This document shows, one piece after another, positions 1 through 31,757 of a stretch of DNA of 31,757 nucleotides. Below the pieces are notes generated by a model. That model was not told where the DNA came from. It ran no database searches and saw nothing but the letters and a program-made list of their open reading frames with translations. The position numbers were made by a program, and so were the translations under genes. Origin of the DNA: a virus; IMG/VR virus record IMGVR_UViG_3300042287_000220, positions 1 through 31,757 of that record; one strand, written 5' to 3'. Numbering within the stretch: the stretch's first letter is position 1; the number at the start of each line of letters is the position of its first letter.

Positions 1-255
1 AATACTGACTAGCAAGAGGTAGTTAGCCAACATGCCAAACGATTTCCTAGTATAAGCAGCCCAAGCATACATGGCACAACCAGAAATCCATATAGGATAA
101 AGAGCCAGTAAAGGCGGAGTGGGGACAGTGACTGCCATAGTGATCGCACAGCCAATACTAATAGCCCAAGCAAGCAGCTCAACACCAAAGCGAAACTTAT
201 TAGACTTCCAATCATCATGTATCCAATCGAATGTAGGTTTTAATAAATCATTCAT
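1..255 (-). CDS. small multi-pass membrane protein, 3' end outside the window
   Basis: I read an open frame of 85 codons from the ATG at 253-255 to the left edge without a stop, so the C-terminus is missing. The product begins MNDLLKPTFDWIHDDW, then has two hydrophobic stretches (about residues 26-44 and 49-68) and a third starting near residue 77, so it should be an integral inner-membrane protein. I recall similar short membrane proteins in T4-like phages of aquatic bacteria, but no function is known to me. A shorter minus-strand frame at 9-218 overlaps it and looks like a shadow. There is no ribosome-binding site. Instead a perfect promoter -10 box ends six bases before the ATG, so the mRNA would be leaderless. 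It follows the radical SAM gene but has its own promoter. Confidence 0.72.
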   Translation of the reverse strand, partial: MNDLLKPTFDWIHDDWKSNKFRFGVELLAWAISIGCAITMAVTVPTPPLLALYPIWISGCAMYAWAAYTRKSFGMLANYLLLVSI

Positions 256-261
256 GCATTA

Positions 262-290
262 ATTATACTATTATTGTTTGACATTGTCAA
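262..290 (-). promoter_or_regulatory. consensus sigma70 promoter, predicted leaderless start
   Basis: On the minus strand TTGACA (285-290) and TATAAT (262-267) are separated by exactly 17 bases, a perfect match to the bacterial housekeeping promoter and so likely an early phage promoter. Seven bases downstream of the -10 box is the A of the ATG at 255, so transcription would begin at or within a base of the start codon. It lies just after the stop codon of the radical SAM gene. Confidence 0.85.
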
Positions 291-299
291 ATTTTAATA

Positions 300-1403
300 T
301 CATTTTATCAATCTAGATAGTTCTGGAAACACTTCGGCCCAGTTTAATCTACGTCTATAGTCTATGGCATCGAGTGCGTCAATCCAGTTGAAGTTGTCAC
401 CATTTGTACTCGTTTGAATAAACCGTCTAAGACGTTCAAACTGAGGACCCATGGGTATAATTTCTAGCATGGCCGCTTTAACATCGGCAGATACTGTGTC
501 AAATGATAACTTCCCTATTGTTAGTTCTGGAGCTAGTATATAGGTAGTATTATCCTGTCTAAGCCCATTGAACCAATCAACTAGCTTAGAAAACTCTAGG
601 GCATTATGTACGCCGAGATTAGGGGCTATATTAATTACTAGCTGTTTATCAAATAGTTTGCCAAAGCTAGCTACATTGTTGGCTACTTCAGTCCAGTTTA
701 ATGGATAGCGTATGTATTCAAACTGTGGGCCTACAGCTTCTACACTACATATCAACATTATGCTCCTACATTCGTTCCAAAGAGCTACATCTTCCTTAGT
801 AGGCATGATGCTACAATTGGTGTTGACCACCAGACTCAACTTATCTAACGAGCCCTGCTGCTCTTTAACTTTGGTTAGTATCTTGTTAATATCTGTGCTT
901 AGGAACGGCTCCCCCCCGTTGAAGTAAATCTGTGTTAACTTGCTAAAGTCCACGTTAAATTCCGGATCAGATTTACGTATTTGATTAAAACTGCGAAAGC
1001 CAACGCCTACAGTATTAAACTTTTCGTCCTCTGCGGCCCAAGCACTGCTCCAATTACTTCCACAGGTAATACATTTGGCATTGCATAACGGAGCAACATT
1101 ATAATGCATTGTTAATAACTCAACTTCATATGGATCTTCTGCCGGGTTAGCGATTCTTCTTTCTCTACTACTAGGCACACCTGCATCTTCTTTGCGCCAA
1201 CAGAAGTTGCAGCTACTAGGTCTATTGCCTTTATTAAACTCTTCACGTTGGTTGGTTAGATATACATCTTTATGAAAATCAATTACAGATATTGCTGGCC
1301 CTGTTTGGTTAACACAACAGGCGCTTATTTTAGCTTGATTATCAGGTTCGGCAGAAACATACAGTCCCTTATAAATTGCCGCACAATAGTTAGATTGAGT
1401 CAA
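300..1403 (-). CDS. radical SAM protein (twitch-type, phage family)
   Basis: This 367-residue protein has the radical SAM cluster motif C107-x3-C111-x2-C114, which binds a 4Fe-4S cluster and cleaves S-adenosylmethionine to a radical. Extra cysteines at 29-30 and 65/68 could hold part of an auxiliary cluster, as in SPASM/twitch proteins. A Gly-Gly-Glu-Pro stretch after the first strands fits the SAM-binding GGE motif. Proteins of this kind are frequent in T4-like phages of aquatic bacteria, but their substrate is unknown. The start appears to be TTG at 1403, because a stop codon lies a few codons upstream and no ATG is available nearby; no clear ribosome-binding site is visible. It is the last gene of a unit with the DUF3445, speD and dsbA-like genes. 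The family call is secure, the reaction is not. Confidence 0.85.
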   Translation of the reverse strand: MTQSNYCAAIYKGLYVSAEPDNQAKISACCVNQTGPAISVIDFHKDVYLTNQREEFNKGNRPSSCNFCWRKEDAGVPSSRERRIANPAEDPYEVELLTMHYNVAPLCNAKCITCGSNWSSAWAAEDEKFNTVGVGFRSFNQIRKSDPEFNVDFSKLTQIYFNGGEPFLSTDINKILTKVKEQQGSLDKLSLVVNTNCSIMPTKEDVALWNECRSIMLICSVEAVGPQFEYIRYPLNWTEVANNVASFGKLFDKQLVINIAPNLGVHNALEFSKLVDWFNGLRQDNTTYILAPELTIGKLSFDTVSADVKAAMLEIIPMGPQFERLRRFIQTSTNGDNFNWIDALDAIDYRRRLNWAEVFPELSRLIK

Positions 1404-1417
1404 GATATGCTGAATAA

Positions 1418-2146
1418 TTAATTATTCTTTTTATTAGCTAACAAGTTTAACAGATTTTTAATTTTTGTCAAGTTTTTGTATTCCAATATATTGTCAGTCA
1501 TGCTATTAACGCTGTCTAATATTCGCTTATGGTACACGGATTTTAGAGGAACAACATCCATCTTAACAAAGAACAAACTGGTTTCGGAATCTATTTTGGC
1601 AGTGGTTTGTGTTTCAGATCTAAAATATAAATCTTCCAGGCCAACGGGGTCAATTTCTTTTTTGTTGTTAGGATGATTACTTAAATCAGGATTGGTAGTT
1701 ATAGTCCAAACCCACCTGCGAAAACTCGCTTGTTCACACATTACTCTACTGATACCAGGACTGGCTTTTACCAACAGTTCACTATCTGCTACCGGTCGAT
1801 GAATATCTTCTAAAGTCATACCCAATCGTTGTGATGGGATAAAGCCGCTGGGAAAGCAAAAACAAATAGCTGTTAGTTTGCCTTGATGCATGACAGCAAC
1901 ATCTTCCTCCAGTCGTAGTGCTAGATCTTGGATTTGATTAGAGTATACACCGCAATATCTTGCAGCACGTTCTACGGTAGCTTCTGATCCTGCTATCTGA
2001 CCAAATAAATCTGTGTTATACTTTGCTAATTCTTCTTTTTTCTTTTGTATTATGTCTAGATCAGGAGAAGAAATAAAAACAGGTCCGGTATTACGAATCA
2101 TATTAGGACCTGTGGTATACGGTGTTTTTACAAAATCAATCTGCAT
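1418..2146 (-). CDS. DUF3445 protein, heme-dependent oxidative N-demethylase family
   Basis: The 242-residue product matches what I know of DUF3445 (PF11927). It has the block with FCFPSGFIPSQRLGM and then IHRPV (residues 97-119), a following Arg/Trp-rich strand (143-150), and the late block beginning LYFRSETQT (173-181) with a hydrophobic strand ending near residue 201. In the family these correspond to the P-x-x-W-x-P, IH-x-PV and R-x-ERQT-x-RLP blocks. Characterised members are alpha subunits of heme-dependent oxidative N-demethylases. This copy is shorter than usual bacterial members (roughly 300 residues), and the ERQT Arg is replaced (SETQ), so activity is uncertain. The ATG at 2146 lies 11 bases inside speD, indicating translational coupling. 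It is an unusual cargo gene for a phage. Confidence 0.7.
   Translation of the reverse strand: MQIDFVKTPYTTGPNMIRNTGPVFISSPDLDIIQKKKEELAKYNTDLFGQIAGSEATVERAARYCGVYSNQIQDLALRLEEDVAVMHQGKLTAICFCFPSGFIPSQRLGMTLEDIHRPVADSELLVKASPGISRVMCEQASFRRWVWTITTNPDLSNHPNNKKEIDPVGLEDLYFRSETQTTAKIDSETSLFFVKMDVVPLKSVYHKRILDSVNSMTDNILEYKNLTKIKNLLNLLANKKNN
1444..1471 (-). promoter_or_regulatory. possible weak promoter before the radical SAM gene
   Basis: A perfect TTGACA (1466-1471) is followed after 16 bases by TAAACT (1444-1449), a four-of-six match to a -10 box. It lies inside the end of the DUF3445 gene and would give a transcript starting near 1437, about 35 bases before the TTG start of the radical SAM gene. 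The -10 match is poor, so this is tentative. Confidence 0.3.
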
Positions 2147-2495
2147 GCCTAGTCAAAAAGTTAACCCGCATTTTCTTAGGATGAAAATATTCATTGACTA
2201 CCTGTTTTGCAACTTCAAGATCAAATTCTTTACAACTGAAAATATCAAAGTAGGCTGTGCCATCTAATTCCATAAAATGACCACTGATGTTACTAGTAGT
2301 AATTAATTGCATGAGACTATATCCCTGTTTGGGATCGCCTGGTAGAAGATATTCGATGATAGGTTCTCCGTGTGCAGTCATATCGATACGTGCCACTAAC
2401 TCTTTTACGAACTTGTATATGTTATCACGATCTTTTACGGCAGCTATGTCACAGCCGCTGCAATCTAATAATAAATGATATCCCCAGTAGCTCAT
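2136..2495 (-). CDS. speD: SpeD-like pyruvoyl-dependent decarboxylase (S-adenosylmethionine decarboxylase family)
   Basis: The 119-residue protein has the size and landmarks of short bacterial SpeD. Ser68 is in the position that becomes the pyruvoyl group, followed by His73 and Cys88. The spacings (5 and 15 residues) equal those of Ser63, His68 and Cys83 in the Thermotoga enzyme. The residue before the cleavage point is Thr67, where the classical family has Glu. I recall the same TSN form in phage homologues. SpeD makes the aminopropyl donor for spermidine, and T4-like cyanophages are known to carry it. Because some SpeD relatives are thought to use arginine or ornithine, the substrate is not settled. 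Its ATG shares one base with the stop of the dsbA-like gene (TAATG). Confidence 0.85.
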   Translation of the reverse strand: MSYWGYHLLLDCSGCDIAAVKDRDNIYKFVKELVARIDMTAHGEPIIEYLLPGDPKQGYSLMQLITTSNISGHFMELDGTAYFDIFSCKEFDLEVAKQVVNEYFHPKKMRVNFLTRHAD

Positions 2496-2755
2496 TATTC
2501 AGGCAACCTTTTAGTGACACCCAGAATCATTTCAATCTCGTTCCATTCTTGTTCGTGGTCTTTCCAATTATCTTTGTGTGCTATGCGTATGGCCTTGTTG
2601 ATGATTGAGGGTTTGATCTGTAGTTCTTCTGCGACAGCTTTAACAGTTTCTTTGAGACCTTCTTGCAGATCTTCAAGCTCACGTAGTACATTTGAGCCTT
2701 CAGTGATTAATCTTTCTAGTTTGGCTTTTTCTTCGGGACCGTACATTTTTGTCAT
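2495..2755 (-). CDS. DsbA-like small DNA-binding protein
   Basis: This 86-residue protein is highly charged and helical. A central helix (about residues 20-48) is followed by an H-K-D-N segment (60-63) and an acidic tail region. T4 DsbA, an 89-residue double-stranded DNA-binding protein affecting late transcription, has a similar size and a comparable HKDN element near its C-terminus, so I assign it to that family with moderate confidence. A GGAG ribosome-binding site lies ten bases before the ATG. It is the first gene after the promoter at 2782-2810 and is coupled to speD by TAATG. Confidence 0.6.
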   Translation of the reverse strand: MTKMYGPEEKAKLERLITEGSNVLRELEDLQEGLKETVKAVAEELQIKPSIINKAIRIAHKDNWKDHEQEWNEIEMILGVTKRLPE

Positions 2756-2781
2756 GTATATTGACTCCAGTTTATGTATTA

Positions 2782-2810
2782 ATTATACAGGAATAAAAAA
2801 AGCCAGTCAA
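2782..2810 (-). promoter_or_regulatory. sigma70-type promoter overlapping a terminator
   Basis: TTGACT (2805-2810) and TATAAT (2782-2787) on the minus strand are separated by 17 bases. The -35 box lies inside the distal arm of the terminator hairpin at 2801-2823 and the spacer contains the terminator T-tract. The expected start near 2775 gives a 20-base leader with a GGAG site for the dsbA-like gene. Confidence 0.75.
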
Positions 2811-2823
2811 TGAATGACTGGCT
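2793..2823 (-). terminator. Rho-independent terminator
   Basis: A perfect 9-bp inverted repeat (2801-2809 with 2815-2823, 5-base loop) is followed on the minus strand by a run of seven T within TTTTTTTAT. It lies just after the stop of the 2845-3717 gene and ends the nine-gene unit that starts near 9000. Confidence 0.9.
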
Positions 2824-2844
2824 TAGGTTTACCAAACGGTTGAA

Positions 2845-3717
2845 TTATTTTTGAGCTTCACTGAGCACGTCGTACATTTCAAATACACCGCCGTTGCGCT
2901 CATAGATTAGACCAGCATAAAGTTCTGCTTTCATGCCTTCGCCCAGTTTGCTGGCAGCTACACGAGTAGCCCAGTTGAACAATGACTTGTCTAGAGGATC
3001 GATCTGTTGTTGTCCGCCGCTTTCTTGAACCAGTTGTACCATCTGCTTGAAACTTAGTTTTTGTTCTATTGATTCTTTCACCGGACGCTTTTTGCCTGTT
3101 GGCATCATCTTTGATTCATTCTTTTTGCCGAAGTATTTTGCTTGAGCAGCACTCATACCTTTCTTAGCGCCGTCTTTTTTATCTTCGCCTTTCTCTCCAG
3201 CAGCTTTCTTCATTGGTTCTTTCTTGTCACCATCTTTGTCGATGTCTAGAAAGTCTGGCTTAGATCCTTCAGCCATCTTTTCTTTCTTGGCCATCTTCTT
3301 TTTCTTATCTGTTTCTTCTTTCTTGGCCTCAACCATCTTCATGAATTTGCTTTTGAATTCGGGTTCTACACTTTCTTTCTTAGCTTTCTTTTTGGACTTA
3401 GGAGCATCTTCATCATCATCTTCAGGTTCTGCCTTGCTGCCACCATAGTTCTTGCCAGCATGGTGTTTGACGCCTGTAGCAGTCTTTTCTATTGTGCCAC
3501 CTGTAGAACTAGGTTTTTTATCGCCAGTTTTCATTTCTTCTTTGACATCTTCTTCTTTCTTTTTCTTGGCTTCAGCTACATAGGTGCTTTGTCCTGCTAG
3601 CACACGCAGAGCAGCATCTTCGTTGAGCTGCACAGCTTTGTCTAGTACGGGAGCAGCTACCGTGGAGATCTGATCATCCATTGAGCTGATTTTAGTGATA
3701 AGTGATTTAAAGTCCAT
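2845..3717 (-). CDS. Lys/Glu-rich protein, probable prohead core or internal head protein
   Basis: The 290-residue product is dominated by Lys, Glu and Asp between residues about 50 and 215, which suggests an extended, disordered chain. It is flanked by ordered ends: an N-terminal helix starting MDFKSLITKISS and a C-terminal helical part (about 220-290). Several sites fit (I/L/V/M)-x-E-(A/S): VAEA near residue 48, MVEA near 130, VQES near 232 and LSEA at the C-terminus. The charge pattern resembles T4 prohead scaffold or internal proteins, but I do not recognise a named family. An AAGGA ribosome-binding site precedes the ATG, and a late promoter-like octamer lies 33 bases upstream. A scaffold, a DNA-condensing internal protein, or both would fit. 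Confidence 0.6.
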   Translation of the reverse strand: MDFKSLITKISSMDDQISTVAAPVLDKAVQLNEDAALRVLAGQSTYVAEAKKKKEEDVKEEMKTGDKKPSSTGGTIEKTATGVKHHAGKNYGGSKAEPEDDDEDAPKSKKKAKKESVEPEFKSKFMKMVEAKKEETDKKKKMAKKEKMAEGSKPDFLDIDKDGDKKEPMKKAAGEKGEDKKDGAKKGMSAAQAKYFGKKNESKMMPTGKKRPVKESIEQKLSFKQMVQLVQESGGQQQIDPLDKSLFNWATRVAASKLGEGMKAELYAGLIYERNGGVFEMYDVLSEAQK

Positions 3718-3749
3718 AATCGATTCCTTGTTCCTAACAGTTGGTAATG

Positions 3750-3757
3750 TATTTATC
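3750..3757 (-). promoter_or_regulatory. T4-type late promoter, GATAAATA
   Basis: GATAAATA differs from the T4 late consensus TATAAATA by one base. It is placed 33 bases before the ATG of the Lys/Glu-rich gene and overlaps the stop codon region of the upstream gene, so it could boost the last gene of the late unit. Confidence 0.6.
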
Positions 3758-4013
3758 TTTTTACTGCAGAGCCAGCACCAAACAAACTAGTGCTTTGATC
3801 TAGGGCATTTTTGGCCGTGCCGTCCTTGTTTTTAGGCTGGTGAACCTTGGGTTGTGGGGGTGATTTAGTACCTCCAGGGCCCCCCGGCTTGCCTAAATAG
3901 CTGGTCTTTCCTCGAGCTTTTCCTGGGCTAATATGCGGATTTACCACAGTACCTATGCTAGCAGCTGAAGTAGCACCGGCAGTAGCTGATTCTATGATTT
4001 CTTGTATTTTCAT
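3753..4013 (-). CDS. small basic Gly/Pro-rich protein with capsid-targeting-like N-terminus
   Basis: The 86-residue product starts MKIQEIIESATAG, which resembles the T4 internal-protein leader MKTYQEFIAEA in length, spacing and the Glu positions. IIES is an exact match to the T4 prohead protease rule (I/L)-x-E-(A/G/S). Removal of nine residues would leave a small, basic, Gly/Pro/Lys-rich polypeptide without obvious fold (residues 25-70), ending in a short hydrophobic element and VKR. It lies between the metallopeptidase-like gene and the Lys/Glu-rich gene. No ribosome-binding site is clear, so translation may be coupled to the upstream stop four bases away. The role as a packaged internal protein is inference. 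Confidence 0.6.
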   Translation of the reverse strand: MKIQEIIESATAGATSAASIGTVVNPHISPGKARGKTSYLGKPGGPGGTKSPPQPKVHQPKNKDGTAKNALDQSTSLFGAGSAVKR

Positions 4014-4017
4014 AGTA

Positions 4018-5061
4018 TTATTTATTTTTTTTGGCTCTACCGGCTTTCATGTTAGCTAGCCAGTGTGCCATACGTGCTTTTTCACCTGATGAATTTTTAG
4101 CTGTTTTTCTTAGGCTGCTAACGCTGGCTTTGGTATTAACACCACTGCGTTTGGCAAGACCTTTGCGTCCTGGCTTCTTTCCATCTGCGAAATTTTCGTT
4201 GGCTTGCCGGCTCTGTGGCATGTGATCTTTGCCGTAACTGATACGACTGCCTGTGATAGTTTCTATAGCAACGTGCAGTGCTGTTCCGGATAGATGTTTA
4301 CGCAGCCATTTCTCCGCTAGATTGTTGATGATCTTTTCATTGGCATGCACACGGCCGCTACCTTTGGTACGATCATGTACATAAGCGTGGCATGCTTCGT
4401 GTGCTGCAATGGCAACATCTTTAGCGGCCTTACTTTCTAAATTTGGAATATTGATACTGCCACCGGGCCCCGAATCTTCAGTGTCTGTAAACATAGGAGA
4501 AGCACTGCTCTGATATACATAGTACATACCTGGCTCGATTTCTTCTTCATCGTCCGTTACACGATTTTTGCCTAATATACTTTGGATAGTCTCGTATGCA
4601 GTCCACAGTGTAGGAGCAGGTGCACCACCCACTCTTGTAGTTGGCAACATGGGTTTATCTTCGGAATCAAAATCGCCATAACGCTGACGCAACTCGTCGT
4701 CACTGGCTTCAGCTTCTTTAACATCGTCGAACTCTTGCCCCTGAAGTTTTACCCCTACTATATCCTGTACCAGTTTCCATGCCAATCCCTTCTTACCTCG
4801 TTCTAGCAGTTGTTTGAACAGAGTTTTTTGTTCTTCATCAGCCATGCTGAAGAACTTGGCCAACTCCATCATGCCTATGTTACCGGGATAAGATGCTTCG
4901 TGCTTAATGCTTTCTCCGCCACCACCGTCACCACCTGATGACCCACCGTCTCCGCTGTAGCCGGTATAGTAGCCATAGCCCCCATAGGGACCTGGACCGT
5001 ATGCAGCCCAACGTGGTCTGCGCTTACGTTTTCTTTCAACAACAAATTCATGAGATTTCAT
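4018..5061 (-). CDS. putative HEXXH zinc metallopeptidase with capsid-targeting-like N-terminus
   Basis: The 347-residue protein begins MKSHEFVVERKRKRR, a short Glu-containing leader followed by a very basic patch. A Gly/Tyr-rich linker follows (about 20-50), then a helical acidic region (60-130). At 221-225 is HEACH, a match to the HEXXH zinc site, preceded by a hydrophobic helix as in true metallopeptidases. Glu242, 17 residues on in a predicted helix, is a plausible third ligand. The C-terminus (about 290-347) is strongly basic. There is no signal peptide. Its ATG overlaps the stop of the 23-residue gene (ATGA), and no ribosome-binding site is visible, so it depends on coupling. Peptidase activity is inferred from the motif alone; packaging is inferred from the leader and operon. 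Confidence 0.6.
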   Translation of the reverse strand: MKSHEFVVERKRKRRPRWAAYGPGPYGGYGYYTGYSGDGGSSGGDGGGGESIKHEASYPGNIGMMELAKFFSMADEEQKTLFKQLLERGKKGLAWKLVQDIVGVKLQGQEFDDVKEAEASDDELRQRYGDFDSEDKPMLPTTRVGGAPAPTLWTAYETIQSILGKNRVTDDEEEIEPGMYYVYQSSASPMFTDTEDSGPGGSINIPNLESKAAKDVAIAAHEACHAYVHDRTKGSGRVHANEKIINNLAEKWLRKHLSGTALHVAIETITGSRISYGKDHMPQSRQANENFADGKKPGRKGLAKRSGVNTKASVSSLRKTAKNSSGEKARMAHWLANMKAGRAKKNK

Positions 5062-5129
5062 ACAGGTGAATAAGGATTGCGTGGACGATCTGTACCGTCA
5101 TCTTCTGGGTATACTGGATAGGGGTTCAT
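5058..5129 (-). CDS. 23-residue Pro/Tyr-rich peptide gene linking two genes
   Basis: An ATG at 5127-5129 opens a 23-codon frame (MNPYPVYPEDDGTDRPRNPY, then SPV) ending in TGA at 5058. Its start overlaps the stop of the preceding gene (ATGA) and its stop overlaps the start of the metallopeptidase-like gene (ATGA). AGGAG lies 10-11 bases before its ATG, whereas the next gene has no such site. The peptide has six prolines and three tyrosines. It may be a real small protein or mainly a translational relay; either way the double overlap suggests that it is translated. Confidence 0.55.
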   Translation of the reverse strand: MNPYPVYPEDDGTDRPRNPYSPV

Positions 5130-5332
5130 ACAGGACGTTCTCCTGTGAGATACGGTAAACTGAACCATAATTGGAACCATTCTGGGGTACCTGGCTTTAT
5201 GTTGTGTTTTTTCATAAGCTCACCTTTTTCATTGCCAGTAATTGAGATATTGCTCCCTTCGTAAGGTTGATAACCTTTGAATTCTGTAATACCAGCTAAC
5301 TTTTTGAGTTCGTTAATCTGCAGATCCGGCAT
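5126..5332 (-). CDS. small conserved phage protein of unknown function
   Basis: The 68-residue product starts MPDLQINELKKLAGITEFKG and ends with an aromatic segment (EWFQLWFSLPYLTGE, residues 51-65). I recall the same LWFSLPYLTG element in hypothetical proteins of aquatic T4-like phages, without a function. The N-terminal NELKKLAGI helix resembles leaders seen at the start of other proteins in this unit. The ATG lies 20 bases inside the preceding gene and its stop overlaps the 23-residue gene, so it is tightly coupled. The location argues for a virion or assembly role. Confidence 0.6.
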   Translation of the reverse strand: MPDLQINELKKLAGITEFKGYQPYEGSNISITGNEKGELMKKHNIKPGTPEWFQLWFSLPYLTGERPV

Positions 5333-6362
5333 AATATTTTCCGTCTTTTCCTAGAGTTACGGTAACTGCGCTTAACCCTCTAACACCAACTAGTGTTGCT
5401 GGTACTTTAATTTCTTTTCCGCCCTTTGGAGCTGCCTCAGTTCTTCCAGCAAATTTATAAGTTTCGCCTTCGTATTCTATAGTATATGCTGCTGGCCACT
5501 GTGCTCCTGAGGTATATCTACTGCTTAAAGGAACTGCATCTTGTTTTGGTATATCGGATTGAGACACCTGAGTTGCGATTGGTTTACCAGTTAACCGGTT
5601 AATACTAGGATCTCCATCACCCGACACTCTAGCCGCAGCATTCCCTGCGCCTAAAGCCATAGCGCCTGCTAAACCTGCTGCCGCTAATTTTTCTTTCCAA
5701 CCCTCATCTATACTTTCAGTGGCTTTCTCACCAGTTTTATAAACTTCCCACTTCTTACCAGTCTGTTCTGATTTTCTGCGAGCCATGTCTTTGAGTCTAT
5801 AGTATTCGCGTTCTTCTTCCGGACTGTCGGCATAGGCACCATATGGTCCAGGAAACACTTTCCATTTCTTACCATTGATATAGATAGCGAAATTATTACC
5901 AGGCTCTGTGTTGCCTTCATCCCAATCTTCTGGATCGCGAATTCTTTCTGTAGTTTTTCTCATACTTGGTGATACAGCAATAATAGAATCAGGATCGACT
6001 CTAGGTTCAACCGTTAAAAACTTCCAACCCGGATCAACTACGATTTCAATATCGCCTCCGCTGTTAGGGAACGGTTTATTATTTGCGTTCTTAATTTTAA
6101 CCGCATCTTCGTCAAAGTCAACAGCAGTGACTATAGAAGGAAACTTTTCTCCTCTGCCCGTAGTATAGACTACTCGTTGGCCTACACGGAAATCATTGCC
6201 GGTTGCCTCCGCCACACCTTGATCATAGGGCTTCTTATGCTTAACATCGCCCTGTTTCTCAGCTCGCTTCTTGTCTTTGTGGACCCCAGCACCAGCAGTC
6301 TTAGAATTCTTAGCCACAAAGTTACGTGGTTTTGATGCGGGTATAAAATCTTTTGCTCTCAT
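5313..6362 (-). CDS. modular late protein with capsid-targeting-like N-terminus and protease-site linkers
   Basis: The 349-residue protein begins MRAKDFIPASKPRNFVAKN. It continues with a very basic Lys-rich stretch (about 15-48), then a linker containing VAEA (about 51-54). A beta-rich part with RVGQRVVYTTGRGEKF (about 59-74) looks like a small SH3- or KOW-like barrel. A charged domain carries KKWKVFPGPYGAYAD (about 165-179). Next comes IDEG and an Ala/Gly-rich hydrophobic helix (about 218-247), then a C-terminal beta-rich domain with TIEYEGETYKFAGRTEAAPKG. IDEG is an exact (I/L)-x-E-G site and VAEA a near one, so maturation cleavage between modules is plausible. No enzyme motif was found. 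It overlaps its upstream neighbour by ATGA. Function is unknown; an internal head or ejected protein is my inference. Confidence 0.6.
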   Translation of the reverse strand: MRAKDFIPASKPRNFVAKNSKTAGAGVHKDKKRAEKQGDVKHKKPYDQGVAEATGNDFRVGQRVVYTTGRGEKFPSIVTAVDFDEDAVKIKNANNKPFPNSGGDIEIVVDPGWKFLTVEPRVDPDSIIAVSPSMRKTTERIRDPEDWDEGNTEPGNNFAIYINGKKWKVFPGPYGAYADSPEEEREYYRLKDMARRKSEQTGKKWEVYKTGEKATESIDEGWKEKLAAAGLAGAMALGAGNAAARVSGDGDPSINRLTGKPIATQVSQSDIPKQDAVPLSSRYTSGAQWPAAYTIEYEGETYKFAGRTEAAPKGGKEIKVPATLVGVRGLSAVTVTLGKDGKYYAGSAD

Positions 6363-7405
6363 ACAGTGATTCCTCTAGACCGAGTTCCGCCTTTGCGTTT
6401 GATTCTACTGAGTTCATCTAAAGCATGGCGAATCTGTTCCATGTTCATTTTTAATTCTTCAAACTGACGAGCCATTATTTGCCACTCGCTAGGACTAGCG
6501 CCATCAGCACGACTAGCAAGATCCTTTAATTGGCCAGCAGCACGTAGCATGCGATATTTTAATTTTGCAGGATTGGCTTTGTCATGGCTGTGAATCATGG
6601 GATCCATGGGATCTGCGGGATCCATCTCAATAGGAGCTTCTTTAATTGTGCCTTCATTTTTTTTGTACAGTGGAGATATAGACCTTACAACGTCTTTTTT
6701 CATTTGATATGATTTGAAGAATTCTTTTTCTTTTTGACTCAACGGTCTATCGGTTTTAATTTTAGTCAGAATAAATTTAAAATAAGCATCGTCATCTGCC
6801 AATTCGTTGATTGTGCTTTCGTTGATGCCCATACCGTTACGTACCGCTGAAAACAAAGGTTTAGCAAGTTCTCCTGCACCTGTAGCTTCTTTGAATCCTT
6901 CAAAGTCGTTGTTGGCAGCAGCAGCTCTAGCACCGCTGGCACTGACACCCGCTACACCTTCAGCTCCATCTTCACGTTCCCCACTGCTGACGAAATCCAG
7001 CACTTCGAAATCGTAGAATCCGTGTGCCTTGCCTTCAACACCGTTGTACTGTGTGAGAAGACTTTTCATATCTTCTAATCTATCACTGCCTGCCACAAAG
7101 GTAGCACTGTTATATCCCTGCTCATGTAGGTATGAAGCCACCTTGCCTATGGTGTTAATGCCAGCATTATCGACCACATCACCGGCGTATTCAGGAAACA
7201 TTTCTTTGATAAATTTGATTTTAGTGGCATAGTCTAGAGGATTTTTCTTTTTATCCTGAGTCTGGCTGACAAATATCCTCATGTCGCCACCTTGCTGCTT
7301 CATGGTGTCCAGTACCTGTTTGTGTCCAATGGTAGGAGGATTCATCCTGCCGAAACAGAACGTCACATGTTTTGCACCAGCTTCAAATAATTCTAACAGC
7401 AGCAT
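6359..7405 (-). CDS. nucleotidyltransferase-like protein (NMNAT/cytidylyltransferase fold) with capsid-targeting-like leader
   Basis: The first ten residues, MLLLELFEAG, resemble the start of T4 Alt and contain LFEA, an exact prohead protease-type site. Immediately after it comes a nucleotidyltransferase signature, GRMNPPTIGH (19-28), in which T-x-G-H corresponds to the HxGH nucleotide-binding motif. An N-P-L-x-Y-A-x-K motif lies around 55-62. VAGSDR (about 104-109) and VSASGARAA (about 152-160, in place of ISxTxxR) are further family blocks. The remaining half (170-348) is helical, contains IKEA near 254, and ends in a basic tail. The family normally adenylates or cytidylates small phosphorylated substrates such as NMN; the substrate here is unknown. 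The gene is coupled by TAATG and ATGA overlaps in the late unit, not in a metabolic operon. Confidence 0.75.
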   Translation of the reverse strand: MLLLELFEAGAKHVTFCFGRMNPPTIGHKQVLDTMKQQGGDMRIFVSQTQDKKKNPLDYATKIKFIKEMFPEYAGDVVDNAGINTIGKVASYLHEQGYNSATFVAGSDRLEDMKSLLTQYNGVEGKAHGFYDFEVLDFVSSGEREDGAEGVAGVSASGARAAAANNDFEGFKEATGAGELAKPLFSAVRNGMGINESTINELADDDAYFKFILTKIKTDRPLSQKEKEFFKSYQMKKDVVRSISPLYKKNEGTIKEAPIEMDPADPMDPMIHSHDKANPAKLKYRMLRAAGQLKDLASRADGASPSEWQIMARQFEELKMNMEQIRHALDELSRIKRKGGTRSRGITV

Positions 7406-7740
7406 TAGTCGTAGTCGCCTTTTTCAAGATATTTTTCCTGCTCATCAGCAATGCGTTTTGCTAGGTCTATGAGTTTTTCTTTGGGAAACTTTTTTTCTCT
7501 ATCATCGATGTCGTATTTTTCGCAGTAATGATCCAAACAGGTTTCGATAGGTCGTATATAAACTTTGAATACTCGTGGATTACCTTGATGTTCTTTGTGT
7601 CTTTTCACAGCAGGAAAGAAATATTGGTTCAACATAGCATCGTCGTTGTCTATGAAGAACTTGAGATCGTCTAACCAATCAATTTCTTGTTGATCATCTT
7701 TAGGTGCACCAATAGCACTCCACATTTCTCTTAACAGCAT
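7405..7740 (-). CDS. conserved phage protein of unknown function
   Basis: The 111-residue protein is acidic and helical, with W8, W23 and a central YIRPIETCLDHYCEKYDID segment. I recognise it only as a hypothetical protein common in aquatic T4-like phages. It has no signal peptide or membrane segment, and both ends are joined to neighbours by TAATG, so its level is tied to the proteins on either side. A chaperone, scaffold or virion role would fit the position but nothing in the sequence proves it. Confidence 0.65.
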   Translation of the reverse strand: MLLREMWSAIGAPKDDQQEIDWLDDLKFFIDNDDAMLNQYFFPAVKRHKEHQGNPRVFKVYIRPIETCLDHYCEKYDIDDREKKFPKEKLIDLAKRIADEQEKYLEKGDYD

Positions 7741-8984
7741 TACCAGCTCCTACATGACCAATAACGTGCTTTCCAACGTGGACCTGGATTTTTGCAGTTA
7801 TGACGAGCACGGAAACTTTTTCTACGTGCTGGATTACTTTTCTTAATACGCATTTTCTTATCGCCGAAGTTTACCTTGACAATATTGCCGTTAGGCTTGC
7901 GTACATATACTTTGGATTTCTTAACATCGCCAGCCATTTTCTTGCCCAGCGGAACTTCACGTCCTTGATACTTGGCTTCATCTACATCACCTTCTTCCAC
8001 GCCTTGCGATCTATAAACTCCGTCTACATTCTGTTTTGGTGTGCCACCGGTGGCCTGTACAACAGCAGTTAATAAATCGTTGAATTTTAATTTAGGATTA
8101 ATTAACGCATTAGGAACAATAGTTTGGTCGCCATGTACTAGATCAACATCATCAAAGTAAAGTGGAGCATTTTTTTCTAATCCCGCTTCTTTACGTAGCC
8201 AGTTTGTGAGTTTCTTTTGGTCGCCATTTTTTTCGTACCATTTAGCAACATTATAACCGTGTGCCGAACCTTCCGTCACGCCTTCTTCGTACTTCTGTGC
8301 TTTCATGTAATCACGGGCTGTGTCGATGTAGTCTACGGCTTTGGTGATCTTGCTCTGTACCCATTCTGGAAGATTGTCATCTGCTTGTAGAATGCTGTAC
8401 AATTCTTCAGCGGCACTGTCTATAGTACGTAGATCATCCTTGGCCATGTCGCCTTCACGATCATACTCTCCGTAGTTTACAGGATCTTTGGGATCTTCAG
8501 GACCGTGGTCCTCCATTTTAACGCAGTTGTCTACGGTCTTGCCGCCTTTCTGTTTGGTGCCCATGCGCTTGTAACCTTTCCAACAGGCTTTGCCATCGAC
8601 ACCTTTTTGTTTGTCTTCTACTAATTCGCCCTCTAAAAACTCTAAACCCTCATTGGTCAGCATATCTATGGCAGTGTCATCCAATTCGATTACAATACCA
8701 TCTTCTAGAATGTCTACAATTTCTGTGGCGATTTCGTGATCTTCAGAAAAACTAATGCCAAATGCATCACCTATCTGAAATGATTCTGAAAATCCTTTGG
8801 CTTTGGCTTCTTTTTCGAGATCAGCCTTGCGTTGTATAATTGCTTGGGAAATTTCTGGATCTTTGTTGGCTGTGGGATCTGATTCTAGATCGTCTAGTGC
8901 CTGTCTTTTGGCTTTGAGATCGTCCTGATCTTTAAGAGCTGTTTCGTTGACGATAGCGTCTAGTTTGGATATAAGGTCTCTCAT
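7740..8984 (-). CDS. large modular late protein with protease-site linkers and conserved basic Cys/Trp C-terminus
   Basis: The 414-residue product starts with a helix (MRDLISKLDAIVNETALKD) and a coiled-coil-like stretch to about residue 66. An acidic domain (70-125) follows, then a short basic module with KACWKGYKRMGTKQKGGK (about 131-148) and a helical part (160-230). After the linker VTEG a folded module begins NVAKWYEKNGDQKKLTNWL. A second linker contains VEEG and VDEA, and leads into the C-terminal basic module ending RHNCKNPGPRWKARYWSCRSW. I recall this last module and the KACWKGYKRMG module as separately recurring elements in aquatic T4-like phages. The linkers look like prohead protease sites. 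It is the first gene after the late promoter at 9009-9016. Exact role unknown. Confidence 0.65.
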   Translation of the reverse strand: MRDLISKLDAIVNETALKDQDDLKAKRQALDDLESDPTANKDPEISQAIIQRKADLEKEAKAKGFSESFQIGDAFGISFSEDHEIATEIVDILEDGIVIELDDTAIDMLTNEGLEFLEGELVEDKQKGVDGKACWKGYKRMGTKQKGGKTVDNCVKMEDHGPEDPKDPVNYGEYDREGDMAKDDLRTIDSAAEELYSILQADDNLPEWVQSKITKAVDYIDTARDYMKAQKYEEGVTEGSAHGYNVAKWYEKNGDQKKLTNWLRKEAGLEKNAPLYFDDVDLVHGDQTIVPNALINPKLKFNDLLTAVVQATGGTPKQNVDGVYRSQGVEEGDVDEAKYQGREVPLGKKMAGDVKKSKVYVRKPNGNIVKVNFGDKKMRIKKSNPARRKSFRARHNCKNPGPRWKARYWSCRSW

Positions 8985-9008
8985 AGTATGTTCCGTAAGG
9001 TCATACTA

Positions 9009-9016
9009 TATTTATC
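9009..9016 (-). promoter_or_regulatory. T4-type late promoter, GATAAATA, heading the nine-gene late unit
   Basis: GATAAATATAG on the minus strand matches the late consensus at seven of eight bases and lies in a 44-base intergenic gap, 24 bases before the ATG at 8984. The next strong terminator in that direction is at 2793-2823, defining one late transcription unit. Confidence 0.7.
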
Positions 9017-9028
9017 GAAACTCTATCT

Positions 9029-9394
9029 CTAATAACTATAACGGATTTCTGTGATCGTGCCTTCTTCCAGCTGGTAAGCAGCACGGATATACACGAATTT
9101 GCCTGTGAATGTACACGCAGCGTTATTTGTTAGGGGGGTACTATCAATAGCGGTCAATGTTACATCAGCACTATCATAGACTATATCAAACCAATCCGCA
9201 TCACCAGGATACAGTTCTAGAGTAGCCTGTATCTTGACGGATCCTTTGAAATTATCAAACTCAAATACCGCGGTATGGACTCCGTTGTTGTTTCGGTAGT
9301 AACCTGCAGCTGGACTTTTGGCAGAATATTGATAGTTGGGATACTGACTGTTATCAGCAGTAGCGGCCAGCAGTACACGAGTTTGATTGGACAT
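9029..9394 (-). CDS. probable virion protein of unknown function
   Basis: The 121-residue protein is beta-rich throughout, with alternating polar and hydrophobic residues (GSVKIQATLELYPGDADW, about 50-67, and a final FVYIRAAYQLEEGTITEIRY strand pair). This fits a single compact beta-sandwich such as a decoration or tail protein, but I do not recognise the family. It starts with ATG at 9394 just after the stop of the 226-residue gene. It closes the unit that begins with dnaJ. Confidence 0.55.
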   Translation of the reverse strand: MSNQTRVLLAATADNSQYPNYQYSAKSPAAGYYRNNNGVHTAVFEFDNFKGSVKIQATLELYPGDADWFDIVYDSADVTLTAIDSTPLTNNAACTFTGKFVYIRAAYQLEEGTITEIRYSY

Positions 9395-9397
9395 CAG

Positions 9398-10078
9398 TTA
9401 TTTATCGGAGATAACAAAGTTGTAGATCTTGCCCACCACTTCGGCATTACGCAGCTTCATCATTAACAGGGTCTGATCATCTTCTACCAACACATATCTG
9501 CGATCCCAGTTCCAGTCTGTGGCCAAAAACCATTTTTCCACAGCAGGTGTGCAGGTCACATGTGGTATCTGTGTTTTTAACCAGTCGATATAGCGTTTTT
9601 TGCCTGGACGATCGTTGGCCATTTTATGTGGTAATAGATATACCCTGTAGTTGAATCTATCTTTGGGTAGTTTTTTTACAGTAATAGAGTTTTTATTTTC
9701 GTTAAGTATGTCTATAGAATCTGTTGAAGGCTCGAAACAGTGTTTTAACTGAGATCCAAATTTAATAATTGCACCGTTATAAAAATCTACATCATTGGTG
9801 TACAGATCGATAGTGTTACGTTCTATTCTTGTGGCGTATTGTGTCTTATCATAAACTTCTAAAAACTCACATAGGACTAGAATTTCCTCACGATTATTCC
9901 AATATTCTAGTTTGTATCGATATCGGTCAATTTCGGGTTCAGGACCTTTACAGAAATCTTTGATTGCATCAATGGTATGCAATCTCAGCATTGTGCAACC
10001 TCTGAGATTTACAGTAACCTTGTACAGCCATTTGCCGTAGAATTTATGATTGGTGTATTTGATTTTCTGGTTCTGCAT
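9398..10078 (-). CDS. conserved phage protein of unknown function
   Basis: The 226-residue protein mixes basic and aromatic strands (HKFYGKWLYKVTVNLRGC near the N-terminus) with a segment WLKTQIPHVTCTPAVEKWF (about 165-183). No catalytic motif, signal or membrane segment was recognised. The ATG at 10078 lies 35 bases inside the end of clpA, with GGAAAA just upstream, so it is translationally linked to the chaperone ATPase. Its position downstream of clpA might suggest an adaptor or a substrate, but that is only a guess from context. Confidence 0.6.
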   Translation of the reverse strand: MQNQKIKYTNHKFYGKWLYKVTVNLRGCTMLRLHTIDAIKDFCKGPEPEIDRYRYKLEYWNNREEILVLCEFLEVYDKTQYATRIERNTIDLYTNDVDFYNGAIIKFGSQLKHCFEPSTDSIDILNENKNSITVKKLPKDRFNYRVYLLPHKMANDRPGKKRYIDWLKTQIPHVTCTPAVEKWFLATDWNWDRRYVLVEDDQTLLMMKLRNAEVVGKIYNFVISDK

Positions 10079-12398
10079 TTTTTCCAGCCTCTTCTAGACT
10101 CTGTTGTGCTTTCAGCAATTTGCGTTCAGCTTTGGTCAAAGGTTTAGGCAATTCAGTTACAACAAAATCTAGTTTATCATCTACGATATCTACAGTAACA
10201 CGACCACCGTTAACTAGATCTCCAAACAGCACTCTGCGACTCAGGGGTGATTTAACTTCATTGTCTATCAATCTTGCCAACGGTCTAGCACCCATCTTGG
10301 AATCATAGCCACGCTCTGCTAGATATTTTGCTGCCTTGGCGGTCAACACTATCTCTATGCCTTTGTCTTTGAGTTGTGAATTGAGATCTCCCACAAACTT
10401 CTTAACAATCTGTTCAACCACTTTGTGGTCTAGCTTACCAAATTTGATAACAGCATCTAGTCGATTGCGGAATTCAGGCGCAAAGAATTTCTTAATGGCT
10501 TTGTCATCTTCGTCGTCACGCTCTAGTGTACCAAAACCTATCGAGTTACGTTCGTTGTCTGCGGCTCCTAGGTTACTGGTCATAATAAGGATGCAGTTGC
10601 GGCCATCTGCTTGCTTACCATTTGAACCTGTGACAAATCCATTGTCCATGAATGCCAACAAGATGTTCATGACATCCGGGTGTGCTTTTTCTACCTCATC
10701 TAATAATAGAATGCTGTTAGCATGCTCTTGCAGTTTGGTAATCAGCTGTCCGGCATTGTCTTCGTAGCCCACGTATCCCGGAGGAGCTCCGATCAACCGT
10801 GCTACAGAATGTTTCTCCTGATATTCACCCATATCAAATCGAATCAACTGCATGCCCATCTTGTCTGCTAGTTGTTTGGCAGTTTCTGTTTTACCTGTGC
10901 CTGTTGGACCAGAGAATAAAAAACTACCAATGGGTTTGTTAGGAGCTTTCATGCCTGCCTGACTAACAAAGATTTTATCCAGCAGTGTTTCTACTGCACG
11001 ATCCTGTCCATAGACTACACCCTTCATCTGAGAATCTAAATCACTGAGATTCTTTGATTCTTTTTGTGCCACGGTTTCTAAAGGCATGTTAATCATTTTA
11101 CTCAACTCGTAAGTGACCTGTTCAATGTCTACAATCTGTGGTACACCTTCCATACCTTCATCATCTTTTAGTTTATATCTGGCGCTGGCACAATCTATAA
11201 TGTCAATAGCCTTATCTGGCAGTTTTTTATCTGCCATGTATTTGACACTGAGTTTAACTGCCTGTTCTATAGCAGCATCTGATATTTTTACATTGTGATG
11301 ACTTTCGTAGTATTTTTTAAGTCCTTTTAGAATCTTTATAGACATTTCTTCAGACGGTTCTTCGATAGTCACACGTTGGAATCTACGCATCAGAGCACGA
11401 TCACTTTCAAAGTGTTTGCGATATTCTTCCCAGGTAGTAGATGCTATCAGCTTAATTACACCCTTGGTCAGTATGGGTTTCAGCATGTTGCTCATGTCGT
11501 TGGAACTTTGATTAGCTGCTCCTGCTCCCTGCATCATATGTGCTTCATCTATGAATAGAATAATTTTGCCTTTCTTTTCCAACGCTGCTAACACTGCCTT
11601 GACACGTTCTTCAAAATCACCTCTATACTTAGACCCTGCCAACATGGCAGAAATATCTAAGGTATAGACCTGATGATCTTGTATGAATTTAGGAACCTTC
11701 TTTTCATGTATCTTGCGAGCGATACCTTCGGCGATGGCAGTTTTACCTACTCCGGGATCTCCTACCATCAACACATTGGCTTTGTTTCTACGAGCCAACA
11801 CCAATTGTATTTTTTCAATTTCTTCATCGCGGCCAATTACTGGATCGAGTTTGCGTTGTTTGGCTTTGAGGCTGAGATTGGTGCAGAATTGATTGAGAAT
11901 CCTATCGATCTGATTACTAGACACCTGTTTGATTTCTCCTTCAACATCCACAGACTCTGGTTGTACTATGTTTTCTTGGAAAAATTTAACAAACTTTTCT
12001 TTAGTGACTCCGCCTTTTTGTAGAAAGTAAAAACCAAAACTGTTCTTCTCACTGAGCACACTGATAATCACGTCAGCCACTTCCATGCGTTGACGTCCAC
12101 TAAACAACACCTGAGTAAAACAGCGATTCAGCACACGCTCTACTGAATTAGTTTTTTTAGGTTTATAGTTTTTTTCTGCGGTCTTAATGTCGTTGAGATT
12201 GTTTTTTAGATAATGATCGAGATTGGTTTTAACAAAGGCAGCGTCTGCCCCAAAACTTTCTAACAGAGTGTAGGTTTCTTGATCACTGATCATAGCATAT
12301 ACAATATGTTCTATGGTAATGTACTCATGTCCAAGACCTTTAGCCAAATTGATAGAGTTTTCAAAAATGTCTTGTAGGTGTTTGCTGGGTTCTATCAC
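10044..12398 (-). CDS. clpA: ClpA-like AAA+ unfoldase
   Basis: At 784 residues this is a full-length two-ring Clp ATPase. It has an N-terminal Clp repeat domain (1-145), D1 with Walker A GDPGVGKT (213-220) and Walker B ILFIDE (280-285), and D2 with Walker A GPTGTGKT (497-504) and Walker B ILLLDE (563-568). D2 also has the SNLG sensor and APEFRNRLD arginine finger. It lacks the long coiled-coil middle domain of ClpB. An IGF tripeptide at 620-622 is in the position of the ClpA loop that docks to ClpP, so it should unfold proteins and feed them to a ClpP, probably the host's, since no clpP is in this window. The start is GTG at 12398, with AGGGAA upstream. It follows dnaJ by three bases. Confidence 0.95.
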   Translation of the reverse strand: MIEPSKHLQDIFENSINLAKGLGHEYITIEHIVYAMISDQETYTLLESFGADAAFVKTNLDHYLKNNLNDIKTAEKNYKPKKTNSVERVLNRCFTQVLFSGRQRMEVADVIISVLSEKNSFGFYFLQKGGVTKEKFVKFFQENIVQPESVDVEGEIKQVSSNQIDRILNQFCTNLSLKAKQRKLDPVIGRDEEIEKIQLVLARRNKANVLMVGDPGVGKTAIAEGIARKIHEKKVPKFIQDHQVYTLDISAMLAGSKYRGDFEERVKAVLAALEKKGKIILFIDEAHMMQGAGAANQSSNDMSNMLKPILTKGVIKLIASTTWEEYRKHFESDRALMRRFQRVTIEEPSEEMSIKILKGLKKYYESHHNVKISDAAIEQAVKLSVKYMADKKLPDKAIDIIDCASARYKLKDDEGMEGVPQIVDIEQVTYELSKMINMPLETVAQKESKNLSDLDSQMKGVVYGQDRAVETLLDKIFVSQAGMKAPNKPIGSFLFSGPTGTGKTETAKQLADKMGMQLIRFDMGEYQEKHSVARLIGAPPGYVGYEDNAGQLITKLQEHANSILLLDEVEKAHPDVMNILLAFMDNGFVTGSNGKQADGRNCILIMTSNLGAADNERNSIGFGTLERDDEDDKAIKKFFAPEFRNRLDAVIKFGKLDHKVVEQIVKKFVGDLNSQLKDKGIEIVLTAKAAKYLAERGYDSKMGARPLARLIDNEVKSPLSRRVLFGDLVNGGRVTVDIVDDKLDFVVTELPKPLTKAERKLLKAQQSLEEAGKNAEPENQIHQS

Positions 12399-12401
12399 TG
12401 T

Positions 12402-13247
12402 TTATATTCCCTGTTGTTGTAATTGTTTAATCTGTGCTCGTTGATTTTCGCTGAGATTCTGTGGCACATGCACTTTTAGTTTAACCAAAAGGTTTCCTCG
12501 CTGTCTATTTCTCATGTTAGGTAAACCTTCTCCTCTGCAACTCAATACCGTTTCTGGCTGTGTGCCAGCTGGCACAGTGATGTTGAGTGTTTTATTGTCC
12601 AGAGTCTCTATAGTTAACGAGGTACCTAACATAGCATCCCAAACAGAAATCTGCTGTTCTAAGATCAAAGATGTATGATCTCTGTGAAATCGAGCATGCT
12701 GTTTGACTAACACATTTACTATGAGGTCTCCAGGTCTAAGACCCTGTATGGAATTATCTCCCATACCTTCGTAGCGTATCTGCTGACCATGTTCTATACC
12801 AGCGGGAATCACAATGTTGATCATCTTGTTCTTACCGCCAGGTATAGAAATCTCTGCATTGAGTTCCTTGCCCTGTAACACATCCTCTAACGTAATTTCT
12901 ATAGTGATATTCAGTGTTTTATTTTTCCTTAGAGGTTCTCGACCAAATCCACCTCCGAAGCCAAAGTTTCCGAACAGATCATTTAGATTGCCTGTGCCAA
13001 AGTGAAACTCAAATGGATTCTGTTGGCCTTGATGGTGAAAGCCCTGTTGATTGGGATCCATACCAGCATCAATCATTCTGCGTTTGTCCGGATCGCTGAG
13101 TGATTCATAAGCCGTAGAAATTTCTTTGAATTTGGCCTGATCACCTCCTCGATCGGGATGATGTTTCATAGCCATCGATCGATAGGCTTTTTTGATTTCG
13201 GCGTCTGTGGCGCCTCTTTTTAATCCTAGGGTAGCGTAATAATCCAT
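12402..13247 (-). CDS. DnaJ/CbpA-type J-domain co-chaperone
   Basis: I start at the ATG at 13247, giving 281 residues. The J domain (2-70) has the HPD motif at 30-32, which stimulates DnaK ATPase. A Gly/Phe-rich linker (about 65-105) and two beta-rich client-binding domains with a C-terminal dimerisation segment follow. There is no CxxCxGxG zinc finger, so it is of the CbpA or class II type. A TTG at 13262 would add five residues but lies upstream of the predicted transcription start. There is no ribosome-binding site; the -10 box TATACT ends six bases before the ATG, implying a leaderless mRNA. Together with clpA it forms a chaperone operon that would work with host DnaK and ClpP. Confidence 0.92.
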   Translation of the reverse strand: MDYYATLGLKRGATDAEIKKAYRSMAMKHHPDRGGDQAKFKEISTAYESLSDPDKRRMIDAGMDPNQQGFHHQGQQNPFEFHFGTGNLNDLFGNFGFGGGFGREPLRKNKTLNITIEITLEDVLQGKELNAEISIPGGKNKMINIVIPAGIEHGQQIRYEGMGDNSIQGLRPGDLIVNVLVKQHARFHRDHTSLILEQQISVWDAMLGTSLTIETLDNKTLNITVPAGTQPETVLSCRGEGLPNMRNRQRGNLLVKLKVHVPQNLSENQRAQIKQLQQQGI

Positions 13248-13253
13248 GTTTAT

Positions 13254-13282
13254 AGTATACAATAAAAATAGGACTACGTCAA
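13254..13282 (-). promoter_or_regulatory. sigma70-type promoter within a terminator, predicted leaderless dnaJ start
   Basis: TTGACG (13277-13282) and TATACT (13254-13259) are 17 bases apart on the minus strand. The -35 box sits in the loop and arm of the terminator hairpin and the spacer holds its T-tract. Seven bases beyond the -10 box is the A of the dnaJ ATG at 13247, the same geometry as the promoter at 262-290. Confidence 0.7.
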
Positions 13283-13290
13283 GTAGTCCT
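13260..13290 (-). terminator. Rho-independent terminator of the lysis operon
   Basis: AGGACTAC (13270-13277) and GTAGTCCT (13283-13290) form a perfect 8-bp stem with a 5-base loop. On the minus strand it is followed by ATTTTTATTG. It lies just downstream of the small secreted-protein gene and overlaps the dnaJ promoter. Confidence 0.9.
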
Positions 13291-13321
13291 AAGTATTTAC
13301 TACAGATTTACTGAACAAGAA

Positions 13322-13543
13322 TTATTTTTTTACTGGTACTGCTGTGCCTTCATGCTTTTTATGCACTTTGACTTCTTTGCAGTTCTGCTTGGGTTTTTTA
13401 GTTTTCGGATCTATCACCGGTTTTCCATCTTTGCCCTGTTGATCCACACAGACTTTTTTAGTTTCTGGTTTTGCATCTTCGGCACCATACACAGGCATAG
13501 CCACGGTAAGTGCGAGACCTAGTGCTAGAATAATATTTTTCAT
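13322..13543 (-). CDS. small secreted Lys-rich protein
   Basis: The 73-residue product has a textbook signal peptide, MKNIILALGLALTVAMPVYG, with likely cleavage after AxA-like VYG-A near residue 21. The mature part is basic and has two cysteines (about 32 and 55) that could form a disulfide in the periplasm, plus a PVIDPKTKKPKQNC segment. I recall similar short proteins in aquatic phage genomes but no function. AAGGAA precedes the ATG. It is the last gene of the lysis operon, so a role in envelope disruption or in blocking superinfection is possible. Confidence 0.7.
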   Translation of the reverse strand: MKNIILALGLALTVAMPVYGAEDAKPETKKVCVDQQGKDGKPVIDPKTKKPKQNCKEVKVHKKHEGTAVPVKK

Positions 13544-13552
13544 ATGTGTTCC

Positions 13553-14056
13553 TTATAGTTCTGGTTGATCTGGTTGCATAGGCATCGGCTTACCTGTGCT
13601 ACTTGTCATTGGCCTTGCTGGCGCAACTGGTGTTGTACCCCAACTCGGTGCTGGTGCAAAACTTGTGCTTGAGGCTGGTGCTGCAGAACCGAAGCCTCCT
13701 GGTGTTGCGCCAAATCCTGGCGACGGTGCACCAAATGTTGTAGTAACGCTTTGGGATACCGGTGCGAGCCCGCCATTGTTTGCTCCGTTTAATTTTTCTT
13801 GTGTACGGCCAAATGCTGCAATGCCTAATACAGCTCCCATGGCGATGTGGAACAATCCTGCACCTTGCAGTGTTAATGGATTCCATTGTGTAAGACCTGT
13901 TCCTACAGTAGTTTGCAATAAACTCCACAATACTGGAAATACAACCATGTCCATGGTACAGACCAGCATGTACATCCACCCCATCATTGGACGCCATTTA
14001 CTGTTCATCCAATCTTCTTTTTTCTTTTCTGATTCGCTTTTAACTTCCTCGCTCAT
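13553..14056 (-). CDS. probable holin
   Basis: The 167-residue protein has a charged N-terminus (1-20), then KWRPMMGWMYM leading into a membrane segment (about 24-47) and a second one (about 63-83), followed by a long Gly/Ala/Pro/Ser-rich cytoplasmic-type tail (88-167). The KWRP-x-x-GW start and the hydrophobic layout resemble the phage and gene-transfer-agent holin family PF11351. Holins form lesions in the inner membrane that time endolysin release. AAGGAA lies upstream of the ATG. It sits in one operon with endolysin and spanins, which supports the assignment. The long low-complexity tail is unusual for a holin. Confidence 0.7.
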   Translation of the reverse strand: MSEEVKSESEKKKEDWMNSKWRPMMGWMYMLVCTMDMVVFPVLWSLLQTTVGTGLTQWNPLTLQGAGLFHIAMGAVLGIAAFGRTQEKLNGANNGGLAPVSQSVTTTFGAPSPGFGATPGGFGSAAPASSTSFAPAPSWGTTPVAPARPMTSSTGKPMPMQPDQPEL

Positions 14057-14073
14057 ATCTTATTCCTTTTCCG

Positions 14074-14193
14074 TTATTGCTTTTTAGCCAGCATTGCTTG
14101 AATCTTTTCTTGCATGGCCTTAGCCCAAAACGGTTGTGGAAAGTTCCAACCTACAAATGCTCCAACCGCTATCCATAATAAAATATCTAACAT
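14074..14193 (-). CDS. 39-residue single-span membrane peptide of the lysis operon
   Basis: An ATG at 14191-14193 opens 39 codons ending in TAA at 14074. The product is MLDILLWIAVGAFVGWNF, then a proline-containing turn and an amphipathic Lys-rich helix ending AMLAKKQ. It has one membrane span (2-18) with a cytoplasmic basic tail. GGAG stands seven bases before the ATG, and the gene fits neatly between the holin and DUF4337 genes. It could be a holin partner or antiholin; this is inference from position and topology. Confidence 0.7.
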   Translation of the reverse strand: MLDILLWIAVGAFVGWNFPQPFWAKAMQEKIQAMLAKKQ

Positions 14194-14212
14194 AATCTGC
14201 TCCTAGTTGTTG

Positions 14213-14776
14213 TTAAAACCAAAGGTATAGGCCGTTCATACTCAGCACTATACCTAGTCCTGCTACGACAAAACTACCCCAGAACATTGACATACTAACT
14301 GCAAGAATACTTGCGGTCAACACAACAATGGCTAACTGATATGCTGTATTGGCATATGCAATCCAAGGACTAGATTTCTTAGCCACTTCTCGCTCTGCTT
14401 CCATGGCTCTTGCTTTGATAGCAATTTCTTTCTTGTCAGCATCCATGCGTTCTGCTTCTGCTTTGAATTCTTTCTTTAACACAGGATCACTAGTTGTTTT
14501 ACTGGCAATTTCAAAACTTACTAGACGATTGTTCTTGGCTTGATACTGTGCCCAGGCATTGTTGGCACCTAGAGTATTACTTAATACTGTGCTGGACAGT
14601 TTACCACCATACCAACTGTTGACTGCTAAGAATAGTGCAAATATAGAAATAACCATACCTGCCTTGTCTTTGATTTTGGCTTCTCTTTCACTGCGAGAAC
14701 CCGGCGCTGGCTTTGGCGCATCGGGATCTTTAGCTTCTTTTGTGAATATTTTTAAAACTGAATCTGTTACACTCAT
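14213..14776 (-). CDS. DUF4337-like membrane protein
   Basis: The 187-residue protein has one membrane segment near 40-57, then a long charged helical region (70-135) with WAQYQAKNNR and repeated K-x-E-x-x-R patterns, and two further segments at about 140-158 and 163-187. This arrangement, including the W-x-x-YQAK motif after the first span, matches the DUF4337 family as I know it. The family's role is unknown. AGGAG precedes the ATG. In this operon it could act as an additional holin or as a membrane regulator of lysis. Confidence 0.65.
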   Translation of the reverse strand: MSVTDSVLKIFTKEAKDPDAPKPAPGSRSEREAKIKDKAGMVISIFALFLAVNSWYGGKLSSTVLSNTLGANNAWAQYQAKNNRLVSFEIASKTTSDPVLKKEFKAEAERMDADKKEIAIKARAMEAEREVAKKSSPWIAYANTAYQLAIVVLTASILAVSMSMFWGSFVVAGLGIVLSMNGLYLWF

Positions 14777-14801
14777 TACTGCGCTCCTGCTTCATATACT
14801 A

Positions 14802-15422
14802 TTATTTAACTGATTCGAAGATTTTCTTCTGGTCTCGGTACCATTCCTGCCAGGCCCTTAGTTTTTCTGCGTTTTCGTGGCAGGCTCCGTAGTTTTCGAC
14901 GACGGTGTCGAGGAGCCTACTGGCTTCAACTCCACTGGGGGTTCCATCAGTTGCGGCGGCACGCTCGGGAATTTCATTACGACTGGCGCTGTCGTGCAAG
15001 CTGACAGTAGACTTAGGCAAAGTACACTGAGCATCCAGTTGCTTACCCGCAACTTCTTTGATAATTTCTCTATTGACATATACATTTTCCTTGACGACTT
15101 TAATCTTTGTAACAACTCGTGTTTCTATCACTGTGTTAACCTGCTGACTTTTTTCTTCTGCGATTTTAACTTTTGCTTCTAGTTCTCTTACACGGTCGCG
15201 CCATAGCATTTCTGTGCCATAGCTGCCAAACATATATACTCCTACCATTAATACACCTACTCCGATCAGTTCTGATGGTAACTTGTACTGCGACATCAAA
15301 GGAATCCATGCCACTAGTTTGCTGGCCACATACAGTCCTGCTCCTAGGATCATCAATACATAGGTGATCCATACGAAAAAACTATCCGGGATAAGACTTA
15401 ACATCCATCCTAGTTGAGCCAT
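14802..15422 (-). CDS. i-spanin (Rz-like inner-membrane spanin)
   Basis: The ATG at 15420-15422 shares one base with the endolysin stop (TAATG) and gives 206 residues. Two or three N-terminal hydrophobic segments (about 8-30 and 44-62) are followed by a long periplasmic helix with coiled-coil character (WRDRVRELEAKVKIAEEKSQ onward). A C-terminal part with CTLPKSTVSLHDSA, a TPSGVEAS segment and a final EWYRDQKK is typical of Rz-like phage proteins. With the outer-membrane partner encoded inside it, it would bridge and fuse the two membranes in the last step of lysis. The extra membrane spans are more than the single one of lambda Rz. Confidence 0.85.
   Translation of the reverse strand: MAQLGWMLSLIPDSFFVWITYVLMILGAGLYVASKLVAWIPLMSQYKLPSELIGVGVLMVGVYMFGSYGTEMLWRDRVRELEAKVKIAEEKSQQVNTVIETRVVTKIKVVKENVYVNREIIKEVAGKQLDAQCTLPKSTVSLHDSASRNEIPERAAATDGTPSGVEASRLLDTVVENYGACHENAEKLRAWQEWYRDQKKIFESVK
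14858..15079 (-). CDS. o-spanin lipoprotein (Rz1-like), embedded in the i-spanin gene
   Basis: In another frame inside the i-spanin gene, an ATG at 15077-15079 opens 73 codons. The product has a basic start, a hydrophobic stretch and the lipobox LLSAC (cysteine near residue 28), after which come Pro-rich residues (APVVMKFPSVPPQLMEPPVE). That is the standard Rz1 design: a short lipoprotein anchored in the outer membrane. An AAGGA site lies eight bases before this ATG; another ATG six bases upstream is too close to it. Full nesting within Rz is known from lambda-type phages. Confidence 0.85.
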   Translation of the reverse strand: MSIEKLSKKLRVSNWMLSVLCLSLLSACTTAPVVMKFPSVPPQLMEPPVELKPVGSSTPSSKTTEPATKTQKN

Positions 15423-16051
15423 TAGTGTGCTCCGAAGATATGCAGTGCGTGTTCGTAATGTTTGATGCGATCTTCTAGACCAATAGTACCACCGTTGATG
15501 CGTTTGGTCAGCGTGAGGATATCTCCTGAGTCTGCCCACTTGTTGAGATTGTTCTGTTCCCAAAAGAAACAAGCACTCTGTACAGCACCTTCAAATGTCT
15601 GTAGGTATTCGGATGCTTCCTCTACAGGTACATCTATACTGGCTGCAAAGAATGTATAGTTGTCTTTGCCGGTAAGCTGGATCAGCCCACGACCGCAGTA
15701 GCGCCAACCATCGCCGGAATCTTCCGGACCATTGCCCATCCTATTGGCATAGACTCTGTTGGCTATGCGTTCTGGTTTGTTGGCATATGCGGCTGCGGTG
15801 GCATCGTCTGGAAAGTATTTAGGAAACACCTTGCGCAGACTGGCGGCCTTGTAGTTGAGGTTCTCTTTGAGAAAAACAAATCCACCGCTTTCATGAGCGC
15901 ATTGCGCTAGGAAAGCTGCCACACGCTGAGGAGTGTTGATTTCATATTCTGGAAGAATGCTAGAGATAGCTTCATACCATTGTGACACATAGGAATTCCG
16001 TGGAATCATTTCTTTCAACTGTTCTTGAGTAAAGTTAAATGTAAAGCTCAT
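15422..16051 (-). CDS. endolysin, glycoside hydrolase family 19
   Basis: The 209-residue protein shows GH19 landmarks: AQCAHESGGF with catalytic Glu54, a second acidic site in the following helix-loop region, and YCGRGLIQLTGKDNY (about 118-132), the signature of chitinase/lysozyme-type GH19 enzymes. It should cleave the glycan strands of peptidoglycan. There is no signal peptide, so export needs the holin. The start overlaps the stop of the preceding gene by four bases (ATGA). An exact late promoter octamer lies about 65 bases upstream within the preceding gene. Confidence 0.93.
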   Translation of the reverse strand: MSFTFNFTQEQLKEMIPRNSYVSQWYEAISSILPEYEINTPQRVAAFLAQCAHESGGFVFLKENLNYKAASLRKVFPKYFPDDATAAAYANKPERIANRVYANRMGNGPEDSGDGWRYCGRGLIQLTGKDNYTFFAASIDVPVEEASEYLQTFEGAVQSACFFWEQNNLNKWADSGDILTLTKRINGGTIGLEDRIKHYEHALHIFGAH

Positions 16052-16800
16052 TGTTCTGTCCTTTTTAATAGCATAGACCTTGCGCCGTTGTTGAAAACAA
16101 AATTTTCGCCAACTTTATTTATATGGTAGTCACCTAATACTTTAGTAAGCCAAAACATTTCACTGCTGGCTGCCTCGTCTACGGTATAGCCATCGTCTAT
16201 GCCTTCTAGTATAGATTCTGTGGCACCGTCTTTGACTATCTGTAACTTGATAGAACGATCAAATGGTTTGTGGATGGTAATGATGTCACCATCTAGAGTG
16301 AGATCATCCATTAAAGTTTTTGTGAAAAAGTCACGCACACTTTCTGTGCGCATGCGATCCATTAGTCCTTGATAAGCAGAAGAATTGTCAGGAATCTTTT
16401 TCTTTAGATTTTCTTCAGTGGCTTCGTGTACTTGATTTTCTTTATAATATTTAAATTTTAGATCATCTAGTCCTGTGAGTTTTTTCACACCGTAGGTGAG
16501 TTCTTTGATCTGCTCAGACAGTTTAGCTGTGCGAGCTATTTCTACAAACACAGAGTACTCGCCGCGGTTGTCTTCGCCGCTGCTGACATCTGCGTCTAAC
16601 ACAAAAGCATATCCCTTCTCGATAAATTCCATTAGATCCTTGGCCGGTGAACGATCGTTGACCTTGAAACTGATCACACATACGTCTTGATCTTCACCCA
16701 TCTTGGATCTAAATGAATCTACCTCAAAGGTTGGATGAACCATTTCTTTGAGATCGTCGGCTCTGAGACCTTCGTTAAGCTGCTGGTGCTGGTTGTGCAT
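16048..16800 (-). CDS. conserved T4-like phage protein of unknown function
   Basis: I choose the ATG at 16798-16800 (250 residues), since CAGGAAA lies a suitable distance upstream; a longer reading would add an implausible His/Gln/Arg-rich stretch. The first half is a mixed fold with VCVISFKVNDRSPAKDLMEFIEKG-like strands and helices and a well-conserved acidic loop (DADVSSGEDNRGEYSVFVE). The second half (about 120-250) is charged, with a predicted DNA- or protein-binding character but no motif I can name. I recall related proteins in cyanophages next to structural or head genes. It overlaps both neighbours, and its 3' part contains the lysis late promoter. Confidence 0.65.
   Translation of the reverse strand: MHNQHQQLNEGLRADDLKEMVHPTFEVDSFRSKMGEDQDVCVISFKVNDRSPAKDLMEFIEKGYAFVLDADVSSGEDNRGEYSVFVEIARTAKLSEQIKELTYGVKKLTGLDDLKFKYYKENQVHEATEENLKKKIPDNSSAYQGLMDRMRTESVRDFFTKTLMDDLTLDGDIITIHKPFDRSIKLQIVKDGATESILEGIDDGYTVDEAASSEMFWLTKVLGDYHINKVGENFVFNNGARSMLLKRTEQ
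16116..16123 (-). promoter_or_regulatory. T4-type late promoter, exact TATAAATA, for the lysis operon
   Basis: The minus strand reads TATAAATA, identical to the T4 late consensus. It lies within the 3' end of the preceding gene, 65 bases before the endolysin ATG. The transcript would run to the terminator at 13260-13290, covering all lysis genes. Confidence 0.75.
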
Positions 16801-17308
16801 TTGCCATTTCCTGTGCTTGTTGTTCTGCAGGATCAATCTGTGCATTAACTCCTGATGCACTGACTATGTCCTCTATTTTGTTCTTGTCTAGTTCTGTGTA
16901 GCCTCGATTGATATCGTTCATTAACTTCTTAGGCATAGTGATTTTGATCATCCACACAGGTTCCTGATCGATCTTACCTTTGCGTGTGCCCGGGCGAATG
17001 TCATCCGGAGTCTTGATCTTGCGCACTTTTGATATAGCGGTTTCAGCTACCTGTACCTTGCAGCCGTACTCCAACAGTCTTTTTCCGCCTGCAGGCTCCG
17101 GCATGTCTTTTTCGGGCCACATAAATGTACATTCCACGAAATATCTGGATTCTTTAGGACCAGACACCAGTTCTCCGTCTAGCCAGTTGTCGTAGACATA
17201 GACATCTAGTTCGTCGATCACACGTTCAAAATCCTTGAGTAAATTCAAGCTGTTATTAGAACCGTAAACCTGTTCTATGTTAGCTATCACGTCTTTAATA
17301 TCTGCCAT
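16775..17308 (-). CDS. conserved T4-like phage protein of unknown function
   Basis: The ATG at 17306-17308 follows GGGAGATACT, a strong ribosome-binding site, and gives 177 residues; an upstream in-frame start would lack such a site. The product has an N-terminal helix, a central beta-rich region (ESRYFVECTFMWPEKDMPEP) and a basic stretch with PDDIRPGTRKGKIDQEP, ending in a Gln/Ala-rich tail. No catalytic motif was seen. It is the first gene after a late promoter and is coupled to the 250-residue gene, so the two probably act together in virion assembly. Confidence 0.65.
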   Translation of the reverse strand: MADIKDVIANIEQVYGSNNSLNLLKDFERVIDELDVYVYDNWLDGELVSGPKESRYFVECTFMWPEKDMPEPAGGKRLLEYGCKVQVAETAISKVRKIKTPDDIRPGTRKGKIDQEPVWMIKITMPKKLMNDINRGYTELDKNKIEDIVSASGVNAQIDPAEQQAQEMANAQPAPAA

Positions 17309-17322
17309 AGTATCTCCCTTTG

Positions 17323-17330
17323 TATTTATC
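17323..17330 (-). promoter_or_regulatory. T4-type late promoter, GATAAATA
   Basis: GATAAATA is followed by CAAAGGGAGATACT and the ATG at 17308. Start of transcription six or seven bases downstream would fall just before the ribosome-binding site, giving a very short leader as in T4 late genes. Confidence 0.7.
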
Positions 17331-17389
17331 GCCAAAAATCAAACATAACACTTTACTTTTCCCACCATTGGTTAAATACACATGTGTTC

Positions 17390-17444
17390 GGCTACGGACA
17401 CTACGGTTAGAGGTCCGTGCCTAACACTTACAGGAGGGCTAACC
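17390..17444 (+). promoter_or_regulatory. structured phoH leader, candidate pseudoknot at the ribosome-binding site
   Basis: GGC-T-ACGGAC (17390-17399) pairs with GTCCGTGCC (17413-17421) as a 9-bp stem with one bulged base. Its 13-base loop contains GGTTAG (17405-17410), which is complementary to CTAACC (17439-17444). That segment lies directly between the ribosome-binding site AGGAGGG (17432-17438) and the ATG at 17449. The loop can alternatively pair with CTAAC at 17421-17425. This is an H-type pseudoknot layout like small translational riboswitches, but I do not recognise a known class. Confidence 0.55.
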
Positions 17445-17448
17445 TTAT

Positions 17449-18189
17449 ATGAAGCGAAAAAGAGCGCAAGTACAGCAAAAAGAGCAATATGATCCACGAT
17501 TTCCAACTAACGTAATAAATATTGATCATAGATTAAATGAGAAACGCAAAAGAGTACAGATTTATCCCAAGAGTCTAAGCCAAGAGACTTATCTACTTAA
17601 ACTAAACGACCCCAACAAGATGATTGTATTCGCTATCGGACCAGCCGGTACGGGTAAAACCATGCTGGCGGTTCAGTGGGCCATAGATCAACTCAAATAC
17701 GGATCTGCAGATAAAATCATTGTTACTCGACCTGCTGTGAGTGTTGATGAAGAACACGGATTCTTGCCCGGGGACCTAAACGAAAAAATGGCCCCTTGGA
17801 CCAAGCCAATATTTGATGTAATCGCAGAAAATTTCAACGCCAGAGAGATAGAAAATTTTATCAAAGAGGGGGTGATAGAAACCAGTCCGTTGGCCTACAT
17901 GCGAGGTAGAACTTTTAAAAATGCAGTGGTCGTAGCTGACGAAATGCAGAATGCCACACCCAGCCAGATGAAAATGCTGCTGACACGATTAGGACAAGGT
18001 AGCCAGATGGTAGTCACCGGAGACCTACAACAGGCTGATCGTCCTAGCAACAACGGCCTACTAGAATTTTTGGGATTGTATAATAACTTCCAAGGCCACA
18101 GATATGTGGATCTAGTAAAATTTGATGTGCAAGATGTAGAACGTCATGAAGCAGTCAAAGAGATATTGTCTATCTACGGCGACGCTTAA
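17449..18189 (+). CDS. phoH: PhoH-like ATPase
   Basis: The 246-residue protein has a basic N-terminal extension (1-40) and then the PhoH P-loop domain: Walker A GPAGTGKT (64-71), Walker B VVVADE (160-165), and the family elements IVTRPAVSVDEEHGFLPGD and VVTGDLQQAD. PhoH is widespread in marine phages and binds ATP; a link to RNA metabolism is suspected and its phosphate-starvation connection comes from E. coli. This is the only plus-strand gene in the window, facing away from the gene at 16775-17308 and converging on the DUF2452 gene. AGGAGGG precedes the ATG within a structured leader. Confidence 0.95.
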   Translation: MKRKRAQVQQKEQYDPRFPTNVINIDHRLNEKRKRVQIYPKSLSQETYLLKLNDPNKMIVFAIGPAGTGKTMLAVQWAIDQLKYGSADKIIVTRPAVSVDEEHGFLPGDLNEKMAPWTKPIFDVIAENFNAREIENFIKEGVIETSPLAYMRGRTFKNAVVVADEMQNATPSQMKMLLTRLGQGSQMVVTGDLQQADRPSNNGLLEFLGLYNNFQGHRYVDLVKFDVQDVERHEAVKEILSIYGDA

Positions 18190-18207
18190 ACTTTAATAAG
18201 GAGATAC

Positions 18208-18227
18208 AAGGGGTCTAAGGACCCCTT
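18208..18227. terminator. hairpin between converging genes
   Basis: AAGGGGTC (18208-18215) and GACCCCTT (18220-18227) form a perfect 8-bp, GC-rich stem with a 4-base loop between phoH and the DUF2452 gene, overlapping the latter's stop codon. Neither side has a long T-tract, so it may stop or slow polymerase in either direction, or protect mRNA 3' ends. Confidence 0.6.
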
Positions 18228-18720
18228 AGTCGTTTACAGGGTTGCCGTCAACATCCACTTCTAGCCAGGTATAGTCTCCCAACCATTTTACACGACAAAT
18301 GTAGTCATAATTATCTGGTGCACTACTAGACCAATCATCGGGACCGTGCTGAGTTAGCAATGTACCACCGCGGCGTGTGTCGTTGGCCAACCAATATATC
18401 TGTCCATGATAGGTCTGGAACTCATACTTGGCTGCATGAACCCAATCGGTAATTTCTAATCTACGTTTAATACTCGCTGCCTGTGTCTGTAGAACTGCTA
18501 CCAATTGCATGATACGATTGTATTCCTGTTGCCCGTGCATGCGGGCCACATTGACCATCACGTCTTTCTGCTTCTCGATAGGAATCAGGTCAAAAGCAGG
18601 AGAGCCTACCTCTGTGGGATATGGAGTTACATTCTTATTAAAAAACGCAACTAGACTGTTATCTATCTTGGCATCAAAACTTTCTCGGCCTTTGGCCAAG
18701 TTTGATTTTTCATCTGACAT
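18226..18720 (-). CDS. DUF2452-like protein
   Basis: The 164-residue protein has a helical middle (about 50-95) and a C-terminal half with EFQTYHGQIYWLANDTRRGG, LLTQHGPDDW and further Trp/Tyr-rich strands. The Y-x-G-x-x-Y-L and S/T-x-x-GPDDW-like elements fit the DUF2452 family, whose function is unknown. It lies where T4 places gene 62 after gene 44, overlapping the clamp-loader gene by 11 bases, but it does not look like gp62 to me. It ends in the hairpin facing phoH. Confidence 0.6.
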   Translation of the reverse strand: MSDEKSNLAKGRESFDAKIDNSLVAFFNKNVTPYPTEVGSPAFDLIPIEKQKDVMVNVARMHGQQEYNRIMQLVAVLQTQAASIKRRLEITDWVHAAKYEFQTYHGQIYWLANDTRRGGTLLTQHGPDDWSSSAPDNYDYICRVKWLGDYTWLEVDVDGNPVND

Positions 18721-19633
18721 TTAGTTTAGAAAGTTTGATCAATGTAGCAGATAGATTGATTTCGCTGTCGGCACATACCACATGATCTATCAATCCCTGT
18801 TTGATTAGTAGCACTGCTTTATCTTGATTTTCCTCGGCACCAAAGATCTCAAGATTCATATACAGCCAACGATATACTTCGATCATTTCATCAGCCTGTA
18901 TCTTACCACACAACATCTTACGAGCTTCTGTAATCTTACCTGCCTTAAACAGTTCTACCATGTCAAACTTCCATTCTAGGGTACCTGTATCGCTTTCGCT
19001 AGGCATAGTTAGTTTGCCCTGTGTGGAATGCTGTTGCAGAAGGTTGAGACATTTACGCAGATCAGGATAGGCCACCTTGACATAGTTGTCTAAGGTGTCG
19101 AGATCAAAGTCTATGCCTTCTTCGACCAACACAGTGGCAGCTCGGGCTGTGTATTCAGTTTGATCCAGTTTGGTAAAATGAAACTGTTGGCAACGACTGT
19201 GAATCGCAGGTACGATCATATTGGGAGTATTACAGGTCAATATAAATCTACTGAAGTTAGAATACTCTTCCATAACACCTTTGAGAGCATCCTGCGCAAA
19301 CGGTGTCAGTCGATCCGCTTCATCCAGCAAGACTACTTTGAAAGGACCAAAGGGAATCATACTGACAAAATTTGTGATCTTTTCTTTCATGAGATCTATG
19401 CCACGCTCACGGCTGGCATTGATTTCTAGAACATCATAGTCCTCGATACCGATCTCACTGATCAACAGTTTGGCCATAGTGGTTTTACCTATGCCAGGAG
19501 TACCACTCAGCAATAGATGGGGAATGCTTTTTTCTCGAATCCATGCTTCTACCTGCTTGCGTTGATTGTCATCACGCCAAACATATTCACTGATTTTTTT
19601 CGGACGATATTTCTCTACCCATAGTTCTTTCAT
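18710..19633 (-). CDS. 44: sliding-clamp loader ATPase subunit (T4 gp44-like)
   Basis: The 307-residue AAA+ protein starts LWVEKYRPKKISEYV, the typical replication factor C opening. It has Walker A GTPGIGKT (44-51), Walker B VVLLDEAD (100-107), a sensor I TCN motif and the SRC arginine-finger motif (146-148), followed by the helical lid and a collar domain. Its length matches T4 gp44 (319 residues). It loads the gp45-type clamp for replication and late transcription; neither gp45 nor gp62 is visible here. Its start overlaps the MazG-like gene by four bases. Confidence 0.93.
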   Translation of the reverse strand: MKELWVEKYRPKKISEYVWRDDNQRKQVEAWIREKSIPHLLLSGTPGIGKTTMAKLLISEIGIEDYDVLEINASRERGIDLMKEKITNFVSMIPFGPFKVVLLDEADRLTPFAQDALKGVMEEYSNFSRFILTCNTPNMIVPAIHSRCQQFHFTKLDQTEYTARAATVLVEEGIDFDLDTLDNYVKVAYPDLRKCLNLLQQHSTQGKLTMPSESDTGTLEWKFDMVELFKAGKITEARKMLCGKIQADEMIEVYRWLYMNLEIFGAEENQDKAVLLIKQGLIDHVVCADSEINLSATLIKLSKLNVR

Positions 19634-20001
19634 TTTTTCTCCACAAATTCTTTGAGATTAGGGGGTGTCCATCCTAATGGCTTTAGTACTTTGCCATCTT
19701 CACGCTTGCGAACCTTGCCGGTTTCGTGATCAATTTTAGCAAAGTTTGTCTGCATAACTTCTTTCCATGCACCTTCTGCATCTGCTCCCATTGAGTGAAT
19801 GGCACCAATAGTGACCACTAAGATGTCAGTTAGTGCATCTAATATTTCCACACTGTCGCAGTTATTGATCGCTTCTTTTAATTCTTCGGCTTCTTCGTCA
19901 ATTAAATTAACGTAGAGATTAAACTGACTATGATTCCAACTGTCTACTGTCTGATCACAGGCTGTCATGAATTTCGCTTGATCGCGAAAGGGGTTAGTCA
20001 T
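19630..20001 (-). CDS. MazG-like nucleotide pyrophosphohydrolase
   Basis: The 123-residue all-helical protein carries DEEAEEL (35-41) and EILDALTDILVV (52-63), the E-x-x-E and E-x-x-D metal-binding halves of the MazG/phosphoribosyl-ATP pyrophosphohydrolase fold. It should hydrolyse nucleoside triphosphates to monophosphates. The C-terminal part (TNFAKID, then a Lys/Arg-rich loop and GWTPPNL) is shared with known phage members. AAGGAGATACT precedes the ATG. It is coupled to the clamp loader, consistent with a part in nucleotide supply. Confidence 0.85.
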   Translation of the reverse strand: MTNPFRDQAKFMTACDQTVDSWNHSQFNLYVNLIDEEAEELKEAINNCDSVEILDALTDILVVTIGAIHSMGADAEGAWKEVMQTNFAKIDHETGKVRKREDGKVLKPLGWTPPNLKEFVEKK

Positions 20002-20010
20002 AGTATCTCC

Positions 20011-20250
20011 TTAAGACTTTAATATCTTAATGATACGCTTTTTTTCCTGTTCCTGCAACCAGTCCTTCTCCAAATCTCCGAAGTCTGGAGATTCTGCCAA
20101 TGCAGTGTCTACGATAGATTTGATTTGATATAGATCCTGCTTGGCATAGAAGGCAGTGAATCCGTCGTTGTATGGACTGCTGCATTCTCTAGCCAGAGCA
20201 TGCAGTTGAGTTGATATATCTGCCACGTCCCAACTTTTACGGAAACCCAT
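20011..20250 (-). CDS. small conserved phage protein of unknown function
   Basis: The 79-residue product is helical and charged, with WDVADISTQLHALARECSSP at the start and a Lys/Glu-rich C-terminus. I recognise it only as a hypothetical protein of T4-like aquatic phages. Its ATG shares a base with the stop of the GroES-like gene (TAATG), and it lies ten bases before the MazG-like gene, so it belongs to the replication/chaperone operon. Confidence 0.65.
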   Translation of the reverse strand: MGFRKSWDVADISTQLHALARECSSPYNDGFTAFYAKQDLYQIKSIVDTALAESPDFGDLEKDWLQEQEKKRIIKILKS

Positions 20251-20672
20251 TAGCTGATCTTGGACATGTTTCCAGGTAGGAAATCTTGCGGACTGATGTT
20301 CATGCTAGATCCATTGGAGAATTCTTGACCTATATAGAAATCATTGGGCTTTTGATCTGTGACAGCTATCACAGCAGAAACTTCAACTTTCTGGACTTCT
20401 TTGACGCTTTCACCGTCGTCGATCTTGATCTTGCGGGTCCAGCGACCGTGTTCAATCAGTATCCATTGACCTGGCTCAACATCCAGTTTACAACTAGCAC
20501 CTACTTTATAGACCTGTGCCCAACGCGGTTTAACACCATGAGCTTTGCCATCGTCGCTGTGGATCACTATACCTGCAGCAGTTGTCTGCTCCCCCATGTC
20601 CATACCGTGCACCAATATGTCTTGGCTCAACGGTCGGACCTGCATTTTTCGTGCTTCGAATGATGTAGTCAT
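20250..20672 (-). CDS. 31: GroES-like co-chaperonin (T4 gp31-like)
   Basis: The 140-residue protein has the GroES layout: QVRPLSQDILVHGMD (11-25), a mobile loop region GEQTTAAGIVIHSD (27-40), then VYKVG and VEPGQWILIEHGRW (65-78), and a final strand with VSAVIAV. The GIVI element in the mobile loop should contact GroEL. In T4, gp31 replaces GroES so that the host chaperonin can fold the major capsid protein. The C-terminus is longer than in GroES by about 25 residues and is of unknown use. It is in tight tandem with its neighbours. Confidence 0.83.
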   Translation of the reverse strand: MTTSFEARKMQVRPLSQDILVHGMDMGEQTTAAGIVIHSDDGKAHGVKPRWAQVYKVGASCKLDVEPGQWILIEHGRWTRKIKIDDGESVKEVQKVEVSAVIAVTDQKPNDFYIGQEFSNGSSMNISPQDFLPGNMSKIS

Positions 20673-20675
20673 AGA

Positions 20676-20906
20676 TTACTTTTTATTACCACGTACTGCT
20701 ACTTCTTCATGCTGAGCACTGGGATTCTGCGCATAGAAATCCTGAAGGACCTGTTCCCTAGTACGGACGATTTTGCCACCTTCACCTAGCTCATCGCCAC
20801 GAGCATTAACTCGCATGTTGCCGACAGCTGGTGTTTTTTCATTGCGTAGAGATAATTTCTCCATGTCAATCTCTTTACCTCTAACACTGGTATAAGTTCT
20901 ACCCAT
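20676..20906 (-). CDS. small conserved phage protein of unknown function
   Basis: The 76-residue protein is polar and probably largely disordered, with MGRTYTSVRGKEIDMEKLSL at the start, an Asn/Arg/Gly stretch with PAVGNMRVNARGDELGEGG, and a final helix. Its ATG lies eight bases inside the DnaE-like gene and has AAGGAG upstream. I recall related hypothetical proteins in T4-like phages; no function is known to me. Confidence 0.6.
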   Translation of the reverse strand: MGRTYTSVRGKEIDMEKLSLRNEKTPAVGNMRVNARGDELGEGGKIVRTREQVLQDFYAQNPSAQHEEVAVRGNKK

Positions 20907-21372
20907 TTTGTTTCTCCTTAAAGAATTCTTCTATTGGTATGTTGTATTTAATCGGGTCTATCTTATGCACCCCTATGATATGAAGCACATAACTGGCCAC
21001 AGAACTGCCTCGACCTACTCCCCAAACTACATTGTTGGCTCTAAGAGTATCCACGATGTATTTCATGGTTCGCAGCATAGGAATCATATCGTGTTGGCGA
21101 AACAGTTCTAATTCTTTGTTTAATCTATCTCGGTTCTGGATAGGACACCTTTGATATAACCAATCTTGTATATCCACGGTCCTGTAACTTTCAGGAATAA
21201 ACCAATATGTTGGATCGATGTCTTTTGGAGGGACGGGATAATGCAGATGTTCTTTTTGAAGTTGATCTATGTATTGACTTAGATCATCAGAAGTTTGACA
21301 ATGTTCCAGTATGTCCGGACCGTGTTTGAGAATACCTTGTATCAGTTGTTCAGTGGAGTTATTAATCAACAT
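20899..21372 (-). CDS. stand-alone fragment of a DNA polymerase III alpha (DnaE-like) palm region
   Basis: The 157-residue protein carries VWGVGRGSSVASYVLHIIGV (117-136) then KIDPIKYNIPIEEFF, clearly homologous to the G-x-GRGS-x-x-GS...DPL-x-YNLLFERF block of bacterial replicative polymerases. The preceding helices (90-115) also match. The protein ends before the catalytic aspartates (PDFDxD) and lacks the PHP and fingers domains, which cannot be found in neighbouring frames, so it cannot polymerise DNA itself. I recall similar short proteins annotated as polymerase III alpha in cyanophages. It may bind nucleotides or interfere with host polymerase. It overlaps both neighbours. Confidence 0.8.
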   Translation of the reverse strand: MLINNSTEQLIQGILKHGPDILEHCQTSDDLSQYIDQLQKEHLHYPVPPKDIDPTYWFIPESYRTVDIQDWLYQRCPIQNRDRLNKELELFRQHDMIPMLRTMKYIVDTLRANNVVWGVGRGSSVASYVLHIIGVHKIDPIKYNIPIEEFFKEKQNG

Positions 21373-21592
21373 TGATCAATTGACCTAGATCGCTATCTGT
21401 GCTTTTCATTTTGTCTGCATGCCTTTTAGCAAGTTCCTGTCTATATATTGTAATGAAAGTTGATAGCTGTGTCAAGAGATCTCTACTGCCCAAACGGGCC
21501 GCTGTGTGGTATTTTTTGTTCAATTCGATCAGTTTGAGTTCAACATCCTGATCTTTTAGCAGGCTCAAATCACTTTCTAAAGGATGAAACAT
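21362..21592 (-). CDS. small helical phage protein of unknown function
   Basis: The 76-residue product is helical and charged (MFHPLESDLSLLKDQDVELK at the start, then KKYHTAARLGSRDLLTQLST), with a likely long coiled helix. It joins the fibre region to the replication region: its ATG shares a base with the stop of the virion gene (TAATG), and its end overlaps the DnaE-like gene by 11 bases. I recall similar hypothetical proteins in T4-like phages next to tail or neck genes. Confidence 0.6.
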   Translation of the reverse strand: MFHPLESDLSLLKDQDVELKLIELNKKYHTAARLGSRDLLTQLSTFITIYRQELAKRHADKMKSTDSDLGQLINVD

Positions 21593-22173
21593 TAGCTGTA
21601 TGCGCCTAGATAGTTAAGAAATATAATGGCTTCGCTGTGTTGCCAAACTTCGATGATCACAGGATTGGTAGCAGACGTAACAGTGAGACTGCCAGGAAAT
21701 CCTGGGGACTTTTTCAACACAGTACTACCTGTTAGAGTGAATGTGATGGTCCTTGCGGTACCATCGCCGTAGAGTTCAAGAGTAGCTTTACCTACCTGTC
21801 CAAGCCCGGTTACATCTACCGCAGCGGTAGGAAACTCTGTTAATTCAATAGCACAGTTAGTACCAAACTTTATGATGTGATACATGGCCTGTTTAAAACT
21901 GACCTCCTGGGTTCCTACTATTATTGTAGCACCATAATCTTTTTTACGGAAGTATGCGTCTTGTAGAGTGATAGCAGTGGCCACATTATAGTTAAAATCA
22001 CTGTCAACGTCGGTGCGGGCCACATTATCCTGTAGATCTTCAATTTCAGTTTTGGCTGCTGAAAAGTTGGTTTTTATGGTATCAAAGTTATCTCTGAATA
22101 CCTGTGTATCATTGTCCTGTCCAGCTACAGGAAAGTTTTCATTTATTGCTGCGAAATTGATAAGGCTTGTCAA
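21592..22173 (-). CDS. probable tail or fibre-associated virion protein
   Basis: The 193-residue protein starts with INFAAINENFPVAGQDNDTQ, then VFRDNFDTIKTNFSAAKTEI (about 27-46). The latter is a relative of the N-F...I-x-x-NF module found at the start of the fibre genes upstream. The rest is beta-rich (about 75-193), suiting a trimeric or small beta-domain structural protein. The start is TTG at 22173, overlapping the TGA of the Ig-like gene, with GGAGA about nine bases before it. A late promoter-like octamer lies 34 bases upstream. Confidence 0.65.
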   Translation of the reverse strand: MTSLINFAAINENFPVAGQDNDTQVFRDNFDTIKTNFSAAKTEIEDLQDNVARTDVDSDFNYNVATAITLQDAYFRKKDYGATIIVGTQEVSFKQAMYHIIKFGTNCAIELTEFPTAAVDVTGLGQVGKATLELYGDGTARTITFTLTGSTVLKKSPGFPGSLTVTSATNPVIIEVWQHSEAIIFLNYLGAYS

Positions 22174-24644
22174 GGTAATTTTTCTCCACGTTGCGGAAAT
22201 GCAAGGTATTTATCATCTATTTCTCCGTCTACAATATCTATGACGTATCTATCTGCTACGAAATCAACGGTTTTAAAATCAAACCCACTAGCCCGAATTC
22301 TGGCCAAAACATTGATTGCTGTGCCGGGATTACAGTAGCACAGGGGCAGAGCTTTTACATAACCTGGTTCGTATGATCCAGCATCCTGTATGCTACGCAT
22401 CCAGAGAGGTAAAAATTCACGATCATTAGCACCAGTGTCGGCCATTCGCCTACGCATATTTTTTAAACTATTTGGAAATATTCTTTGATGATCTCGGTCA
22501 CTGACTAATGGTATATCACTGTCAATTTTTATGCTGTCATAGCTGATAAGAACAGGACTATTAATGTTGTTAGGTAAATTTACCGTGCCGCTGATACTAC
22601 GACCATCTTTTTCTAAAGGATCAACAATGTTGACATAGATAACTTCATATATAGTTTCTTGAGTTTGTTGATCTTTGGCTTTTGCCACACCTAGATCTCC
22701 GAACTGTAATCTCTTGCGATAGTGATTTCTGCTCATGCTCTGTACATAGCGAACAGCTTCTACACTTTCTATACCTGCATATACCAAGATCTGTAATGCG
22801 GTCTGCACACCAAAATTTGAATCACCGTATCTATACAAATCACTGGGTTGGAAAATAGTTACGTCTGTGATAAAATTATACCAGGCTAGTCTTTTGCTCT
22901 TGGTCTGGAAGGCTTTAACATATAGATTAGCGAATGTTTTAGTGTTTTCTGCTACAACTGTTATACTAAAAGTTCTGTTAAGAGTAGCGAAGTTCACACT
23001 GTCTCGAGCTCGTATAGTGAATGTAAACTTTTTGTCAAATCCTGTTACACCGCCGTCGAATGCACCGGTGAAATCTTTACTCAAGGTGGAACTGTCCTCT
23101 GCAGGTGCTAGACTGTCTACACGTTCATAGAATCTAGTCAGGCCTGGACCAGCCTCATCTGCGAACTGTTTGACCTTGCCTTGGATATCACCCGTAGGCA
23201 CAAATGTCAGTCCTGGCGGCAGTGTACCTGATACAAATTCATAACCTACCCTACCACCATACAACAGTGTTTCTGCTTGAACATATTTTTGACTGGGTTG
23301 GTTAGGTTTGATAGTTCCGAGATCACTGTCGGTGATCCATGCTACTGCGCTGTCAATTTCGCCTACTATTTCCACGGTGAACTGTTTGTCAGCGGTTGAA
23401 ACCCCCGCGATCCAGAATTCTACATCTGTGGGCAGTCGATTGCGATGTGCCACAGTACAGATATAGATCAGTCCTAGATATATCACAGCATCATTGACTA
23501 GATAAGCGGTGCTGTTGTTCCATGTGCCTTTAAGTGTATAATTAGAATAGGCCAAGATGCTGGTAAAATTAGCAGCCCGCATAGTAAAGTTATAAGTTCT
23601 TGATACTCTGGCCTGATAGGGCACACGTCCCGCTATTTCTCCAGTGACACTGTCTAGAGCCATGCCTGGGGGAAGTTGACTTAGTGATCCGTCTGCGTTA
23701 GTGGGTAATAGAAAATATGTTATAGTTCCAGTCAAAGTAGGAGGATCATACACATCTAGAAAAATAGTTACGTAATTGTTGGCTCGGAATCGCCCAAGAT
23801 CACTTTCAGTAATCCATATAGGAGTTCGATTGCTATTAGCATCTGATGTAAACAGATTGGTATCGACCTGTACAATGGAGTTATCTGCCTGTAAAAATTC
23901 TTCAGTTACCACATAGATCTTAAACAATCTAGTTTCTGTATGTACACCGTCAGTGACAGCTACAATAAATGTGTAGATTCTGCTGAGTCTTCTAGGTGAT
24001 CGGCTGGGCTCGTTGTAGTCAAAATATTGTGAATCATAGACAAATGTATCAAACCCGTTGGATCTAGCTTCAACGAAATCTAATGGAGCTACATCCAAAG
24101 GTGCCGTATCGTAGCCTCCAGATGCATCTCTAAGATATTCTAGAGCAAATATAGGATCAGTGAAACCAGAAATTACTCCCGTTCGGCTCAGAGATAAACC
24201 TGGAGGTAGTAGTCCGCCGTTAGGTACTAGATAAAATTCCAACTGATCACCGGCGATTAAATCTGTGTCAGCGACTTCTAATTGAAAGTTAACCTGAGCA
24301 TTGTCTAAGACAAAGTAGGCTTCAGCAGGACCTATGTTAAGGAATCCTTCTTGTGTTAACCATATAGGAGCATCCGATCCGTCCACTGTCATGCTGAAGG
24401 TGCGGTCTTCTATGTCTACACCATCAGAAGCTCGGATCACAAATTTACTGGTGGTGTAGACCTTGACCTCAGTAGGCGAACCTTTAATAGCATTATTGTT
24501 GAGTCTGAGACCTCTAGGCAGGGCACCTGCCAACAGTGTCATGGTGACTGCGCCAAGATCGCTAGTGGCAGACAATGGCAGATCGACTATGATACGTTCG
24601 GTGAGTATGCCTAGACTGCCAGCGGGAGTGATCCAGGTTATCAT
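22170..24644 (-). CDS. large virion protein with Ig-like repeats and a carbohydrate-binding-like module
   Basis: The 824-residue protein has four repeats with the putative-Ig (He_PIG) signature LP-x-GL-x-(L/F)...G-x-I-x-G followed by F-x-(I/V)-x-A-x-D: LPRGLRL, LPPGLSLSRTGVISG, LPPGMALDSVTGEIAG and LPPGLTFVPTGDIQG. Between the third and fourth is a 40-residue insert, WNNSTAYLVNDAVIYLGLIY followed by C-x-V...P-x-x-x-x-F-W, resembling small carbohydrate-binding modules of the CBM5/12 type. The C-terminal 250 residues (from about YVKAFQTKSKRLAWYNF) form a distinct domain that I recall as conserved in aquatic T4-like phages. It is probably a surface-exposed tail or baseplate component binding cell-surface glycans. 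AAGGTG precedes the ATG. Confidence 0.75.
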   Translation of the reverse strand: MITWITPAGSLGILTERIIVDLPLSATSDLGAVTMTLLAGALPRGLRLNNNAIKGSPTEVKVYTTSKFVIRASDGVDIEDRTFSMTVDGSDAPIWLTQEGFLNIGPAEAYFVLDNAQVNFQLEVADTDLIAGDQLEFYLVPNGGLLPPGLSLSRTGVISGFTDPIFALEYLRDASGGYDTAPLDVAPLDFVEARSNGFDTFVYDSQYFDYNEPSRSPRRLSRIYTFIVAVTDGVHTETRLFKIYVVTEEFLQADNSIVQVDTNLFTSDANSNRTPIWITESDLGRFRANNYVTIFLDVYDPPTLTGTITYFLLPTNADGSLSQLPPGMALDSVTGEIAGRVPYQARVSRTYNFTMRAANFTSILAYSNYTLKGTWNNSTAYLVNDAVIYLGLIYICTVAHRNRLPTDVEFWIAGVSTADKQFTVEIVGEIDSAVAWITDSDLGTIKPNQPSQKYVQAETLLYGGRVGYEFVSGTLPPGLTFVPTGDIQGKVKQFADEAGPGLTRFYERVDSLAPAEDSSTLSKDFTGAFDGGVTGFDKKFTFTIRARDSVNFATLNRTFSITVVAENTKTFANLYVKAFQTKSKRLAWYNFITDVTIFQPSDLYRYGDSNFGVQTALQILVYAGIESVEAVRYVQSMSRNHYRKRLQFGDLGVAKAKDQQTQETIYEVIYVNIVDPLEKDGRSISGTVNLPNNINSPVLISYDSIKIDSDIPLVSDRDHQRIFPNSLKNMRRRMADTGANDREFLPLWMRSIQDAGSYEPGYVKALPLCYCNPGTAINVLARIRASGFDFKTVDFVADRYVIDIVDGEIDDKYLAFPQRGEKLP
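22207..22214 (-). promoter_or_regulatory. T4-type late promoter, GATAAATA
   Basis: GATAAATA on the minus strand lies within the 3' end of the Ig-like gene, 34 bases before the TTG start at 22173. It has the same G-variant octamer and a similar spacing to the other late promoters in the window. Confidence 0.6.
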
Positions 24645-24656
24645 CTAGATTTCACC

Positions 24657-25232
24657 TTAAACAATGCTGCCGCAGTCTAGATCAAATCTGCCTGGCAGAG
24701 TAATTGTGCCAAAGTCCATATTAGATGCTGCGAACAGCGCCTGCATGGAGTTATTAAGAGTACCGGTGATAGCGCCAAAATCATATGAGGTTAATATGTC
24801 TGTGACAGGTATAATGGTCTTTATTGACAGAGTAGAATTAAACGCCGTGACCTCAATGTCTTTGACGCTGGTGGTAGACCCCGGAGCTGCCGTACCTGCT
24901 ATAGTGATCTGTTGATGTGTGCTGGCTAACATCACCCCGGCGTCAGTGTCTATTCTGATAAATGCATCTGGAGCTGTGCTGTTAACCACTATGCTGGTGT
25001 CTGTGTCAGTAAGCAGCATTTTTGTACCGCTGACCAGTTTTTTAAATCGCAGTTCTGTGCCTGCCTTTTCTTTAAACACACCTACGCCAGTGTCATTGAT
25101 GTTCACAGCAGTGATGGTCAATTGCGAATTTAAATCACTGAAGTTAGCATTTACCTTTTGAAAAGCCGTGCGTAGATCATCGCCTAGGCCATCATTTACC
25201 ACATTGCCGATATTAATTGTTTGAATTGTCAT
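24657..25232 (-). CDS. short fibre or adhesin protein with the ND-GD-LR-AF-KVN-NF module
   Basis: The 191-residue protein opens with INIGNVVNDGLGDDLRTAFQ then KVNANFSDL (residues 6-34), a module also starting the 456-residue fibre protein. The remainder is Thr/Ile/Val-rich beta structure without a recognised enzyme motif, ending with a conserved-looking FDFG/DFGTITLP pair. It lies 12 bases after the Ig-like gene in the map (transcribed before it). A degenerate late octamer (GGTAAATA, 25251-25258) lies just upstream. Confidence 0.65.
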   Translation of the reverse strand: MTIQTINIGNVVNDGLGDDLRTAFQKVNANFSDLNSQLTITAVNINDTGVGVFKEKAGTELRFKKLVSGTKMLLTDTDTSIVVNSTAPDAFIRIDTDAGVMLASTHQQITIAGTAAPGSTTSVKDIEVTAFNSTLSIKTIIPVTDILTSYDFGAITGTLNNSMQALFAASNMDFGTITLPGRFDLDCGSIV

Positions 25233-25275
25233 AACACGCTCTCTTTAGTATATTTACCGTTTATTAGCATCCAAA

Positions 25276-25668
25276 TCATGCAGGAGTTTTGCAAACTAGA
25301 AAATTGAAATTATTAGTATTTGAAGTTCCAACATTGGCCCCTGTAAAAAAATTAACAACACGCCCAGACTCTGAAGTCCAAATATTGTAAGCATGACTTG
25401 AAAATACCCACCCATAAACACTTTGAGCGTCAGCATAACTGAGTACTGATGCAAGACTTTGAATTTCCGCAACTGTGGCCGTTCGCCATGTGCCTGCTGA
25501 AAAGCCTAGACCTGTGAAGTTTGCGGCGTGGGTTTGAGCTGCTGCATAAGTTCCACCTGTGGTCATAGGAGCCCATGTCAACCCAGCTAGAGTAACATAG
25601 CCTGCTGGTAGCAGTGAGAGACGACGGCGTCGACCAAACTTGAATGTGCCTGTGAATGAACCCAGCAT
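25276..25668 (-). CDS. C-type-lectin-like (DUF1566-type) receptor-binding candidate
   Basis: The 130-residue protein has a short N-terminal segment with a basic RRRR patch (SFTGTFKFGRRRRLSLLPAG) and then the DUF1566-type pattern: LTWAPMTTGG, tyAAAQTHAANF, GTWRTATVAEIQSLASV, YGWVFSSHAYNIWTSE, and a last strand FNFLVCKTPA. DUF1566 belongs to the C-type-lectin fold used by many phage tip proteins. The final segment is rich in Asn and Thr (NVGTSNTNNFNF), where ligand loops usually lie. AGGA precedes the ATG, which sits two bases from the stop of the fibre gene upstream. A receptor-binding tip role is inferred. Confidence 0.6.
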   Translation of the reverse strand: MLGSFTGTFKFGRRRRLSLLPAGYVTLAGLTWAPMTTGGTYAAAQTHAANFTGLGFSAGTWRTATVAEIQSLASVLSYADAQSVYGWVFSSHAYNIWTSESGRVVNFFTGANVGTSNTNNFNFLVCKTPA

Positions 25669-25669
25669 G

Positions 25670-27040
25670 TTAGAATCCTGTTAGTTGTCCCAGCACTGTG
25701 TAGGTATCAGTAGCTGTGCAGATAATGCTAAAAGTAACCACATCAGTTCTGTTGGTGCTCGGTGTTGGTGTGGTATTGCCCTGCCATTTAATAGCATGAA
25801 CCATGTAGTCTATCCGAAACGCACTAGGGTAGTAACCTGTAGCACCTTGTTCTATAACTAAGGTAACTGAGGTGGCATAGCCACTAGATAAATTTAGATT
25901 AAGAAAGTTTGCTGTCCAATTGGCATCTGGGCTTGTGTGATAGAATATGTGACCTAATGAACAATCGTGTGTTACTGTACCTGTAGCATCTGCCTTAGTT
26001 TGTAACTTTTCGTGTACTCCGTCGTCTATCTTGAGAATACCTGCGACCTGTATACCACCCGGAGTTTCAAGATTGCCATCTTCACCAAACTGCCATCTAC
26101 GCAGTGTTGAGTCTGCCAAGTTGATGTCAATGTTGATATTGCCGTTGCTCTTGATATCGCCGGGAATCTCTAGATCACCATCTGTGCCAAAGGTCCATCC
26201 GCGAGCAGTCTCACCACTGTAGGTATATATTTGAACATCTTTGTCAACAGCACCGTCTATGACAAATGCATTTGAGCCGTCAGCGGTGGCAATTGTGGTG
26301 CCTTGTGGAAATGTTAATGCACCAGCATCGTTAAACTCCCAGTGATTGGGTCCAGGGCCGCTATTGGCACCTGTTGCTATTCTAACACTACCTGGACCTC
26401 CAGAATTTACATATACAGCCGCTATGTTGCTGGTATAAAAATTTTCTAGATCTTCTACCCACACCAGTTGAACTGTGCCATTTGTTCCTTGTGCTACAAC
26501 ACCAAATGCTGTGTCCTCGTTGGCTATAATAGCATCTGATCCCAGCAATGTGCCAATACGGGTACGACCACCAGGCAGTGTTAACACACCATCTGATCCG
26601 AGGCTCAATGTGTTGGCACCGTTGACTAATGTACTGCTCGGAGTGTTTACTTGACTGCCGCTGACTGTTAAATTACCATTAGCATCTATTCCTACCGCTG
26701 TGCCACCAATATAAATTGTGTTGTTGCTGACATACAGGCTGCGCCAAGGCAGTGTGCTTGAGCCTAGATCGCCACCAAGAGCAGTCTGTGGCAGAATGTC
26801 TCCACCCACTGACAGGTTGCTGGAGACAGTAGTTGCACGATCAATCACAATACTTGAACTATCATCAGTGCCGATAGTACTGCCTACAAATGTTAATGCA
26901 GTATCTTGTCCTGTGTCAGCAAGCCCTACAGCCTTGTATAGTTCTGTGAAGTTAGCATTGACTTTTACAAAGGCAGCTCGTAGGCTATCGCCTTTCTTAT
27001 CATTAGCTGTGGTGCCTACGTTTATTGATTGTTTTGCCAT
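25670..27040 (-). CDS. tail fibre protein with W-x-FG-x-DG repeats
   Basis: The 456-residue protein begins INVGTTANDKKGDSLRAAFV then KVNANFTEL, the shared module. Four repeats follow with the pattern (W/L)-x-(F/L)-(G/N)-x-(D/A)-G-x-L-x-x-P-x-G: LSLGSDGVLTLPGG, WEFNDAGALTFPQG, WTFGTDGDLEIPGD and WQFGEDGNLETPGG. Such repeats are frequent in phage fibres and form beta-rich trimers. The C-terminal part (about 330-456) is a beta domain of unknown family. GGAG precedes the ATG. It is one of a series of adhesin-like genes. Confidence 0.78.
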   Translation of the reverse strand: MAKQSINVGTTANDKKGDSLRAAFVKVNANFTELYKAVGLADTGQDTALTFVGSTIGTDDSSSIVIDRATTVSSNLSVGGDILPQTALGGDLGSSTLPWRSLYVSNNTIYIGGTAVGIDANGNLTVSGSQVNTPSSTLVNGANTLSLGSDGVLTLPGGRTRIGTLLGSDAIIANEDTAFGVVAQGTNGTVQLVWVEDLENFYTSNIAAVYVNSGGPGSVRIATGANSGPGPNHWEFNDAGALTFPQGTTIATADGSNAFVIDGAVDKDVQIYTYSGETARGWTFGTDGDLEIPGDIKSNGNINIDINLADSTLRRWQFGEDGNLETPGGIQVAGILKIDDGVHEKLQTKADATGTVTHDCSLGHIFYHTSPDANWTANFLNLNLSSGYATSVTLVIEQGATGYYPSAFRIDYMVHAIKWQGNTTPTPSTNRTDVVTFSIICTATDTYTVLGQLTGF

Positions 27041-27051
27041 TTGTCGCTCCG

Positions 27052-29142
27052 TTATGCCAATGCTGCTATTCTAGTCTGGAAGTCAGCAAAGTCTGTGCTT
27101 GCCGCCGTTATAGCTTGTAATTCAGTTAAGTTGATAACTCTACTGCCTTTTACAGTTAACCTTTCAGCTACAATGATATCGTTTTCAAAAGTAACGTCTG
27201 TGTTGAATGTTGTTTGTACATCTACAATAAGACCTGATGAATCACTGGTTGAAATAGTGCTGTTAATAAATTCTAATGTAGATGTATAGAACAATTCTTT
27301 GGTACCAGAATCATACACTACTGGTCTAGCAGAACTTGTTGTTGATCTAATAGGATCAATATAAAGTCCTGCTGCAGATCCGTTTAATGCAACTCCACTG
27401 GCATTTAAAACTATACTGTTAGCAGATTGATTAAGAGATCCAGCATACAACCCAATAGCGATAGAACCGGCTCCTTGATTGGTTCCGCCCGCATAAGGTC
27501 CTATTGCCACTGCATTAGTCCCCTGACCATCATTACCAGCAAATGCTCCAATGGCCAAAGCCACGTTGCCTTGGTTAGTTTGTCCTGCGTATGCACCTAC
27601 AGCTAGAGTAGTTAATCCCTGACCAGTATAACCTGCGTACGGACCTATGGCCATTCCTGATATACCTTGATTGGTATGACCCGCATACGGGCCAATAGCC
27701 ATAGCTCCTGTGCCTTGGTTTGTTGCACCTGCTAGTGATCCTATTGTTATAACTGCACCACTACCTCCAGTAGATCCAGCTAGGTATCCTAACACTATTC
27801 TCGGTTCTGACGTTCTTAATGTTGTGGCTTCAATGTTACCGTAGACTGTGGCAGTGTTGCCATCTATGATCTGCGAACTATTATCTGCAAATACCGAACC
27901 AATAAAGTTACCTCGTAACACACCAGCCACAGCATCTACCATCACAGTTGAGTCATCAGCAAACACCGAACCTCGTAGATCAAACACTGGATTGACTGTG
28001 ATAGTTAGAGTATCTGTAGCAGGATCTTTGGTAAGCGTTATTCCTTCACCGCTGGTGATATTCAGCACGTCGCTGACTGCATCAGCCTGTAATCTATTAG
28101 CACTATCACCATTGACTTCAATCTGGGTGAATGCATTGACCGCTGGTGCAGAGTTTGTGATAGTGACATCACCTGTGGCAGCATCTGTACTCACGGTGAT
28201 ACCTACACCTGACGATATCGTGATCACTCCGGTGTTGGTAACTCTGATGTTGTCACCAGTGCCTGCAGTGATATTAATGCCAGCGCCTGTGGTTCTACCT
28301 GAGGGCAGTGCAGTAGTACTCTGTAGACTACGCACACCAGCATTGGTTATTGTGGATGTGCCACTCACAGTAGCAACACTTATTCCAGATCCAGCTGCCA
28401 CTGACAGCACACCTGTGTTTGAGATAGTGATTGAGTCTGCACCCGAGCTTACCATCATGCTGACTCCACTGCCACTGATCAAGTTTAGAGTGTCACCAAA
28501 TTCTGTAGCCACCACACTGTTGCCTGCATCAACTTCGATGGTTTTAAAGAATGTCTTTTCTGGATCTATGATCAGGCTGGTGCCAATACCAGTTATGGGA
28601 TCTCCCCCGATAGTAGAATTGGCTGGAAGATTAACTGTCAGACCGATACCTTTGATCTGTGCATTTCCTAGAAATACACCGTTTGTTGGATCAACTAAAG
28701 TATGTTCGCTGGTATAAACTGACTTCCAACGATTCGTAACACTACCAAGACTGCGTAGATTATCTGTGGTTGGACGAAGGTCAGTATCGAGAGTTTCAAA
28801 GTTTATAGGTGTAAGGCCGCTTCCGCCACCTATAGTAGCGATTATAACATCAAAATTTTCATTGATCAGTGTGAATGCTTCATTAACATCACTCCATAAT
28901 AATGGAGGTGCTCCTGGTGATATGTTGTTATTAAATGCGGTGGCTGTGATTAAACTGCTGCCATCTGAAACCACAGTCTGTGATAAATTCACAGTCCATA
29001 AACTGCCTGATCCAGAAACGATAAAAGTACCTTGTAATACTCCAGTACCATACAGAGCATTTCCTACTGTGATCGTACCTGATACCAACGAAGTTACAGT
29101 AAGGGTAGTTCCTGTGATAGACCCTAAAAATGTTGCTGCCAT
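27052..29142 (-). CDS. YadA-like trimeric tail fibre protein
   Basis: The 696-residue protein starts with a beta-rich domain (GSITGTTLTVTSLVSGTITV) and a LWSDVNEAFTLINENFDVI segment related to the NF module. It then carries Gly/Thr/Ser-rich fibre with TITNAG- and ITAGTGDN-type motifs, some repeated (about 240-330). Seven 16-residue repeats with the core A-I-G-x-x-A-G-x-x-(N/G)-Q-G, like the YadA head, follow at 27424-27759. The end is a short helical chain. Left-handed beta-roll trimers of this type bind surfaces. GGGAGAA precedes the ATG. Confidence 0.8.
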   Translation of the reverse strand: MAATFLGSITGTTLTVTSLVSGTITVGNALYGTGVLQGTFIVSGSGSLWTVNLSQTVVSDGSSLITATAFNNNISPGAPPLLWSDVNEAFTLINENFDVIIATIGGGSGLTPINFETLDTDLRPTTDNLRSLGSVTNRWKSVYTSEHTLVDPTNGVFLGNAQIKGIGLTVNLPANSTIGGDPITGIGTSLIIDPEKTFFKTIEVDAGNSVVATEFGDTLNLISGSGVSMMVSSGADSITISNTGVLSVAAGSGISVATVSGTSTITNAGVRSLQSTTALPSGRTTGAGINITAGTGDNIRVTNTGVITISSGVGITVSTDAATGDVTITNSAPAVNAFTQIEVNGDSANRLQADAVSDVLNITSGEGITLTKDPATDTLTITVNPVFDLRGSVFADDSTVMVDAVAGVLRGNFIGSVFADNSSQIIDGNTATVYGNIEATTLRTSEPRIVLGYLAGSTGGSGAVITIGSLAGATNQGTGAMAIGPYAGHTNQGISGMAIGPYAGYTGQGLTTLAVGAYAGQTNQGNVALAIGAFAGNDGQGTNAVAIGPYAGGTNQGAGSIAIGLYAGSLNQSANSIVLNASGVALNGSAAGLYIDPIRSTTSSARPVVYDSGTKELFYTSTLEFINSTISTSDSSGLIVDVQTTFNTDVTFENDIIVAERLTVKGSRVINLTELQAITAASTDFADFQTRIAALA
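27424..27759 (-). repeat. seven tandem 48-bp (16-residue) YadA-like repeats
   Basis: Consecutive units such as TGAMAIGPYAGHTNQG and ISGMAIGPYAGYTGQG repeat with a period of 16 residues and no gap. The Ala-Ile-Gly and Tyr-Ala-Gly positions are fixed while the residue after AG and the two before the hydrophobic core vary. Confidence 0.9.
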
Positions 29143-31757
29143 TATGTTCTCCCTACTGCTATTTCGACTAATCCAATATGGTCTGAATCGTAGTCTTTGA
29201 TGGCTTTACCGACCACTGTACCTACCTTGATATCTCCGCTGGCAGCTACTGCCACACCTGCTATTCCTGAAGTTATCAATATGTCACCTTTCTTAATCTT
29301 TCCTACTACCTTGCAGGGCACACGTCCCTGTAGGGCCACGAGATTTTTCAATCCCGGACAGGCTTCAAACATGGTATAGGCAGCGGTATTAGAAACAACA
29401 CCTGCTACTCGGGTATCACCTTTTACGGTGCTAACAGTGACTTCTTTGTCACCGCCAAACACCAGTACAGTACCTACTTCATACTGTTCATCACCTTCGT
29501 AGTTTTCTGCTAGGTCAGCAGAGTATGTGGCTTGAAGTCTCGATTCATTAGGCGAAGTGCCGGTGAGTGTCCATCTTCCTGTTATTGTACCTGCTGTGGT
29601 GTTACCACCAGTGGTTATTTCTGTAATCTGTGCAGTGGTCGCCGTAATAGTTGAACAAATTATAGGTGCGTTTGCTGCGCCAGTCTTGTTCTTAAATTCA
29701 TGTGAATCATTCCAATATGCAATTTTATTGTTGGCGGAAACTGCAGTATCACTTTGGATTAATATTCCGCCTACCGAATTAAACCCGTAGTATCGAATAT
29801 AACCACCAGAACCCCCCACTACATCTGTGTCTATGGACAAGTTGGTATCAATCTTGATACTCTGTACGTCTATGGTTCGACCACCAAAGTCTCCATTTGA
29901 GTCTCTGGCTATGAGCTCCGATGCTCCGACTAATGCAGATGATCCTGCTGAAGAGTTTATTATACTATAATTTACGTCTGCGGTACTACTAACACCACTA
30001 ACTCGTTTGAGAAATCCCACACTAGAATATTGTGTTTTCTTTATGGATCCGCCTTCGTCTACCACAGTGCTGAATGCTACTGCGCTAGGCGTAGAAGCAG
30101 TCACTGATGAATTACCTACTAAAGTATCTGGAGCCAGTGTTTCTAACTTGCTAACAGCAATAGCAGCAGCAGAGTTTATGTCTGCGTTTACTATGCTGGT
30201 TGCAAGATTTAATTTACTATATGCAATAGCAGCAGCAGAGTTTATGTCTGCGTTTACTATGCTAGTTGCAAGATTTAATTTACTATATGCAATAGCAGCA
30301 GCAGCATTAATATCACTATTAATGATCGAACCTGCCACAATCTGTGCATTAATCTGATTAAGTGCAGAATCCACTCCTGTTGTAAGCTCAAAGGCAATAT
30401 CACCAATTACGCTGGCATTTATAGCAGCATCACCTGAACCAGTGAATACTAGAGTATCTCCTGCCTTAGCATTAGTTACAGTATAGTCTTGCAAATTACT
30501 TGCTGTCAAGCTGCGTAGATTTACAGCATCCTGTGGATCCGTAGGATCTCCAAGACTAACGATCTTGTTGTTGGCCATCTGCATGGTTCCCTTCATGGCC
30601 AACGTGCCATTAAGGGCCATGAAACCACCTGTGATTGAAGGAATTAACTGCCCACTAGACACAGCTGATCCGTCGTGTTGCATGCCTAATCTTCTTTCGA
30701 TATAGATACGTGCAGCATTTTCTGTAGGCACAGTATCAGTAGCGTTGTCAGTGAATCCCGAATCAGTTGAAAATTCACTAATAGGTACGCCACGTTTGAA
30801 ACCAATACCGTCTAGATTGCTCAGCGCGATGCTGGCAGCAAAGGTCACAGAGCCTGTGCCTTGGTCAACTCTGAAGTATGGACCCACAGAGAAATTACCA
30901 AATTGATCAGTGGTAACATAAAATACACGACCAACATCTCGTTCCTCGACCTCAGTGTCTTCGTTAAGAGCGTTTACGCTTTGGCCATAAATTTCTTTGG
31001 GATAGTTAGTGTCTGCATATGATCCTGTACCTATTTCTAAGAGATCATGACTGGTTACACGAGTCAGAGAAATACGTATAGTTAAGTTACCTAGAGCACC
31101 ATTTGATCTTATAGGCACCGCCACTTTGGCAGTATAACTATCTCGATATGCTATCAAACTATCTACTAATGGTCTATTCAAATATACTCTTGCAAAAGTA
31201 GTATTGGTCACAGCTAACGCATCATACTGTGAGACTACGTACTCCTCACCTTTGAACATCAATTTACCACCAGTGAGCCTGCTGATATTTTGATCTGGCA
31301 CAGCTACAACTGGAAATTGTGTATCTCCCGCTCTACCGAATATTCTGGTAACGGTGTGTGTACCGATCTGGGTACCAGTAGTAGCAATCCCACTTGCTGC
31401 TCCGGGGGTCACTGCTAGTGTAAACGTATCAGGTGAGGGGGTAGATTGCACGAAATAATTGATGTTTGTACTTACACCTCCAGGTAGTGCACCTGTGGTT
31501 TTGAAACAGATAACATCATCGACAGCAAAACCGTGAGCAGTGACAGTGACCACACCGGGCGTAGCAATAGTGATTGTGGCACCCAGTTCTCCTCCAGCCA
31601 CCGCGGTCATTGTACCCGAAGCTGTACTTAGAGTTAAGGTGGCACCGCCTTGTGTAGCGCTGACAGTGATCTTTGAATCTGGAACCACACGTCCTGCAGC
31701 AGCAGCCACCAGAGTAATGGTTCCACTTACTCCTGATGTATAGGTAAAGGTAGTAGC
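29142..31757 (-). CDS. long tail fibre protein, 5' end outside the window
   Basis: The frame is open through 872 codons to the right edge; a GTG at 31709 is internal, since in-frame coding with the same Thr/Val-rich character continues upstream. The C-terminal 120 residues contain SADLAENYEGDEQYEVGTV, then GDTRVAGVVS, GRVPCKVVGKIKKGDIL and VGTVVGKAI. Such an end is common on phage fibres and resembles autoproteolytic or trimerisation domains of the peptidase G2 type. The middle has DIN-x-AAAIAYSKL repeats and the upstream part has the NYPKEIYG and ERDVGRVFYVTTDQFGNF fibre motifs. It probably forms a distal or long tail fibre. Confidence 0.8.
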   Translation of the reverse strand, partial: ATTFTYTSGVSGTITLVAAAAGRVVPDSKITVSATQGGATLTLSTASGTMTAVAGGELGATITIATPGVVTVTAHGFAVDDVICFKTTGALPGGVSTNINYFVQSTPSPDTFTLAVTPGAASGIATTGTQIGTHTVTRIFGRAGDTQFPVVAVPDQNISRLTGGKLMFKGEEYVVSQYDALAVTNTTFARVYLNRPLVDSLIAYRDSYTAKVAVPIRSNGALGNLTIRISLTRVTSHDLLEIGTGSYADTNYPKEIYGQSVNALNEDTEVEERDVGRVFYVTTDQFGNFSVGPYFRVDQGTGSVTFAASIALSNLDGIGFKRGVPISEFSTDSGFTDNATDTVPTENAARIYIERRLGMQHDGSAVSSGQLIPSITGGFMALNGTLAMKGTMQMANNKIVSLGDPTDPQDAVNLRSLTASNLQDYTVTNAKAGDTLVFTGSGDAAINASVIGDIAFELTTGVDSALNQINAQIVAGSIINSDINAAAAIAYSKLNLATSIVNADINSAAAIAYSKLNLATSIVNADINSAAAIAVSKLETLAPDTLVGNSSVTASTPSAVAFSTVVDEGGSIKKTQYSSVGFLKRVSGVSSTADVNYSIINSSAGSSALVGASELIARDSNGDFGGRTIDVQSIKIDTNLSIDTDVVGGSGGYIRYYGFNSVGGILIQSDTAVSANNKIAYWNDSHEFKNKTGAANAPIICSTITATTAQITEITTGGNTTAGTITGRWTLTGTSPNESRLQATYSADLAENYEGDEQYEVGTVLVFGGDKEVTVSTVKGDTRVAGVVSNTAAYTMFEACPGLKNLVALQGRVPCKVVGKIKKGDILITSGIAGVAVAASGDIKVGTVVGKAIKDYDSDHIGLVEIAVGRT
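30157..30306 (-). repeat. 66-bp tandem repeat in the long fibre gene
   Basis: Two copies at 30157-30222 and 30223-30288 differ at a single base that I can see, and a partial third starts at 30289. They encode 22-residue units reading SIVNADINSAAAIAYSKL then NLAT. Near-identity at DNA level indicates a recent duplication. Confidence 0.92.

What the first reader, a model, noticed from the sequence alone, without database searches (positions are those of the whole stretch)
2845..8984. Late operon of candidate capsid-packaged proteins with targeting-like leaders and prohead-protease-type sites
Several adjacent late genes start with short peptides resembling the T4 capsid-targeting leader MKTYQEFIAEA or the start of T4 Alt: MKIQEIIESA (4013), MKSHEFVVER (5061), MRAKDFIPAS (6362) and MLLLELFEAG (7405). 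Sites of the T4 protease type (I/L)-x-E-(A/G/S), or with V at the first position, recur: IIES, LFEA, IKEA, IDEG, LSEA, VAEA (twice), VTEG, VEEG and VDEA. Many of these sit at module boundaries. The set is bounded by a late promoter (9009-9016) and a strong terminator (2793-2823). T4 packages such proteins and ejects them with DNA. That this operon is an arsenal of ejected effectors is my inference.
Basis: partly seen in the sequence, partly recalled or inferred. Interest (0 to 1): 0.88.

Follow-up and report, generated by a model that had tools for sequence, protein, structure and literature searches.

The report
Protease-cut protein cargo inside phage heads
A T4-like virus of bacteria appears to make chains of small proteins joined by cutting sites for its own head-building protease, so that a mixed cargo, parts of which seem to carry hidden export signals, is cut apart inside the virus head and could be delivered with the DNA.

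Summary
The motifs are real and more than chance. The operon (2845-8984, minus strand) belongs to a T4-like phage whose 280-kb twin contig carries the S77 prohead protease and gp23. Its 290-aa protein has the largest excess of protease-type sites of 388 predicted proteins. In 149 related loci, modules move between the operon's proteins with a site at the junction: for ten hand-picked modules P1 is Glu in 113 of 116 distinct upstream contexts and P3 is hydrophobic in 86%. Three boundary sets chosen without regard to the motif are enriched 2.4-2.9 fold. One module released here by VDE|AKYQG is a free gene starting M-A(K/T)Y(Q/K)G in 4 of 7 short-genome phages. The 86-aa protein repeats the maturation site of its own capsid protein (E|SATAGATSA). 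In cultured cyanophages an NMNAT homologue and its neighbours are labelled virion proteins after mass spectrometry and have T4-type leaders. New here: many junctions would expose Sec- or Tat-like signal peptides, and 19 of 19 GH19-bearing relatives have such an element. The operon most likely encodes head-packaged polyprotein precursors. Cleavage, ejection and export remain unshown.

The parts
7740..8984 (-). 414-aa polyprotein-like precursor; leader-like start MRDLISKLDAIVNE|T, then modules separated by FSE|S (8783), FLE|G (8630), VTE|G (8270), VEE|G (7991), VDE|A (7976)
   Evidence: P1 Glu conserved 1.0, 0.92, 0.85, (VTE|G: column covered by only 12 of 63 homologues), 0.43, 1.0
7743..7976 (-). 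C-terminal basic module AKYQGREVPLGK..ARYWSC (pI 11.3), predicted to be released by VDE|A; stand-alone gene starting M-A(K/T)Y(Q/K)G in four short-genome phages
7991..8270 (-). inserted module GSAHGYNVAKW... flanked by VTE|G and VEE|G; absent from many homologues (e.g. L014, L016)
7405..7740 (-). 111-aa protein with no sites; probably not cargo
6359..7405 (-). 348-aa cytidylyltransferase/NMNAT-like protein; leader MLLLELFE|A (cut after 7382), then INE|S (6817) and IKE|APIEMDP (6637); homologues are virion proteins in cultured cyanophages
5313..6362 (-). 349-aa protein: MRAKDFIPAS start (no Glu site) on a DUF7230-like region (22.5 bits, below the cut-off of 27), then VAE|A (6206) and IDE|G (5702)
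5631..5702 (-). hidden Sec-like signal peptide GWKEKLAAAGLAGAMALGAGNAAA directly after SIDE| (own heuristic)
5126..5332 (-). 68-aa protein without strict sites or leader
4018..5061 (-). 347-aa protein: leader MKSHEFVVE|R, basic/Gly-Tyr frame, VKE|A (4713), payload with HEACH, C-terminal module starting ANE|NFADGK
4387..4401 (-). HEACH, zinc-metallopeptidase-type motif of the payload (function inferred; Pfam blank, fold model poor)
3753..4013 (-). 86-aa precursor MKIQEIIE|SATAGATSA...; mature part pI 10.6
3963..3992 (-). ESATAGATSA, identical to the predicted maturation site of the phage's own major capsid protein (LSE|SATAGATSAGNVATLNRV)
2845..3717 (-). 290-aa Lys/Glu-rich precursor with seven conserved sites; largest site excess of all predicted proteins in two related genomes; holds the KPDFLDIDKDGDKKEPMKKAA module
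9009..9016 (-). GATAAATA, T4-late-type promoter 24 nt before the 414-aa gene; same place in both related genomes
3750..3757 (-). second GATAAATA, 32 nt before the 290-aa gene (26 nt in G002)
2800..2824 (-). intrinsic terminator, 10-pair stem and T-run

Best explanation
The operon encodes precursors of proteins packaged inside the head of a T4-like phage. Leaders of the T4 capsid-targeting type bring at least three precursors (348, 347 and 86 aa) into the prohead core. The phage's S77 prohead protease then cuts after Glu in (I/L/V/M/F)-x-E|(A/G/S/N/T). Unlike T4 internal proteins, several precursors are polyprotein-like: a string of interchangeable small modules with a site at the joints, so one gene yields several mature internal proteins. 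The released parts include an NMNAT/cytidylyltransferase, a HExxH payload, small basic modules, a peptide that copies the capsid protein's own mature N-terminus, and modules whose new N-terminus is an export-type signal. They are probably ejected with the DNA. Shown by sequence: sites, their conservation, their excess at joints, exchange of modules, protease gene. Shown by others' mass spectrometry in relatives: an NMNAT-like protein and its gene neighbours in virions. Inferred: cleavage here, ejection, activity in the host.
For: S77 protease and gp23 in the twin contig. Site excess: 290-aa protein 5 vs 0.83 (rank 1 of 388) and its relative 6 vs 0.99 (rank 1 of 375); the putative scaffold gp22 (named from its place between protease and gp23) is rank 2 in both. 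Motif Glu conserved 0.89 vs 0.62 for other Glu, Mann-Whitney P 1.4e-5 (sequences related, so P is optimistic). Junction logo for ten hand-picked modules: P1 Glu 113 of 116, P3 ILVMF 86% vs 21% background, other upstream positions (P2, P4-P10) at most 0.61 bits. Boundaries taken without regard to the motif: 85 of 263 with a site vs 29.4 expected; 92 of 194 vs 38.0; 93 of 165 vs 36.5; cross-family alignment starts 95 of 310 vs 31.6. Frame of the 347-aa protein: (I/V/L)xE directly or one residue before it in 9 of 9 contexts, five with a leader and four fused behind other payloads. Start Met of free genes replaces P1 Glu exactly in 4 of 7 short-genome phages examined. Capsid-protein site shared with the 86-aa protein; a site of that kind in 8 of 8 gp23 proteins found. 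Virion proteomes: S-SCSM1 gp89-gp93 labelled 'virion protein' (paper passages); S-CREM2 ORF154, 155, 156, 160. One module, GKKDACYHK...WPSAYASG, follows ISE| in S-CREM2 ORF160 and LEE| in the 349-aa homologue of G002. Leaders of virion-detected proteins MKSFLQFLKE|A and MKNFSSFLTE|A match the T4 targeting and processing positions 4, 7, 8, 10 (PMC9026906 passages).
Against: No cleavage is shown experimentally for any cargo protein here. S-CREM2 authors warn that such proteins may co-purify with virions; ORF157-159 between the detected ones were not detected; ORF154 rests on 3 peptides. For S-CREM1 (14 virion proteins) the passages seen name no NMNAT among them (PMC9964418). The 290-, 347- and 86-aa proteins have no tblastn relative among 50,697 named phage records, so virion evidence reaches them at best through a single 28-residue module. 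The flanking genes of the cyanophage clusters differ from those of the window. 178 of 263, 102 of 194 and 72 of 165 motif-blind boundaries have no site near, and the 263 include shifted starts of the same joint. One much-shuffled module (RVRDPEDWDEG) is mostly not preceded by a site. The 349-aa leader has no site. The strict motif is not enriched in N-termini genome-wide. The ten modules of the logo were picked by eye.
Confidence: 0.76

Rival explanations
1. Core/scaffold helpers: the proteins are prohead-core components like T4 gp67/gp68 and gp22, chopped into peptides to clear space for DNA; the short sites serve removal, not delivery.
For: The putative scaffold has a similar site excess; the 290-aa protein is Lys/Glu-rich and its last three fragments are 28, 27 and 3 aa; the 86-aa protein copies the capsid protein's N-arm; T4 core proteins are cut into many pieces (PMC9026906 passages).
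Against: Payloads are recognisable enzyme domains that vary between phages in a fixed frame: at E 0.01 or better, GH19 in 11, HAD acid phosphatase 5, LysM 4, M23 1, HD 1 of 55 members scanned, some of the HAD hits below Pfam's cut-off. NMNAT-like proteins are reported in virions of several cyanophages. May still be true for the 290-aa protein alone.
Confidence: 0.14
2. Ordinary fusion proteins with Glu-rich linkers: modules recombine at flexible linkers that happen to read xxEG/xxEA, with no cleavage, and are expressed late in the host cytoplasm.
For: Many boundaries lack a site. E-G and E-A are common in linkers (general knowledge). Genome-wide, hydrophobic P3 before E-(A/G/S) is only slightly more frequent than before other E (0.276 vs 0.244), and homologues of a Clp-like ATPase, not thought to be cut, show the bias too (0.364 vs 0.216).
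Against: P3 hydrophobicity 86% vs 21% and P1 Glu 113/116 with otherwise variable upstream residues; identity with the capsid maturation site; 26 of 26 signal-like segments follow a Glu and none starts at a Met, which makes little sense without cutting; virion detection of homologues.
Confidence: 0.07
3. The hydrophobic GWK/RR segments are not export signals but membrane anchors or pieces of an ejection channel, as for ejected proteins of podoviruses.
For: Several GWKDW segments lack a clean A-x-A end and have no net positive charge; they are Gly/Ala-rich and weakly hydrophobic, which (recalled, no call) is also the look of signal-arrest-release domains of endolysins. At least one hydrophobic segment of the set has no Glu site before it (L043).
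Against: 30 distinct segments satisfy an n-region, hydrophobic core and A-x-A-like end (all three demanded by the heuristic) and three match Tat profiles. The same downstream payload (xSGEDxLPD) follows a Sec-like segment in L004 and L015 and a Tat-like one in L017 and L043.
Confidence: 0.4

Closest known systems
T4 internal proteins (IPI-III, Alt), capsid targeting sequence and gp21 prohead protease (PMC9026906, passages)
   Same: Short N-terminal leader ending in (L/I)-x-E|; S77 protease; late-type promoters; small basic mature parts; packaged with the DNA.
   Different: T4 internal proteins are cut at one or both ends; here up to seven conserved sites separate exchangeable modules, some of which start with a hidden export-type signal. 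The 86-aa protein also copies the capsid protein's mature N-terminus.
Polyvalent proteins of phages and conjugative elements (Iyer et al. 2017, PMC5512222, passages)
   Same: Strings of unrelated domains thought to be delivered with DNA, likened by those authors to polyproteins; metallopeptidase and lysozyme domains occur.
   Different: There, release is ascribed to peptidase domains inside the protein; here, sites for the separate prohead protease lie at joints. The words signal peptide and cyanophage do not occur in its main text (0 hits each).
Ejection (E) proteins and inner-body proteins of giant phages SPN3US and phiKZ (PMC10052503, PMC9026906, passages)
   Same: gp21-related protease cuts many head proteins after Glu; large internal protein mass.
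   Different: Motif AXE in SPN3US; apart from the protease itself, the identified cuts produce N-terminal propeptides, not modules of one chain.
Virion NMNAT/cytidylyltransferase of T4-like cyanophages (PMC9602691, PMC10665884, passages)
   Same: Homologue of the 348-aa protein (38% identity over about 190 aa), detected in purified virions.
   Different: Leaders, protease sites or fused modules are not discussed in the passages read; the cyanophage NMNATs seen here carry a leader but not the window's APIEMDP module.

Membership tests
T4-type capsid-targeted internal proteins | gp21-type (S77) protease in the same genome | tested here: met
   PF03420 hit, E 1.3e-25, in the twin contig G001; 8 of 15 related contigs have one, the same 8 that have gp23
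T4-type capsid-targeted internal proteins | N-terminal leader ending in hydrophobic-x-E| within about 10-14 residues | tested here: met
   Met for 4 of the 6 site-bearing proteins: 348-, 86- and (T at P1') 414-aa proteins with P1 Glu conserved 0.95-1.0, and the 347-aa protein (9 of 9 contexts); not met for the 349- and 290-aa proteins
T4-type capsid-targeted internal proteins | T4 spacing of targeting and processing residues (positions 4, 7, 8, 10) | tested here: inconclusive
   Met in cultured relatives MKSFLQFLKEA, MKNFSSFLTEA, MKSFFQFLSEA, MQGFKTFLSEA; window leaders of the 347-, 348- and 86-aa proteins have the Glu at 9, 8 and 8
T4-type capsid-targeted internal proteins | Presence in purified virions | tested here: inconclusive
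   Only through others' data on homologues or shared modules: S-SCSM1 gp89-93, S-CREM2 ORF154-156 and 160; not for this phage
T4-type capsid-targeted internal proteins | Cleavage at the site in the prohead | not testable with these tools
   needs semi-tryptic N-termini or an in vitro cut
T4-type capsid-targeted internal proteins | Ejection into the host with DNA | not testable with these tools
   inference from T4
Polyvalent proteins | Several unrelated domains in one chain, exchanged between chains | tested here: met
   modules shared across operon proteins; payload list
Polyvalent proteins | Embedded peptidase as releasing agent | tested here: inconclusive
   HEACH motif in the 347-aa protein and weak, below-cut-off DUF6782/M78/M91 matches in some relatives; Pfam reports no peptidase in most of the 55 chains scanned
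Sec/Tat substrates | Recognisable signal peptide at the predicted mature N-terminus | tested here: inconclusive
   Relatives: 32 of 1099 sites by own heuristic; PF10518 over cut-off in 1 and TIGR01409 over cut-off in 2 of 3 Tat-like cases. Window: one Sec-like segment (5702-5631) by the heuristic only
Sec/Tat substrates | Export shown | not testable with these tools
   no assay

The most novel reading that the evidence does not exclude
The prohead protease acts as a switch for protein targeting: inside the head it frees hidden Sec and Tat signal peptides, so that packaged proteins, among them LysM/GH19 cell-wall enzymes, are first ejected into the host cytoplasm and then exported by the host to its own periplasm within moments of infection. 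The same phages anchor or sort part of the cargo with a peptide that copies the mature N-terminus of their own capsid protein.
Probability: 0.38. Interest if true: 0.93.

Novelty: new variant of a known kind. Interest (0 to 1): 0.8.

Why it matters
Virion-borne proteins can decide the first minutes of infection, but in environmental T4-like phages they are mostly annotated as hypothetical. A junction rule (hydrophobic-x-E|) would let one read mature cargo straight from sequence, find payloads hidden inside 'hypothetical' genes (LysM/GH19, HAD, HD, NMNAT, metallopeptidase-like) and predict their destination. If the exposed signals work, it is a use of host secretion by ejected phage proteins that I did not find in print (searches; open-licence PMC only). 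The leaders and junctions would also be natural templates for protein delivery by T4-like heads.

Tried and rejected
Raw motif counting: weak on its own; genome-wide N-terminal enrichment absent, and homologues of a small regulator next to the operon (2495-2755) have the highest motif density of the families compared. Clp-like ATPase homologues also show the P3 bias (0.364 vs 0.216), so that conditional ratio was dropped as an argument.

Fold of the HEACH payload: four-sequence alignment, pLDDT 48.6, pTM 0.40; too poor, no fold search run. Named-phage relatives of the 290-, 347- and 86-aa proteins: none by tblastn. Module RVRDPEDWDEG was left out of the pooled logo because its pattern overlapped itself and it is mostly not preceded by a site; counted as evidence against. 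The pattern search gave 30 segments; four were dropped before counting 26 (one antisense ORF, two GISASGAR segments inside the NMNAT domain, one GIDAW segment inside an extra domain of the 290-aa family). A motif-blind search for internal hydrophobic segments gave 14, of which the script found a site within 20 aa upstream for 8; by eye one more has VQE|G directly (the script's slice ended at the Glu), four have a non-canonical Glu site (TDE|G, AAE|G, AKE|D, VDE|V) and one has none. Promoter octamer inside the window alone: not significant. PF03420 and PF07068 searches rang in none of the 14 control genomes, so missing hits in 7 of 15 contigs do not show absence; those contigs may be fragments. 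The short-genome phages were not searched for a prohead protease.

Gene calls in G001/G002 come from a simple script of mine, not a gene finder; the 388 and 375 ORFs include doubtful ones. Search loci: 80 of 312 and 80 of 84 matches were kept by the tool, 149 loci in all, several pairs from one contig; identical and near-identical proteins were collapsed before counting. Payload scan: 55 sequences chosen by me for diversity; the non-redundant cargo set holds 365.

Full report
What the window is. The window is a 31.8-kb fragment of a T4-like phage (PhoH, clamp loader, gp31-type co-chaperonin, Clp-like ATPase, endolysin, holin and tail genes). A 280,019-bp contig (G001) carries copies identical at the protein level of the 414-aa and 348-aa operon products and the same gene order around them. 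Of 15 related contigs searched, 8 have both genes; the others may be fragments.

Observation. The strict motif occurs 15 times in 1834 aa where the genome density predicts 5.4. Ranked by excess over shuffled sequence, the 290-aa protein is first of 388 in G001 (5 vs 0.83) and its homologue first of 375 in G002 (6 vs 0.99). The putative scaffold gp22, named from its place between the protease and gp23 genes and a known class of substrate in T4, is second in both (8 vs 2.35 and 8 vs 2.09). On the other side, N-terminal motifs are not enriched genome-wide, and two operon proteins (111 and 68 aa) have no strict site.

In alignments of 28-66 non-redundant homologues per family, motif Glu residues with enough coverage are kept in 0.89 of sequences on average against 0.62 for other Glu of the same proteins (18 vs 96 residues). 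All seven sites of the 290-aa protein are kept at 0.92-1.0. In two controls outside the cargo the order is reversed (Clp-like 0.73 vs 0.79; the 226-aa protein, one motif Glu, 0.08 vs 0.42). Exceptions: VEE|G of the 414-aa protein 0.43, FKE|A inside the NMNAT domain 0.72 (probably not a real site), VAE|A of the 349-aa protein 0.65; no motif Glu of the 347-aa protein had enough coverage to be counted.

Sites are module joints. Homologous loci (149) show the operon's proteins to be mosaics. A module such as GWKSKxAGAALA..., GYGRYWCSTDKKWK or NFADGK... turns up behind different upstream sequences, in different proteins or positions. For ten modules, the upstream contexts that are mutually unlike number 116; P1 is Glu in 113, P3 is I/L/V/M/F in 86% (background 21%), both hold in 99, P1' is A, G, N, S or T in 114, and no other upstream position exceeds 0.61 bits (first pass). 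I picked these modules after seeing some junctions, so three sets chosen without regard to the motif were tested: alignments that begin at one protein's start and inside another (85 of 263 with a site within 6 aa, 29.4 expected), starts of large insertions (92 of 194 within 12 aa, 38.0 expected) and resumption points (93 of 165, 36.5 expected). Cross-family alignment starts gave 95 of 310 against 31.6. Many boundaries thus lack a site, partly because alignment edges are fuzzy, and the sets contain shifted starts of the same joint; the enrichment is 2.4 to 3 fold, not absolute. In the window itself the GSAHGYNVAKW module of the 414-aa protein is an insertion lying between VTE|G and VEE|G.

Three independent signs that Glu| is a true N-terminus. 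First, the last module of the 414-aa protein, here after VDE|AKYQGREVPLGK, is a separate gene in phages with genomes of 32-54 kb and starts M-AKYQGR (Kolga), M-AKYKGR (HTVC202P, HTVC111P), M-ATYKGK (CRP-902): the start Met stands exactly at P1. Three of the seven examined (CRP-2, CRP-6, HTVC106P) do not align so cleanly. In C48C1, HTVC008M and Melnitz (Kyanoviridae) and in the Flavobacterium phage immuto, with unlike upstream sequence, it follows LTE|A, LEE|A, MME|S and LDE|G. Second, the frame of the 347-aa protein begins with a leader (MKSHEFVVE|R, MRASEFVTE|R) in some phages and is fused behind another payload in others (REGIVSE|K, NIDE|A, KDVDE|S); (I/V/L)xE is directly or one residue before it in 9 of 9 distinct contexts. 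Third, the 86-aa protein MKIQEIIE|SATAGATSA shares ten residues across the bond with the phage's own capsid protein KYLSE|SATAGATSAGNVATLNR; 8 of 8 gp23 proteins have such a site, one of them reading SASTGATSAGN. In L080, L143, L144 and L145 the same module is fused behind other proteins after IKE| or FDE|; in L128 a diverged copy follows IKE|A.

Capsid-protein mimicry recurs. S-SCSM1 gp97 and S-CREM2 ORF160, both virion proteins, carry 24-residue stretches like the mature N-arm of their capsid proteins (scores 83 and 95 against their own, shuffled maxima 44 and 49), while the window's tag matches only its own lineage (55 against own, shuffled maximum 40; 22 and 21 against the cyanophage capsid proteins). 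gp97 scores slightly higher against S-CREM2's capsid protein (88) than against its own (83). A common docking site on the shell is my inference.

Virion evidence from cultured relatives. In S-SCSM1 five genes in a row, gp89, gp90, gp91 (NMNAT), gp92 and gp93, are labelled virion protein; the paper reports a mass-spectrometric virion proteome that includes the NMNAT (PMC9602691, passages). In S-CREM2 ORF154 (cytidylyltransferase, 3 peptides), 155 (5), 156 (6) and 160 (7) were detected, ORF157-159 not (PMC10665884 table seen in passages); its authors caution that co-purification is possible. That paper's introduction also lists NMNAT-like proteins in S-CBWM1 and S-SZBM1 virions. Against this, the passages seen of the S-CREM1 paper (14 virion proteins) name no NMNAT among them (PMC9964418). 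The genes flanking these clusters differ from those flanking the window's operon. The window's 348-aa protein matches both NMNATs at 38% over about 190 residues. Shared short modules link the 290-aa protein to gp92 (21 of 28 identical) and the 414-aa protein to ORF160 (15 of 28). A further module of ORF160, GKKDACYHK...WPSAYASG, follows ISE| there and LEE| in the 349-aa homologue of G002. Leaders of virion-detected proteins are MKSFLQFLKE|A, MKNFSSFLTE|A and MDSKTFNSLSE|A, the first two with aromatic or hydrophobic residues at the T4 positions 4, 7 and 8 and Glu at 10, the positions shown to matter (PMC9026906 passages).

Payloads. The slot between frame and tail of the 347-aa protein varies: HEACH in the window (4 related copies counting its own), HAD-like in L013 (below cut-off), HD in L068, GH19 with or without LysM in many. 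Over 55 diverse cargo proteins Pfam finds, at E 0.01 or better, GH19 in 11, HAD acid phosphatase 5, LysM 4, NT5C 2, M23 1, HD 1 and others.

Hidden export signals (new). A heuristic finds signal-peptide-like segments after 32 of 1099 internal sites (30 distinct), and at 290 of 69,809 positions overall, many of the latter being neighbours of the same segments. Examples are IEE|GWKSKAAGAALAAANLLGSPAQA/AEEP and VEE|DISRRSFLRGAGALATGAALGATGANA/QTSGED; the window's own is IDE|GWKEKLAAAGLAGAMALGAGNAAA/RVSGD (5702-5631). Three Tat-type cases were tested: PF10518 gives 24.5 bits in L043 (over its cut-off of 22.7), 20.4 and 17 in L023 and L017; TIGR01409 gives 20.7 and 19.3 in L023 and L017 (over its cut-off of 16.7) and 15.5 in L043, all at the internal position. 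In a separate pattern search 26 of 26 such segments (30 matches, four dropped) follow a Glu directly or with one or two residues between, and none begins at a start codon. All 19 distinct ORFs with the GH19 signature have the GWK/GWR element right after Glu, although several lack a clean A-x-A end and may be anchors. A motif-blind search for internal hydrophobic segments found 14, 8 with a canonical site upstream by script (see Tried and rejected). A signal that can only work after cutting is hard to explain unless cutting happens; that the host then exports the payload is inference.

Mechanism. Shown by sequence: protease gene, conserved sites, site-bounded mosaic design, late-type promoter octamers 24 nt and 32 nt before the 414-aa and 290-aa genes and at 24 and 26 nt in a second genome, terminator. 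Shown by others in relatives: an NMNAT-like protein and gene neighbours in virions. Inferred: prohead cleavage of these precursors, ejection, export, and any effect on the host.

Novelty. The parts are known in kind: T4 targeting sequences and gp21; polyvalent proteins, which their authors likened to polyproteins but thought to be released by built-in peptidases (PMC5512222 passages); multiple cuts in giant-phage propeptides (PMC10052503 passages). Modular chains punctuated by prohead-protease sites that expose export signals were not found in the searches, which cover open-licence PMC papers only and whose listings were read, not all the papers.

Noticed in passing
G001:C1:32339-32890 (minus) and G002:C1:217301-217858 (minus): Fe/Mn superoxide dismutase (PF02777 E 9e-25 for the G001 protein) with a capsid-targeting-like extension ending in a site (MTYSFIRNVLNE|G, MAYNFIQKFIVE|G): a candidate packaged SOD.
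   Followed up: partly
G001:C1:189187-191695: Two proteins near the head genes starting MRINEILTE|S and MRIENLLE|N, with long Ala/Pro-rich or hydrophobic stretches and several sites: further cargo candidates outside the operon; G002 has a relative of the first.
   Followed up: partly
G001:C1:43052-49558: Second cluster with leader-like starts (MNKLFE|GG, MKLKHIIHE|A, MRFWELLLEDEA); distribution not studied.
   Followed up: no
window 3750-3757: A second GATAAATA overlaps the end of the 86-aa gene and precedes the 290-aa gene; G002 has one 26 nt before its 290-aa homologue, so the operon may have two late start points.
   Followed up: yes
window 2136-2495 and 300-1403: S-adenosylmethionine decarboxylase-like and radical-SAM-like genes just downstream of the terminator; the decarboxylase was found in only 6 of 149 loci, some of which may end before it.
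   Followed up: no
L145:1192-2937, L144:130-1926: 347-aa-family proteins with HELVH metallopeptidase-like motifs and, in L145, a 5'-nucleotidase-like domain, fused around the same frame.
   Followed up: partly
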